Source of the DNA: an uncultured Ruminococcus sp.
Lineage (GTDB): Bacteria > Bacillota > Clostridia > Oscillospirales > Ruminococcaceae
Direction: 5' to 3'
Length of the DNA: 53,542 bases
Assembly: GCA_902780695.1 (NCBI GenBank)
Contig: CACZGM010000013.1
Span: 1 to 53,542, forward strand
The position numbers and the translations under genes are program-made. Below the pieces are notes generated by a model. It searched no databases and had not been told where the DNA came from. It saw only the letters and a list, made by a program, of their open reading frames with translations. Numbering within the stretch: position 1 is the first letter of the stretch; every line of letters starts with the position of its first letter. Shown here piece by piece: positions 1 through 53,542 of this stretch.

Positions 1-29
1 TGGGATTTTCCTTGCACTTTTGCAACCGC

Positions 30-63
30 GAACAGGCTTCAAGCTGCGCTATGAAGCCTGTTC
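30..63. other. Perfect 12-bp stem-loop upstream of folD
   Basis: A GAACAGGCTTCA arm at 30-41 pairs perfectly with its complement at 52-63 around a 10-base loop. No T-run follows on either strand, so it is not a classical intrinsic terminator. It could be the end of an operon lying left of the window or a leader structure for folD, whose AGGAGG ribosome site lies about 40 bases downstream. I see no tetrahydrofolate riboswitch core here. Confidence 0.5.
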
Positions 64-110
64 ACGGTTGATGAGCAGACATTAAATAAAAAATCAGGAG
101 GAATACAAAA

Positions 111-950
111 ATGGCAAAGCTAATTGACGGAAAAGCGGTATCACAGAAGGTCAAGGAAGAAGTACGTGCGGAGATAGAGCGCGAGGGTCTCGAAGTTGGT
201 CTCGCGGTAGTTATCGTCGGCAACAATCAAGCAAGCAGAGTATATGTGAACAACAAGAAAAAGGCCTGTGAAGTATGCGGAATCAAGTCTTACGAATATG
301 CACTTCCGGAGGAGACTCCGGAATCCGAGCTGCTCGGTCTTGTAGATACTCTCAACGCAGACCCGAAGGTAAACGGAATACTCGTACAGCTTCCGCTTCC
401 AAAACAGATAAACGAAGAAAAAATAATAGCCCGCATATCTCCGGAGAAGGACGTTGACGCTTTCCATGCGGTAAATGTCGGAAAGATAATGATAGGTAAC
501 TATTCCTTCCTTCCCTGCACTCCCGCCGGTGTTATGGAGCTTATCCACAGCACAGGCACAGATGTTTCCGGCAAGGAATGTGTTGTCATCGGACGCTCGA
601 ATATCGTCGGCAAGCCTATGGCAATGCTGCTTCTGCATGAGAACGCTACAGTTACTATATGCCATTCCCGTACCAAAGACCTCGCGGCGGTATGCAGACG
701 CGCGGATATACTTGTAAGCGCGGTAGGCAAGGCTGATTTTGTTACGGCCGATATGGTAAAGGACGGAGCCGTAGTTATAGATGTAGGTATGAACAGAAAC
801 GCAGAAAACAAACTCTGCGGCGACGTTAAGTTTGATGAAGTCGAACCCAAGGCATCATACATCACTCCCGTTCCCGGCGGTGTAGGACCCATGACTATCG
901 CTATGCTTATGAAGAACACTCTTATGGCAAAGCGCATACAGAGCAGATGA
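111..950 (+). CDS. folD: Bifunctional methylene-THF dehydrogenase / methenyl-THF cyclohydrolase
   Basis: Cytosolic enzyme that interconverts 5,10-methylene- and 10-formyl-tetrahydrofolate, supplying one-carbon units for purines and formyl-methionine. At 279 residues it has the normal family length. The N-terminal catalytic half has the YVNNKKKAC segment with the expected Tyr and Lys, followed by the GILVQLPLP block. The Rossmann half has [14 protein letters not shown] and ends with [11 protein letters not shown], all hallmarks of FolD. The ATG is preceded by AGGAGG at good spacing. Its stop overlaps the next start by four bases (ATGA), so the small membrane protein behind it is probably translationally coupled. 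Confidence 0.97.
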
Positions 951-1180
951 AAAACAGCAATACCCCGCTCATCAACGGTATTATCCTTGCTGCCATAAGC
1001 GTCTATCTGATCTGGTATTTCTCATCTCACGGGCTCTGGAATCCGGCAACAGTCGTGGTGCTTATCGTTCTAATGCTGCTTGCTGCGGGACAGGTCATAA
1101 TATGGTTCATGTTCTTTCGTGATCTCAAAAAAAACAAAAGAAAAAGCAAAAAACATATTGACAAGGATACACAAAATTGA
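947..1180 (+). CDS. Small two-helix membrane protein, function unknown
   Basis: A 77-residue protein with two hydrophobic stretches (about residues 8-25 and 33-56) and a strongly basic tail rich in Lys, which should be cytoplasmic by the positive-inside rule. It starts inside the folD stop (ATGA overlap), so it is likely coupled to folD translation. I recognise no family. The coding end carries a consensus promoter for the downstream rubrerythrin gene: the -35 lies inside the last codons. The ORF is kept as real because of the coupling and coherent membrane topology. No partner is evident. Confidence 0.7.
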
Positions 1181-1186
1181 TATAAT
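1158..1186 (+). promoter_or_regulatory. Sigma-A promoter of rubrerythrin
   Basis: TTGACA at 1158-1163, a 17-base spacer and TATAAT at 1181-1186 give a perfect consensus promoter. The -35 is inside the end of the small membrane protein gene. The predicted leader is about 40 bases. Confidence 0.9.
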
Positions 1187-1233
1187 AAATATATGGCATT
1201 TTGTCAAATTTATCCAACCGGAGGTATTACATC

Positions 1234-1767
1234 ATGGAATTGAAAGGCTCAAAGACCGAAAAAAACCTGCTTACCGCTTTTGCAGGTGAATCTCAGGCAC
1301 GCAACAAGTACACTTACTTTGCTTCCGTTGCAAAGAAGGAAGGATATGAGCAGATAGCTGCTATTTTTGAAGCTACCGCTAATAACGAGAAGGAACACGC
1401 CAAGATATGGTTCAAGGCTCTCGGTGAACTCGGAGATACAGCAAAGAACCTTGCCGCTGCGGCAGACGGCGAAAACTACGAATGGACTGATATGTATGAC
1501 CGTTTCGCAAAAGAAGCGGAAGAAGAAGGCTTCACAAAGCTGGCTGCACAGTTCAGAATGGTCGGCGCTATCGAAAAGCATCATGAAGAAAGATACCGCG
1601 CACTGCTCAACAACATTGAGATGCAGAAAGTGTTCGAGAAGAGCGAGGAAACAATGTGGGAATGCCGCAACTGCGGTCACATCGTTATCGGAAAGAAAGC
1701 TCCCGGCGTATGTCCCGTTTGCGCTCACCCGCAGAGCTTCTTTGAAGTAAGAAAAGAAAACTATTGA
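1234..1767 (+). CDS. rbr: Rubrerythrin
   Basis: Peroxide-reducing diiron protein of anaerobes. The 177 residues comprise an N-terminal four-helix diiron domain ([19 protein letters not shown], and [11 protein letters not shown] supplying the Glu/His ligands) and a C-terminal rubredoxin-like iron site with CRNCG and [13 protein letters not shown]. An upstream TTG at 1201 extends the frame, but the ATG at 1234 is chosen because GGAGGT lies at 1220-1225 with good spacing. The gene has its own consensus promoter and a strong hairpin terminator just after the stop, so it is probably monocistronic. It implies a strict anaerobe with oxidative defence. Confidence 0.97.
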
Positions 1768-1779
1768 TCCGAATACATA

Positions 1780-1815
1780 AAACAAGGCTTTACCGCTTCC
1801 GGTAAAGCCTTGTTG
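1780..1815. terminator. Intrinsic terminator hairpin, copy 1
   Basis: A 14-bp perfect stem (1782-1795 with 1800-1813, loop cttc) directly follows rubrerythrin. The identical 36 bases recur at 2037-2072 on the far side of the intergenic repeat element. Confidence 0.8.
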
Positions 1816-1823
1816 CAGCTTGT

Positions 1824-2034
1824 CAATAACCACATTCCGTATTTAAGTGGTATGGAATCTTTACCAACCCCACTGCGTTTTAGTCGGCACATGACATAAA
1901 TCGGGACTCTGAAATACTGCATTGGTTTGGGGTGTCAAGCCCACTTTTCTAAAGGGGGCTTGCGGGTGCAGGGCAGAGCCCTGCCGCTGTCCGCGCAGGA
2001 CAAGTCTGTCAAAAAATTTACTTTTTTGACAGAC
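1824..2034 (+). repeat. Dispersed structured intergenic repeat, copy 1
   Basis: About 211 bases related to the reverse complement of 41362-41547. Shared blocks include AACCACATTC, GCGCAGGACAAGTCT and a CCAACCCCACT segment. Two hairpins are present: AAGCCC/GGGCTT around 1940-1965 and GTCTGTCAAAAAA/TTTTTTGACAGAC at about 2005-2034. This copy has an extra hairpin, CAGGGC/GCCCTG, that copy 2 lacks. It contains no credible ORF. It lies downstream of rubrerythrin in the same sense and is bracketed by two identical terminator hairpins. Confidence 0.8.
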
Positions 2035-2036
2035 AG

Positions 2037-2072
2037 AAACAAGGCTTTACCGCTTCCGGTAAAGCCTTGTTG
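2037..2072. terminator. Intrinsic terminator hairpin, copy 2
   Basis: Exact 36-base duplicate of 1780-1815, now followed by a T-rich tract on the plus strand. It sits just beyond the stop of the minus-strand GH5 gene and can serve both convergent units. Confidence 0.8.
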
Positions 2073-2074
2073 TT

Positions 2075-3253
2075 TTATTTGCAAACGCTTATGATCTCTT
2101 TAACAAGATCGGGTACATACCACTGTAATTTCCTTCGGTCGAGAATGCCGAATTTCTCGTCTCCGCTGTAATATGAACCGTTATCCCACCATATACACGG
2201 TATTCCGGATTTCTCCGCGCGGTTCAGATAGTAATTGACCCACTTTACGATCTCCGCGTCATTGCGTTCATCCGAATCCGGGAAATTCTTGCTTACAGAA
2301 CCGTATTCCGTGATGATTACCGGAATATTCTTTGAGATGAAGTAATTGTCTATGGTATCAAAAAGGCTGTCAACATTCGCACCTACCTGTTCGTCGAACC
2401 TGTACGACTCCCAGTCGGTTCTCGGGTGATAAGTGAAGCCGTACGGGGTGTATGCATGGAGAGAAACTATGATATGATCGTCATCCGGGATCTCAAGATC
2501 CTTCAGCGTCGTGTCTGCTACTGCAGCTGCAAATGTTGTTATCAGAAGAGCACGTTTTTCATTGTTCCCGCCGGTCGCTCTGACAGTATCGACAAATGTC
2601 CTGTTCAAAATGTTAAGCGCTGCTCTGCCGTCCTTTGTACCGCCTGTCCATTCACCTTTGCCGCCTTCTATACGCGGTTCGTTCAAGCCCTCAAACAGCA
2701 GATGATCTCCGTAATCTCTGAAATTCTCGGCTATCTGCGTCCACATTGCCTCAAATTTCGGCATAAAACTGTCGAGCTGATCTGTCGCTGGCTTTATCCA
2801 CGATGTCTCGTGGTGACTGTTGAGTATGACGTACATTCCGTTGTCAATGGCATAATCTACGACTTCCTGCACGCGGTCCATCCATTCATCGGGGATCTTG
2901 TCCGATTCATCCATTTTTTCGCCCCATGTTGTGGGAATACGGATAACATCGAATCCTTCACCTGCTACAAAGTCTATCATTTCCTTTGTAGTGTACGGAT
3001 TTCCCCACGCGGTCTCTCCGCCGAGAGCATCAAAGGTATTGCCGAGGTTCCAGCCTGTACCCATTTCCGCGACAAGCTCCTGAACAGTAATATCCCGCAT
3101 TTCACCTTTTTTAGCGGTATCCGTTGTATTTTCGGCAGTCTCCGTGACAGCAGAAGTCATTACGGTTGACGAAGGTGTGCCGCCTCCTCCGCAGCCGCAC
3201 AGAAGAACGGTCACGGAAAGCAGCAGCGAGATCATATATTTTGAATGTCTCAT
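2075..3253 (-). CDS. GH5 family endoglucanase-type lipoprotein
   Basis: Predicted surface-anchored glycoside hydrolase of family 5, most like the cellulase/xyloglucanase subfamily 4. The 392 residues begin with a lipoprotein signal (lipobox ending at Cys21), then a short Thr/Ser-rich linker to about residue 50. The TIM barrel shows GWNLGNTFDA (68-76), FDVIRIPTTW (101-110), NSHHE (145-149), the acid/base Glu192 in GLNEP and the nucleophile Glu316 in ITEYG. No dockerin or binding module is visible, so it is cell-attached rather than cellulosomal. It is transcribed divergently from the CE2-like esterase, and their promoters share a -35 hexamer. Exact substrate (cellulose, lichenan, xyloglucan) cannot be told from sequence. 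Confidence 0.93.
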   Translation of the reverse strand: MRHSKYMISLLLSVTVLLCGCGGGGTPSSTVMTSAVTETAENTTDTAKKGEMRDITVQELVAEMGTGWNLGNTFDALGGETAWGNPYTTKEMIDFVAGEGFDVIRIPTTWGEKMDESDKIPDEWMDRVQEVVDYAIDNGMYVILNSHHETSWIKPATDQLDSFMPKFEAMWTQIAENFRDYGDHLLFEGLNEPRIEGGKGEWTGGTKDGRAALNILNRTFVDTVRATGGNNEKRALLITTFAAAVADTTLKDLEIPDDDHIIVSLHAYTPYGFTYHPRTDWESYRFDEQVGANVDSLFDTIDNYFISKNIPVIITEYGSVSKNFPDSDERNDAEIVKWVNYYLNRAEKSGIPCIWWDNGSYYSGDEKFGILDRRKLQWYVPDLVKEIISVCK

Positions 3254-3365
3254 TTTTCACTCTCCTTTTATATAAGCCGATAGATCATCTATCAATGCAT
3301 TAGGCATGATAAAATACAGGTAAAATAATACACATTCAGATAAGTATTATTATCAGTATATCATA

Positions 3366-3395
3366 ATTATATATTTTTTTCAATACATATTGCAA
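3366..3395 (-). promoter_or_regulatory. Promoter for the GH5 lipoprotein gene
   Basis: On the minus strand TTGCAA (3390-3395), an 18-base spacer and TATAAT (3366-3371). The -35 is a palindrome also used by the divergent plus-strand promoter. Confidence 0.6.
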
Positions 3396-3418
3396 AAATA
3401 TACAAAATGTGATAGAAT
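3390..3418 (+). promoter_or_regulatory. Promoter for the CE2-like esterase gene
   Basis: TTGCAA at 3390-3395, 17 bases, TAGAAT at 3413-3418. It shares its palindromic -35 with the divergent GH5 promoter. The predicted leader to 3531 is about 106 bases. Confidence 0.6.
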
Positions 3419-3530
3419 ATTCATAAAATTGAAGTGTTCATTTTCTCGCTGCCTCTGATAAACGATACAAGATTTCAATTATCTATCCGGCTGCGGAATT
3501 GATCAGCTCTTAAACAAACGGAGGTAATGT

Positions 3531-4568
3531 ATGGCAGTTTTTACCGCGGACAACAAGTCTTTTTCATATATGGGCAGAATTGATTTCTCAAGACCCGATG
3601 CCCCTATGCTCATATATCCGGGCAGTAATATCCGCTTTAAATTCAAGGGAACATCGCTCAGGATCATGATCGAAAATATTCCCATGAACAACAGAATGTG
3701 GATAGGTGCGCTTGTTGACGGAATACAGCAGAAGATCGAGATATCAAACGATACCGGAGTTCAGGAGATAACGCTCGCAGAAAACCTTGACGATAAGATA
3801 CACACCTGTATGATATTCAAACGTATGGCTGCGGCGCATTATTTCAGATTCCTTTCTGCGGAAACCGACGAAATACTTCCGGACGATCATAAATATGACC
3901 TTAAGATCGAATATTTCGGGGACAGCGTTTCGGCAGGAGAAGTCTGCGAAGCAGTGTATTACGAGGGGCTCTGCGACCCGGAAAATCACGAAAGCTCTTA
4001 CGACAACAGCTATTTCAGCTACACTTTCTCTGCGGCGAGAAAACTGAATGCCGAGTTCAACAACAATTCGCAAGGCGGTCTCGCACTGCTTGACCATACT
4101 GGCTACTTCTACGGACCGGATATCGAGACTCTTACCGGGCTTGAATCCACATACGATAAGCTAAGCTATGTTCCTTATGCTCCATGCGGTGTTTCTGAAT
4201 GGGATTTCGGCAGATATACACCCGATATCGTAGTATTCGCTATAGGACAGAATGACGCTTTCCCGAAGCCGGAAGCTGTTTTCGACAGACAGTACACCGA
4301 GATGTGGAAAGCAAAATACAAGGAGATACTGCTGACTCTTAAAGAAAAGTACGGAAACGCAAAATTCATAATCATCACGACCGTACTCAAACACGAGATA
4401 AAATGGGAGTATATCCTCGACGAGATCTGCGCGGAGCTCGCCGATCCCGATGTAACAAGACTGCGCTTCAGACGCGCCGGGAAAGCAACCGACGGTCACC
4501 CGCGCATTACCGAACAGGAGGAAATGGCGACAGAGCTTGCGGATTACATCAGATCGATCATACGATAA
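3531..4568 (+). CDS. CE2-like carbohydrate acetylesterase (SGNH fold)
   Basis: A 345-residue two-domain esterase. Residues 1-120 look like the beta-sandwich that precedes the catalytic domain in carbohydrate esterase family 2, and residues 125-345 are an SGNH hydrolase. The nucleophile Ser132 is in FGDSVSAG, the oxyanion Gly is in NSQGG, the Asn is in IGQND, and the Asp321/His323 pair is in DGHPR. CE2 enzymes remove acetyl groups from xylan or mannan. There is no signal peptide, so either it acts on imported oligosaccharides or export is unconventional. GGAGGT precedes the ATG. Its divergence from a GH5 hydrolase fits hemicellulose use. Confidence 0.85.
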   Translation: MAVFTADNKSFSYMGRIDFSRPDAPMLIYPGSNIRFKFKGTSLRIMIENIPMNNRMWIGALVDGIQQKIEISNDTGVQEITLAENLDDKIHTCMIFKRMAAAHYFRFLSAETDEILPDDHKYDLKIEYFGDSVSAGEVCEAVYYEGLCDPENHESSYDNSYFSYTFSAARKLNAEFNNNSQGGLALLDHTGYFYGPDIETLTGLESTYDKLSYVPYAPCGVSEWDFGRYTPDIVVFAIGQNDAFPKPEAVFDRQYTEMWKAKYKEILLTLKEKYGNAKFIIITTVLKHEIKWEYILDEICAELADPDVTRLRFRRAGKATDGHPRITEQEEMATELADYIRSIIR

Positions 4569-4573
4569 ACACA

Positions 4574-4615
4574 ATACCCGCAGACGTAGTTTTCACGTCT
4601 GCGGGTATTTTTATT
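4574..4615. terminator. Bidirectional terminator
   Basis: A 13-bp perfect stem, ATACCCGCAGACG at 4574-4586 with its complement at 4596-4608, is followed by a T-run. It lies between the convergent esterase and radical SAM genes. Confidence 0.9.
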
Positions 4616-5678
4616 TTCCGATAAAATGCTTCGTAAACAGTTCACGGTGTTCTTCATACAATTCCCCCGCTATCCGGTCACTGATTTCGATAAGCATACG
4701 CTCATAAGTACAGGTAAGCGGAGATACCCTGTTCTCGGCACCTGTTTCGAGCCTGTTCGTACAGCCGCAGGAATTTGTGCAGCGTCCGTTCAGTCCGCAT
4801 TCCCTGCACTCCTCCGGTGTGGACTGACGTTTGGATATTTCAATCTGCCGCTTTACGTCTATCCCGTCGAACACATTTCCTATATACCAGTCCTTATCAC
4901 CGACGAACTGCGTACACGGATATATATTGCCGTCCGTATCTATCGGCATCTGGCGGAAACCAAGGTGGCAGTGATCCGCGGTGTTCTTTTCCTTTATACA
5001 GTCACGGATCTTGGAATCGAACGGACTGAAATAAAAACGTGAACCGTTAACGAGAATATCGCAGTAGAACCCGGCTGTCTTTTCAAGTTCCCCACGCAGA
5101 ATTTCCATATCTTTATCGGTCCATTTTACACGGCTGCCATAGGCGATAGTCGATATGATACGACGAAATCCGAGTGAATACAGAAATCTCACGGACTCGA
5201 AATAACTGCTCACAGCAAACGGAGCTATGGTCATCATAGCGTATGCGTTCGGGATATAAGAAAGCAGCAGCGTTGCCTTTTCCGAGACAACGTCAAGCGT
5301 TCCTCCGCCGCTCTTGAAGCAGCGCGACTTGTCCTGCAGCAGCCCGTCGAATGAAAGACCGATCATCATTCCTACAGCGCGGGCGCGTTCAAGAAACCGT
5401 TCGTCCAGTAAAGTCCCGTTTGTCGTCATTTTGTAGTTCGCGTTCTTTCCGGTTCCAGCGGAAAGCTCCGTACAACGGTCTATGCACTTGTAGATCAGAT
5501 CTTTTTCAAGCAGAGGTTCACCGCCGAAAAAGCAGAAACCCGCGCTCTTCCCGCGTGAAAAAGCAAGTTCACAAGCAGCATACAGTACATCTTCAGACAT
5601 ACGTTTTTCGCTCTTGGGATTCGGGCAGTAAACACAGTCAAGATTGCATCGTTCAGTAAGGTGAAGCGTAAAGTTCAT
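4611..5678 (-). CDS. Radical SAM/SPASM peptide- or protein-modifying enzyme
   Basis: A 355-residue radical SAM protein with the CxxxCxxC cluster motif (Cys11, Cys15, Cys18 in ERCNLDCVYC), GGEP at about 68, and a C-terminal SPASM region. That region has CHLGF...DTDGNIYPC, CRECGLNGRC, NSCGC and a final Cys near residue 325, which would bind auxiliary iron-sulfur clusters. SPASM enzymes modify peptide or protein substrates by thioether or C-C cross-linking, or mature sulfatases. The frame extends upstream, but the ATG at 5678 is chosen because it overlaps the preceding stop (TAATG). That makes it tightly coupled to the repeat lipoprotein, its likely substrate. I see no sulfatase here. The 'substrate' assignment is inference from coupling and repeat motifs. 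Confidence 0.85.
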   Translation of the reverse strand: MNFTLHLTERCNLDCVYCPNPKSEKRMSEDVLYAACELAFSRGKSAGFCFFGGEPLLEKDLIYKCIDRCTELSAGTGKNANYKMTTNGTLLDERFLERARAVGMMIGLSFDGLLQDKSRCFKSGGGTLDVVSEKATLLLSYIPNAYAMMTIAPFAVSSYFESVRFLYSLGFRRIISTIAYGSRVKWTDKDMEILRGELEKTAGFYCDILVNGSRFYFSPFDSKIRDCIKEKNTADHCHLGFRQMPIDTDGNIYPCTQFVGDKDWYIGNVFDGIDVKRQIEISKRQSTPEECRECGLNGRCTNSCGCTNRLETGAENRVSPLTCTYERMLIEISDRIAGELYEEHRELFTKHFIGK

Positions 5679-6763
5679 TATACCAACCCTTCTGTGATAA
5701 GAGCCTTGAACATCTCCACACAAACGTCGGGAGTTTCAATATTATATGCGTAGTTATATGCGAATTCAAACGAATCGAAGACGATAATGACAGCCTTTAC
5801 CTTCTGCCCGTTAAGCTCCATTCCTCTCATATAAACATGATCGGCGAGCTTTTCGTTTTTTTGAAGATCAAGCGCTTTATAAGCGTTTGTTCCTTTCTCG
5901 GCAAATGTGATATAAATTGATGATTTGCTGTTTTCCGACGTTAACAGGTATCTTGCATTTATGACAGTATTTCCGTCATTCATAAGATATTCCATATCGT
6001 TCGGCTCATAGCGGTCTATTCTTTCAAGCTGACATGAGATCTCTGTGTCTTTGAAAGCCCTGGTACACTCGTCGGCAAGTGAATTTTCATATCTGTTCGC
6101 GAGGATATAATCGTCCGGTATTTCTTCCTCATCACCTTCAAACGGAGCCGCAACATCACCTTCAAGCTCAATGATCTCATCGTCCGTGTCAACAGGTTCG
6201 GGAACATCTCCGGCAAGCTGGCAGTCATCATCGGTATATGCCGGAACAATACCAACTGGGTCAAGACTGTCATATTCATCTTCGTCAACGGCAGGCTCGC
6301 CTTCAAGCATGAAATCTTCGGTTATTTCCACTTCCGTGGGCGCAGGAGTTGTCGTTGAAGTTACTGTCGTTGCCACAGCCGCAGTTGTGGTGGCAGTCAC
6401 AGCAACAGCAGTAAAAAGTGCCGGATCGTCTTTGGTTTGCATAGTTTCATTTATAACTGCAACATCACCTGCAAGCTCTGCTTCTTCAATAGAGCTGAAC
6501 GGAGTGGTCATCTCTGTCGTAGTAGTTGTTGTGCTTTTGGACATTGCTGCCGCGGCGGTTGTTGTATCGGCTGCTGAAGCCTCGGTACAGGCAGGCGCAC
6601 CCGCTCCTGCTCTGTCGGATTCAAATGTTGCAGCGGCACCGCTTGTCTGTAGTCCGCCCTCAACACAGCCGGACAAAGATGCGGTCGCTGTTAAAAGGGC
6701 AGCCAGTTTTATCGCATATTCTGGTCTTTTATAGTTTTTTACCGGTGATATCTTCATTTTCAT
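5678..6763 (-). CDS. Repeat-bearing lipoprotein, candidate radical SAM substrate
   Basis: A 361-residue lipoprotein with a basic N-terminus, hydrophobic segment and lipobox SLSGC (Cys33). Residues 40-145 are a low-complexity Ala/Thr spacer. Between about 95 and 205 a short acidic motif of the form x-L-[AE]-G-[DE]-[VP] occurs four times: ELAGDV at 96, MLEGEP at 152, QLAGDV at 182, ELEGDV at 199. These are separated by Asp/Glu-rich stretches. Residues 220-361 form a compact mixed domain I do not recognise. Its stop overlaps the start of the radical SAM/SPASM enzyme. Repeated core-like motifs next to a SPASM maturase are what one expects of a modified protein, but modification is not shown. It may alternatively only be partnered structurally. 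Confidence 0.75.
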   Translation of the reverse strand: MKMKISPVKNYKRPEYAIKLAALLTATASLSGCVEGGLQTSGAAATFESDRAGAGAPACTEASAADTTTAAAAMSKSTTTTTTEMTTPFSSIEEAELAGDVAVINETMQTKDDPALFTAVAVTATTTAAVATTVTSTTTPAPTEVEITEDFMLEGEPAVDEDEYDSLDPVGIVPAYTDDDCQLAGDVPEPVDTDDEIIELEGDVAAPFEGDEEEIPDDYILANRYENSLADECTRAFKDTEISCQLERIDRYEPNDMEYLMNDGNTVINARYLLTSENSKSSIYITFAEKGTNAYKALDLQKNEKLADHVYMRGMELNGQKVKAVIIVFDSFEFAYNYAYNIETPDVCVEMFKALITEGLV

Positions 6764-6889
6764 TACCTGCCTTTCACAGCTGTCTCATAAACTGCCTCTG
6801 TATATAAAACTGTTTTCGGAATAGAAAAGTGACAAAATCCGCAAAAAATCCCTAATTTCGTATATCTGCACAATACTCATTGTACAATA

Positions 6890-7207
6890 TCACTGCAATC
6901 CGACAGTTCTGTTCACTGCCATTGAAAACGCAATTCCCTGTCCCGCCGTCCCGAGTCCGGCAGACTTGTACACAGCTTCGAGCACTGCATCCTTGATATC
7001 TTTCGGGACAAGTATCATAAGCACTTCCTTGTCGGGGTGAATGATTATTCCGAATTTTTCCTCGGCTTCCTTGCCGGCGGTGCCTCTTGCTCTTATTACC
7101 GTACCGCCTCTTGCTCCGGCTTCTCTTGCCGCGTCCATGACAGTCTCGGAAAAACCTGAATTTATGATACAGAATATCACTTCATACCCTTTTTCGTTTT
7201 CACTCAT
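6890..7207 (-). CDS. PII-family signalling protein
   Basis: A 105-residue protein that reads as a PII-fold regulator: an N-terminal beta strand (YEVIFCIIN), the AREAGARGGTVIRARGT turn, a short T-loop region around EEKFGIIIHPDKE, and the C-terminal strand GQGIAFSMAVNRTVGL. PII proteins are trimers that sense nucleotides or metabolites and gate membrane proteins. The ATG at 7207 follows GGGGGAG one base after the previous stop, in preference to an earlier in-frame ATG that overlaps the upstream gene. It is the last gene of a DUF1538/PII-like operon, so the likely partner is that membrane protein. The canonical GlnB uridylylation-loop sequence is not obvious. Confidence 0.8.
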   Translation of the reverse strand: MSENEKGYEVIFCIINSGFSETVMDAAREAGARGGTVIRARGTAGKEAEEKFGIIIHPDKEVLMILVPKDIKDAVLEAVYKSAGLGTAGQGIAFSMAVNRTVGLQ

Positions 7208-7208
7208 T

Positions 7209-7649
7209 TCATTCTCCCCCATTCAAAGAGCTTTCTGCATTACACAGGAATGTATAGACAGATGTTCCTATCATGCTTGTGAAAGGAACAGACACCGAAA
7301 CTCCCTTTCCGTTCCTGACAGTCCGGAATTTTGTTTCGAGAGTATAGGTTAGCTCGTCGAGCCGGTCTTCCCTCACAACACTGAATATCACAGTCTTATC
7401 GGTATCTGTAATACCGAGATAGTCCAGTATCTCTGCTTTTGCGGTACCATGTGCCGGTGCCGAAAACTGAAAATTGACCTCAAATGACTGGATAATATCC
7501 ATATAGAATTCAGCCTTGCTCTTTTCTACTATCGTTATCAGCAATTCAAGCGCGAACGGTGCCTGTGAGCCTGTTTTTTCGGGCAGCTGCACCCGCTTTT
7601 CCGCTTTTATCTGCGGCAGTTCGTTCTTTATTTTACCCCAGAATGGCAT
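7209..7649 (-). CDS. PII-like companion protein
   Basis: A 146-residue protein with a basic N-terminus, then an LELLITIVEKSKAEFY beta-alpha unit, a central VIFSVVREDRLDELTYTLETKF unit and a C-terminal stretch PFTSMIGTSVYTFL. That order resembles a diverged PII fold, with FRTVRNGKGVSVSVPF as the last strands. This is a structural reading, not a family match. The ATG at 7649 is used because AGAGGTGAG precedes it; that ribosome site spans the stop of the DUF1538 gene. It lies between the transporter-like gene and a clearer PII gene, suggesting that the two regulators form mixed or alternative complexes on the same membrane protein. Confidence 0.6.
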   Translation of the reverse strand: MPFWGKIKNELPQIKAEKRVQLPEKTGSQAPFALELLITIVEKSKAEFYMDIIQSFEVNFQFSAPAHGTAKAEILDYLGITDTDKTVIFSVVREDRLDELTYTLETKFRTVRNGKGVSVSVPFTSMIGTSVYTFLCNAESSLNGGE

Positions 7650-7654
7650 CGTTC

Positions 7655-9187
7655 TCACCTCTTGTCAAAATAAATTATCTGCGCATCGTCCGCAGACAGT
7701 ATTCTCGCCATTGCAATGCGCTTACGCATTCTCTCCGCCATAACCGCCTTGAATCCGAGAGACTGTATCGCGATAAGCGGAGTCATAGCTACCATTGCGA
7801 CAATACCGAATGCGGTATACATTATGTCGCCTGTTCCGCGAAGAGCTTCACAGGCTCCGATAGCCATCGGAAGTATAAAGCTCGATGTGAGAGGTCCGCT
7901 TGCAACCCCTCCGGAATCGAACGCGATAGCCGTGTACATCTTCGGTACGAAGAATGAGAGCCCGAGAGAGATGAGATATCCAGGTATCAGATAATAAAGC
8001 AGCGAAAAACCAAATATAATGCGGATTATCGAAAGACCAATGGAAACACCCACGCCGACCGAAAGCGCTGCTGTCATTTCTTTTTTCGTTACCGTACCGC
8101 CGGTTATATCCTCGACCTGCCGGTTAAGAACGTGAACGGCAGGCTCCGCGAGAACAGTAACCATACCGATAAAAAACGCAAACAGTATAAGCGGCAGTTT
8201 CCCGCCTTCCGCAAGCTCAACACCGATCTTGAAGCCTATCGGCATAAATCCTACCGCAACTGAAGTGAGGAATATGACAAGTCCCACAAATGTATAGACA
8301 ATACCGACGAGTATCTGCACCAGCTTTTTCATCGGGAGTTTGAGTATCAGCACCTGCAGAATGCCGAATGAAACCATTATAAGCAGCAGCGACCTTCCGA
8401 CGTCAAGCACGGTCTCAAAAACGGTATCCAGAAACCCTTCCCCGAGATTGGCATCTATGGAGTAATCCGGAAGCGAGTAGTTCAGATTGCCTTTTGCGGT
8501 CAGCATAAGTATCAGTACAGCAATTATCGGTCCCACGGAGCACAGCGCGATAAGTCCGAAGCTGTTCTCTCCCGCGTTTCTGCCGCCTATCGTCATTGCG
8601 ATTCCGACACCGAGCGCCATTATGAACGGAACGGTTATTGGGCCGGTCGTCACGCCGCCGGAGTCAAACGCGAGCGGGAAAAATTCACTTTTGCCGTTTT
8701 CAAGCAGCAATGCTCCTACCGCAAACAGCATCAGATAGAAATACAAAAGAAACGGTGTCAGATCCTTGCGGAAAACAATCTTCATTACTGCCGTCAGCAG
8801 GAAAGCTCCCACACCTACACATACTGCTCCGATAAGCAGCGTGGGCTCTATAAGAGCACTCACCTGATCTGCCAGTACCGAAAGATCAGGCTCCGCGACT
8901 GTGATAAGCAGTCCCATAACGAAGCATACCGCAAACAATACCCCTATTTTTCTCGATTTAGTCAGACCCTCTCCAACATACTCGCCCATGGGTGTCATAG
9001 CCCTATCAGCACCGAGGTTGAAAAGTGCTATTCCAAGTATCAGAAAAGCGGCTGAAACACCGAAAACTACCGTTTCCTTGAAAGTAAGATCGACGAGCGG
9101 AGTCAATGTGATCAGTATTACAATCAGCGTTATGGGTACAACCGATACGACGGCTTCCCATATCTTGACAAGAAGAGCTTTTATCAT
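7655..9187 (-). CDS. DUF1538 integral membrane protein (internally duplicated)
   Basis: A 510-residue polytopic membrane protein with roughly 12-14 hydrophobic segments, built from two homologous halves. The signature FDSGGVTTGPITVPFIMALGVG in the first half matches FDSGGVASGPLTSSFILPMAIG in the second. The halves also share a VAEPxxxVL segment (TVAEPDLSVLADQV and VLAEPAVHVLNRQV). This is the inverted- or tandem-repeat layout of secondary transporters. The family is DUF1538, with no settled substrate known to me. Two PII-like proteins follow directly in the operon, implying that its activity is gated by cell metabolite or nucleotide state. A TTGATT-17-TATAAT promoter lies upstream with a leader of about 107 bases. 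Confidence 0.85.
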   Translation of the reverse strand: MIKALLVKIWEAVVSVVPITLIVILITLTPLVDLTFKETVVFGVSAAFLILGIALFNLGADRAMTPMGEYVGEGLTKSRKIGVLFAVCFVMGLLITVAEPDLSVLADQVSALIEPTLLIGAVCVGVGAFLLTAVMKIVFRKDLTPFLLYFYLMLFAVGALLLENGKSEFFPLAFDSGGVTTGPITVPFIMALGVGIAMTIGGRNAGENSFGLIALCSVGPIIAVLILMLTAKGNLNYSLPDYSIDANLGEGFLDTVFETVLDVGRSLLLIMVSFGILQVLILKLPMKKLVQILVGIVYTFVGLVIFLTSVAVGFMPIGFKIGVELAEGGKLPLILFAFFIGMVTVLAEPAVHVLNRQVEDITGGTVTKKEMTAALSVGVGVSIGLSIIRIIFGFSLLYYLIPGYLISLGLSFFVPKMYTAIAFDSGGVASGPLTSSFILPMAIGACEALRGTGDIMYTAFGIVAMVAMTPLIAIQSLGFKAVMAERMRKRIAMARILSADDAQIIYFDKR

Positions 9188-9300
9188 GAATTTTCCTCGT
9201 TATCTATCTGAATACCGGTTCATTCACAAAACCGGATTTATATTACGATCCCGCATAAAATGATGTTGAAAACTATTACGACGTACACTGTATTTTAATT

Positions 9301-9329
9301 ATTATAACATAATCACGGTATAAAATCAA
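9301..9329 (-). promoter_or_regulatory. Promoter of the DUF1538-PII operon
   Basis: Minus strand: TTGATT (9324-9329), 17-base spacer, TATAAT (9301-9306). The leader also contains a CCGGTT/AACCGG hairpin near 9213-9233, which could be regulatory. Confidence 0.75.
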
Positions 9330-9424
9330 GTCTTTGCGTTCAATACACAGAATAACTCCTTCCGGCTTATACTTTGGGTTTTCTCGGACATTCGTCTGTC
9401 GGCAAATAAAGCGTAATAAAAAAC

Positions 9425-9478
9425 AACCCGCCTATGCAAGACCATAGGCGGATTCGCCGCGGGGCGTTCCCCCGCAAT
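9425..9478 (-). repeat. Tandem terminator-like unit, distal copy
   Basis: About 52 bases nearly identical to 9529-9580. Read on the minus strand, a GCGGGG/CCCCGC hairpin precedes a CCGCCTATG/CATAGGCGG hairpin and a T-rich tract. It lies downstream of the GH5 gene ending at 9586. Between 9330 and 9425 I see nothing else. Confidence 0.7.
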
Positions 9479-9528
9479 AGAAAAAGATAGTTTAATTATC
9501 CGAAATCTATATAATACGGGCGAAAAAT

Positions 9529-9580
9529 AACCCGCCCATGCAAGACCATAGGCGGATTCGCAGCGGGGCGTACCCCGCAT
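9529..9580 (-). terminator. Tandem terminator-like unit, proximal copy
   Basis: Begins just after the GH5 stop. Minus-strand order is a GCGGGG/CCCCGC hairpin, then a CCGCCTATG stem pairing with CATGGGCGG, then GTTATTTTT. The stem differs from the distal copy by one T-A to T-G change that keeps pairing. Confidence 0.75.
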
Positions 9581-9585
9581 TGGTT

Positions 9586-10911
9586 TTATGCTGCATTGTC
9601 GGCTGACGGCTGTTCCTCGGCAGCGGAAGACTCGGCAGCTTCTGCTGCCGCTGATTCGGCAGCTTTCTTCTCTCGCGCTTCCTCACGCTGCTTTTCGTAT
9701 GCCGCAAGTTCCTCTGACATAACGTCCTCTCCCGCTTCTATGCGTTTAAGCCCGTTCATGAACTCCTCGTCCTTCATCGTGAAGAAATATCTGTCGTAGA
9801 AAAGTCCCTTTATATCCCACAGTACAGGACAGATTCCGCGCGTGTACATCGACTGCGCCGCGCAGAGATTAAATCTTCTGACGACGTCCGGCTCCTTGTT
9901 CCGTACAACTACACATCCGTATTCACCCATAATAACAGGAATGCCGTTGTCAACGAAACGGGTCTTGAGTTTATCCATATTGTCTTCCATTTCCTTGACT
10001 TCTTTTTCGTGTCCCCAGGTCTTTTTGGCTTTTCCCCAGCTTGCGTCCTTTTCGAGCAGACAGAACGTTGAAGGAGTATAATAATGCACGGAAACGGCAC
10101 ATCTTCCGGCAGGGTCTTCCGGCATAACAAACAGCTCGTCACAGGTAAGGTCAACATCGGTATTGTACCCCGCTATCAGCAGATGACGCTTTTCGTTGTT
10201 GCCGCCGCTCGCACGGACTATATCAACAAATTTCTGATTTATCTCGTTCAGAAGTGCGTATGACCGTTCTTTTTCTTCTCCCGCAGTGCCGCTGTATCTG
10301 TTCCAGATACTTTCCCAGCCGCCCTCTTCATTAAGGGACTCAAACATCAGCTTATCTCCGTATTTGCCGTAATAGCTGCAGAGCTGTTCCCAGATGCGGG
10401 TGTACTTCTTCATACACTCTTCCTTTTCTGTCGGGAACTTCTCCCACCAGCCGCCGTCCCAGTGAATGTTCATTATAACGTAAAGACCGCTGTCAACCGC
10501 CCAGCCGGTCACTTCATCAATTCTCGCAAGAAGCTCGGGGCTTATGGTGTAATCATCAGCCATAAGATTTGACCACGCAACAGGCAGACGCATAACGCCG
10601 AATCCCGCATCAGCGTATCCCTGTATGAGCGGCTGCGTAACAACGGGACTGCCCCACATCGTCTCAAAGGACTGTACGGTAGTACCCGCACCGCCTGTCG
10701 CCTCAAATGTGTTGCCGAGGTTTATGCCCATTCCCATATCCCTGACGATCTCCTGTGTGGTCATATCGCGCATTTCACCAAGAGATACAACAGGAGTCTG
10801 CTCGGTCTCCGCCTGTGTACCGTCAGCGGGTGCCGTCGTATTGCCTCCGCACGCGGAAACAAGGCACATTGCAGCAGCAAGAAGTGCTGCTGCCGTTTTT
10901 CTGAATTTCAT
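9586..10911 (-). CDS. GH5 family glycoside hydrolase lipoprotein with charged C-terminal tail
   Basis: A 441-residue family 5 hydrolase. The signal ends in a lipobox at Cys21; a Thr-rich linker leads to a barrel starting near 45. It has GINLGNTFEA (62-71), VMRLPVAW (106-113), NIHWDGGWW (148-156), acid/base Glu195 in ESLNEEGG and nucleophile Glu330 in IMGEYG. It replaces the usual Asn-Glu-Pro with Asn-Glu-Glu and has more Trp near the active site than the GH5 at 2.1 kb, so specificity probably differs. Residues from about 390 form an Ala/Glu-rich, likely helical or disordered tail. The ATG at 10911 (AAAGGAGAT upstream) is preferred over one at 10929. It is the second gene after GH43. Confidence 0.9.
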   Translation of the reverse strand: MKFRKTAAALLAAAMCLVSACGGNTTAPADGTQAETEQTPVVSLGEMRDMTTQEIVRDMGMGINLGNTFEATGGAGTTVQSFETMWGSPVVTQPLIQGYADAGFGVMRLPVAWSNLMADDYTISPELLARIDEVTGWAVDSGLYVIMNIHWDGGWWEKFPTEKEECMKKYTRIWEQLCSYYGKYGDKLMFESLNEEGGWESIWNRYSGTAGEEKERSYALLNEINQKFVDIVRASGGNNEKRHLLIAGYNTDVDLTCDELFVMPEDPAGRCAVSVHYYTPSTFCLLEKDASWGKAKKTWGHEKEVKEMEDNMDKLKTRFVDNGIPVIMGEYGCVVVRNKEPDVVRRFNLCAAQSMYTRGICPVLWDIKGLFYDRYFFTMKDEEFMNGLKRIEAGEDVMSEELAAYEKQREEAREKKAAESAAAEAAESSAAEEQPSADNAA

Positions 10912-10925
10912 ATCTTTATCTCCTT

Positions 10926-12233
10926 TCATTTTACAAACACGAATTCTTCAAGCTCAAACAGCATTCTTCCGGCAAACATATCCTTTGCCCAGCCAGTATA
11001 AGCACTTTCCGCTTTCAGATATACAGCGTGTCTGCCCTTTATTGCCGGAAGAGCAGCCGAAACGATGCCGCTGTTTGCATCAAATACCGCTTCACCTATC
11101 GGCTCTGAGTCGTCCGAGTCAATATATACGAGTATTTTTCCGCGGCATCCTGTTCCGCGCAGTTTCAGTTTTATCGAATACGGATCGTTATCGTCGCCGA
11201 AATCGTAATATTTCCAGCCCATAACGGCTCCGTCTGTGATTTTAGTTATAACGCGGTCAAAGATATTCAGTTCCGTAATGAAGCAGCCGTTTCTGAGAAC
11301 ACACGCAGTATCGGCTTTTGTAACGGCAAACGGGTTCAGACTGTCCTCGAATCCGAGAGAAGTCATTTCTACCTGCGGTATAGTTCCGTCCGGAAGTATC
11401 TCTATCTTCTCAACACATCCGCGGCGCGACATAATCGTACCGTTTGTCATTTTGTGATAGAATATGTAATACTGCCCGTTAATGCACATAACGGAACCGT
11501 GATCGTTTCCTCCGGGATAATCCACGGAATTGTCAATGATCGTGCCTTTATACTCGAACGGACCTGTCGGACTGTCGCTTATAGCGTAATCAAGACAGCT
11601 TCCCTTTTTGGGAGAGTATATAAGATAATATCTTCCGTTTATCTTTCGCGGCGAGCAGGCTTCAAAGAAGCAGTGCGGCTCTTCAACTGGGATTATGCCC
11701 TCTTTATATGTTCCGTCAATAACGGTGTACATATCACTGCCGTCGATCTCCGCCATATACGAACCGAGGTATCCGCAGTAAACATATACTCTGCCGTCGT
11801 CATCCACCAGCACGCCGGGATCTATGAATGTACCGTCATCATAGTGTTTCTCGATGTTGTACTTATACTGCGACAGGAGCCTGAATGGTCCTTCCGGGCG
11901 GTCACTTACGGCTACACAGCCCTTTGCTCCGACTATATATGCATACAGGTAGTATTTACCGTCCTTTTCAACTACGTCGGGAGCGTACAGTTCATTGTCC
12001 GTCCAGTCGGCATCTGACGGGTGTTCTCTGAAACCGCGTGTAGCAAACGCGGTACCGTGGCATATCCAGTTGTTAAGGTCGTTAAGCGGAGCCGACCACA
12101 CTTTCAGCTTATAGTCACAGAAAGCATCGCAGCCGGGGCGGTCGTGTGAACCGTAAACATATATCCGGTCACCGAACACACGGGGTTCGCCGTCCGGAAT
12201 ATATTCCCACTGCGGAAGATACGGATTTGGCAT
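10926..12233 (-). CDS. GH43 family glycoside hydrolase
   Basis: A 435-residue five-bladed propeller enzyme of family 43, typically an arabinofuranosidase or xylosidase. The N-terminal PDGEPRVFGDRIYVYGSHD holds the candidate catalytic base Asp. FIDPGVLVDDDGRVYVY carries the pKa-modulating Asp, and FEACSPRKINGRYYLIY the acid Glu. DHGSVMCINGQYYIFYH is the calcium/His blade. Residues after about 330 form a beta-rich C-terminal domain. There is no signal peptide, so it is probably cytoplasmic, acting on imported oligosaccharides. The ATG at 12233 is chosen over a TTG at 12248 because TTGGAGG is the ribosome site. It is the first gene of a two-gene unit with GH5. Confidence 0.9.
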   Translation of the reverse strand: MPNPYLPQWEYIPDGEPRVFGDRIYVYGSHDRPGCDAFCDYKLKVWSAPLNDLNNWICHGTAFATRGFREHPSDADWTDNELYAPDVVEKDGKYYLYAYIVGAKGCVAVSDRPEGPFRLLSQYKYNIEKHYDDGTFIDPGVLVDDDGRVYVYCGYLGSYMAEIDGSDMYTVIDGTYKEGIIPVEEPHCFFEACSPRKINGRYYLIYSPKKGSCLDYAISDSPTGPFEYKGTIIDNSVDYPGGNDHGSVMCINGQYYIFYHKMTNGTIMSRRGCVEKIEILPDGTIPQVEMTSLGFEDSLNPFAVTKADTACVLRNGCFITELNIFDRVITKITDGAVMGWKYYDFGDDNDPYSIKLKLRGTGCRGKILVYIDSDDSEPIGEAVFDANSGIVSAALPAIKGRHAVYLKAESAYTGWAKDMFAGRMLFELEEFVFVK

Positions 12234-12264
12234 TTGATTTTCCTCCAAAACAATTCTTTTCTAT

Positions 12265-12293
12265 ATTTTATCACAAAGTAATCGTTTACGCAA
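12265..12293 (-). promoter_or_regulatory. Promoter of the GH43-GH5 operon
   Basis: Minus strand TTGCGT (12288-12293), 17 bases, TAAAAT (12265-12270). A LacI-type palindrome overlaps the spacer and -35. Confidence 0.55.
12278..12289. promoter_or_regulatory. LacI-family-type operator
   Basis: GTAATCGTTTAC: symmetric GTAA/TTAC arms around a central CG, the usual form of LacI/GalR-family operators. It overlaps the spacer and -35 of the GH43 promoter, so a bound repressor would block transcription. The cognate regulator is not in this window. Confidence 0.55.
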
Positions 12294-12407
12294 TGACAAA
12301 TATAACAAAAAATTTGTACAAATGTCACAAAAAGCAACACTTATACCACCAATACAATATATTCTCGGAACCCACGTTGTAAATATTACGTTTAGACTCG
12401 TTTACCG

Positions 12408-12436
12408 TTGCATTTTCCCCTTTTATGTGGTATAAT
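12408..12436 (+). promoter_or_regulatory. Promoter of the ComEA-like gene
   Basis: TTGCAT at 12408-12413, 17 bases, TATAAT at 12431-12436. The predicted transcription start near 12442 excludes the earlier in-frame starts and supports the ATG at 12549. Confidence 0.7.
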
Positions 12437-12548
12437 TGATATGTCATCAACAACTCCCGGAAACACAATTGTTATCCGAAGTCCTGTGAAGCAGTTTTTC
12501 GCTTTTATCACCCGATCTGCATTATTGAACCCGAAATTGGCTTTAAAT

Positions 12549-12983
12549 ATGAACAAAGAAAACAAAACAAACGAAAACATCAAAGAACGTAAATATACCA
12601 TAATTTTCTGCATTACAGCAGCAATGTACATAATCGTATGTATAGTGATCTATGTATGTTCGGATGCCGCGGAGCGGGCAGCTTATGTCCATGTGGCTCC
12701 TATCCCCCATTCACCTGACGAGATAATAATTCCGGAGTCCGAAAAGATAGATCTGAATACGGCAACGCCCGAGGAGCTTATGTCACTGAACGGAATCGGT
12801 GAAGTAACTGCCGCCAAGATCATTGAGTACCGCGAAACATACGGCTGTTTTCTCTACCCGGAGGAACTGCTGAACATCAGCGGCATCGGCGAGAAAACGG
12901 TTGACAGTATAATGCCGTATATCAGAGTCGTACCGCTTCCGCGTAATACCGCCTCACCCGAAACTTCTTCCCCGAACCAATAG
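12549..12983 (+). CDS. ComEA-like membrane-anchored helix-hairpin-helix DNA-binding protein
   Basis: A 144-residue protein with a basic N-terminus, one membrane segment (about residues 18-38), a short linker, and a C-terminal double helix-hairpin-helix unit. That unit has LNTATPEELMSLNGIGEVTAAKIIEYRE followed by PEELLNISGIGEKTVDSI, the classic ComEA signature. ComEA binds incoming DNA outside the membrane during competence. This one lacks the soluble ligand-binding beta-grasp domain found in longer ComEA proteins, so it is the short form. The start at 12549 is preferred because the promoter at 12408-12436 places transcription after the earlier candidates. No comEC or comEB lies nearby. Confidence 0.85.
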   Translation: MNKENKTNENIKERKYTIIFCITAAMYIIVCIVIYVCSDAAERAAYVHVAPIPHSPDEIIIPESEKIDLNTATPEELMSLNGIGEVTAAKIIEYRETYGCFLYPEELLNISGIGEKTVDSIMPYIRVVPLPRNTASPETSSPNQ

Positions 12984-13051
12984 ACGTGATCTCCGCATTT
13001 GTTGAAACAGCAGACTATTAAGAGTCGGCCTGACTGAACAGCGGAATAATG

Positions 13052-13089
13052 AAAATACCGTTTTGCGCACGAATGCAGAGCGGTATTTT
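13052..13089. terminator. Hairpin terminator after the ComEA-like gene
   Basis: AAAATACCG at 13052-13060 pairs with CGGTATTTT at 13081-13089 across a 20-base loop. The A and T arms provide T-runs in both directions. Confidence 0.6.
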
Positions 13090-13193
13090 ATGTCTTAAGC
13101 AAACAATCGAAGATCTCAACACAGTAAAGCCATTTTCTCTGTATTTTTTAGCATTTCTTCAATATTTTTTCACATTGTTTTTTGAAAAAAGTA

Positions 13194-13222
13194 TTGCATT
13201 TATTGCATTGATATAGTATAAT
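13194..13222 (+). promoter_or_regulatory. Promoter of lon
   Basis: TTGCAT at 13194-13199, 17 bases, TATAAT at 13217-13222. I see no CIRCE or CtsR-type heat-shock operator nearby. Confidence 0.75.
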
Positions 13223-13279
13223 ATTATTTACTGCCAAGATATATATACAGGCGGAGCAAATTGAAAGGGTTGATATATT

Positions 13280-15709
13280 ATGCCGTCAGCAGCAGTCAGA
13301 CATAAACTCCCGTTGATAACTATGAGAGGTCTTGTTGTCTTTCCGGGTATGGTCATAAATTTCGATGTAACAAAGCCTAAATTCCTTGAGGGGATAAAGA
13401 CAGCGAGTCTCACAGACAAACACATCTTTCTTGTAACTCAGACAGAATATGACAACGAAGAACCGCACAAGGCCGATCTTTTCAAGGTCGGAGTTGTGGC
13501 AGAAATAAGACAGATACTCAAAACTCCCGACAAGGTGACACGTGTTCTCGTTCACGGTCTTTACCGAGCAAAACTTATCGGTATTTCGGAATTTGATACA
13601 TACACCGTTGCCGAAGTCGCCGACATAATTGAAAAAAATACCGAAATGGAGAACAAGCTGTCCTATGCGTATGAGAGAACGCTGAAAATGCTGTTCTCGG
13701 ACTACGCTTCACTTGTGCCGAAAATCCCGGACGAACTTGTTTCTCTTATCGAAGGCGAGCACGATCTGCGCAAACTGTTTGATCTGATAGTCTTCAATGT
13801 GTTCCTGAAAACTGAGAACAAGCAGGAGCTGCTCGAAACGAACGGGCTTGAAAAACGCGTCAAAAAACTGGTCGAGATGCTCACCGAAGAGATTAAGGTA
13901 CTTAAATTCGAGGCGGAGATAAACGAGCAGATACGCGATTCTATCGACAGCAACCAGAGAGAGTATATTCTCCGGGAACAGATGAAAGCACTGTCAAAAC
14001 AGCTCAGCGGATCTGAAGAATACGATGACGAGGCTTACGAGTACACCGAGAAGATACAGGCAATAGGCTTTCCGGAGGAAACGGAGGAAAAGCTGCTCCG
14101 TGAAGTGAATAAAATGCTCAAGGTATCGCCCTCTTCACAGGAGTACGGTCTTATCAAGACGTACCTCGATTCGATACTTGAGATGCCGTGGAACACCTAT
14201 ACGACCGATACGGTCAATATCGAAAAGGCAGAAAAACAGCTTGAAAAGGATCACTACGGGCTGAAAAAAGTCAAGGAACGCATACTTGAGATAATATCCG
14301 TAAGAAAGCTCAACCCCGAGATCAAGAGCCAGATAATCTGCCTTGTGGGACCTCCCGGAGTCGGCAAAACATCTGTCGGCAAGTCGATAGCAGCCGCCCT
14401 CGGACGCAGCTACGCGCGGGTTTCTCTCGGCGGCGTGCGTGACGAAGCGGAGATACGAGGTCACAGGAAGACCTATGTCGGCGCAATGCCCGGACGTATC
14501 GTGAACGCAATAAAGCAGGCAAAGTGCATGAACCCCGTTATCCTTTTCGATGAGATAGACAAAATGGGCAGCGACTACAAGGGCGACCCCTCATCCGCGA
14601 TGCTTGAAGTTCTCGACCCGGAGCAGAACTCGACATTCACCGACCATTATTTTGAGATACCGCTTGACTTAAGCGATGTTTTGTTCATAACAACAGCCAA
14701 CACAACGGAGACTATCCCCGCTCCCCTGCTTGACAGAATGGAAGTGATCGAGCTTTCAAGCTATACACGCGAGGAGAAATTCCATATTGCGAAAAAGCAT
14801 CTGCTTCCGAAGCAGCTCAAAAAGCACGGTGAAACGAGAAAGACTCTGAAAATAAACGACAAAGCCCTGTACGAGATAATCGACTGCTATACCAAAGAAG
14901 CCGGCGTGCGCGGACTTGAGAAGAAAATAGCTTCGGTCTGCAGAAAAGCAGCGAAGAAGCTAGTTAGCGGCGAAACAAGTATTTCCGTTACCGAAGCAAA
15001 TCTTAAGGATTTCCTCGGTGTTAAGAAGTTCCTTCCCGAGACGATCTCCAAAACCGATGAAACAGGTATCGTAACCGGACTTGCGTGGACTTCTGCCGGC
15101 GGTGTCACAATGCCTCTTGAGGTTATTGTGCTAGAGGGCGACGGAAAGGTCGAAGTTACAGGCTCGCTCGGCGATGTTATGAAGGAATCCGGGAAAATAG
15201 CCGTAAGCCTTGTCCGCAGTATCGCAGCGACATACAACATCGATCCCGATTTCTACAAGAACAAGGATCTGCATATACACGCTCCCGAGGGTGCTGTTCC
15301 GAAAGACGGTCCGTCTGCGGGCGTCACAATGACAACCGCTCTCGTTTCCGCTCTCTCCGGTATGCCGGTCAGACATGATATCGCAATGACAGGCGAGATA
15401 ACACTGCACGGAAAAGTTCTTCCCATCGGCGGTCTTAAGGAAAAGTCAATGGCTGCCTACAAAGCGGGCGTTAAAACGGTAATTATCCCGAAAGAGAATG
15501 AACCTGATCTCGAAGAGATAGACGAGACAGTAAAGAATAACGTGAATTTTATTTCAGCGGAAAAGATACAGACCGTTCTCGACAATGCACTTGTATTCCC
15601 CCAAAAGCAGGAAACCAAGACTGCCGCACGCAGAGGAAGACCGGGCAGACCTTCAAAAACCAGAAAACCTTCACAGACTTCCGCTTCACTCACAACTTCA
15701 TCAAGATGA
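13280..15709 (+). CDS. lon: ATP-dependent protease Lon
   Basis: An 809-residue cytosolic AAA+ serine protease that degrades misfolded and regulatory proteins. The N-terminal substrate-binding domain spans roughly 8-205, followed by a coiled segment. Walker A is GPPGVGKT near 355, Walker B is ILFDEIDKM near 420. The protease domain has catalytic Ser679 in PKDGPSAG and Lys722 in GGLKEKS, the same residue numbers as in E. coli Lon. The last 30 residues are a basic, Arg/Pro/Ser-rich tail that is not part of the enzyme core. The ATG has a GAAAGGG site. EngB follows after a hairpin, an order common in bacteria. Confidence 0.98.
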   Translation: MPSAAVRHKLPLITMRGLVVFPGMVINFDVTKPKFLEGIKTASLTDKHIFLVTQTEYDNEEPHKADLFKVGVVAEIRQILKTPDKVTRVLVHGLYRAKLIGISEFDTYTVAEVADIIEKNTEMENKLSYAYERTLKMLFSDYASLVPKIPDELVSLIEGEHDLRKLFDLIVFNVFLKTENKQELLETNGLEKRVKKLVEMLTEEIKVLKFEAEINEQIRDSIDSNQREYILREQMKALSKQLSGSEEYDDEAYEYTEKIQAIGFPEETEEKLLREVNKMLKVSPSSQEYGLIKTYLDSILEMPWNTYTTDTVNIEKAEKQLEKDHYGLKKVKERILEIISVRKLNPEIKSQIICLVGPPGVGKTSVGKSIAAALGRSYARVSLGGVRDEAEIRGHRKTYVGAMPGRIVNAIKQAKCMNPVILFDEIDKMGSDYKGDPSSAMLEVLDPEQNSTFTDHYFEIPLDLSDVLFITTANTTETIPAPLLDRMEVIELSSYTREEKFHIAKKHLLPKQLKKHGETRKTLKINDKALYEIIDCYTKEAGVRGLEKKIASVCRKAAKKLVSGETSISVTEANLKDFLGVKKFLPETISKTDETGIVTGLAWTSAGGVTMPLEVIVLEGDGKVEVTGSLGDVMKESGKIAVSLVRSIAATYNIDPDFYKNKDLHIHAPEGAVPKDGPSAGVTMTTALVSALSGMPVRHDIAMTGEITLHGKVLPIGGLKEKSMAAYKAGVKTVIIPKENEPDLEEIDETVKNNVNFISAEKIQTVLDNALVFPQKQETKTAARRGRPGRPSKTRKPSQTSASLTTSSR

Positions 15710-15716
15710 TCTAAAG

Positions 15717-15744
15717 TTTCCCCTGCCCTTTACGACAGGGGAAA
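15717..15744 (+). terminator. Hairpin between lon and engB
   Basis: TTTCCCCTG at 15717-15725 pairs with CAGGGGAAA at 15736-15744. Only a weak T-tract follows, so it may attenuate rather than stop transcription into engB. Confidence 0.55.
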
Positions 15745-15763
15745 TCGTTTGACAGGAGCAACT

Positions 15764-16357
15764 ATGAATTACAACAACGCAGAATTTACCGCTTCTTACG
15801 GAGTATTTAAGCAGATCCCACGTTCAGACAGACTTGAATTTGCTTTCGCGGGTCATTCAAATGTCGGGAAATCATCACTCATAAACAAGCTGCTTAACCG
15901 CAAGACTCTTGCGAGGGTCAGCGCGACGCCCGGAAAGACATCCACGATAAACTTCTTTTCCGTCGATAACATCTATATCGTCGATCTTCCCGGCTACGGA
16001 TACGCGAAAGTATCACAGAATGAAAAGAAACGCTGGGCGGAGCTTATTGAGGGATACCTTCATGATGACCGCGATCTCGCGCTCGTATTTCAGCTCATAG
16101 ATTTTCGCCACAAGCCGACCGCGGACGATATCATGATGATAAACTTTCTTATAGACAGCGAAATCCCGTTCGTGATCGTGCTTACCAAGGCAGACAAGCT
16201 GAAAAAGAAAGAGCGTGAAGCAAGGCGTGAAGCATTCCGTACAGAGATACCATGCGCAGATGACATAACAATGATCGAGTTTTCAGCCGAGACCGGCGAA
16301 GGAGCAGATGAACTGCGCTCAATAATAGATGATATCAGTGCCGGTGAGGAGGAGTAA
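15764..16357 (+). CDS. engB: Ribosome biogenesis GTPase EngB/YsxC
   Basis: A 197-residue TrmE-Era-EngA-type GTPase needed for 50S ribosome assembly. G1 is GHSNVGKSS (about 27-35), G3 is DLPGYGYAKV, G4 is LTKADK and G5 is SAETGEG. The usual switch sequence ATPGKTSTINFF is present. An in-frame TTG at 15749 exists, but the ATG at 15764 is correctly spaced behind CAGGAG. It follows lon and is followed after 2 bases by a Cys-rich redox protein. Confidence 0.95.
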   Translation: MNYNNAEFTASYGVFKQIPRSDRLEFAFAGHSNVGKSSLINKLLNRKTLARVSATPGKTSTINFFSVDNIYIVDLPGYGYAKVSQNEKKRWAELIEGYLHDDRDLALVFQLIDFRHKPTADDIMMINFLIDSEIPFVIVLTKADKLKKKEREARREAFRTEIPCADDITMIEFSAETGEGADELRSIIDDISAGEEE

Positions 16358-16359
16358 AA

Positions 16360-16734
16360 ATGTCTGAAAGATCAGAAAAGGCGGTAAACAATCACAAGAA
16401 TTTTAATTCATGCTCTGCTTCCGTTCTGTGTGCATTTGCCGATGCGGCAGGCATTACCGAGCAGGAAGCACGTACAGCGGCTGCACCCTATGCAGGAGGG
16501 AGAATGGGCAAATGCGGTGCTGTGCTCGCTGCGGAATATGTGATAGATAAGAAATTCGGTGCAGAAGCCGAAGGTATCAAAGCCGAGTTTGAGCGCAGAT
16601 TCAAGGAGATGAACAGCACTGTGGTATGCAAAGAGCTCAAAGGATCTCTCACCGGAAAACCGATACGTTCATGCCGGGGCTGTGTCACCGACGCGGCAGA
16701 GCTTCTGGATGAAATTCTTGCCGACAAGGAATAA
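16360..16734 (+). CDS. Putative C-GCAxxG-C-C family redox protein
   Basis: A 124-residue soluble protein with Cys residues spaced as in the C_GCAxxG_C_C family: one near 18-24 (NSCSASVLC), GGRMGKCGAVLAA near 47-57, VVCKEL near 89 and SCRGCVTDAAELL near 105. The family is annotated as putative redox-active or metal-binding, with no firm function. The central motif here is GKCGAVLA rather than strict GxCGAxxG. It starts 2 bases after the engB stop, and the HD-GYP gene begins 4 bases after its own stop, so the three are co-transcribed. Confidence 0.75.
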   Translation: MSERSEKAVNNHKNFNSCSASVLCAFADAAGITEQEARTAAAPYAGGRMGKCGAVLAAEYVIDKKFGAEAEGIKAEFERRFKEMNSTVVCKELKGSLTGKPIRSCRGCVTDAAELLDEILADKE

Positions 16735-16738
16735 ACTT

Positions 16739-17968
16739 ATGGAAAAAAACATGGACAGCATTACAAGAATGAGCAAAACTCAGAACAAGATAAAGCTCAT
16801 CGGAAAAATCTCAAATGTTATACTTATCATCGTTTCCGTAATAACCATTATAGTTGCCGCAGGTTCTTTTATTTTCGGCGCAGCTATGTTTACGATCTCA
16901 AGAACCATGTCAGACGATGAAATGTTCTCTTATTTCAGTGAATTTCTGAATAGTTCAAAAAACCGGAATGATATAAGTATAACCCAAGCCGAAAAAGAAG
17001 AGATCAAAAGCGGTCTTATAGAAGCAATCGACAATTTAAACAGCAGCGGTCTTCTGCGTCTTGAATACAAAGGCACAGGAGATATAAAAATGTCCGAGCT
17101 TTATACGTTCTTTTTCTTCGGCATTTCAATAATGTGCGTTATTATCATCATTTATCTGAGAGTTATACGGTCTATGATGAAAACACTGTCTAAGGGAGAC
17201 CGTCCGTTTACGTTCAAAGCGGCAAAGAAGCTGAAGCGGCTGTCTTTCGCTATGCTGCTGATAATGCTTGTGAACCCCCTTACCGGTATAATGCTTTTCG
17301 TCGTAACACTGATATTCTCTTACCTGTTCGAATACGGCGCATATTTACAGGAAAAAGCTGATGAAACAAATCGCATTCAGGAAGAGATGATAATGTCTTT
17401 CGCGGAAGTGACGGAAAACAAATCCGAACAGACAGGAAAGCACGTCAGACGTGTTGCGGAATATTCCGGCATAATAGCAGAGGAAATGGGGCTTGACGAA
17501 GAACGGGTATCAAAGCTGCGGCTTGCTTCAACCATGCATGATATCGGAAAACTGCTGATCCCGGCCGAAATACTTGAAAAGCCGGCGCGTCTTACGGACG
17601 AAGAATTCGCTGTGATAAAAAAGCATCCCGCATACGGCGGAAAGCTGCTGGACAACGTTGAGGGCGATGTTATGGGACTTGCAAGAACTATCGCGCTTGA
17701 CCACCACGAACGGGTTGACGGACGAGGATATCCGGACGGCAAATCCGGGAATTACATTTCTGTTGAGGGCAGGATCGTAGCAGTAGCGGACGTTTATGAC
17801 GCACTTACAAGCAAACGCAGCTACAAGGAACCGTGGGATCATCAGAAAGCATATGAGGAAATACTCAAAGGCAGCGGGACACAGTTCGATTCGGATGTCG
17901 TAGATGCTTTCAAACGAAGATACGGCGATATCAACGCTCTTCGTCAGCAATATGCCGATAATGAATAA
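16739..17968 (+). CDS. Membrane HD-GYP cyclic di-GMP phosphodiesterase
   Basis: A 409-residue protein with an N-terminal membrane helix (about 19-50), an extracytoplasmic loop, two more helices (about 122-146 and 168-190), then a cytosolic HD-GYP domain from about 215. Motifs seen are KHVRRVAEYS, MHDIGKLLIP (the HD pair), KHPAYGGKLL, LDHHERVDGRGYPDG (GYP) and ADVYDALTS. HD-GYP domains hydrolyse c-di-GMP. The loop between the first two helices may sense an external signal. The ATG at 16739 follows AAGGA; a longer frame reading back into the previous gene was rejected. Linked in theme to the GGDEF and GGDEF-EAL genes of this window. Confidence 0.9.
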   Translation: MEKNMDSITRMSKTQNKIKLIGKISNVILIIVSVITIIVAAGSFIFGAAMFTISRTMSDDEMFSYFSEFLNSSKNRNDISITQAEKEEIKSGLIEAIDNLNSSGLLRLEYKGTGDIKMSELYTFFFFGISIMCVIIIIYLRVIRSMMKTLSKGDRPFTFKAAKKLKRLSFAMLLIMLVNPLTGIMLFVVTLIFSYLFEYGAYLQEKADETNRIQEEMIMSFAEVTENKSEQTGKHVRRVAEYSGIIAEEMGLDEERVSKLRLASTMHDIGKLLIPAEILEKPARLTDEEFAVIKKHPAYGGKLLDNVEGDVMGLARTIALDHHERVDGRGYPDGKSGNYISVEGRIVAVADVYDALTSKRSYKEPWDHQKAYEEILKGSGTQFDSDVVDAFKRRYGDINALRQQYADNE

Positions 17969-17979
17969 ATATAAAATGA

Positions 17980-18012
17980 AAGCTCCGCCGGTTTAATTCC
18001 GGTGGAGCTTTT
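17980..18012. terminator. Bidirectional terminator
   Basis: AAGCTCCGCCGG at 17980-17991 pairs with CCGGTGGAGCTT at 17999-18010, followed by TTTTTA. It separates the HD-GYP gene from the convergent ABC operon. Confidence 0.9.
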
Positions 18013-18038
18013 TAGATCTTTGCTATTCGTTTTTTCAA

Positions 18039-19421
18039 TTATTCGTTCTTGATGGCTTCGAGAGCGCTGATCTTAACGGCACGGTTTGCCGGATAATATC
18101 CGGAAATAAGGCCGATCATCGTGGAGAAAGCAAGTGCAAGAAGCACGAGCCATATCGGTATTATAGATATTTCTCCGCCGCCGTCTTCGCCGCCGAATCC
18201 GATCACACTTGCCAGTCCGCCGCCCATGAACGTGTTCATGAAGAAGGATATGCCGTAACTTATCAGCGTACCGATTATTCCTCCGAGCAGACCGATCATT
18301 CCGGCTTCCATAAGGAATATACCGCGTATATTGCCGATAAAGCAGCCCAGTACCTTCATAACGCCTATCTCTCTTGTACGCTCATAGATAGACATTATCA
18401 TAGTGTTCGTGATACTGATAGCCGCAACAAGAAGGCTTATCGCCGCAAGTCCGCCGAGTACCCCCTGGATAACTCCGAGTTCACCCTGCATCTGCTCTCT
18501 TATCTGAGCCATGCTTGTTGCGGTATACCCCATTCCCTCAACGGTCTTCTGTACATAATCAACGCTTGATATATCATCGCACATTATCTTGATCTGTGAA
18601 TATTCAGGCTCTTTTGCGTTTCGTATGTTGTTGAGCTTATTGTATTCCTCGATCAGCTGCTTTGCGAGATCAATGTCGATAAAGAGCGAATACGGAGTTT
18701 CCCACATTGCATCTTCCTTGAGTATGCCTATATTTTCAAGCTTATGTTCATAACCGCGTCCGCCGTACTGATACGAGCCGTTGTCGTCCTGCTTCTTCTT
18801 ATTATTGATGCCTATCATTATATCGGCATCCTGCGGTTCAAAGAACGGCTTTGTGTAACTTCCGTCAGCCAGCTGCTGTCTTTCGACACGTGCAGACTGA
18901 CCATGCTTTTTGGTGTCTGTGAAGTAATACGGGACATTAAGTCCCATTATCATTGCCGTGTTCTTATCATTGACTGTCGGAAGTCTTCCGGTCTCTGCCT
19001 CATAACCGAATTCATTGAACTGAGAGTAGTCAACCCCGTATATACTTGCGAATCCGAGCTTATACCTGTCGTTTCTGCCGGTCGTTATCGTGATCATATC
19101 GGTGTTGAGCTCCATTCTGGGCAAAACCATCTTAACATGATCTATTTTCGACAGTGTTTCGAGTGCCTTATCGTTGAGCTTAGGCTTATCACTTGACTTG
19201 CTCGATGATGACGAACTATCCATCATTCCGCCGCCTTCGCCGCGTATGGTGACCGATGTAAGATCACCCCACGACGCAAGCATACCGTCCATAGCCTTGC
19301 TCATTCCGAGACCGAGAGAGATCATAACAATTACCGCGCATGAACCGATAATAACACCTATTACGGTAAGCATCGTTCTTGCTTTCCGCCTCCACAGATT
19401 GCGGAAGCAGATAGATATCAT
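18039..19421 (-). CDS. MacB/FtsX-type ABC transporter permease
   Basis: A 460-residue permease: N-terminal helix (ARTMLTVIGVIIGSCAVIVMISLG), a large extracytoplasmic domain of about 250 residues, and three C-terminal helices (about 320-450), the MacB/LolE topology. EREIG-like YERTREIGVMKVLGC and YYPANRAVKISALEAIK are family hallmarks. Such permeases do not pump through the membrane but move the outer domain mechanically. The ATG at 19421 is used because GAGG lies just upstream and the previous stop ends at 19423; an earlier TTG was rejected. Operon: ATPase, repeat protein, permease. It likely exports or releases an envelope component, or signals for it. Confidence 0.9.
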   Translation of the reverse strand: MISICFRNLWRRKARTMLTVIGVIIGSCAVIVMISLGLGMSKAMDGMLASWGDLTSVTIRGEGGGMMDSSSSSSKSSDKPKLNDKALETLSKIDHVKMVLPRMELNTDMITITTGRNDRYKLGFASIYGVDYSQFNEFGYEAETGRLPTVNDKNTAMIMGLNVPYYFTDTKKHGQSARVERQQLADGSYTKPFFEPQDADIMIGINNKKKQDDNGSYQYGGRGYEHKLENIGILKEDAMWETPYSLFIDIDLAKQLIEEYNKLNNIRNAKEPEYSQIKIMCDDISSVDYVQKTVEGMGYTATSMAQIREQMQGELGVIQGVLGGLAAISLLVAAISITNTMIMSIYERTREIGVMKVLGCFIGNIRGIFLMEAGMIGLLGGIIGTLISYGISFFMNTFMGGGLASVIGFGGEDGGGEISIIPIWLVLLALAFSTMIGLISGYYPANRAVKISALEAIKNE

Positions 19422-19422
19422 A

Positions 19423-21873
19423 TCAGTTATCCTCATCGTCAACTATCTCCGATTTTTTCTTCTTGACATGCTTAACAATAACAACTATAACTATAATTAT
19501 CACAATTACCGCTGCAAGTGCAATGCCGCCTATAAGCAGGAAATTCGGACCTTCTTCGACAGGAGCCTCCGGCATCATATTCATACCGAAATCTTCGATC
19601 ATCAGTTCTTCCACATTGAATGTGAACGGAAGATCGGTCTCCTTTTCATCGCCGTTTGCATCCTCATAGGTTATCTTCAGAGAACCGCTGCCGCTTCCTG
19701 CGGATAAAGGCATGAGTTTAACGTCATAGAACTCTTCCGCACCGCTCTTGATGTTGCCGATGTAGTAGGAATTGCTTTCGGCAGTGAAATCATCGCCGGA
19801 AACGCTTACGTTAACGTTGTATATATCGCTCTTACCCTTGTTGATGATGCTTGTGCTGACGGTGAACTGCTGATTTGTGTAGATACCTCCGTTCGGAACA
19901 TCGACTTCGTTAATGGAAACTCTGTCTTCCTGACGAAGCGGAATGGATATTGTTTCCTGTACCTTATCGGATTTGTAGCGCTGATCCTTTACCGTGTATT
20001 CATATACAAAATCAATGCTGATCGGATAGCTGTTCGGTTTTGCTGTCGCAAGCGAAAGCATTTTCATGGATATATCGACCGAGCTCAGCACATTGAGACG
20101 ATCAAAGAAGAACGTATTGGATGAGTTGGACGGAGAATATGCGACCGTAGCCTCATTTCCAGCTGTAAGAGAAGCACCTGTTACCGTTACCTTAAGATTT
20201 TCGATATCGGATACGCCGGAAACGTTCTTGATAGTAATATTGAGCGGGAACTCTTTGCCTGCTGTAACGTATTCCTGACCGCCGTATGTATAGTTCTCTA
20301 TTATGATGTTAGGCGCGATGACCTTATTTGTATCGGTTTCCTTCTCTTTCGGGTGGCACTTGATCGTTGCGTTTGTGGTGTTGGATACCTTTTCAAAATC
20401 AAGCTGGATCTCAACAACTTCTCTTATAGAAGCTATGCCGCCGCAGCCTACAAGTCGGAACACAAAGCCCTTTGTAGCACCGGAAGCGATGTCAAATGAA
20501 ACAAACGGAAGTCCGCCGTCTATTGCGAATTTCGTACCGTCGAGCTTGTTGAGTGTGATGCGTGCATCCTTTATTTCATGATCCGAAGAATTCTTTACAT
20601 CAACGTAAAGATTGAATATCGTGCTCTCATATACCGTATCAACATCTGTCGAATAAGATACTACGGTAAGATCGCGCTTTGCCTTTTCATCCTCTGTCTT
20701 CTTGGGTACACAGGAAATAGTTGCGTTCAGTGTATTGGAGATAGAGCCGTATGTGATGACTACCGGAATTGTTTCTCTTTCCGCTTCTATACCCGCGCAG
20801 CCTATAAGATTGAATGTAAATCTCTTTGAAGCGCCCTTCTTCAGTGAGAAATCGTTGAATCCGAGACCGCTGTTTATAGAGAATTTCTTGCCGTCAGTTG
20901 TAAGTCCGACACGAGCCTTTTCGATATCGTAAGAGCCGTTGTTCTTAAGGTCAATGGTAAGAGTGAACCTTGTATCTTCCATTACCTTATCCGAGCTGAC
21001 GGTGTAATTAGTCATTGCGATATCAAAGGCTGTATAGTTGCTCTCTACCTTTTCCTTGGGGTTGCAGTCTATGATGATCGCGGTAGAGGTAGAGCTGCTG
21101 AGATCGGTCTTTGACGGATCGAGGGAGTAGGAAAGTTTGAGCTTGATAGTTTCACGCACAAGGGTTATACCCTTCTGTGCAATAAGAGAATATGTTACCT
21201 TGCCTATCTCGCCTTTTTTTAGATTGACATACTGTTTTAACGCGCCCTTGTCAAGAACAAATTTCTCATCGCTGAGTCCTTCGATCTCAAGCTCGGCGTT
21301 CTTGATATCAATACCTGTCTCATTCTTTAATGTTACGGTAATATCGAATGCGTCACCGGGATTTACAACATCCTTGCTAACCTTGTATGAATCTATAGTA
21401 AGTCCGCGTGCTTCAAGCTTGCTTACCACTTTCAGCTTTATAGGAAATGTCTGTGCATTTGATGTAACTCCGTCAGAGGCGTAGGATGTGACTGCAAGTG
21501 TAAGATTATGTGTAGCAGAGACTGCTGTTTTTGAGATCTTGATCGTAAAAGTTGCAGGACTTTTAAGATCATCCAGAGTCATTTCCGGATCCATTATTGT
21601 AATATCATTGTTGCCACCGGAAAGCACAAATTCGCATCGCGATATTCTTACACCGTTCTTCACGTTAAAAGAGAATGATACCATAGAGCTTGTACCGGAA
21701 TCAAGCGTAATTTCTTTTCCGGACACGAGCGCAAGAACAGGCGGCACATTCGATGTCTGGGCTGTTGACGACTCATTGTTATTGCTGTCCTCAGCATACA
21801 CTGTAACAGCAGCGCAGCATATCATCATTACAGCCGCAATGAAAACAGCAAGAAATTTCTTGAATAAAACCAT
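19423..21873 (-). CDS. Extracytoplasmic repeat protein of an ABC exporter operon
   Basis: An 816-residue protein with a signal peptide (residues 1-27), a long beta-rich exterior and a C-terminal membrane anchor (IALAAVIVIIIVIVVIV) with a basic-acidic tail. The exterior consists of about six tandem units of roughly 100-125 residues. They share the pattern 'xDIT(V/I)xLKN..(D/E)I..A', then 'FSL/FDIASGATKGFxFxLxGCxGI..RE..', then a YGSxS-like closing strand. This resembles CARDB/NEW3 Ig-like domains of archaeal and Firmicute S-layer-type proteins. Repeats contain few Cys, one per LxGC unit. It is encoded between ATPase and permease, so it is probably the outer scaffold of that complex. Confidence 0.8.
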   Translation of the reverse strand: MVLFKKFLAVFIAAVMMICCAAVTVYAEDSNNNESSTAQTSNVPPVLALVSGKEITLDSGTSSMVSFSFNVKNGVRISRCEFVLSGGNNDITIMDPEMTLDDLKSPATFTIKISKTAVSATHNLTLAVTSYASDGVTSNAQTFPIKLKVVSKLEARGLTIDSYKVSKDVVNPGDAFDITVTLKNETGIDIKNAELEIEGLSDEKFVLDKGALKQYVNLKKGEIGKVTYSLIAQKGITLVRETIKLKLSYSLDPSKTDLSSSTSTAIIIDCNPKEKVESNYTAFDIAMTNYTVSSDKVMEDTRFTLTIDLKNNGSYDIEKARVGLTTDGKKFSINSGLGFNDFSLKKGASKRFTFNLIGCAGIEAERETIPVVITYGSISNTLNATISCVPKKTEDEKAKRDLTVVSYSTDVDTVYESTIFNLYVDVKNSSDHEIKDARITLNKLDGTKFAIDGGLPFVSFDIASGATKGFVFRLVGCGGIASIREVVEIQLDFEKVSNTTNATIKCHPKEKETDTNKVIAPNIIIENYTYGGQEYVTAGKEFPLNITIKNVSGVSDIENLKVTVTGASLTAGNEATVAYSPSNSSNTFFFDRLNVLSSVDISMKMLSLATAKPNSYPISIDFVYEYTVKDQRYKSDKVQETISIPLRQEDRVSINEVDVPNGGIYTNQQFTVSTSIINKGKSDIYNVNVSVSGDDFTAESNSYYIGNIKSGAEEFYDVKLMPLSAGSGSGSLKITYEDANGDEKETDLPFTFNVEELMIEDFGMNMMPEAPVEEGPNFLLIGGIALAAVIVIIIVIVVIVKHVKKKKSEIVDDEDN

Positions 21874-21899
21874 TTTAGCAAACCTAACCTTTCTTTTTC

Positions 21900-22631
21900 T
21901 TATACCGAGTCTATCAGTATATCGTCATCATCAACGGGACAAACCGATTCATTCTTTTCAATGCTTGTTATCTCCCCGTCGATTATACGCACGATACGAT
22001 CCGTATATCTTGCTATCTCGATATCGTGTGTAACGATGATCAGCGTTATGTTGTGCTTTCTGCACATCTTTACCATCAGCCTCATTACCTCGTCTGTCGT
22101 CTTGGTATCGAGGTTTCCGGTGGGCTCATCGGCAAAAACGAGCTTCGGCTTCGCAACGAACGCTCTTGCTATACCAACACGCTGCTGCTGACCGCCGGAC
22201 ATCTGGTTCGGTCTGTGACCGAGACGTTTTCCGAGTCCGACCAGCTTCAGCATATTTTTAGCCTTCTTATCACGGATACTTCTCGGAACTCCCTTGAACA
22301 TCAGCGGCATACCGACATTTTCTATCGCGTTGAACTGATTGATAAGGTTGTATGACTGGAAAACGAAGCCCGTAGTTTTCTGACGGAAGCTCGCGAGCTT
22401 TCCCTCAGACATTTTCGCAATATTGTACCCGTCTATAAAGATGTCACCTTTTGTCGGCTTTTCAAGTCCCGCAAGCATATTAAGCAGTGTAGATTTTCCG
22501 GAACCGGACGTTCCGAGTATGCAGCAGATCTCGCCTCTTTCGATCTCAAGGTCGATATGCTTCAATGCTACAACTTTTTCGGTACCGAGCATATAAACCT
22601 TCCTGAGCCCTCTTACTGAAACAAAAGACAA
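21900..22631 (-). CDS. MacB/LolD-type ABC transporter ATP-binding protein
   Basis: A 243-residue ATPase of the MacB/LolD/FtsE group. Walker A is GTSGSGKST, the Q-loop is FVFQSYNL, the signature is MSGGQQQRVGIARA and Walker B is KLVFADEPTGNLD, followed by a His switch in VTHDI. A TTG start at 22631 is preferred over the ATG at 22673. The promoter -10 ends at 22679, so transcription begins at about 22672, and GAGGGTGAG lies just before the TTG. Powers the permease encoded two genes downstream. Residues beyond 230 form an acidic, Asp-rich tail. Confidence 0.93.
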   Translation of the reverse strand: MSFVSVRGLRKVYMLGTEKVVALKHIDLEIERGEICCILGTSGSGKSTLLNMLAGLEKPTKGDIFIDGYNIAKMSEGKLASFRQKTTGFVFQSYNLINQFNAIENVGMPLMFKGVPRSIRDKKAKNMLKLVGLGKRLGHRPNQMSGGQQQRVGIARAFVAKPKLVFADEPTGNLDTKTTDEVMRLMVKMCRKHNITLIIVTHDIEIARYTDRIVRIIDGEITSIEKNESVCPVDDDDILIDSV

Positions 22632-22678
22632 TTTCTCACCCTCTTTCGAAGCCGTAATCAAAATATTATACATAAAAT

Positions 22679-22707
22679 ATTATATTACAAATAACGACAA
22701 AAGTCAA
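22679..22707 (-). promoter_or_regulatory. Promoter of the ABC exporter operon
   Basis: Minus strand TTGACT (22702-22707), 17 bases, TATAAT (22679-22684). Predicted transcription start is about 22672. Confidence 0.85.
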
Positions 22708-22729
22708 TATAATAATATACAAATAATAG

Positions 22730-22747
22730 ATCAAATCATGGTTTGAT
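22730..22747. promoter_or_regulatory. Palindromic operator-like site
   Basis: ATCAAATCATGGTTTGAT, an 18-bp palindrome with one mismatched pair, lies about 23 bases upstream of the -35 of the ABC operon. The position suits an activator or an upstream repressor site. Confidence 0.4.
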
Positions 22748-22763
22748 ATACTATATATAGTAA

Positions 22764-22985
22764 AAACTAATGATAAACCGCTAAAATACTATTCACTTTC
22801 CAGCAGATTTTATTATTAATCTATGCAAAGATTGTGTCCGTTTTTTGATGTATAATTGCCTGTCCAAATAATATATACGCTTTTCGGAGAAAAAGGTTGC
22901 CATTAAAAAGACATTTTTTTCAAAATTCCGAAAAATTGTTGTTCTTGCATAAACAGATCAACAGAAGACTACAATTATTGGATAT
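22764..22985. other. Gene-free AT-rich interval
   Basis: Between the ABC operon promoter region and the terminator of the SPFH operon I find no coding frame with a ribosome site and no recognised RNA. A 12-bp palindrome (ACTATATATAGT at 22750-22761) lies at its left edge. It looks like an ordinary intergenic region. Confidence 0.5.
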
Positions 22986-22993
22986 AAAGTAAA

Positions 22994-23015
22994 GCTCCCC
23001 CTTTGCAGGGGGAGC
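22994..23015 (-). terminator. Terminator of the SPFH/zinc-ribbon operon
   Basis: GCTCCCCC at 22994-23001 pairs with GGGGGAGC at 23008-23015, just beyond the stop of the SPFH gene. A short T-tract follows on the minus strand. Confidence 0.8.
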
Positions 23016-23022
23016 GATAATA

Positions 23023-24453
23023 TTACTGAACATCGTTCTCGTCGAAGAGATCGCCGCACTCGGGGCAGAACTTCGGGGGTTTCTCTGGATCCGGGGGAAC
23101 CCAGCCGCACTTGTCGCACTTGTACTTCTTGGGAGCGGCAGGCTTGGGCTTTCCGCAGTTGGAGCAGAACTTTGTCGTGTTCTCCGAGCCGCACTCGCAC
23201 TTCCACGCCGCGGGAGCTGCAGGAGCAGGAGCCTGTGCGCCCTTCTTTGCACCGCAGTTTGAGCAGAAGTTGGTTGTGTTGGAAGCACCGCAGCTTGCGC
23301 ATACCCATGTCTCCGGAGGAGCAGGCTTCTTTGCTCCGCAGCCGGAACAGAAGTTAGCGTTATCAGGGTTCTGAGCGCCGCAGGCTGTGCACTTCCAGCC
23401 TCCTGCGGGTGCAGCAGCACCGCCGTTCGGAGGTGTAGGCTGCTGAGGCTGTGTATTGTAGGAGCCCATGAGATTTCCGCCCATGTTCATCATAGCGCCC
23501 ATGCCCATTACGCCCATCATTCCGCCGCCGCTGCCTTCGTTTGAGCCCATAGCTTCGATACCTGCCGCGATGCTCTTGTTCATCATAGCCTTCTGTACAC
23601 GGTCATCAAGCTGAGTATCCGCTTCGAGACGAGCACCGAGGAGCTTCTTGGAAGCTTCGGAGAGCGTAACAGGACCCTCAAAGCCTACGCTCTTGATAAT
23701 GAGGCCTCTTTCCTGCCAGTTGACAGCGCTCTTGGCAGTAGCCTGTGCGAGAGGAACAAGCTTTGTCTGGATCCTTGAATACATAACTCCCTGTTCGGAG
23801 AGTTCCGCAAGACCGCCGAGAAGAGCCTGAATGAACTCGCTCTTGTACTGTCCGTTGGAGAATACAGCCGTAGCCGAAAGATCGCCGGCATCAACGCCCT
23901 TCGGTGCAACTTCGGTATAGAATCTTACCGCAGCTTCCGCATCGGGTATCTGTATCGAGAATCTGCCGAAGCAGCGAAGCTCGATAGATGTGTTGTAATA
24001 GGGATCAAAGTAAGGCATAGGCTCGCTTGTGCCGAACGGTATGCCGGGTATTTCCTGAAGGTTGATGTAAACCACCTTCTGCTCAGCAGCAGGAGTTCCG
24101 CCGTAAGTGAATCTGCTGAGTACATCCTTGAGCGAATCCTTGATATTTCCCGCAAATATTGAAGGTGCGGAGGAATTATCGAGGATATAGCGTCCGGGCT
24201 CGGTAACTATGTTTGTGATCTTACCGTTATCAATGGTAAGCATACAGGTCCCGGTCTCGACCATAATAGCCGAACCGTTGCTTATGTAGTTTTCCGTTCC
24301 CTTTGTGTTGCTTGTGCGGGCAGAACCTTCGTGCATCTTGGTTCCGACCTTCAGAAGAGTTTTGTTGTCAATAGAACCGCAGTGTATTTCTTCCTTCCAG
24401 GTATCACCCAGAGCTCCGCTTACCGCGCCTATTGCAGCTTTGATAAGTCCCAT
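23023..24453 (-). CDS. YdjI-like SPFH protein with C-terminal zinc ribbons
   Basis: A 476-residue cytosolic protein. Residues 1-280 read as the SPFH (stomatin/prohibitin-like, 'virion core') domain seen in B. subtilis YdjI, with an EPGRYIL segment and a PYFDPYYNTSIELRCFGRFSIQI strand pair. A Gly/Met-rich linker (about 290-345) leads to four double-CxxC zinc ribbons: CTACG/CSGCG, CASCG/CSNCG, CECG/CSNCG and CDKCG/CPECG. YdjI is longer here by about 150 residues because of the extra ribbons. From work on B. subtilis, YdjI is recruited by membrane YdjG/YdjH. The two upstream genes look like these. No PspA gene is present in the window. Confidence 0.8.
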   Translation of the reverse strand: MGLIKAAIGAVSGALGDTWKEEIHCGSIDNKTLLKVGTKMHEGSARTSNTKGTENYISNGSAIMVETGTCMLTIDNGKITNIVTEPGRYILDNSSAPSIFAGNIKDSLKDVLSRFTYGGTPAAEQKVVYINLQEIPGIPFGTSEPMPYFDPYYNTSIELRCFGRFSIQIPDAEAAVRFYTEVAPKGVDAGDLSATAVFSNGQYKSEFIQALLGGLAELSEQGVMYSRIQTKLVPLAQATAKSAVNWQERGLIIKSVGFEGPVTLSEASKKLLGARLEADTQLDDRVQKAMMNKSIAAGIEAMGSNEGSGGGMMGVMGMGAMMNMGGNLMGSYNTQPQQPTPPNGGAAAPAGGWKCTACGAQNPDNANFCSGCGAKKPAPPETWVCASCGASNTTNFCSNCGAKKGAQAPAPAAPAAWKCECGSENTTKFCSNCGKPKPAAPKKYKCDKCGWVPPDPEKPPKFCPECGDLFDENDVQ

Positions 24454-24503
24454 AGGTTATCATTTCCTTTCGTTGTAGATTTTTAATTTAAACATTTCTG
24501 TTT

Positions 24504-25259
24504 TCAGATGAATTTGAACGCGCTGACGAGCCAGCTCTTATAGACCTCTTCTGTAATTCCTGTACCGCAGTACTGACATTTCATCATTCTGCCGCCCACA
24601 GAATAGATCGGAGCGCCGCAGTTCGGACAGTTATGAGAGTATGTCAGCGACTTTGAGTCCTCGCGGAATTCCTGTCCGTAGCTTAAAGTCACTCTTGCCG
24701 CAAGCTGCGAGGGATTTTCCGGCACCTTGTCCTTTCCCGCGAAATAATGCAGGCACTGGAAAGATATCTCAAAATCGGCTGTTGCGGTATCGGACGAGCT
24801 TTTGTAATTTGAAACGCCCGAACGGTGTATCTTTATGTCATCGAAATGTTCGACCACCCGCCTGCCCTGATTATCGCAGATGCGGTCATACACCTGATTT
24901 TTGAGAGTATCAGTGGCATTTTCAATATTCGCGGTGCTTTCGCGCTCTATACCCGTAAGTATCGAGTACAGAGCCGCGTTAGCCGTTTCAAGAAAGCGTT
25001 CGTAGGTCATATCGGGGAAATCTCTTTCGAGCTTCGGTTTATACACCGCCGCTACATTCGATATCGGCTTCGGGGTGGTGGTCTCTTCACGAAGCCCCTT
25101 GCCAATGAGATCTGCGGTCTGCTGAAAGTTCATTCCCAGATATTTCCGTGTTGCGGAATTGATCTTATGCTTTATAAACATCACAAGTACAAATATCGCA
25201 ATAAAGATTATAGCGATCACAACAAGAGTCGTAATGATCGGTGCAAGTGCAGCTGTCAT
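24504..25259 (-). CDS. YdjH-like membrane protein with zinc ribbon
   Basis: A 251-residue protein with one N-terminal membrane helix (about 5-29, exterior N-terminus), then a mixed cytosolic domain resembling TIM44-like folds (MTYERFLETANAALYSILTGI). It ends with a zinc ribbon of the form CPNCGAPI...CQYCGTGI. Length and plan match B. subtilis YdjH. It shares the ribbon and core plan with the following gene in transcription order upstream, so the two are paralogues. It starts two bases after that gene's stop, with little ribosome-site sequence, implying translational coupling. Inferred role: membrane partner of the SPFH protein. Confidence 0.7.
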   Translation of the reverse strand: MTAALAPIITTLVVIAIIFIAIFVLVMFIKHKINSATRKYLGMNFQQTADLIGKGLREETTTPKPISNVAAVYKPKLERDFPDMTYERFLETANAALYSILTGIERESTANIENATDTLKNQVYDRICDNQGRRVVEHFDDIKIHRSGVSNYKSSSDTATADFEISFQCLHYFAGKDKVPENPSQLAARVTLSYGQEFREDSKSLTYSHNCPNCGAPIYSVGGRMMKCQYCGTGITEEVYKSWLVSAFKFI

Positions 25260-25261
25260 AA

Positions 25262-26263
25262 TTACTGAGCGTTTCCGCCGGAACCGTTATCCTGCGGGAG
25301 TCTTATTCCGTCGTCCTTTGTATCGTTTCTGATAGTCGAGAAGTCGCTGAGTACCCAGCTGTACAGACCGGTTGTTACGGTAGAACCGCAGTATTCGCAG
25401 ACACCTGTACTCGATATCTGAAGCGGAGCACCGCAGTTCGGGCAGTTATGTCCGGTCATATTGTTCTCGTCGGCACTTCTTGTCTTTACGCCGACAGAAC
25501 GCATGAACTTCATCTTATAGCGGAAATCCCAGCGTGTGTTCTTGTCGCCGCGTACTATGTTACCTGTCTTGTCATCGGTCTGATAGTCGATGTAGCGTGC
25601 GTTTAGATACGCGGTAAGATACTCGTACTCGTTGTCGCGCACATAGCTTGTGAGGTACGCAGTATTGATAGCGATGCTCTCGTAATGGTAAGTTACGCCC
25701 TGCTCTATCTTTGACTGTACCTGCTTGTCGGTGGTATTGTAAAGATTCGTATGCATAACGGGTCTTACGGGAGTAAGGTCACGCTTGCACCATGCATTCT
25801 GGATATCGATATAAACTTCCTTTACAAAAGAAGTGAAGTCGTCAGCCGTAAAATTCGGGTCGTCCTTCTTGATGATCTGTTCGATCTCACCTGTTCTGTC
25901 GGGCAGATTTACATTAAGTCCCTGACCGCCGTTCGCAGGACGAACTCCGCCGCCCACGGGCGTTGATGTACCGCCGCCGGAATTATTATTTCCCTTGCGT
26001 GCCATTATAATCACGATCACTATGATAACTATGACAATAATTCCGATAGTGCCAAAACCGCCGCCGCCCCCGGAGCCTCCGTCATCATCGGAGTAGTAAT
26101 ATGTAGAGCCGCCTCCCCAGTCATGGTCACTGCTGCTCCAGTCACTTCCGCCGCTGTCAAAACTGTAATCATAGTCGTTTGCGTCAAAAGCGACCGCAGA
26201 TATACAGAATATCATAGCGGCAGCCAGCAAAACAGAGAGAATAACAGTAATTTTCTTTTTCAA
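25262..26263 (-). CDS. YdjG-like membrane protein with zinc ribbon
   Basis: A 333-residue protein with a signal-like N-terminal helix (about 5-25), an exterior stretch rich in Asp, Ser, Gly and Tyr, then a second membrane helix (GIIVIVIIVIVIIMA). A Gly/Asn-rich linker and a TIM44-like cytosolic domain follow (about 135-270), then a ribbon CPNCGAPL...CEYCGSTV. This is the layout of B. subtilis YdjG. A TTG start at 26263 is chosen because GGAGG lies seven bases upstream, even though the frame opens at 26314. It is the first gene of the trio, behind a TTGACT-17-TATTAT promoter. Confidence 0.7.
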   Translation of the reverse strand: MKKKITVILSVLLAAAMIFCISAVAFDANDYDYSFDSGGSDWSSSDHDWGGGSTYYYSDDDGGSGGGGGFGTIGIIVIVIIVIVIIMARKGNNNSGGGTSTPVGGGVRPANGGQGLNVNLPDRTGEIEQIIKKDDPNFTADDFTSFVKEVYIDIQNAWCKRDLTPVRPVMHTNLYNTTDKQVQSKIEQGVTYHYESIAINTAYLTSYVRDNEYEYLTAYLNARYIDYQTDDKTGNIVRGDKNTRWDFRYKMKFMRSVGVKTRSADENNMTGHNCPNCGAPLQISSTGVCEYCGSTVTTGLYSWVLSDFSTIRNDTKDDGIRLPQDNGSGGNAQ

Positions 26264-26320
26264 CTCGATTTCCTCCGTTAAAGAATTTGTAACCGGAATA
26301 AATAGCCGTATCACATTAAC

Positions 26321-26349
26321 ATAATAACATTATTTATCCGAAAAGTCAA
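26321..26349 (-). promoter_or_regulatory. Promoter of the YdjGHI-like operon
   Basis: Minus strand TTGACT (26344-26349), 17 bases, TATTAT (26321-26326). The rest of the gap to xylB is AT-rich, with no other feature that I can see. Confidence 0.7.
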
Positions 26350-26473
26350 GATTTTTTGCATTTTACATAATAAAATATTTTCAACTTTGCTTTGAATTGT
26401 GAAAAATCTGCATTCCGGAGTATCGTTTTACTGCGGCTTCCTTTTTTTATAGGCAAACTTGCATTAGTCACTG

Positions 26474-26502
26474 TTGACAAATCAGCAGCTTTGTATTATA
26501 AT
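26474..26502 (+). promoter_or_regulatory. Promoter of xylB
   Basis: TTGACA at 26474-26479, 17 bases, TATAAT at 26497-26502: a perfect sigma-A consensus. I see no LacI-type palindrome overlapping it. Confidence 0.9.
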
Positions 26503-26558
26503 AATTTTAGTAAATGAGTGCATTATACACTGTCTCATACAAGAAAGGAATGATATTT

Positions 26559-28082
26559 ATGTCTTATATTCTCGGAGTCGATATCGGCACCTCCGGAACC
26601 AAAACTGTCCTTTTTGACGAAAACGGCACTGCTATGGCTTCCGCGACCTATGAGTACCCGCTCTACACACCGCAGAACGGCTACGCGGAGCAGGAGCCCG
26701 AAGACTGGTGGAACGCTTCCGTTCACGGTATCTCGGACGTTATTTCAGAAAGCGGCATACCCGCATCGGAGATAAAAGGCATCGGACTTTCCGGTCAGAT
26801 GCACGGTCTTGTTATGCTTGACGCGGAGTGCAAGGTCATACGCAAGAGCATAATCTGGTGCGATCAGCGCACATCTGCCGAAGCAGCCGAGATCACAAGC
26901 AAGGTAGGCCACGAGAAGCTCGTGGAGATCACAGCAAATCCTGCTATAACAGGCTTCACGGCGGCTAAGATCATGTGGGTAAAGAACAATGAACCGCAGA
27001 ATTATGAGCGCTGCCGCCATATCCTTCTTCCGAAGGACTATATCAGATTTATGCTTACCGGCGAGTTTGCGACAGAAGTTTCCGACGCTTCCGGTATGCA
27101 GCTTCTCGATATACCGAAAAGACAATGGTCGGACGAGGTGCTCGAAAAGCTCGGAATAGACAAGTCCCTGCTCGCAAAGGTTTATGAGAGCCCGGATATT
27201 ACCGGTAAGGTAACAAAGAAAGCCGCCGAGCTCACAGGTCTTGCCGAGGGTACACCGGTAGTGGGCGGTGCCGGAGACAACGCGGCAGCAGCGGTAGGAA
27301 CAGGTGTTGTAGAAGACGGAACAGCGTTTACCACTATAGGCTCAAGCGGCGTTGTTTTCGCGCATACGTCCGATATCTCAATTGACAAGAAAGGCAGAGT
27401 TCACACATTCTGCTGCGCTGTTCCGGGCTGCTGGCACGTTATGGGCGTTACCCAGAGTGCCGGTCTCTCTCTGAAATGGTTCAGAGACAACCTTTGCTGG
27501 AGCGAAATGGAGACAGCCGTAAATATGGGTGTCGATCCGTACTACCTGACCGATAAAGCAGCGATGGAAGTGCCTATCGGCGCAAACAGGCTGCTCTATA
27601 TGCCGTATCTTAACGGCGAACGTACACCTCATCTTGACCCGAACGCAAGAGGCGCGTTCATAGGTCTTTCAACGATGCACAAGAAGAAAGATATGATCCG
27701 TGCCGTAATGGAGGGCGTTTCATATTCTCTGCGTGACTGTGTCGAAGTAATGCGTGAGATGCACATAAACGTAAGCAATATGATGGCCTGCGGCGGCGGC
27801 GGAACCTCACCGCTCTGGAGACAGATGCTCGCTGATCTCTACGGCTGTCCCGTAAAAACATCGCAGAACAAGGAGGGTCCTGCTCTCGGAGTTGCTCTTC
27901 TCGCTGCTGTCGGCACCGGTATATATTCCTCCGTTCCCGAAGCATGTAAGGCTGTTATCAAGGAGGACAAGGTCCAGCAGCCTATCCCGGAGAATACCGA
28001 GAAATATGAAAAGGTATATGAACTGTACCGCAGACTATATCCGCGTATGAAACAGACATTCGCAGAGCTTGCAGAGCTCTGA
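26559..28082 (+). CDS. xylB: Xylulokinase
   Basis: A 507-residue FGGY-family kinase that phosphorylates D-xylulose, the step after xylose isomerase in xylan sugar use. Motifs are GVDIGTSGTK (phosphate 1), GIGLSGQMHGLVMLD, the catalytic base Asp in GGAGDNAAAAVGTG, and the phosphate 2 and adenosine loops MACGGGGTSPLWRQMLADLYG and EGPALGVALLAAVGTG. The QMHGLV segment is typical of xylulokinases rather than glycerol kinases. ATG at 26559 behind AAAGGAATG; an upstream frame opening at 26514 has no ribosome site. No xylose isomerase lies in the window. A perfect consensus promoter suggests strong expression. Confidence 0.95.
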   Translation: MSYILGVDIGTSGTKTVLFDENGTAMASATYEYPLYTPQNGYAEQEPEDWWNASVHGISDVISESGIPASEIKGIGLSGQMHGLVMLDAECKVIRKSIIWCDQRTSAEAAEITSKVGHEKLVEITANPAITGFTAAKIMWVKNNEPQNYERCRHILLPKDYIRFMLTGEFATEVSDASGMQLLDIPKRQWSDEVLEKLGIDKSLLAKVYESPDITGKVTKKAAELTGLAEGTPVVGGAGDNAAAAVGTGVVEDGTAFTTIGSSGVVFAHTSDISIDKKGRVHTFCCAVPGCWHVMGVTQSAGLSLKWFRDNLCWSEMETAVNMGVDPYYLTDKAAMEVPIGANRLLYMPYLNGERTPHLDPNARGAFIGLSTMHKKKDMIRAVMEGVSYSLRDCVEVMREMHINVSNMMACGGGGTSPLWRQMLADLYGCPVKTSQNKEGPALGVALLAAVGTGIYSSVPEACKAVIKEDKVQQPIPENTEKYEKVYELYRRLYPRMKQTFAELAEL

Positions 28083-28149
28083 TGTCCCCGCCGCTCCGGA
28101 GGAAAACTTTCTGTTCACATCTTTACTCAACGCGAAAATGAGGCAACGT

Positions 28150-28773
28150 ATGAAATTCAACGAACTTGAAAAACCGTGGCAGGAGATCTTTGAACTCGGC
28201 TGGCAGTCCTTCTGTGAAGGAAATCTCCCTATCGGCGCGATCATCGTCGATGATTCCGGAAAAACCCTGTCGGTAGGACGCAACCATTATGTCACGAGCA
28301 AGCGCTTTCCGAACTGTAAGGTCGATCACGCGGAAACGGAATGCATACAGCTCCTTGACATAGAGAAATATCCCGATCTGAGCAACTACACCATGTACAC
28401 ATCAATGGAACCCTGCCCTATGTGCATAGGCACTATAATCATGAGCAATCTGAAGGCCGTTCATGTTGCGGCGCATGATGCATGGGCGGGAGCTTCCGAT
28501 ATACTGCTCACAAACGCGTATGCGCAGAAGAAATCCGTTGAGGTCGTATTTGCCGAGGATTTTCTCGCTAATATGCAGATCGCGCTTCAGGGCTGCGTGG
28601 AACTGCGCTGCAACGGCACGGAGAGCTCGGTCTATAAGAGCTTCACAGATACGTACCCGCTCGGTGCGTCGGCAGCTTTCCGGCTTTACAGCGAGGGGAT
28701 CGCGGAGCGCTTCGTAGAAGAGCGCACGCCCTTCCCCGAAGTTTTCGACCGCATCGCCGAACTCTTTGGTTAA
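28150..28773 (+). CDS. Nucleoside/tRNA deaminase-like protein
   Basis: A 207-residue zinc deaminase of the cytidine/deoxycytidylate family. The zinc motifs are HAETECIQL (HAE) and MEPCPMCIGTI (PCxxC), the arrangement of TadA-like and guanine/cytosine deaminases. A C-terminal part of about 60 residues, past the normal domain, adds an extension I do not recognise. Substrate is not determined; free nucleobase or nucleoside is as likely as tRNA. The ATG at 28150 is favoured by GAGG at 28139-28142; an earlier TTG frame overlaps xylB. It is probably co-transcribed with xylB, 67 bases downstream. Confidence 0.75.
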   Translation: MKFNELEKPWQEIFELGWQSFCEGNLPIGAIIVDDSGKTLSVGRNHYVTSKRFPNCKVDHAETECIQLLDIEKYPDLSNYTMYTSMEPCPMCIGTIIMSNLKAVHVAAHDAWAGASDILLTNAYAQKKSVEVVFAEDFLANMQIALQGCVELRCNGTESSVYKSFTDTYPLGASAAFRLYSEGIAERFVEERTPFPEVFDRIAELFG

Positions 28774-28846
28774 GGCTATACCGCACAAAGAGCATCAGTG
28801 AACGCGCTGTGCGTTGTCTGAATCGTGACGAAATCTACAGAAACCA

Positions 28847-28884
28847 AAACAGGCCGATGAACTTATCCATCGGTCTGTTTTCTT
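28847..28884 (+). terminator. Terminator of the xylB unit
   Basis: AAACAGGCCGATG at 28847-28859 pairs with CATCGGTCTGTTT at 28868-28880, followed by TCTTATT. It also faces the convergent miniprotein gene. Confidence 0.85.
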
Positions 28885-28911
28885 ATTATATTATTTTTAG
28901 CACAATTCAGA

Positions 28912-29019
28912 TCAGCCGGTAAAACTCCCGACCACTATTCCTATTATCATAACGACCGCAACAACTGCCGCAATTATTCTGTAGGCGACTTTCAGTCCTT
29001 CTCTGTCCTTGTTTCTCAT
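28912..29019 (-). CDS. 35-residue single-helix membrane miniprotein (Prli42/DUF4044-like)
   Basis: A short frame reading MRNKDREGLKVAY, then a strongly hydrophobic helix ending VVGSFTG and stop. It has a basic N-terminus and one membrane helix of about 18-20 residues. This matches the size and plan of the DUF4044/Prli42 stressosome-associated miniproteins of Firmicutes, which are also often found near division genes. It starts 10 bases after the DivIC stop behind ACAGG, so it ends this operon. The assignment to that family is by size and plan only. It is too short for usual gene callers. Confidence 0.6.
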   Translation of the reverse strand: MRNKDREGLKVAYRIIAAVVAVVMIIGIVVGSFTG

Positions 29020-29029
29020 ATCTTACCTG

Positions 29030-29332
29030 TCAGTTCGTCGGTATAAAGTAGTATATCTTCTCATCGGAATATGAATAATCAAGCTCCTCGCGGGCTATCT
29101 CCTCAACATATCCCATTTTGTACTCATCGCTGGTATAGCGCTCAAGGAGCTCATTCTCTGTGCGCAGCTCATAGAGCTTTTCAGAAAGAGCGTCATATTC
29201 AGCGGATTTCTGTGCTATCTCGACCTGCATAGTCACAAGGTTTACAACAGCGTATGCCAGTGCCACAAAAGCAGCGAATGCAAATATAAACGGCAGTTTA
29301 TATGATTTTCCTGACTTTTGCTTTGACCGCAT
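29030..29332 (-). CDS. divIC: Septum formation initiator DivIC/FtsB family
   Basis: A 100-residue bitopic protein: a short basic cytoplasmic tail, a membrane helix (about 13-35) and a coiled coil (QVEIAQKSAEYDALSEKLYEL), ending with a short YSYSDEKIYYF tail. DivIC partners FtsL and DivIB in the divisome. The ATG at 29332 is chosen because AAGGCGGTGA precedes it; an earlier GTG at 29344 reads into YabQ. It overlaps yabQ by 35 bases. Position at the end of the yabP-yabQ run is the conserved Bacillus order. Confidence 0.9.
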   Translation of the reverse strand: MRSKQKSGKSYKLPFIFAFAAFVALAYAVVNLVTMQVEIAQKSAEYDALSEKLYELRTENELLERYTSDEYKMGYVEEIAREELDYSYSDEKIYYFIPTN

Positions 29333-29843
29333 TTCTGTTTTCACCGCCTTCCGGATATACTTCCCCCACCTTATGACCGGTATTATTATACACTACTTTA
29401 TTATTCTTTTTCAAGTATTTTTTCACTTTTTCTGCACTATTCGATAAAATTTTTCTGTTTTCCATAAAGATTTTTGTTGCTTTTTGGCAAATATAACGGA
29501 TCGGTTTCATGAGTTGTGAGGATGCAAAACGGCAGACGCGTCCGAACAGCTTTGCAGCCGGCGGAACAGCAAAGCCGAGCGTTACCATATTTACAGAAAA
29601 ACCGAGTGCCGCGGCAGCAACATAGTACAGCCTGAAGTAGCCGCTCCCGTAAGCCGCCGAAAACACAAAAAGTACAAATCCGGCGATCACCGCAAAAAGA
29701 AAATCAAGTACAGCTGCAAGAATTCTGCGCTTCGGGAAAGCAAGACGCGGAAAACGGAAAAGGTTGTAAAGAACTGCAAGAAAAAAACCGACTGCGGCGT
29801 AGATCCCGATCATTGAAAGTACGGTATCGGCGGTCTCAAACAT
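29298..29843 (-). CDS. yabQ: Sporulation membrane protein YabQ-like
   Basis: A 181-residue protein with four N-terminal membrane helices (from about 8 to 100) and a basic cytosolic tail. In B. subtilis YabQ is required for spore cortex formation. Similarity is mainly in the hydrophobic part (FFLAVLYNLFRF, and a PKRRILAAVLDFLFAVIAG segment) and in gene position between yabP and divIC. Many cultured ruminococci are regarded as non-sporing, so this suggests either retained spore capacity or drift. The start follows GGTGAC. Confidence 0.75.
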   Translation of the reverse strand: MFETADTVLSMIGIYAAVGFFLAVLYNLFRFPRLAFPKRRILAAVLDFLFAVIAGFVLFVFSAAYGSGYFRLYYVAAAALGFSVNMVTLGFAVPPAAKLFGRVCRFASSQLMKPIRYICQKATKIFMENRKILSNSAEKVKKYLKKNNKVVYNNTGHKVGEVYPEGGENRNAVKAKVRKII

Positions 29844-29855
29844 AATGTCACCGCC

Positions 29856-30113
29856 TTATCTGAAAAGTTTTGTTATAAGATTATCCGGAAGATGCCTCTT
29901 CTCTGTCTTATAACAAAACGAATCTATATGTCCGTTTATGCGCAGGATCCCGCTTGCGGGATCAAACTCATCCGCTTCAAGGCAGCTCCCTTTTATCACG
30001 AGATCGCCTTTCTCCGTAAATACGCAGACTTCTCCTTCCGTTATCATATCAACGGAATTCACTCCGGTAACTGTAATATTTTCACGATCATTTATTGTTA
30101 TACTGCTGTTCAT
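29856..30113 (-). CDS. yabP: Sporulation protein YabP
   Basis: An 85-residue, all-beta protein with the YabP/YqfC look: the segments ENITVTGVNSVDMITEGEVCVFTEKGDLVIKG and GILRINGHIDSFCY. In Bacillus yabP is needed for cortex formation under sigma-E control. ATG behind AAGGAG. It is 12 bases upstream of yabQ in the same direction. I did not find a clear sigma-E promoter in the short gap to rqcP. Confidence 0.85.
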   Translation of the reverse strand: MNSSITINDRENITVTGVNSVDMITEGEVCVFTEKGDLVIKGSCLEADEFDPASGILRINGHIDSFCYKTEKRHLPDNLITKLFR

Positions 30114-30185
30114 AAGTACTCCTTAAATGTACAGGCTTCTGTATAACTATACTATGACCGTTGTATTCTTTTTAGAACAGTTTGC

Positions 30186-30425
30186 TCAGACTACTTCGTA
30201 AAGATCGGAAGCGCCGTCCTTTCCGACCACCTCCGCAACACGCAGGACTTTGACCTTAAGCGGAGTTTTTCCGATGTTTATTTCAATTATGTCTCCTGTC
30301 TTTACATCATACGACGCACGCGCAGGCTTGCCGTTCACGCTTACCTTTTCGGCATCACAGGCTTCATTTGCTACGGTTCTGCGTTTGATAAGGCGCGAAA
30401 CCTTAAGATATTTGTCGAGTCTCAT
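30186..30425 (-). CDS. rqcP: S4-domain RNA-binding protein RqcP
   Basis: A 79-residue S4 protein (formerly YabO/HslR). In Firmicutes it works with RqcH in adding Ala tails to nascent chains on stalled 50S subunits. The S4 core RLDKYLKVSRLIKRRTVANEACDAEKVSVNGK is plain. ATG at 30425 behind AAAGGAGAT; an earlier start adds an 11-residue stretch without a ribosome site. Its position between mazG/HU and yabP is the conserved order. Confidence 0.92.
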   Translation of the reverse strand: MRLDKYLKVSRLIKRRTVANEACDAEKVSVNGKPARASYDVKTGDIIEINIGKTPLKVKVLRVAEVVGKDGASDLYEVV

Positions 30426-30490
30426 ATTATCTCCTTTGTACATACGGCGGCACTGCAAAGAACAAAGCTGCCGTTTCTGTAAAACAAAAG

Positions 30491-30515
30491 CGGACCCGGC
30501 GGTATGCCGAATCCG
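30491..30515 (-). terminator. Terminator after HU
   Basis: CGGACCCGGC at 30491-30500 pairs with GCCGAATCCG at 30506-30515 (two G-U pairs), with a T-rich run on the minus strand. It should partly insulate HU from rqcP. Confidence 0.65.
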
Positions 30516-30538
30516 TTTTATTATCGATAAACCGCTGT

Positions 30539-30814
30539 TTACTTGGCAACAGCATCTTTTAAAGCTCTGCCGGCCTTGAATGCGGGAACTTTCGTTGCCT
30601 TGATCTTTATCTTTTTCTTTGTCTGAGGATTGATACCCTCACGAGCCTGGCGTTCGCGTGTCTCGAATGTACCGAAACCTACGAGCTGGATCTTCTCGCC
30701 CTTTGCGAGTGTGTCGGTAACAACAGCAGTCAGAGCGTTGAGAGCCTTTTCGGAATCCTTCTTGCTGAGCTCGGACTTTTCTGCTATAGCCGAAATCAAT
30801 TCTGCCTTAGTCAT
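30539..30814 (-). CDS. hup: HU-type nucleoid protein
   Basis: A 91-residue histone-like DNA-binding protein. It begins MTKAELISAIAEKSELSKKD and contains the arm motif ETRERQAREGINPQTKKKIKI and the final AVAK, all standard for HU. HU bends DNA and compacts the nucleoid. It sits between mazG and rqcP, has its own terminator, and has a gap of 60 bases on the upstream side. Confidence 0.97.
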   Translation of the reverse strand: MTKAELISAIAEKSELSKKDSEKALNALTAVVTDTLAKGEKIQLVGFGTFETRERQAREGINPQTKKKIKIKATKVPAFKAGRALKDAVAK

Positions 30815-30873
30815 TTTAAACCTCCATAAAAAATGATTGAATGATTGTTTCCCTGTCCGTATGTGCCGTACTT

Positions 30874-31674
30874 TCAGGGTTCCTGCGTTTCGTTCTTAGC
30901 CTTCTCCCAGAGCCCGTCGAGCTCTTCGGGAGCAGCCTCGGTAAAGGTTCTGCCCTCCTTTTCGAGAAGCGCCTCGACTCCACTAAAACGTATTATAAAC
31001 TTATTTATTGCAAATGTCAAGGCTTTTTCACTATCTTTTTTCAAAAATCTCGATAAATTGGTGCATGAAAACAGGATATCTCCGAGTTCTTCCTCTATCT
31101 TTTCGTCTGTTCCCTGTCCGATTGCACTTTCAAGCTCGTCGATCTCACTGCGCAGGCGGGCTATGACCTCACTCGTGGAACGGAAATCCATTCCCGCGTT
31201 AGCAGCTCGTTTTCCGACTTTTTCTCCCCTCATCAGCGCCGGCAGCAGTTTCGGAACGCTTTTCAGCCTGTCGGAAGCCTTTTCCTCGTTCTTGGACTTC
31301 GACTTCAGCACATCCCAGTTCTTAAGCACTTCTTCGGGAGTGTTCACCTTTATATCGCCGAAAACGTGCGGGTGGCGGTAAACAAGTTTCTTGCAGATAC
31401 CGTCGCACACATCGTCAAAGTTGAAGCTGTTCTGTTCATCTTCCAGCTCACTGTGAAATACGACCTGAAGAAGAAGATCGCCGAGTTCTTCTTTCAGCAG
31501 CGCAGGATCTTCCGAATCTATTGCTTCCGCGACCTCGTAAGCCTCCTCAAGTACGTCCATACGGATAGTCTTGTGCGTCTGCACCTTGTCCCACGGGCAG
31601 CCGTGCTCACTGCGCAGTTCCTTCATTATCTCACGCAGATCGTTTATATCGTACCTTTCCTTTATCTCAAACAT
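30874..31674 (-). CDS. mazG: Nucleoside triphosphate pyrophosphohydrolase MazG
   Basis: A 266-residue house-cleaning NTP pyrophosphohydrolase with two MazG modules: the first with CPWDKVQTHKTIR and EEAYEVAEAI...EELGDLLLQVVFH, the second with EIDELESAIG and EEELGDILFSCTNL. The EExxE-type metal sites are present in both. The long Bacillus YabN form also has a methylase domain that is absent here. ATG at 31674 behind GGAGGT; a longer frame is rejected. It follows spoVB in the order seen in Bacillus. Confidence 0.95.
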   Translation of the reverse strand: MFEIKERYDINDLREIMKELRSEHGCPWDKVQTHKTIRMDVLEEAYEVAEAIDSEDPALLKEELGDLLLQVVFHSELEDEQNSFNFDDVCDGICKKLVYRHPHVFGDIKVNTPEEVLKNWDVLKSKSKNEEKASDRLKSVPKLLPALMRGEKVGKRAANAGMDFRSTSEVIARLRSEIDELESAIGQGTDEKIEEELGDILFSCTNLSRFLKKDSEKALTFAINKFIIRFSGVEALLEKEGRTFTEAAPEELDGLWEKAKNETQEP

Positions 31675-31742
31675 TGCAGTACCTCCGTTTTGGGTTTTTC
31701 TATATATTACCACAAAATCCGGGGAAAAGCAATATGAACAGC

Positions 31743-33392
31743 CTATGCCCTTTTCCGTCTCAGCAAACGTACCACTTCCGTGAAGTCGCGGCTGTCGGTT
31801 ATGAACAGGATAAGAGCGTAAATCGCAGCACCGGCAGAAACAGATACCGCGAGAGCAATGATCGTACCTGCGACAGCTTCCGTTCCCCGAAAGAAGAGGT
31901 ACGCTCCGGTACCGCAGCCGACAGCCGCAAGTACGGCAGGACGCGAAAATCGCACTATACCTGTTCCTATACCGAAACGTCTGCGAACCTCTCTTGCCGA
32001 CAACATAAGACAGATCACATTTGAAAGCACTCCTGACAGTGCTGCGCCGGTTATGTTCATAAACGGCAGTATTACGAAAGCAAGGTTCAGCATCAGCTTC
32101 AATCCGCCGCAGATCAATGTCATTTTTATGGGATATCCGAAATCTCCGTAAGCATGGAAAATAATGAATACGGCACCCAGAAGCCCCGCCGCTATGCCTC
32201 CGGCACTTAAAACCGCAAGAGGCAGTGTACTGACTGCGACTTCTGTTTCCCTTACCGGGTACAGGATACGCAGTATCGGTTCAGACAGCACTGCCATAAG
32301 AACGGTAACAGGAAACGTCACAACGCAGGTGCCTTTTATCAGCAGCTTCACCTCACGTCCGAACGCTTGCCGGTCATGGCTGCCGGCAGCATAAGCCAAT
32401 CTCGGCAAAGCACATCTTCCGACTACCCCCGGAACAGACGCAGCAAGCATATATACCGACATGATCATACCGGCATAGCAGCCGTACATAAAATTTCCGA
32501 TTCCTGTACAGCCTTCCTTCACAGCCGACAGTACAGCATTATTTTCCCAATATTCCGGGAAAAGCATAGAAGACAGATCAATACAGCTTGATATAGAAAG
32601 CATATCGGCTACTCCGATAAGATTTGATGCCGCGGCTCCGAGAGATATCGGAAGAGCCTTCATAAAAATGTCCCGGCTGACGGAAACCACTTCTTTGCGT
32701 GAAAGTTTTTCACCGTATTTAATGTGCCTGCCGCCGATACGGGATCTGAAAAACATGAATATCAGTCCGCACAGTTCACTTACATTAACACCGAGTATCG
32801 CCGCCGCTGCCGAATACGGAAGAGCGGCTTGCTCCGAGCCGAAAAAACGCACTCCGTTGTAGTAGACATAATACGACAGCCCGATCCCGAGTCCGGCCTT
32901 GACGACAGACTCAATAACCTGCGACAGCGCAGTCGGCAGAGCGTCCGACATTCCCTCGTAATATCCCCTGTAAACCGCGGTCACGGAACAGAATAGCGCT
33001 GCGGGAGCAATTATAAGCACTCCCGGCAGACTTTCCGGTGAATTTGCGATGTAAAGGACGAACGGCAGTGCGGTAAGCCAGATCAGCAGGGTCCCGGCAA
33101 GCCCGAGCAGCACCGAAAGAAGCAGCGAACATCTTTTCATCAGACGTATTCTGCCGTATTCACCCGAAGCAGCATATTCGGCTGTGCTCCGGGTCAGAAT
33201 AGTCGGTATACCGGCGCACGCAAATGACAAAACAGGTGTAAAAATGCTGTACGCCGTAGTGAAATAACCCATACCTTCACCGCCGAGGATATTTCCAAGA
33301 GGTATTTTCAGCACCGCTCCGAGCCCCTTTGAAATCACCATTGCCGCAAACATTACCGCCGCATTTCTCACAAAACCCTTGTTTTTACCCAT
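31743..33392 (-). CDS. SpoVB/MurJ-like polysaccharide flippase
   Basis: A 549-residue integral membrane protein with about 14 helices of the MOP superfamily. In B. subtilis SpoVB is implicated in spore cortex synthesis and its relatives YabM and MurJ in lipid-linked precursor flipping. The N-terminus (AAVMFAAMVISKGLGAVLKIPLGNILGGEGMG) is typical of this group. It heads the run leading to divIC. GGAGGT lies upstream. Whether it serves peptidoglycan or another polymer cannot be told from sequence. Confidence 0.85.
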   Translation of the reverse strand: MGKNKGFVRNAAVMFAAMVISKGLGAVLKIPLGNILGGEGMGYFTTAYSIFTPVLSFACAGIPTILTRSTAEYAASGEYGRIRLMKRCSLLLSVLLGLAGTLLIWLTALPFVLYIANSPESLPGVLIIAPAALFCSVTAVYRGYYEGMSDALPTALSQVIESVVKAGLGIGLSYYVYYNGVRFFGSEQAALPYSAAAAILGVNVSELCGLIFMFFRSRIGGRHIKYGEKLSRKEVVSVSRDIFMKALPISLGAAASNLIGVADMLSISSCIDLSSMLFPEYWENNAVLSAVKEGCTGIGNFMYGCYAGMIMSVYMLAASVPGVVGRCALPRLAYAAGSHDRQAFGREVKLLIKGTCVVTFPVTVLMAVLSEPILRILYPVRETEVAVSTLPLAVLSAGGIAAGLLGAVFIIFHAYGDFGYPIKMTLICGGLKLMLNLAFVILPFMNITGAALSGVLSNVICLMLSAREVRRRFGIGTGIVRFSRPAVLAAVGCGTGAYLFFRGTEAVAGTIIALAVSVSAGAAIYALILFITDSRDFTEVVRLLRRKRA

Positions 33393-33482
33393 TCCGACTA
33401 CCTCCGGGAGCTCTGATTGCCTGTCTATAAATCAATATATATGGCTTTGACACTAAATATTACACAAAATATATTAAAAGTA

Positions 33483-33511
33483 TTGACATATTGTGATTTT
33501 TGAGTTAAAAT
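33483..33511 (+). promoter_or_regulatory. Promoter of the radical SAM-aro-GH26 run
   Basis: TTGACA at 33483-33488, 17 bases, TAAAAT at 33506-33511. It points to the gene starting at 33566 and is divergent from spoVB. Confidence 0.8.
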
Positions 33512-33565
33512 ATATTCTATAGTATTATGCCGTTTTATACGGAAGAAAGAGGACAGGAGATAAAA

Positions 33566-35086
33566 ATGGCGGAACAGAAAAGATTATTGCTGATATACCC
33601 CGATTTTCTTGAAGAAGATAAATACAGCAAGAACAAGCTCGGAAACTACAGCGAAGGACTTGCTTCCATCTCTGCGGTCGTGAAGGGCGGCGGACACGAT
33701 GTAAAGCTGTACCATGAGCTTTATATGCCCGATAAGCAGGAATTTCTCGATAAAGTTAAGAGCTTTGAGCCCGACCTTATCGGCTTTACGGCAAGAACCA
33801 CGGCAATACCGTTCATAACCGAGATGTGCGGCTGGCTGGATGACAATCTGCCGGATATACCTGTAATGATAGGAGGATATCACGCTATCCTCGTCCCCGA
33901 CGAATGCGCGAAGATACGCGGTATCGACATTGTGTGCGAGGGTGAGGGCGAATATCCGATACTCGAATTCATGGACGGTCTGCGTGACGGCGAATACCGC
34001 ACAGATATACTCAGTATGCACTACAATCTGCCCGACGGCACATACAAGAAAAATCCCGTGCGCCCACTTATCGAAGATCTTGACGAACTGCCGTTCCCGG
34101 ATTTCGACCTTTTCGATTACGCGAACCTCGACCGTTCAAAGAATTTCACCGCTATGGTCATGCTCTCACGCGGATGCCTGTTCAGCTGTACCTACTGCGG
34201 TAACTCTCAGTTCCGCAATATCTATCCGAACAAGAAGAAGTATTGCCGCTTCCGCAGCCCGGAAAAGTCTATCGAGCTGCTGGAGCTCCTCATAAGCAAG
34301 TACCCGTTCATTAAATTCATCGAATTCCGTGACGCTATCTTCAATATGTACAAGGAATGGTTCTATGAATTCATGCCCATGTACATTGAGCGCATACATC
34401 TGCCTTTCAACTGCAACCTGCGTTTTGACGTTCTTGATGAAGAAATGGTAAGTATGCTAAAGGACGGCGGCTGCTATATGATAGATATAGGTCTCGAAAA
34501 CGGCAACGAGGAATTCCGCCGCAAGTATCTGCACCGCAACATGAAGAACGATATGCTTATACAGCAGGCAAAGTGGTTCAGAAAATACAAGATAACCGCA
34601 CTTACCTACAACATCGTGGGACTGCCGCATGAGACGATAGAGTTGTCGCTGGAGACGATAAAGCTCAACGCGAAGCTCGATGTGGATAAGGTAATACCGA
34701 ACATCTTCTATCCGTACCCTATGACCATACTCGAAAAGACAGCGCGCGACGGCGGCTTCATTGACCCCACGGTTGACCCTAACGACCCTGTTCAGCTTCG
34801 TATGCCGCAGTATCCGAAGTATGATATACTGTATATCGCGTACAACTTCAACAAGCTGGTAAAGAAATACAAGGCAATATATGCTCTTCCTCCGGAGCAG
34901 GCAGCTAAAAAAGAAGCCGCTCTCGACAAGAAGATAACATCAAAGCATTACCCCCGCAAGTTCCTGTACAAGACAGCCAAGGCAAAGGAAGACGCATTTA
35001 TCTGGTCTAAAAAGGTGCTGAAGAAGGTATCTCCTAAGCTGTTCATCTTCCTGAAGAACAAGACTATGAAAGAGGTAAAACAGTAA
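33566..35086 (+). CDS. B12-binding-type radical SAM protein
   Basis: A 506-residue protein with an N-terminal cobalamin-binding-like Rossmann domain (about 5-130, with IGGYHAILVPDE and CEGEGEYPILEF), then a radical SAM core with CxxxCxxC in SRGCLFSCTYCGNS, and a C-terminal extension. I do not see the DxHxxG cobalamin-lower-ligand motif, so the domain may bind cobalamin base-off or not at all. The substrate is unknown; related proteins modify lipids, tRNA or peptides. ATG at 33566 behind GGAGAT. It leads a seven-gene run including aroB, aroA and aroC, but I have no evidence of a role in the shikimate pathway. Confidence 0.8.
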   Translation: MAEQKRLLLIYPDFLEEDKYSKNKLGNYSEGLASISAVVKGGGHDVKLYHELYMPDKQEFLDKVKSFEPDLIGFTARTTAIPFITEMCGWLDDNLPDIPVMIGGYHAILVPDECAKIRGIDIVCEGEGEYPILEFMDGLRDGEYRTDILSMHYNLPDGTYKKNPVRPLIEDLDELPFPDFDLFDYANLDRSKNFTAMVMLSRGCLFSCTYCGNSQFRNIYPNKKKYCRFRSPEKSIELLELLISKYPFIKFIEFRDAIFNMYKEWFYEFMPMYIERIHLPFNCNLRFDVLDEEMVSMLKDGGCYMIDIGLENGNEEFRRKYLHRNMKNDMLIQQAKWFRKYKITALTYNIVGLPHETIELSLETIKLNAKLDVDKVIPNIFYPYPMTILEKTARDGGFIDPTVDPNDPVQLRMPQYPKYDILYIAYNFNKLVKKYKAIYALPPEQAAKKEAALDKKITSKHYPRKFLYKTAKAKEDAFIWSKKVLKKVSPKLFIFLKNKTMKEVKQ

Positions 35087-35119
35087 TACTGTCCCGTGTT
35101 TCATACCGAAAGGAACATC

Positions 35120-36169
35120 ATGAATAAAATAACTGTAAAAGCGTCGCAGAGTTACGATGTCATCATCGGCAGCGGCCTGCTCGCCGGCGGCGCTGAATAT
35201 ATATCCGATGTGCTTAAAAGCCGTCGGACAGTCATAGTCTCCGATGACAACGTTTACCCGCTCTACGGAGAAAAGCTGAAAGCATCTCTGACAGCGGCAG
35301 GATTCGAGGTTTCGGAGTTCGTTTTCCCGCACGGAGAACAGAGCAAATCCCATGAGATACTGCTTGATCTGTACGGCTTTCTCGCCGCTCGGAACATTAC
35401 CCGTTCCGACAGCATCATCGCACTCGGCGGCGGAGTTACCGGAGATATGTCCGGCTTTGCGGCAGCAACTTATCTCCGCGGGATAGATTATGTTCAGATA
35501 CCTACTTCCCTGCTTGCGCAGATAGACAGCTCGGTGGGCGGAAAGACCGCTGTGGATATCCCGGCAGGCAAGAATCTTGTCGGAGCATTCAAGCAGCCGA
35601 AACTTGTACTTGCGGACACCGATACACTTTCCACACTCCCGGAAGCATTCTTCGACGACGGTATGGGTGAAGCGGTAAAGTACGGAATGATATGGTCGGA
35701 GGAGCTGTTTGAGCTTATCGCCGGAGGTAATATAAGGGATCACCTCGAAGAGATGATCGTGAAGTGCGTCGATATCAAGAGAGAAGTTGTTGAGACAGAC
35801 GAATATGACAAGGGACTTCGCATGATACTCAATTTCGGTCACACCCTCGGTCACGCGATCGAAAAGACACAGAATTTCTGCGGTCTTTCACACGGAAAAG
35901 CCGTAGCGGTCGGTATGTATCTTATGACAAAAGCTGCCGAAAAGCACGGGATCATAACAGAGAATATCAGTGACAGACTTAAATCGTGTCTTGAGACAAA
36001 CGGACTGCCTTTTTCCGCAGATATACCCGCGGATACACTGTTTGAAAACTCTATAAACGACAAGAAGCGCTTCTCGGACGATATCAACGTCATAATTTGC
36101 AAAACAATAGGAAAAGCGGATATCGTGAAACTGCCGATATCCGAATATAAAAAGCTGATAACGGAATAA
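35120..36169 (+). CDS. aroB: 3-dehydroquinate synthase
   Basis: A 349-residue NAD- and metal-dependent enzyme, second step of the shikimate pathway, making 3-dehydroquinate from DAHP. GGGVTGDMSGFAAATYLRGI and PTSLLAQIDSSVGGKTAVD are the nucleotide and substrate blocks, and ILNFGHTLGHAIE carries metal-binding His residues. ATG at 35120 behind AAGGAAC. It is followed by aroA at a 1-base gap. No aroD, aroE or aroK in the window. Confidence 0.97.
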   Translation: MNKITVKASQSYDVIIGSGLLAGGAEYISDVLKSRRTVIVSDDNVYPLYGEKLKASLTAAGFEVSEFVFPHGEQSKSHEILLDLYGFLAARNITRSDSIIALGGGVTGDMSGFAAATYLRGIDYVQIPTSLLAQIDSSVGGKTAVDIPAGKNLVGAFKQPKLVLADTDTLSTLPEAFFDDGMGEAVKYGMIWSEELFELIAGGNIRDHLEEMIVKCVDIKREVVETDEYDKGLRMILNFGHTLGHAIEKTQNFCGLSHGKAVAVGMYLMTKAAEKHGIITENISDRLKSCLETNGLPFSADIPADTLFENSINDKKRFSDDINVIICKTIGKADIVKLPISEYKKLITE

Positions 36170-36170
36170 T

Positions 36171-37371
36171 ATGGACATAAAGATCACACCTTCTCTTCTT
36201 CATGGTAAAATAACAGTTCCTCCGTCAAAGAGCATCTCACACCGCGCTCTTATCTGCGCTGCCCTTGCTGACGGGAAAAGTGTTCTGCACAATGTTCTCG
36301 ACTGCGAGGACACAAAAGCTACTATTGACGCGCTGACTGCACTCGGTGCGCGTATCGAACAGAACTGTACGGATATCACCGTTGACGGTATAACCGATCC
36401 TGCCGATAAAGCCGATATAAACTGCCGTGAAAGCGGCTCTACTTTAAGATTCATGATACCGATAGCCGCTGCGCTCGGTACGGAAACTACATTCGACGGT
36501 TCCGCAAATCTGCCGAACCGCCCGATAACTCCTTATATTGAGGAATTTCCGAAGCACGGCGTGACATTCGGAAGCGTAACAATGCCGTACAGCATCAAAG
36601 GAAAGCTGTCCGGAGGAATTTTTTATGTTACAGGCGATATCTCTTCACAGTTCATTACCGGATATATGCTTGCAATGCCTCTTACCGGAAAGGACTGCAC
36701 GATAAAGCTGACATCTGAATTGCAGTCGCGTCCCTATGCGGAGCTTACAACAGACGTTATGAACACTTTCGGTGTCAAAGTCGGCACAGGCGAAAATGAT
36801 TTCACGATAAGCGAGAACTCAGTTTTCAGATCCCGCGAATACACTGTTGAGGCGGATATGTCACAGGCGGCATTCTTCCTTGTCGCAAACGCTCTCGGAG
36901 GCAGTACTGAGCCCGTGAACCTGAACTATGAAAGCGTACAGGGTGACCGTGCCATAATAGAGATCACACGCGATTTTGCACTGAACGGCGGAAAGGCATT
37001 CGACGTTGATGCCGAGAACATACCGGACCTTGTACCGATACTTACGGTGCTTGCGTGCAAGCCATATCACGAACTGCGCAAGACTGCGGATAAAGGAATG
37101 TGACCGTCTCGCAGCGATTTCCGATGAACTGAACAGACTCGGCGCAAGGATAGAAGCCGGAGCGGACAGTCTCACGATACACGGTGTTAAAGAGCTGCAC
37201 GGCGGCGACTGCGTTACATACAACGACCACAGGATAGCGATGTCTCTCGCGATAGCTTCACAGCGCTGCACCGGACCGCTTATAATACGCGGAGCGGAAT
37301 GTGTATCGAAGTCTTACCCGGACTTCTTCAGAGATTTTAACGCACTCGGAGGTAAGTACGATGTCATCTGA
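36171..37371 (+). pseudogene. aroA: EPSP synthase, disrupted by a frame shift near 37055-37067
   Basis: Normal aroA would make EPSP from shikimate-3-phosphate and PEP. The first frame codes for residues 1 to about 296 with PPSKSISHRAL, NCRESGSTLRF and SGDISSQF-like segments, through IPDLVPILTVLAC. It then runs into unrelated residues and a stop at 37103. The second frame resumes with ITNCARLRIKECDRLAA, then NDHRIAMSLAIAS and SKSYPDFF, to 37371. From alignment to the usual AC-x7-ITN spacing I infer a loss of about 14 bases (only seven remain between TGC and ATCACGAAC). No ribosomal slippage site is seen. Could be a true loss, a strain variant or an assembly error. Its end overlaps aroC. Confidence 0.9.
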
Positions 37372-38437
37372 ACTTCATTTCGGCAATCTTTCCGTATCGA
37401 TATTCGGAGAATCTCACGGTGCCGGCATAGGCGTAGTAATAGACGGTCTTCCCGCGGGTATTGAACTCGATACCGAGAAGATCCTCGGCTTCATGGCAAG
37501 ACGTGCACCGAAAAAAGACGGCATGAGCACACGCAGGAGCGAAAAGGACACCCCGGAGATACTTTCGGGCTTCTATAACGGCAAAACTACCGGCACTCCG
37601 CTGTCGGCAGTGATACGCAATACCGATACTCGTTCGCAGGATTACGGTAATATCGTCTCGGCTGCACGTCCCGGACACGCCGATTACACCGGTTATATGC
37701 GGTATAACGGTGCCAATGACCCGAGAGGCGGCGGACACTTCTCCGGAAGACTTACTGCTCCGCTTGTATTCGCGGGCGCGGTCTGCGGGCAAATACTTGA
37801 AAAACGCGGTATCAATTCCTGCGCACATATCCTTGCAATAGACGGCGTTTATGACGAGAGCTTCAATACTCTCGACATATCGGAAGATACTATGGAAAGC
37901 ATAAAATGCCGCACCATGCCTGTTATAGACGAAAGCAAGGGCGACGAAATGAAGGAACACGTCCGTGCGGCAGCGGAAGCTCTCGACTCCGTAGGCGGTA
38001 TCGTTGAATGTGCTGTCATCGGGCTTCCCGCAGGTATCGGCTCGCCCATGTTTGACGGACTTGAAAACAGGATCTCACAAGCGGTATTCGGTATCCCGGC
38101 AGTCAAAGCGATAGCATTCGGAAAGGGATTCGGATTTGCGGAAATGCGAGGCTCGGAAGCAAATGACCCGATGTACATGGATAACGGCACAGTAAAAACA
38201 AGCACGAACAATAACGGCGGCATCTACGGCGGTATTTCAAGCGGTATGCCTGTAATATTCACGGTCGCGGTAAAGCCCACTCCGTCAATAGCACAGCCTC
38301 AGAAAACCGTGGATTTTATAAGCGGGCAGAACGCGGAACTCGTGATTAAGGGCAGACACGATGCGTGTATAGTACCGCGCGCGGTCCCGGTCGTTGAAGC
38401 CGCTGTAAATATCGCGGTGCTGTCCTTCCTTATCTGA
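37361..38437 (+). CDS. aroC: Chorismate synthase
   Basis: A 358-residue FMN-dependent enzyme, last step to chorismate. GNLSVSIFGESHGAGIGVVIDG, RSEKDTPEILSGFYNGKTTGTPL, RPGHADYTG and RGGGHFSGRLTAPLV are the family signatures. ATG at 37361 behind GGAGGT at 37348-37353, inside the last codons of aroA (11-base overlap). It is intact, as is aroB, so the pathway is interrupted only at aroA here. Confidence 0.97.
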   Translation: MSSELHFGNLSVSIFGESHGAGIGVVIDGLPAGIELDTEKILGFMARRAPKKDGMSTRRSEKDTPEILSGFYNGKTTGTPLSAVIRNTDTRSQDYGNIVSAARPGHADYTGYMRYNGANDPRGGGHFSGRLTAPLVFAGAVCGQILEKRGINSCAHILAIDGVYDESFNTLDISEDTMESIKCRTMPVIDESKGDEMKEHVRAAAEALDSVGGIVECAVIGLPAGIGSPMFDGLENRISQAVFGIPAVKAIAFGKGFGFAEMRGSEANDPMYMDNGTVKTSTNNNGGIYGGISSGMPVIFTVAVKPTPSIAQPQKTVDFISGQNAELVIKGRHDACIVPRAVPVVEAAVNIAVLSFLI

Positions 38438-38455
38438 ACGGAAAGGTGATCATTC

Positions 38456-39037
38456 TTGGAAACAGATACAAATGACAGAGTTGACGCGTGCGTCTATTTC
38501 TGCTTTATACTTGACAGCTTCGGTGACCTTCAGGAAAGCGTCATCGGAGAGATAATCATGTGTGCCGCACAGTCTGAATACTTCGAGATCATGGGCAATA
38601 TCGGATTCATGATCGAAAAAAAGCTGATCGAAGAAAAAAAAGACCCGAAAAGCGGCGAGACCATATACTCGCTTCTTGACGAAGGAAAAAGACTCGCAAA
38701 CGATCTCGGCTCCCACATTTCCGCGTTTCTCAAAGAGGAGACGCTTGAAACGGGAAATGAACTGCTAAAGCGGAACAAACGTGAACGTTCGATAAAATGT
38801 GATATCAGCAGCGACCCGAAAAAGAACAGGTACGATCTGAACATCAAGTTTCTGAATGAAATGAACGGAGATACCATACTTGAAATGAAGATGTACGCAC
38901 CTACCCGGAAAAAAGCCGAGGAGATGCGGGACAGATTTCTGTCAAAACCTTCATTTATAATAACACGCATAATGAATATGTTCCTGAAGGACGATTTCTT
39001 TATGTACGATAAAATAACACCGGAGGAAAATATATGA
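38456..39037 (+). CDS. DUF4364 family protein
   Basis: A 193-residue protein of the DUF4364 type, with a winged-helix-like N-terminus (FCFILDSFGDLQESVIGEIIMC and SEYFEIMGNIGFMIEKKLIEE) then YSLLDEGKRLANDLG and a mixed C-terminal half. The plan resembles PadR/MarR-type regulators, and the family may be regulatory, but no function is known to me. TTG start with GAAAGGTGAT upstream. Its stop overlaps the next ATG (ATGA), so it is coupled to the GH26 gene. Confidence 0.75.
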   Translation: METDTNDRVDACVYFCFILDSFGDLQESVIGEIIMCAAQSEYFEIMGNIGFMIEKKLIEEKKDPKSGETIYSLLDEGKRLANDLGSHISAFLKEETLETGNELLKRNKRERSIKCDISSDPKKNRYDLNIKFLNEMNGDTILEMKMYAPTRKKAEEMRDRFLSKPSFIITRIMNMFLKDDFFMYDKITPEENI

Positions 39038-40422
39038 ATTCACTTACAAAAAAGATCATTGCGGCTTTCACCGCCGCTGCGGCAGGCATAACAGCGCTTT
39101 CCGGCTGCAATTCCGCAGGCGGCAGTCCCGCACAGTCCACAGATACTGCCGCTTCAGTTACCGATGCGGCACAGGCAGCAGCGGAACAGTCCGGCGATAC
39201 GGCACAGCCCGGTGCCGCTCCCCTTTCAAATCCCGTAGCAATGACAGCGGACGGTGATGTTGATATGACCGTTGCACTCGCTTACGAAACGGACTTCGAC
39301 GCGCTTATAAAACAGCTTGATGCCAAGACCACAGCACCGGATCACCCTGTTTCGGAGAACACCAATCCCAAGACTCTTGAACTCTATCATTGGCTTCAGA
39401 GCGTTTACGGCAAGCAGGTCATTTCGGCGCAGCAGCTCGGCAACTCCTACGACAAGGACAGCATAGCTTATTATTACTACACGGACGATCTTCCCGCAAT
39501 GAAAGGTTTTGACTTCATATTCAAGACCACTCCGGGCGGTGACACCGAAGACTGGACTCAGATGGCGATAGACTGGCACACAAAATCCGGCGGACTTGTG
39601 ACCTTCTGCTGGCACTGGAATGTTCCGATTGATGTTGACGAACCGGACGGAGGTCATGCTTTCTATTCCGAGCAGATAAAGAATTTCAAGCTCGCGAACG
39701 CTGTAACTCCCGGCACAAAGGAATATGAGATCGCGGTACATGATATCGACCTCATCGCTTATGAACTGCAAAAGCTTGAAGCTGCAGGCGTTCCCGTTCT
39801 CTGGAGACCTCTGCATGAAGCAAGCGGCAAATGGTTCTGGTGGGGTATGGCAGACAAGGAAACTGTCGAAAAGGAATACTATCAGAAGCTCTGGTATATG
39901 ATCTATGACAGACTTGAAAACTACCACAAGCTGACAAACCTTATATGGATATGGAACGGACAGAACAAGCGCATGACCGTTCACAAGAATACTTACGATA
40001 TTGCAGGTATCGACGTTTACCCGAACAGCGAAGATCATTCCGTGCTTGAAACAAGCTATAACAACCTTGAGAAAATGACCGACGAGGACAAGATGCTTAC
40101 ACTTTCGGAATGCGGATATATTCCCGATCCCGACGAGCTCGCCGCAAATATGAGCACCGTAAAATGGCTCTATTATATGCCGTGGAACAGCCTCGGCGAC
40201 GGCTGCTTCATCTACAAGGGCAATACTGTTCTCGGAATACCGCTGATAAACGAAGAGAAGATGTCTCTCGACTTTTTCAGAAAGTCAATGGCTTCCGACA
40301 CGATCATAACATGGAACGAGCTCCCGGCATTCGAAGGTACAACGCATGAGCTTCCGGAACGCATACAGATGGCAGCTTACGATATGCAGCTGCAAAAGGA
40401 AAAAGATGCCGAAAACAAATAA
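39034..40422 (+). CDS. GH26 mannanase-type lipoprotein
   Basis: A 462-residue lipoprotein with a lipobox (ALSGC) at about residue 25 and an Ala/Ser/Thr/Gln-rich linker to about 70. The GH26 barrel follows, typically a beta-mannanase. Acid/base Glu is in RPLHEASGKWFWWG (about 257-270) and nucleophile Glu in LSECGYIPDP (about 357). The Trp-rich SGKWFWWG segment is typical of the mannan site. The short C-terminal tail is charged. Coupled to DUF4364 and followed by an aldose-epimerase-like gene. It is the second cell-attached polysaccharidase type in this window. Confidence 0.92.
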   Translation: MNSLTKKIIAAFTAAAAGITALSGCNSAGGSPAQSTDTAASVTDAAQAAAEQSGDTAQPGAAPLSNPVAMTADGDVDMTVALAYETDFDALIKQLDAKTTAPDHPVSENTNPKTLELYHWLQSVYGKQVISAQQLGNSYDKDSIAYYYYTDDLPAMKGFDFIFKTTPGGDTEDWTQMAIDWHTKSGGLVTFCWHWNVPIDVDEPDGGHAFYSEQIKNFKLANAVTPGTKEYEIAVHDIDLIAYELQKLEAAGVPVLWRPLHEASGKWFWWGMADKETVEKEYYQKLWYMIYDRLENYHKLTNLIWIWNGQNKRMTVHKNTYDIAGIDVYPNSEDHSVLETSYNNLEKMTDEDKMLTLSECGYIPDPDELAANMSTVKWLYYMPWNSLGDGCFIYKGNTVLGIPLINEEKMSLDFFRKSMASDTIITWNELPAFEGTTHELPERIQMAAYDMQLQKEKDAENK

Positions 40423-40434
40423 AGGAGAGCGAAA

Positions 40435-41313
40435 ATGGCTATCGGACTGAAAAACGGCAGCGCTTCTGCCGCTATACTTGAAAAGGGTGCGGAACTCCGC
40501 TCTCTGAACCTTTCCGGCAAGGAGATAATGTGGCGTGCCGACCCGGCGTACTGGGGAAAATCCTCTCCGCTGCTGTTCCCGATGATAGGAAATCTCCGCG
40601 GCGGAAAAACGTTCATCGGCGGGAAAGAGTATGCGATAACAAAACACGGTTTTGCGCGGGATAATATGTTTGAGACACGGCAGATATCAGACAGCGAAGC
40701 GGAGTTTTCATTTGTGTCAAATGACGAAACAAAGCGGTCATTTCCGTTCGATTTCAAACTCACTCTGAAATATTCTCTTTACACTGATAAGCTTGAAATG
40801 CTCTACACAGTCGAAAATACCGGCAGCAGCGAAATGCCTTACTGTATCGGAGCTCATCCGGCTTTTGCATGCCCGAATGAAGAAAACGCGCAGTTTAGCG
40901 ACTATAAGCTGATATTCGCAGAAAATGAGACCGTAAAAAGCCCGGTAATGAACCTTATTACCCGTATGTGGGGTGACAACGACCGTATCGAACGTCTGAA
41001 CAACAGCAAGGAATTCAGACTTGAGTACAGCCTTTTTGACAACGACTGCGTTTACTTCGATACGATCAGATCAAATTCGGTATCACTTGTCTCCGAAAAG
41101 AGCGGACACGGTGTAAAGATAAGCTGGGACGGCTTTGAAACACTTGGAGTATGGACTCCCGACCACAAGAACGCACCGTTTGTATGCATCGAACCCTGGT
41201 GCGGCTGTGACGATTATGACACCGACAGCGGCAATTTTTCAGACAAACGCGGAATACAGATCACTGCTCCCGGCGAAAAGAAAGAATACAGACTCACGAT
41301 CAAGGAAGTATAA
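40435..41313 (+). CDS. Aldose 1-epimerase-like protein
   Basis: A 292-residue mutarotase-fold (LacX/YihR-type) protein: GAELRSLNLSGKEIMWRADPAYWGKSSPLLFPMIG near the N-terminus, HGFARDN, a YCIGAHPAFACP segment with the catalytic His, and CIEPWCG near the C-terminus supplying the catalytic Glu. Converts sugar anomers or, in some members, acts on hexose-6-phosphates. Follows the mannanase at a 12-base gap behind AAAGGAGAG. The last gene of the run. Confidence 0.85.
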   Translation: MAIGLKNGSASAAILEKGAELRSLNLSGKEIMWRADPAYWGKSSPLLFPMIGNLRGGKTFIGGKEYAITKHGFARDNMFETRQISDSEAEFSFVSNDETKRSFPFDFKLTLKYSLYTDKLEMLYTVENTGSSEMPYCIGAHPAFACPNEENAQFSDYKLIFAENETVKSPVMNLITRMWGDNDRIERLNNSKEFRLEYSLFDNDCVYFDTIRSNSVSLVSEKSGHGVKISWDGFETLGVWTPDHKNAPFVCIEPWCGCDDYDTDSGNFSDKRGIQITAPGEKKEYRLTIKEV

Positions 41314-41331
41314 TCCAGCAATCCACAAAAA

Positions 41332-41366
41332 TAAGGCAGCCGAATTTACCGGCTGCCTTATGTCTT
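41332..41366 (+). terminator. Terminator after the aldose epimerase gene
   Basis: TAAGGCAGCCG at 41332-41342 pairs with CGGCTGCCTTA at 41350-41360, followed by TGTCTTT. It abuts the dispersed repeat copy 2. Confidence 0.85.
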
Positions 41367-41547
41367 TCAAAAAATAAATTTTTTGAAAGACTTGTCCTGC
41401 GCGGACAGCGCCAGCCCCCTTTAAAAAGGGGGCTGGACACCCTAAACAAACTACTGTATTTCATTGCCCCGATCTATGTCGGGCTCTGACTGAAATGAAG
41501 TGGGGTTGGCAAAGATTCCGTTCCATAAAAATAGAATGTGGTTTATT
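41362..41547 (-). repeat. Dispersed structured intergenic repeat, copy 2
   Basis: About 186 bases whose reverse complement aligns with 1824-2034. On the minus strand it ends in a GTCTTTCAAAAAA/TTTTTTGAAAGAC hairpin and contains CAGCCC/GGGCTG. Both differ from copy 1 by paired changes that keep base pairing. It lies downstream of, and in the same sense as, the diguanylate cyclase gene. Between 41548 and 41685 I see nothing else. Confidence 0.8.
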
Positions 41548-41685
41548 GCTAAACTGAAGCAGTAGGATATTCTTGTTGCCATCTTGAAAATTGAGCCGGA
41601 TACCATAAACAAATTACGTATCACGGAAATCCGATAGTTTTGCTGCAGTGAAAAGAAGTGTAATGACATATCACTATTGTCAATA

Positions 41686-42762
41686 TCAGCTTACTGTCAC
41701 TATCTGGTTCTTGCCGTTCTTCTTTCCTATGTACAGACGTTTATCCGCAAGAGAGATCAGCTTTTCGATGTTCATCGCGTCACCGTAATCGCACAATCCG
41801 AATGTCATTGTGACCTTTATTTTGCGGCTGCCGCTTTCTACGGTCTTGTTTCTTATTTCCTTAAGTATCTTTTCGTTGAGAGCTATACACTTTTCTGTGG
41901 TACCCTTGACAAGTATCAGGATTTCTTCACCGCCCCAGCGGCAGACAACGCCCTTATCGCCCACATTGTCCATTATGATCGCGGAAACGGCTTTCAGGAC
42001 TTCATCTCCCGCGCTGTGTCCGAAGGTGTCGTTGACGTGCTTGAAATCATCAATGTCGCCGAGTATGACACAGTACGGATCGGTACTCTCTATATACTGC
42101 CCGAAGATATCCCGGATATGATTGCGGTTGCGGAGTCCCGTTAGCTGATCGTAGTTTGCAAGCCTGTCGAGCTTGTCATTGTTAGCTTTCAGAGATTTTA
42201 GGTCATAATTGATCTTGCCGAGGAACATTATCGAGAACGATATGAGTATGATCGACGCGAATATTATATTCAGACGCGAGATATGTGTAATGAAATCACG
42301 TTCAAGTCCATTGTAAATGGGGTCTCTGCCTCTGCTGAGATCGTTGGAGCCAATAAGCATAAGTATATTCACTAAGGCAAGACCGGAGGAAACAAGTAAA
42401 GGGTGCTTTATAGCGGGGTCAATGTAGGTGATGAAGTATGCGACCGGTATCATTGAGATAGAGAAAAGTGAGAACAGAGCTTCAAATCCGATATACATAC
42501 TGCACAGGAAGCCGTGTGAGATTACCTCGATATGTATCAGAAGCACCCATAGGAGCGTGAAGCGGTTATTCCGTACAAGGACGATTCCGAGAAAATACAT
42601 TAACGAACTTGCTATGTTGAAGTAAAGCAGCTCGGTGATGCCGTAGATTGCAAAAACAACAGTATAAAAAGCATGAATGACCATACAGAAAGCGTATATG
42701 ATACGATATCGCGCGGCATTGCCTTCATCGCTCGATATCCTGTTAATTAAACTGCTGAGCAA
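41686..42762 (-). CDS. Membrane diguanylate cyclase (GGDEF)
   Basis: A 358-residue protein with about six N-terminal membrane helices (from about 20 to 185), a short coiled linker, and a GGDEF domain from about 195: NYDQLTGLRNRNHIRD, GDIDDFKHVNDTFGHSAGDEVL and the active-site RWGGEEILIL. The site reads GGEEI, a permitted variant, so it should make c-di-GMP. No inhibitory-site motif was clearly identified. The TTG at 42762 is favoured by GGGGTGAG just upstream; a GTG at 42771 overlaps that ribosome site. Confidence 0.85.
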   Translation of the reverse strand: MLSSLINRISSDEGNAARYRIIYAFCMVIHAFYTVVFAIYGITELLYFNIASSLMYFLGIVLVRNNRFTLLWVLLIHIEVISHGFLCSMYIGFEALFSLFSISMIPVAYFITYIDPAIKHPLLVSSGLALVNILMLIGSNDLSRGRDPIYNGLERDFITHISRLNIIFASIILISFSIMFLGKINYDLKSLKANNDKLDRLANYDQLTGLRNRNHIRDIFGQYIESTDPYCVILGDIDDFKHVNDTFGHSAGDEVLKAVSAIIMDNVGDKGVVCRWGGEEILILVKGTTEKCIALNEKILKEIRNKTVESGSRKIKVTMTFGLCDYGDAMNIEKLISLADKRLYIGKKNGKNQIVTVS

Positions 42763-42803
42763 AGATCTCACCCCTTTCCGGAATTGTAAGTATAACTATA
42801 TAT

Positions 42804-42832
42804 ATTATACATCATTTTTTGTCTGAAATCAA
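42804..42832 (-). promoter_or_regulatory. Promoter of the diguanylate cyclase gene
   Basis: Minus strand TTGATT (42827-42832), 17 bases, TATAAT (42804-42809). Confidence 0.75.
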
Positions 42833-42903
42833 TACATTTTTACAAATATTTCAAAATCATCTTTGCAAAATTTACAAATAATAAAGGGTTATAATTGCTA
42901 TGA

Positions 42904-42934
42904 ACAATTATCTTGCCGCAGGAGCAATAATTGT
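42904..42934. promoter_or_regulatory. Inverted repeat upstream of prfB
   Basis: ACAATTAT at 42904-42911 and ATAATTGT at 42927-42934 are perfect inverted arms; an inner TGC/GCA pair extends the hairpin with a small bulge. It lies 22 bases upstream of the prfB -35. It may be an operator or a terminator-like hairpin. Confidence 0.4.
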
Positions 42935-42956
42935 CTGAAAATCTTATTTTAAACTA

Positions 42957-42985
42957 TTTACAAAACGGCAAAAATGTAGTATAAT
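42957..42985 (+). promoter_or_regulatory. Promoter of prfB
   Basis: TTTACA at 42957-42962, 17 bases, TATAAT at 42980-42985. Confidence 0.75.
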
Positions 42986-43046
42986 AATATGGATATTGAT
43001 CTATACATGGCAGATTTATGACAATTAAACATAAGGAGACAAAACT

Positions 43047-44162
43047 ATGCTTCAATATGAAGAGCTTATACTTGAATTTGAAGGACTGAAACCGCAGCTG
43101 AAAGACCTGCGTGTTGCTATAAACTATGACGGTGTTGCAAAGGAGATCTCTGAGCTTGAAGAGCAGACAGCACAGCCCGATTTCTGGAACGACAGCGAAA
43201 ATTCGCAGAAGGTATCACAGAAGCTCGGTGCGCTCAAAGGCAAACTCGCACAGTTTGACAAGCTCGCGGAGAATTTTGACGACGTCATCACAATGGCTGA
43301 GCTCGCCAATGAAGAAGAGGACGAGTCCATGCTTCCCGAAATAAAGGAGCTTGCCGACAAAACAAAGCAGATGCTTGAAGATCAGAAGCTGATCACCCTG
43401 CTGTCCGGCGAATTCGACTCAAAGAATGCAATCCTCACATTCCACGCGGGAGCCGGCGGAACGGAAGCTCAGGACTGGGTCGAGATGCTTTACAGAATGT
43501 ACAACCGCTGGGCAGAACGCCACAATTTCAAGGTATCACTTCTTGATTACCTTGAAGGCGAAGAAGCCGGCATCAAGAGCGCGTCCATACTTATCGAAGG
43601 TCTGAACGCTTACGGCTTCCTCAAATCAGAGAACGGTGTTCACAGACTTGTGCGCGTTTCCCCGTTCGACGCTTCCGGCAGGCGTCACACGAGCTTCGCA
43701 AGCCTTGAAGTTATGCCGGAAATAGATGAGGACACCTCTGTCGATATCCGTCCCGAAGATATTGAAATGGAAGTTTACCGTTCAAGCGGCGCTGGCGGTC
43801 AGAAGGTAAACAAGACAAGCTCCGCTGTACGCCTTATCCACAAGCCCACCGGTATCGTATGCGCCTGCCAGACACAGCGTTCACAGGTGCAGAACCGTGA
43901 GTACGCAATGAGAATGCTTATATCAAAACTCGTTGAGATCAAGGAGAGAGAACATCTTGAAAAGATCTCCGATATCAAAGGCGAACAGCTCCAGATAGCG
44001 TGGGGTGCACAGATACGCTCTTATGTATTTATGCCCTACACTCTCGCCAAGGACCACAGAACAGGCTACGAAATGGGCAATATACAGGCTGTTATGGACG
44101 GCGATATCGACGGCTTCATCAACGCTTACCTTAAGAGCAAGGCTCTCGAAAACAATGGTTAA
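43047..44162 (+). CDS. prfB: Peptide chain release factor 2
   Basis: A 371-residue RF2, which ends translation at UGA and UAA. It has the RF2 tripeptide in VSPFDASGRRHTSFAS and the catalytic GGQ in SGAGGQKVNKTSSAV. In many bacteria prfB needs an internal +1 frameshift at an in-frame UGA near codon 25; here that region reads straight through in one frame, so the autoregulatory frameshift is absent. ATG behind AAGGAG. The next gene starts inside its end. Confidence 0.97.
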   Translation: MLQYEELILEFEGLKPQLKDLRVAINYDGVAKEISELEEQTAQPDFWNDSENSQKVSQKLGALKGKLAQFDKLAENFDDVITMAELANEEEDESMLPEIKELADKTKQMLEDQKLITLLSGEFDSKNAILTFHAGAGGTEAQDWVEMLYRMYNRWAERHNFKVSLLDYLEGEEAGIKSASILIEGLNAYGFLKSENGVHRLVRVSPFDASGRRHTSFASLEVMPEIDEDTSVDIRPEDIEMEVYRSSGAGGQKVNKTSSAVRLIHKPTGIVCACQTQRSQVQNREYAMRMLISKLVEIKEREHLEKISDIKGEQLQIAWGAQIRSYVFMPYTLAKDHRTGYEMGNIQAVMDGDIDGFINAYLKSKALENNG

Positions 44163-45510
44163 AAACGACATCGTAAGACTTTCGATCGAAAACATCACCG
44201 GTGAAGGCTCCGGCGTGGGAAGATATGACGGAATGGTAGTATTCGTTCCGTTTTCCGCCGTCGGAGACCTGCTCGATGTCCGCATCGTCAAAACCGGGAA
44301 AAGCTACTGCTACGGAAAGATCGAACAGATAATAACACCCTCACCCGACCGCGTTTCCCCGGACTGCAAAGTATTCGGGAAATGCGGCGGCTGTGCTTTC
44401 AGGCATATTTCATACGAAGCGGAACTTCGCGCTAAGGAAGATATCATAAAGTCTGCTTTCACACGCATTGGCGGTCTTGACCCGGAATTTCTCCCGATAA
44501 TTCCCGGCGGTTCCCGCACCGGCTACCGCAACAAGGCTCAGTATCCCGTTGGAAGGGACAAGGACGGCAATATCGCGAGCGGATTTTATGCCGCACGTTC
44601 ACACCGAATCGTACCGTGCGACAAATGCCTGCTTGAACCGGATATTTTCGGTGAGATAAGAAACTTTGTGCTGCGGCAGGCGGCGCTGCTCAGAATATCG
44701 CCGTACAACGAAGAACAGCACAGCGGCGTACTGCGCCACATCTGCATACGAAAAGGACATTATTCCGGCGAGATATGCACGGTTCTTGTAGTACGCAGGA
44801 ATGTACCGGAGCTGAAAAAGCTGGCATATGCAGTGATGAAGGCGTTTCCCGCTGTCAAAGGCGTTACCGCGAACATAAACAAGGATATCACAAATGTCAT
44901 TTTCGGAGATACCGATATCCTGCTGTGCGGAAGTGCCGATATAAACGATACAATGCTCGGAAAGACTTTCTCGATATCACCGAGGTCTTTCTATCAGGTA
45001 AATACTCCTATGGCTGAAAAGCTGTACAGCGAAGCGGCAAAACTCGCGGAGCCTGACGGAAAGAACATTATAGACGTTTACTGCGGTATCGGCACAGTAG
45101 GTATAACAATGTCCGACAATGTCGCTTCTTTAACCGGAGTTGAAGTTATCCCGGAAGCCGTGGAAAACGCGATCTTCAACGCAAAAACGAACTGTACCGA
45201 AAACGCACGGTTCTACTGCGGAGATGCCGGCAAGATCACTTCCCTGCTCAGAAAAGACGGCACCGGCGCGGACGTAGTAATAGTTGACCCGGCACGAAAG
45301 GGCTGCGACACACAGACGCTTGACAATATAATTTCGTTCTCTCCGGAACGTGTGGTCATGATATCATGCAATCCCGCAACCGCCGCAAGAGACTGCAAAT
45401 ACCTGTCAGAGCACGGATACAACGCAGTGAATGTGCGCGGTGTTGATCTTTTCCCCGGGACTATACACGTTGAAGCGGTAATACTTCTCACTAGAAATTC
45501 TTCTGAATAA
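44155..45510 (+). CDS. rlmD: 23S rRNA (uracil-5-)-methyltransferase, RlmD/RlmCD type
   Basis: A 451-residue SAM-dependent methyltransferase. The N-terminal TRAM domain (RLSIENITGEGSGVGRYDGMVVFVPFSAVGD) binds RNA. A four-Cys iron-sulfur site begins CKVFGKCGGCAFRHI. The SAM site is DVYCGIGTVGITMS, and the catalytic Cys is in MISCNPATAARDC. Start ATG at 44155 lies inside the prfB end (8-base overlap), so it is translationally coupled. In Firmicutes such enzymes may methylate U747 and U1939; which of these cannot be told. Confidence 0.9.
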   Translation: MVKNDIVRLSIENITGEGSGVGRYDGMVVFVPFSAVGDLLDVRIVKTGKSYCYGKIEQIITPSPDRVSPDCKVFGKCGGCAFRHISYEAELRAKEDIIKSAFTRIGGLDPEFLPIIPGGSRTGYRNKAQYPVGRDKDGNIASGFYAARSHRIVPCDKCLLEPDIFGEIRNFVLRQAALLRISPYNEEQHSGVLRHICIRKGHYSGEICTVLVVRRNVPELKKLAYAVMKAFPAVKGVTANINKDITNVIFGDTDILLCGSADINDTMLGKTFSISPRSFYQVNTPMAEKLYSEAAKLAEPDGKNIIDVYCGIGTVGITMSDNVASLTGVEVIPEAVENAIFNAKTNCTENARFYCGDAGKITSLLRKDGTGADVVIVDPARKGCDTQTLDNIISFSPERVVMISCNPATAARDCKYLSEHGYNAVNVRGVDLFPGTIHVEAVILLTRNSSE

Positions 45511-45526
45511 AAAGGAGTGACAGAAT

Positions 45527-46654
45527 ATGCCGGAAAACGACAAAACGATGATAAGCCGCGACAGGATCATCATAAGAACAAGCATTATCGGAATAATCAC
45601 AAATGTATTCCTTGCGTCATTCAAAGCCGCTGTCGGTCTGATTTCGAACTCAATTGCGGTAACGCTTGACGCGGTTAACAATCTTTCCGATGCCCTTTCG
45701 TCAATTATAACGATAGTTGGCACAAAGCTCGCCGGAAAGCTGCCGGACAGAAAGCACCCTCTCGGATATGGCAGGATAGAATACCTGAGTGCGATGATCG
45801 TTTCCGGGATCGTACTTTACGCGGGTATAACCTCCGGAGTGGAGTCCGTAAAAAAGATAATTGAACCGGAGCTTCCCGACTACAGCATTATATCTCTTGT
45901 TATAATCGCGATAGCCGTTGTTGTGAAGATACTGCTCGGTACTTTCGTAAAGGCACAGGGAAAGAAGGTAAACTCCGGTTCGCTCACGGCTTCGGGTTCG
46001 GACGCTCTTTTTGATGCAGTGCTGTCGGCGTCTGTACTGCTGTCTGCTGTGATATTTATGCTGTCCGGCATTTCTCTTGAAGCGTATGTCGGAATAATCA
46101 TATCGGTGTTTATTATCAGATCTGGTATTGAGATGATGAGGGAGACTCTTGACGAGATACTCGGAAAGCGTGCTGACAAAGATGTCACGACCCGCATAAA
46201 AGCCATTCTCTGTGAGGAACCTGCGGTACGCGGAGCTTACGACCTTATACTGTACAATTACGGACCGGACAAGGACTACGCTTCGGTGCATCTTGAACTG
46301 CCGGACAATATGAACGTAAACGAGGTTGACAGGCTCACAAGAAAAGCGGAAGCGAAAGTATTCAAGGAAACGGGCATCATACTCGTGGCAGTTGGAGTTT
46401 ATTCGTACAACACCAGCGATTCCGAAGCCGCGAGAATACAGAACGATGTTACGGAAAAGGTCATAGCACACGATTTTGCACTGCAGCTCCACGGATTTTA
46501 TCTTGATCCCGAGACAAAGGATATGCGTTTCGATGTTGTTTTCAGCTTTGACATTGCCCCGTCTGAGGGTCTGAAAATCATTTACGAAGAGATAAAACAG
46601 GCATATCCGGAATATAGTATCAATATAACGCCCGACGTTGACATTTCCGACTGA
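45527..46654 (+). CDS. Cation diffusion facilitator transporter
   Basis: A 375-residue CDF-family metal/proton antiporter with six membrane helices (about 20-200) and a C-terminal cytosolic metal-binding domain. Helix 2 has DAVNNLSDALSS with metal-site Asp; the loop has HPLGYGRIEYLS; helix 5 has SDALFDAVLS. It probably exports Zn, Mn or Fe. The domain after residue 210 is longer than in minimal CDF proteins and has a second ferredoxin-like half (about 300-375). GGAGTG ribosome site. Third gene of the prfB unit, with a terminator beyond. Confidence 0.92.
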   Translation: MPENDKTMISRDRIIIRTSIIGIITNVFLASFKAAVGLISNSIAVTLDAVNNLSDALSSIITIVGTKLAGKLPDRKHPLGYGRIEYLSAMIVSGIVLYAGITSGVESVKKIIEPELPDYSIISLVIIAIAVVVKILLGTFVKAQGKKVNSGSLTASGSDALFDAVLSASVLLSAVIFMLSGISLEAYVGIIISVFIIRSGIEMMRETLDEILGKRADKDVTTRIKAILCEEPAVRGAYDLILYNYGPDKDYASVHLELPDNMNVNEVDRLTRKAEAKVFKETGIILVAVGVYSYNTSDSEAARIQNDVTEKVIAHDFALQLHGFYLDPETKDMRFDVVFSFDIAPSEGLKIIYEEIKQAYPEYSINITPDVDISD

Positions 46655-46671
46655 TCAATAAAAGCATACCG

Positions 46672-46712
46672 ATTGCCTTTCCCGCATTATACGGGAGAGG
46701 CAATATTCTTTA
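46672..46712 (+). terminator. Terminator of the prfB-rlmD-CDF unit
   Basis: ATTGCCTTTCCCG at 46672-46684 pairs with CGGGAGAGGCAAT at 46692-46704 (one G-U), followed by ATTCTTT. Confidence 0.9.
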
Positions 46713-46819
46713 TCACCGGGATTATGATTTAGCAGATTTTATTGACAATATCTAATATGAATAATATCTTATACAAATGCAGATAATGAAGCAGGAGCGA
46801 TATCAAAGGAGGAAATGCT

Positions 46820-47254
46820 ATGCTTCATAAAAATGACGAGGATATACTCAATACGATCTACAAGAACAGCCGTATGGCTTACGACAGCACAAAACAGGTC
46901 ATATCCGGCTGCCGCAGCACCGAACTTACGGAATACCTTGAACGTCAGAAGAACCACTACGCATCTATATGCTCGACAGCCCGCAAACGGCTCGAAGCTT
47001 CGGGAATGAAGGCACAGCCTGTACCGCCGATGCAGCTTGCGATGGCGCACATGGGCATTATGATGAAGACTGCGGCTGACAAGAGCGAGGGTCATATCGC
47101 AGAGCTTATGTATGACGGAACGAATATGGGAATAATCAATATCGCGCGTTCCGTGAACCACAGCAGCAATGCTTCACCGGAGACTATCCGGCTTGCAGAA
47201 AATCTGCTCAGCGATGAAGAAAAATACGCCGACGGTCTCCGTAAATTTCTATGA
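46820..47254 (+). CDS. Unrecognised helical protein, 144 residues
   Basis: A soluble, mostly alpha-helical protein with no Cys-rich site, signal or membrane segment. It has several Met and His residues (MQLAMAHMGIMMKTAADKSEGHIAEL), which might be a four-helix bundle such as ferritin-like proteins; this is a shape guess and not a family match. Strong GGAGGAAATG ribosome site. It stands alone between the CDF unit and the 1316-residue signalling gene. I see no good promoter consensus in the 165 bases upstream. Confidence 0.65.
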   Translation: MLHKNDEDILNTIYKNSRMAYDSTKQVISGCRSTELTEYLERQKNHYASICSTARKRLEASGMKAQPVPPMQLAMAHMGIMMKTAADKSEGHIAELMYDGTNMGIINIARSVNHSSNASPETIRLAENLLSDEEKYADGLRKFL

Positions 47255-47410
47255 CAGTATAAGCAGCCGGAATAATGTTTATTTCGGCTGTTCGTTCTGT
47301 CAGATATAAATTTGAGACATATCGACCGCCGGAAGTGGAAATATCAGCGTTTTTTATAGTATAAAACATTTAATTTTTTCGTCATATTATACAATAAAAA
47401 GCGAAAAATC

Positions 47411-47439
47411 TTGACGTTTTATTAAAGATATGCTATAAT
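47411..47439 (+). promoter_or_regulatory. Promoter of the 1316-residue signalling gene
   Basis: TTGACG at 47411-47416, 17 bases, TATAAT at 47434-47439. Confidence 0.8.
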
Positions 47440-47445
47440 AAACTG

Positions 47446-47621
47446 TAAAATTATTTTTATAATAGATTAATTATATCCTCCTCACATACAATACGGAAGA
47501 TATAAGAATAGACTGTTACTGTGACTTTATCGGAAAATGAAATTACGGCAATGCCGCACAAACAGAAGCACACGATCTGTGCGGTCCGGCCAATAAGCTA
47601 ATTCGGAATGGGTGATTTGAT
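47446..47621 (+). other. Long 5' leader with hairpin
   Basis: About 176 bases lie between the predicted start of transcription and the TTG codon. CCGCACA and TGTGCGG (about 47555-47584) form a perfect 7-bp stem. I could not fit a c-di-GMP-I or -II riboswitch core to it. Its role is open. Confidence 0.45.
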
Positions 47622-50600
47622 TTGATAGGAAGCAAAAAGATCATAGGCATCTGCCTCACAAAAGCGGAAGATGATTTCAGAACGGATTTTCTCTCGTTCT
47701 TACATAAAATGACCGCAGATACCGATTATAAGATCATTGCATTCAACAGTCCTCGCGATCTGTATTACGGTGATAAATATGATATGGGCTCAAAGTCAAT
47801 ATACAACATCATCAATTATGATGTTCTTGACGCCCTTATCATTCTTTACGAAAGTATTTACGACAAGGAAACCACGGAAAGCATCATCTCTTCCGCACAG
47901 TCACACAAAGTCCCTGTTATACTGATACACGGCGAGCATGAAAAATGCTTCAATATCGTAACAAATTACACCGAAGCATACAAAGACATAATCAGACACA
48001 TCATAAAGCGCCATTACGTCAAGAACCCCGTGTTCATCGGCGGCAGAAAGACCGACGACCATTCCACCGTTCTCCGTCACGAGTGCTTCAAGGAAGTGCT
48101 CGCAGAATTCGGCATACCGTACAGAGATGATATGCTCTATTACGGCGAATACTGGGAGATCCCAACCAAGCTTGCCGTAGAGGAGATACTTAAACTCGAA
48201 ACTCTCCCGGACGCCATAGTCTGCGCAAACGACACCATGGCAATGACGGTTTGCGAGGAGCTCGCCGCTGCGGGAGTGAACGTACCCGGCGATATCATCG
48301 TCACCGGATTCGACGGGCTTATAAGCGCCGAATACTTCATGCCGAGACTTACCACCTGCAAGGAGGATATGCCCGCTCTCGCGCAGCTTACTCTCGACGT
48401 TATCGAGAAAGCTGTTTCCGGAACGGCAAACAGCGGTGTGTTCACCGAGAATTTCATTCCTTATTACAGCGAATCCTGCGGCTGCTCCGGCGCAAATACC
48501 ATAGACTACCGCGAACGCGCAAAGCATCTGTACAGACGCAATTACGATATACGCCAGCACGAAAACCATATCTACGAACTTGTTGATTCAATACTCGACA
48601 GCGATAATCTGAACACTCTCGGTGCCGCTCTTCGAGACTACATACTGCCCAACTCCACTGTCTGTCTTACCGAGGATTTCATAATGACAGCCCTCGGCAA
48701 TATGACAGATAAGATGAAAGAGCAGAAGTTCGGCGAGCTGATAGTCATCACCGCTATGGATATCGACTATACCCGCGGAAAACAGGGGCGCTTCCCTATC
48801 ACGGATATGCTGCCTGATATGAACGAATGGCTCAAGGACGATACAATGTGCGTGATCTCCCCTATTTTTGTGGGTGAGGAGGTCTGTGGTTATTATACGC
48901 TCAAAACCGACTCGATAGAGTTTATGACTCACAAGCTTTTCCGCGTGCTCAAAACTATGAACATCGCGTTCAACTCGCTGATAAACCGTCTGCGTAAGAA
49001 GCGTATTCAGAGCAGTATGCAGAACGTAAGATTTATAGACACTCTTACCGGTCTCCCGAACCTGAGAGGACTCACACAGTGGTTCACGGATTTCTCGGAA
49101 ATACCGGAAAATCACTCAAAGACCTTAATGGTTTCCGTTTACTGCATACCGCAGTACAGGTTCATCTATGAGAACTACGGTGTTGACGATATCGAGCAGT
49201 GTGTAAAGTTCGTTTCCGATGCGCTCCAGCTTGCCAATAAGGATAACGGTTTTATCGCGAGAACGGGAAGCGATGAGTTCATTATCATAAATTATGCCGA
49301 CACCGGCGATGAAGTGGGTCAGCTAATCAACAATGCCGTATCGGTATTCTTCGGTGTTATTGAGGGATACAATACCGCGAGCGAAAAAGACTATTTCCTC
49401 GAAGTCAACTGCGGCTGCACGGTAGCGGATCCCGGCTGGAACAGCGACCTTAGCACATTCATAAAGCTCGCCAATGCCGAGATGTACATGAACAAGCTGA
49501 AATTGGGACTTACACCGGTGCTGAAGGAAGAAAAGATCTCTGCCGCGGATTCGGCGGAGGAAGCTGCAAGACTCAAGGATCTTTACAGCGAATTCTCAAT
49601 TCTTATAGACAAGAATCTGTTCACATATCATTTTCAGCCTATCGTTGACGCTAAAACAGGCGTTATCTACGCTTATGAAGCTCTTATGCGCACGACCGGC
49701 GGCATAAAGATGTCTCCTCTTGAAATACTTGATGTTGCGAAAGAATACAGCAGACTGTATGAGATCGAGAAAGCCACGATGTTCAACGTTCTTGAACGCT
49801 ACACCAGCGACCTCAAGAGCTTTGAGGGAACAAAGGTATTCATCAACACCATACCGGGCAATTTCCTTAAGGCGGAAGACCTTGAAAGGCTGAAAGAAAC
49901 ATACGGTAAATACATCGACAACGTGGTGATCGAAATAACCGAGCAGGATACTGTTTCCGACGCGGAGCTTGATTCCATACGTCATCTCGGCATCATCGAA
50001 AATACGGAAAAAGACAGGGATTCCTTCGGCGGACAGCTTGCGGTCGATGATTACGGCACGGGACACTCAAACATCGTGAACCTGCTCCGCTATTCGCCGC
50101 ATATCATAAAGATAGATCGTTTCCTTATCTCCAATATACAGAATGATCCGAATAAGCAGATGTTCGTCAAGAGCACGATCGAATTCGCTAAAATGAACAA
50201 CATCAAGGTGCTCGCGGAAGGTGTAGAGACTTATGAGGAAATGAAGACCGTCATCGATTACGGCGTCGATCTGATTCAGGGATATTACACCGCGCGTCCT
50301 GCGCCGGAACCTATCGGCAAGATACCGGAGAATATCCGCAGAGAGATCATATCGGAAAATATCAACCTTTCAAAGTACGCGAGCGAGCTCCTCACATATA
50401 CGACCAACGGTGACGAAACCCTTGATCTGTACCAGCTCACTCTGCAGAAATATAACGCCGTACATATCACCGGCGGCAAAATCAGGATCATCGGAACGCC
50501 GTACAGCGAATTTGAGACCGAAATTGTTGTCAATCAGGATATCAAGGCAGAGATCACATTTGAAAATGTTCGTCTCAAAGCAACACACGGTCCGATAATC

Positions 50601-51572
50601 AAACTCGGCAACAGGAGCAGCGTTTCGCTGATATTAAACGGACAGAATGCTGTGCTGAACAACGGTATTCTTGTACCGAAGGACACGTTCCTCAATATCG
50701 GCGGAAACGGCGACCTTGCCGTTACCGTAAAGCATAACAACGGTGTCGGCATAGGCAGCGGTCATGACAACACCTTCGGAAGCATCAGCTTCACGCATAC
50801 GGGCAAGGTCACCGTCGACATAGCCATTGAACAGGGTATATGCATAGGCGGCGGGATTCCTTCCAAGGAATCCGATATCTCGTTCAAGAGCGGCAGAACA
50901 TTGATAACCTCACAGTGCGTAAACTCCGTCGGTATCGGCAGTATGAACGGCAATGTCCACGTCCATGTATCCGAAAGCGCGACGGTAACGGCAAAGTGCA
51001 ACGGCAACGAGACCGTGGCTATGGGCTCCTTCAACGGCAGCACCGATATCTACTCCTGCGGTATACTCGATCTTACCGCAGACGGAAATATATGCGCGGC
51101 GTGCGGAACTATCGGAAAAGGAAACGCTTCCGTAATGATCGCGGGAGGCAGCGTAAACACGGTAGTCCACGGCGACAGAGCGGTATGCTTCGGTTCCGTC
51201 GCGGGCAGCACCAAGGTGAGCATCTCCGACGGCAGAGCAAACGCCTACGGCGAGGGCAACAGTGTGTGCGGCTTCGGCAGCATCGACGGCATCGGAACGA
51301 ACTATATCTCCGGCGGTACAGCTAAAGTCAAGATCCTTTCCGGACGTATCCTCGAATTTGGCAACGAAAACTGCACGACCGTTATCACGGGCGGAAATAT
51401 CCTCTCAACGGAAAAAACGTTTGAGCCGGTAAACGACCGCGGCGACCCGCTGCATCCGGAGGTATGTGCAGAAGATAAATTCTGGCGGACGGTTTCCGGA
51501 AAAGCCGGCGATTATATCTATAAAGCCGAGAGACTTCCGGACGACAGCGAGCTCTGCGTTTATCTTCCCTGA
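47622..51572 (+). CDS. Ligand-sensor / degenerate GGDEF / EAL / beta-helix cyclic di-GMP protein
   Basis: A 1316-residue protein with no signal peptide or membrane helix that I can see. Residues 1-285 are a LacI/ABC-type periplasmic-binding fold without a DNA-binding helix-turn-helix (DAIVCANDTMAMTVCEEL, DIIVTGFDG). Residues 290-465 are GAF-like. Residues 470-625 are a GGDEF domain with LTGLPNLRG but a GSDEF site, so catalysis is doubtful. Residues 665-890 are an EAL domain with EALMR, EITE, DDYGTGHSN, KIDR, EGVE and QGYY, expected to hydrolyse c-di-GMP. From about 945 to 1270 runs a Gly/Ser/Asn-rich repeat of short strands (GIGSG, GICIGGG, VGIGSM, VAMGSF, VCFGSV motifs), as in right-handed beta-helices. 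TTG start behind GGGTGA. Confidence 0.85.
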   Translation: MIGSKKIIGICLTKAEDDFRTDFLSFLHKMTADTDYKIIAFNSPRDLYYGDKYDMGSKSIYNIINYDVLDALIILYESIYDKETTESIISSAQSHKVPVILIHGEHEKCFNIVTNYTEAYKDIIRHIIKRHYVKNPVFIGGRKTDDHSTVLRHECFKEVLAEFGIPYRDDMLYYGEYWEIPTKLAVEEILKLETLPDAIVCANDTMAMTVCEELAAAGVNVPGDIIVTGFDGLISAEYFMPRLTTCKEDMPALAQLTLDVIEKAVSGTANSGVFTENFIPYYSESCGCSGANTIDYRERAKHLYRRNYDIRQHENHIYELVDSILDSDNLNTLGAALRDYILPNSTVCLTEDFIMTALGNMTDKMKEQKFGELIVITAMDIDYTRGKQGRFPITDMLPDMNEWLKDDTMCVISPIFVGEEVCGYYTLKTDSIEFMTHKLFRVLKTMNIAFNSLINRLRKKRIQSSMQNVRFIDTLTGLPNLRGLTQWFTDFSEIPENHSKTLMVSVYCIPQYRFIYENYGVDDIEQCVKFVSDALQLANKDNGFIARTGSDEFIIINYADTGDEVGQLINNAVSVFFGVIEGYNTASEKDYFLEVNCGCTVADPGWNSDLSTFIKLANAEMYMNKLKLGLTPVLKEEKISAADSAEEAARLKDLYSEFSILIDKNLFTYHFQPIVDAKTGVIYAYEALMRTTGGIKMSPLEILDVAKEYSRLYEIEKATMFNVLERYTSDLKSFEGTKVFINTIPGNFLKAEDLERLKETYGKYIDNVVIEITEQDTVSDAELDSIRHLGIIENTEKDRDSFGGQLAVDDYGTGHSNIVNLLRYSPHIIKIDRFLISNIQNDPNKQMFVKSTIEFAKMNNIKVLAEGVETYEEMKTVIDYGVDLIQGYYTARPAPEPIGKIPENIRREIISENINLSKYASELLTYTTNGDETLDLYQLTLQKYNAVHITGGKIRIIGTPYSEFETEIVVNQDIKAEITFENVRLKATHGPIIKLGNRSSVSLILNGQNAVLNNGILVPKDTFLNIGGNGDLAVTVKHNNGVGIGSGHDNTFGSISFTHTGKVTVDIAIEQGICIGGGIPSKESDISFKSGRTLITSQCVNSVGIGSMNGNVHVHVSESATVTAKCNGNETVAMGSFNGSTDIYSCGILDLTADGNICAACGTIGKGNASVMIAGGSVNTVVHGDRAVCFGSVAGSTKVSISDGRANAYGEGNSVCGFGSIDGIGTNYISGGTAKVKILSGRILEFGNENCTTVITGGNILSTEKTFEPVNDRGDPLHPEVCAEDKFWRTVSGKAGDYIYKAERLPDDSELCVYLP

Positions 51573-51580
51573 TAACAACG

Positions 51581-51616
51581 ATACCCTGCACCGAATATCC
51601 GGCGCAGGGTATTTTA
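51581..51616 (+). terminator. Terminator after the signalling gene
   Basis: ATACCCTGC at 51581-51589 pairs with GCAGGGTAT at 51604-51612, followed by TTTT. Confidence 0.85.
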
Positions 51617-51621
51617 TCGGT

Positions 51622-51648
51622 AAAAAAACGGCTCCTCAACGGGAACCG
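51622..51648 (-). terminator. Terminator after the NRDD-like gene
   Basis: CGGCTCC at 51629-51635 pairs imperfectly with GGAACCG at 51642-51648; on the minus strand seven T residues follow (51622-51628). Confidence 0.6.
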
Positions 51649-51668
51649 CTTTTCTTGCTGTTCAGTTT

Positions 51669-51977
51669 TCAGACAGCGTCAACATAAACATCTTCGCAGT
51701 CATCGCTGATCTCGTGAGTAACACGGTCGAGGACCTCTGCTCTCTTAGCGTTGTTGAAACGGTCGAGAGTACCTACGAGATAGCCGGTAATGCGTCTGAT
51801 ACGCTCAAAAGGTCTGTCGTCATATACATACTCAAGATCCACATAATCACCGTCAAGTGCGATATCAAGACCGATGAGCTTCTGACCGGGCTTCATTTCC
51901 CTGCCCCTGTCAACATAAGCCTGTATCTCGGTATCGGAAAGAATACCGCCTCTTGTTGTGATCTGAACGTTCTTCAT
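51669..51977 (-). CDS. NRDD-like stand-alone small protein
   Basis: A 102-residue soluble protein. The C-terminal stretch ITGYLVGTLDRFNNAKRAEVLDRVTHE resembles the end of anaerobic ribonucleotide reductase NrdD (RxxGYL...WNxGKxxE). It lacks the Cys pairs and glycyl-radical loop needed for catalysis. It opens with KNVQITTRGGILSDTEI. This looks like a family of small NRDD-related proteins. The function is unknown; an allosteric or accessory role is guesswork. Behind a strong promoter, with AGGAGG upstream. Confidence 0.55.
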   Translation of the reverse strand: MKNVQITTRGGILSDTEIQAYVDRGREMKPGQKLIGLDIALDGDYVDLEYVYDDRPFERIRRITGYLVGTLDRFNNAKRAEVLDRVTHEISDDCEDVYVDAV

Positions 51978-52055
51978 TTCAAATTCCCTCCTGCATGAAT
52001 AAAGGCAAGCACGATAGACTATGCAGCCTTAGCCATATTTCGTTGTCGCTTAATT

Positions 52056-52084
52056 ATTATAGCACAACATATAGTAAAATGCAA
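52056..52084 (-). promoter_or_regulatory. Promoter of the NRDD-like gene
   Basis: Minus strand TTGCAT (52079-52084), 17 bases, TATAAT (52056-52061). Confidence 0.8.
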
Positions 52085-52158
52085 GAGTTTTTACAAATTT
52101 TTTTCAAATATTTTCCGTCCCGCGTTCCACAAAGTGTTCCGCATTCAGGGCAATATGA

Positions 52159-53328
52159 TCACTGATCTTCCACGATTATACTTCCCGAATATTCGCTCTC
52201 GGTCGTGTCGGGAGTAGTAGTAACAAACGGTTTTTTTGTCGTTTCATCGCCCGTTGTTTCTTGGGGTGTTTCTGTTTTTCCGGTCTTTTGTGTTTTCTCT
52301 GTTTTTTCGGTTCCGGAGGTCACTTCGGCTTCCTCGGTCTCCTCACCCTCATAGGTACAGGTAGCGGGATCGTAGATCCTGCCGTCCACCATACGTTCAC
52401 AGAGCTGATAGAGTATAGCGTAATATGCTTCCGGGGTAAGATGCACACCGTCATCTGAACCGAGATAATTAGCCTTCAGCTCATTATGAGTATTCTTCAT
52501 CTCATGCGCTACATCGGCATATATCCATTTATCCGTGGAATCAAGGAACTGCTTCAGCGCTATATTGAACTGGTCGATGAACTCGTTACGCACCACATAT
52601 TTTCCGGTTATCCTGCTGAGCGTGGTTGGTGTTATGGACAGCACAATAAGTGTTGAATCCGGCAGAAAGCTCTCTACCTGAGAGAGCAGATTGTTATAGT
52701 TGGCGCAGAACGTCTCCTCGGAAGTCATATTGACATCATTCATTCCCATGGAGAACACTATGTACTCCGGCTTAAGGTCGATAAGCGCGGTAAGTATCGG
52801 CACGGGGTCTTCCCCTGCTTCGATCTTGAATGTATAATCAAAGATGCTGCGTGCCGCGACATCACCCTTTGCGACAACCTGCTCACCCGGCAATATATCG
52901 TATGCTTCAAGTCCGTAGCATATACTGTCACCGACAAATACACATTTTGATATAAATTCCTTATATTCGTCGCTAAGTACAAAATTCTTGTAGTCATCCG
53001 AATACATCGTATATGTACCGCCGGCGGGTGTTGTGGTCGTCTCGGCGTTTGAACCGGTACCCGCAGTCTGCACGGGAGCTGCTTCCGGCTCCGTTTCTTC
53101 TGACGGCTCCGTTTCGGTTTCGGTAGTTGTAGTGGTAGTAGTTGTTTTTACGGTAATTTTCTTTGTTGTGGTCGTTTCCTCCGGGGTTGTAGTTGTTTCC
53201 TGTGTTGCGAGAGCTTCCACAGCCGTTGCCTGTGACGGAAGCGTCTTGGAAATATCATACGCACAGCCCGAAAAAACAAAAGAAGCAGCCAATATTGCCG
53301 CTATATATTTAAAGTGCTTTTTAAGCAT
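52159..53328 (-). CDS. SGNH-hydrolase lipoprotein with Thr-rich linkers
   Basis: A 389-residue lipoprotein: lipobox FSGC at Cys22, a Thr/Glu-rich linker (about 40-105), an SGNH hydrolase domain (about 108-325) and a second Thr/Glu/Lys-rich tail. The nucleophile is in VFVGDSICYG, the Asn block in SMGMNDVNM, and the Asp/His pair in DDGVHLTPE. Similar proteins are surface acetylesterases or lipases; here no substrate can be assigned. It differs from the CE2-like enzyme at 3.5 kb in lacking the N-terminal beta-sandwich and in being exported. Own promoter (TTGACA-17-TAAAAT). Confidence 0.85.
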   Translation of the reverse strand: MLKKHFKYIAAILAASFVFSGCAYDISKTLPSQATAVEALATQETTTTPEETTTTKKITVKTTTTTTTTETETEPSEETEPEAAPVQTAGTGSNAETTTTPAGGTYTMYSDDYKNFVLSDEYKEFISKCVFVGDSICYGLEAYDILPGEQVVAKGDVAARSIFDYTFKIEAGEDPVPILTALIDLKPEYIVFSMGMNDVNMTSEETFCANYNNLLSQVESFLPDSTLIVLSITPTTLSRITGKYVVRNEFIDQFNIALKQFLDSTDKWIYADVAHEMKNTHNELKANYLGSDDGVHLTPEAYYAILYQLCERMVDGRIYDPATCTYEGEETEEAEVTSGTEKTEKTQKTGKTETPQETTGDETTKKPFVTTTPDTTESEYSGSIIVEDQ

Positions 53329-53369
53329 TACATCTCATCGCTTTCAGATAATATATCGTCATCGGCAGA

Positions 53370-53391
53370 AACCGCCCAAAACTGCGGTTTT
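53370..53391 (-). other. Leader hairpin of the SGNH lipoprotein gene
   Basis: AAACCGC and GCGGTTT arms form a 7-bp stem within the predicted leader between the promoter at 53408-53436 and the start codon. Confidence 0.4.
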
Positions 53392-53407
53392 GCGAGTCGA
53401 TAGATTT

Positions 53408-53436
53408 ATTTTAGCACAATTTCTGCGAAATGTCAA
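53408..53436 (-). promoter_or_regulatory. Promoter of the SGNH lipoprotein gene
   Basis: Minus strand TTGACA (53431-53436), 17 bases, TAAAAT (53408-53413). Confidence 0.8.
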
Positions 53437-53493
53437 CATAATGTCATTAATTACATAGACAAAATTTACTGTAAAAAACAAAAATTTTCGGTA

Positions 53494-53522
53494 TTGCAAA
53501 TAATTGTATTATGTGTTATAAT
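53494..53522 (+). promoter_or_regulatory. Promoter reading out of the window
   Basis: TTGCAA at 53494-53499, 17 bases, TATAAT at 53517-53522, pointing to a plus-strand gene beyond the right edge. Confidence 0.7.
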
Positions 53523-53542
53523 AAATAAGTATCTGCTAAAAA

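Follow-up and report, generated by a model that had tools for sequence, protein, structure and literature searches.

The window, a stretch of 53,542 nucleotides, encodes on its minus strand a lipoprotein and a radical SAM/SPASM enzyme that, in the reading we favour, probably act as ribosomal substrate and maturase: a leader at the N-terminus of the lipoprotein would recruit the enzyme, the repeats behind it would be modified in the cytoplasm, and signal peptidase II would then remove leader and signal. We further see about an even chance that the pair belongs to a radical-SAM family of RiPP-lipoproteins from Clostridia of the gut and rumen, with leader and signal fused so that signal peptidase II doubles as leader peptidase, with a SPASM enzyme that carries out a not yet described reaction on repeated Cys-free VELAGDVAV cores displayed on the surface, and with one recruitment element for otherwise unrelated cargo.

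All features of the pair lie on the minus strand. The lipoprotein gene, the putative substrate (361 aa), occupies positions 6763..5678 and the enzyme gene (355 aa, identified by its sequence and its Pfam and NCBIfam matches) positions 5678..4611. As the first-pass annotation had read it, the two genes overlap in a TAATG (5676..5680), where the lipoprotein stop and the enzyme ATG at 5678 have one base in common; this ATG is the enzyme start, and the TTG start at 5723 in the list of open reading frames is mechanical. The lipoprotein opens with a leader element at residues 1–17, MKMKISPVKNYKRPEYA (6713..6763), and continues into a hydrophobic signal stretch, read by eye, and a lipobox that ends at Cys33 (6665..6712). 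An Ala/Thr-rich stretch of approximate limits (6479..6664), not general in relatives, leads to four cores: AELAGDVAV (Leu97, 6455..6481), FMLEGEPAV (Leu153, 6287..6313), CQLAGDVPE (Leu183, 6197..6223) and IELEGDVAA (Leu200, 6146..6172). The last part of the protein is an alpha/beta domain (5681..6130) that comparison finds in few relatives. The whole lipoprotein matched no family in searches of Pfam (E ≤ 0.1) and NCBIfam (E ≤ 1). The AlphaFold2 model of the C-terminal domain has a mean pLDDT of 64.6 and no match at E ≤ 0.001 in a PDB fold search, and since the model is of low confidence and without such a match, we dropped the attempt to derive a function from this domain. Beside the pair, positions 6890-12248 hold two small genes, which we take to be PII-like, together with a DUF1538 membrane protein and glycoside hydrolases; this block is kept in four loci (the window, L048, L058 and L118) and is not family-wide.

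A pattern-based scan of a collection of species genomes yielded 137 relatives, of which the best 80 were analysed. The titles of these 80 name Clostridia, among them Ruminococcus, Saccharofermentans, Oscillospiraceae and Lachnospiraceae, and many point to a sample of rumen, gut or faeces; in some the habitat is not given. In 73 of the 80 loci a leader lipoprotein stands directly upstream of the enzyme; the last lipoprotein stop lies within 9 bases of the enzyme start in 50 of the 73, the genes overlap in 25, and the largest gap is 214 bases. Among the seven other loci, four (L073, L094, L101 and L107) have the enzyme start at most 151 bases from the locus edge, and three (L081, L118 and L137) have an enzyme away from contig edges with no leader lipoprotein; L118 belongs to genome G002, which is 98% complete. 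Adding the window, L048, L053, L055 and L056 gave a set of 85 loci, in which a leader profile recognized 116 lipoproteins, spread over 76 loci. A single one stands in 48 of these, two in 19, three in 7, and four and five in one locus each. The seed of this profile consisted of 37 leaders taken from the loci in which leaders were later counted, and the genome searches described below are the sole outside control. The five tandem leader lipoproteins that share one enzyme are those of L096 (6373-7993), some carrying only a degenerate core such as TAGLIAIDLP. Relatives are mostly small, with a median length of 115 aa and 82 of the 116 under 150 aa. The idea that a large surface lipoprotein on an Ala/Thr stalk is the target thus describes the window protein but not most of its relatives, among which so long a protein, with Ala/Thr stretch and C-terminal domain, is the exception. 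Besides the enzyme and the lipoproteins, the commonest neighbour cluster occurs in 9 of the 85 loci (counting ORFs of at least 80 aa, with flanks of unequal length), and genes for a protease or an exporter are not a general feature of them. The lack of a general neighbour fits use of the general lipoprotein route; since only the enzyme and the lipoproteins are general, we also dropped any derivation of function from neighbours.

The conserved leader, which the first-pass annotation does not mention, is the strongest evidence in this analysis. Removing 11 near-identical sequences from the 116 leader proteins left an alignment of 105 rows (A2), and removing from it three proteins with a repeated leader and two with a mis-set start (L078:5692 and L133:7058) left 100 rows (A3); the two mis-started proteins remain in the core, Cys/length and core-consensus counts given here. 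The consensus of A3 is MKIxPxKxYKKPxYAxGLAAxxxAxxxTGC, with an invariant Cys; the element MKIxPxKxYKKPxYA, common to relatives, opens the lipoprotein signal. The N-terminus of the lipoprotein is strongly constrained: across 40 relative pairs, which are not independent, dN/dS is 0.07 (dN 0.047) for residues 2-16 and 0.08 (dN 0.029) for the lipobox, against 0.25 (dN 0.085) for the hydrophobic part and 0.35 (dN 0.215) for the other mature residues. Dedicated constraint on the n-region of a signal is unusual, and the GH5 lipoproteins of the window and of L048, compared by eye only and unquantified, differ from each other in that region.

The four L[AE]G[DE] copies reported from the window alone are there, with the preceding residue at 96, 152, 182 and 199 and the Leu at 97, 153, 183 and 200, and four copies never came up when the mature part was shuffled 20,000 times with its composition kept (shuffle mean 0.05). 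In the 116 mature lipoproteins, which include near-identical rows and whose core sites are therefore not independent, the pattern [LY][AED]G[DEG][VIATLMPS] occurs 200 times, compared with a mean of 4.5 and a maximum of 11 in 200 shuffles. A slightly wider pattern, giving 299 sites, has the consensus V-E-L-A-G-D-V-A-V around a fixed Gly, with no Cys in it; the key residue is Leu in 79% and Tyr in 21%, the only two that the pattern admitted. Cores follow each other at a median spacing of 17 residues (commonest 16, interquartile range 14-29). A solenoid or leucine-rich reading of the repeats was rejected on this spread of spacing and on a leucine-rich match (PF23598, E=4.9e-6, below the cut-off) confined to one relative, the leader lipoprotein L071:5783-6778, which looks like leucine-rich repeats in its C-terminal part. 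The motif thus recurs among homologues in varying copy number, as conservation of the repeats would have it, but it is not universal, the broad core pattern being missing from 12 of the 116 leader proteins. Some core-less relatives end in variants such as ITAGIVS; the short leader lipoproteins of L066, L070, L072, L088 and L116 carry a terminal LIT[AD]GIVS variant without the usual Leu-x-Gly spacing.

These exceptions count against our reading and lend something to the idea that the enzyme acts on the lipoproteins outside the LxG cores, perhaps close to the lipobox or within the C-terminal domain, and that the repeats are an ordinary acidic spacer or a binding motif. The core Leu/Tyr and Gly are also only moderately constrained (dN/dS 0.25, dN 0.092), less variable than the rest of the mature part though clearly more variable than the leader, and the distant systems described below have other Gly-rich motifs and a larger domain. 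However, the core is the only recurrent element past the lipobox in most relatives, where C-terminal parts vary or are missing, and we consider a target outside the cores unlikely. Modification of the repeats by the neighbouring enzyme, the central proposal made from the window, stands as the best reading of the pairing, the leader and the repeats, with the modification itself putative.

The enzyme belongs to the radical SAM/SPASM peptide-maturase superfamily. It passes the Pfam cut-offs for both Radical_SAM and SPASM (PF13186), and the Cys sets noticed at first pass are confirmed: the CxxxCxxC comprises C11, C15 and C18 (5625..5648), and C237 and C323 bound the 7-Cys SPASM pattern (4710..4970). 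With the window included, 81 of 81 enzymes have the CxxxCxxC and 79 of 81 the 7-Cys pattern; an alignment of 78 enzymes shows no variation at the three Cys of the radical SAM motif or at eight C-terminal Cys, and the distant enzymes of L055, L056 and L169, outside this alignment, are by eye without some SPASM Cys. The closest solved protein by profile is 5wgg, which we take to be CteB, with anSME second. A structure model of the enzyme (pLDDT 89.8) matches the folds 5why/5wgg at TM 0.80-0.82, anSME at 0.78-0.81, ChlB at 0.75-0.76, SuiB at 0.60-0.65 and TigE (PDB 8vpo), whose substrate presumably also has repeats, at 0.64; the solved folds nearest to the enzyme are peptide maturases, in line with our reading. 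The profile alignment to 5wgg starts only at residue 99 of the window enzyme, so that the part that holds the leader-binding domain of CteB is absent here.

The proposed search of both proteins against NCBIfam thus left the lipoprotein without a family and gave the enzyme a best match below its cut-off: PapB (NF047865) at 184.3 bits, with ten relatives at 156.8-202.4 bits, against a cut-off of 340, and membership was rejected. This top match and the nearest solved fold, the thioether enzyme 5wgg/5why, would suit thioether formation from Cys to Asp/Glu on the lipoproteins, as in the best-scoring named relatives of the enzyme, and the window lipoprotein has some Cys, one of them beside core 3. 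However, the passages of PMC9413430 drawn on here have PapB acting on CX3D/E motifs; past the lipobox, Cys is missing from 37 of the 116 relatives, among them 33 of the 82 with fewer than 150 aa, and the core consensus is without Cys. Since the cores lack a conserved Cys, thioethers are unlikely as a general reaction, and we give this chemistry little chance. Aromatic residues or His are absent after residue 33 in 10 of the 116 relatives. That no Cys is conserved in the cores and that their key position holds either Leu or Tyr together argue for a change at the aliphatic, Gly or acidic residues of the cores, which we would favour over a thioether or an aromatic cyclophane.

To count leaders beyond the loci themselves, we used the leader profile, since whole-lipoprotein matches (14 of 60 genus genomes at E ≤ 0.01) are in several cases low-complexity or partial; the genus, family and order samples overlap. 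In the 60 genomes of the genus, the window's own genome included, the enzyme is found at E ≤ 1e-60 in 11, the other ten being 36-83% identical to the window enzyme; at E ≤ 1e-15 there are matches in 54, those beyond the 11 being distant relatives of 25-28% identity. The leader occurs at E ≤ 1e-10 in eight of the 60, all eight among the 11 with the enzyme, and in none of the 49 without it. The remaining three are G040, with two distant-type proteins in place of a strong leader match, and G002 and G003, where no leader match was found; the contig of G002 ends about 370 bases past the enzyme, and no recognizable lipoprotein stands beside the enzyme in L056 (G003). In G004 the enzyme is near the end of one contig and the leader protein near that of another, so their adjacency is not visible. 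In the family sample, 3 of 197 genomes have the enzyme (E ≤ 1e-50). The leader reaches E ≤ 1e-3 in 5 genomes, strongly in G000 and G245, which both have the enzyme, and weakly (1e-4 to 6e-4) in three that do not; in G135, the third enzyme genome, a distant-leader lipoprotein adjoins the enzyme. Weak matches (E 1e-4 to 5e-3) were left uncounted, at four places in the genus and three in the family sample. In the order sample the enzyme (E ≤ 1e-60) is found in 7 of 394 genomes and the leader at E ≤ 1e-6 in two, the window genome and G469, the latter match (E=5e-7) reading as a solute-binding lipoprotein and counted as chance. Apart from this unrelated protein, then, no strong leader was found in the sampled genomes without the enzyme, a result that goes against the objection, raised with the original proposal, that such lipoproteins might be widespread on their own.

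Five of the six other enzyme genomes of the order sample have distant-leader lipoproteins upstream, two or three in four of them, and in G300 one plus another cut by the contig end; in G264 (L172) the enzyme has no upstream leader lipoprotein. More distant enzymes adjoin lipoproteins with a related leader. In the distant pairs (L167-L171, L055 and L151) this leader lies 13-22 residues before the hydrophobic stretch, for example KKYAPPKYPTL...LLRKLPSRWQKN, and by eye shares with the window leader the element Y-x-x-P-x-[YIFL]-[AP], Pro replacing Tyr in L151; one of the two L055 proteins has no lipobox Cys. The second type, with its longer leader YxxPxYP...LLRKLPSRWQKN, was seen in L167-L171 (G282, G300, G404, G341 and G276) and L055 (G040). 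Its lipoproteins stand in tandem ahead of the related enzyme, have a Gly-rich HGxGxGS-like stretch and a C-terminal part that ends like RDFIEWLQGQGII; the four that were searched against Pfam and NCBIfam matched no family in either. In one of them, L168:705-1664, residues 284-319 at the C-terminus give a very weak PqqD match (E=0.051), probably by chance.

The enzymes without an adjoining leader lipoprotein (L081, L118, L137, G003 and G264) also count against our reading, and they would be expected if the two genes were merely co-transcribed, the enzyme having its target elsewhere and the N-terminus being an ordinary signal peptide inherited from one ancestor. Against this stand a pairing that is near-constant while its surroundings change, an N-terminal constraint as strong as that of the lipobox, the persistence of the leader in distant pairs where it is separated from the signal, and the absence of strong leaders from enzyme-less genus genomes; mere co-transcription is in our view quite improbable. 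That the hydrophobic stretch is no lipoprotein signal and the whole N-terminus a classical RiPP leader, with the Cys, invariant in 100 rows, as modification site, would suit the small size of most relatives, but a pattern [LVI][TS][GA]C after a basic n-region and a hydrophobic stretch reads, by eye, as a lipobox, the loci have no general protease or exporter gene, and the long forms carry extra domains, which makes this the most improbable of the readings considered.

In the mechanism that we propose, with the lipoprotein as ribosomal substrate, the enzyme made from the coupled next gene would bind the N-terminal leader around K-x-Y-x-x-P-x-Y-A. Still in the cytoplasm, it would modify the repeated cores, whose pattern is [VLI]-x-[LY]-x-G-x-[VATI]-x-[VI], aided by its SPASM clusters. 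Export would follow the general Sec/lipoprotein route, with lipidation of the Cys, and the cut of signal peptidase II before this Cys would take off leader and signal together, leaving the modified acidic repeats shown on the membrane. The basis of this scheme is the anatomy and conservation of the pair, from which we infer every biochemical step. If true, it would amount to a little-described way of displaying chemically altered peptides at the cell surface. A leader inside the signal would account for loci that need no protease or exporter gene, a radical-SAM family so built would widen the RiPP-lipoprotein class, and its many short, often Cys-free, repeat-bearing precursors would lend themselves to a mass-spectrometric reading of the radical reaction.

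The comparison with known systems begins with two families that the pair does not join. The suggestion of a radical SAM-target system named after Fibrobacter and Ruminococcus does not hold, since the window enzyme scores 24.9 bits with FibroRumin (TIGR04136) against a cut-off of 400. Membership in rSAM_w_lipo (TIGR04133, cut-off 425), whose members, going by the family name, presumably pair with a lipoprotein, was likewise rejected, the window enzyme being outside the seven matches at E ≤ 1 in its own genome; the partner lipoprotein model of that family is absent among the matches listed (25 of 33 weak families). The name shows that a radical SAM-lipoprotein pairing has been noticed before. 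Another radical SAM gene of the same genome, G000:C49:917-1921 (L156), scores 273.6 bits with TIGR04133, below the cut-off. In the literature searched, mostly listings, abstracts and passages, no paper came up that couples a radical SAM enzyme to lipoproteins of this kind.

PapB, the best-scoring curated family, with PapA and the related ranthipeptide maturases, is like the present pair in having a SPASM enzyme and several motif copies per substrate, but the motifs there are the Cys motifs CX3D/E, whereas the cores here are Cys-free and show no Cys-X3-Asp/Glu; the passages drawn on (PMC9413430) do not call PapA a lipoprotein. Closer in this respect, going by passages of PMC9062424, is TvgB, a radical SAM enzyme that makes cyclopropylglycine from Val in the TVGG repeats of TvgA, a Cys-free precursor with repeated aliphatic/Gly motifs. 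The repeat sequence and the gene neighbours differ from those here, and TvgB serves as a precedent, not as an assignment of chemistry.

The nearest published idea that we found is that of the DAG-RiPPs, MNIO-modified RiPP-lipoprotein hybrids (DybA/DybH and NedABC) described in a November 2025 preprint (PMC12636315), on the relevant passages of which the following comparison draws. There, too, a RiPP-type enzyme adjoins a precursor with a signal-peptidase-II signal (here read by eye), modification in the cytoplasm precedes lipoprotein processing (here proposed), and some of the cargo has repeated motifs or large domains. Leader-independent systems are thought there to be those most likely lipidated in this way, with recognition of a C-terminal motif, whereas the leader here is conserved and lies within the signal. 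The enzyme here is radical SAM/SPASM and not MNIO, the cores are without Cys, and the words "radical SAM" occur 0 times in the preprint text drawn on. Modification and lipidation have been demonstrated for the DAG-RiPPs (PMC12636315), whereas for the present pair, which would by analogy be their radical-SAM counterpart, both are proposed.
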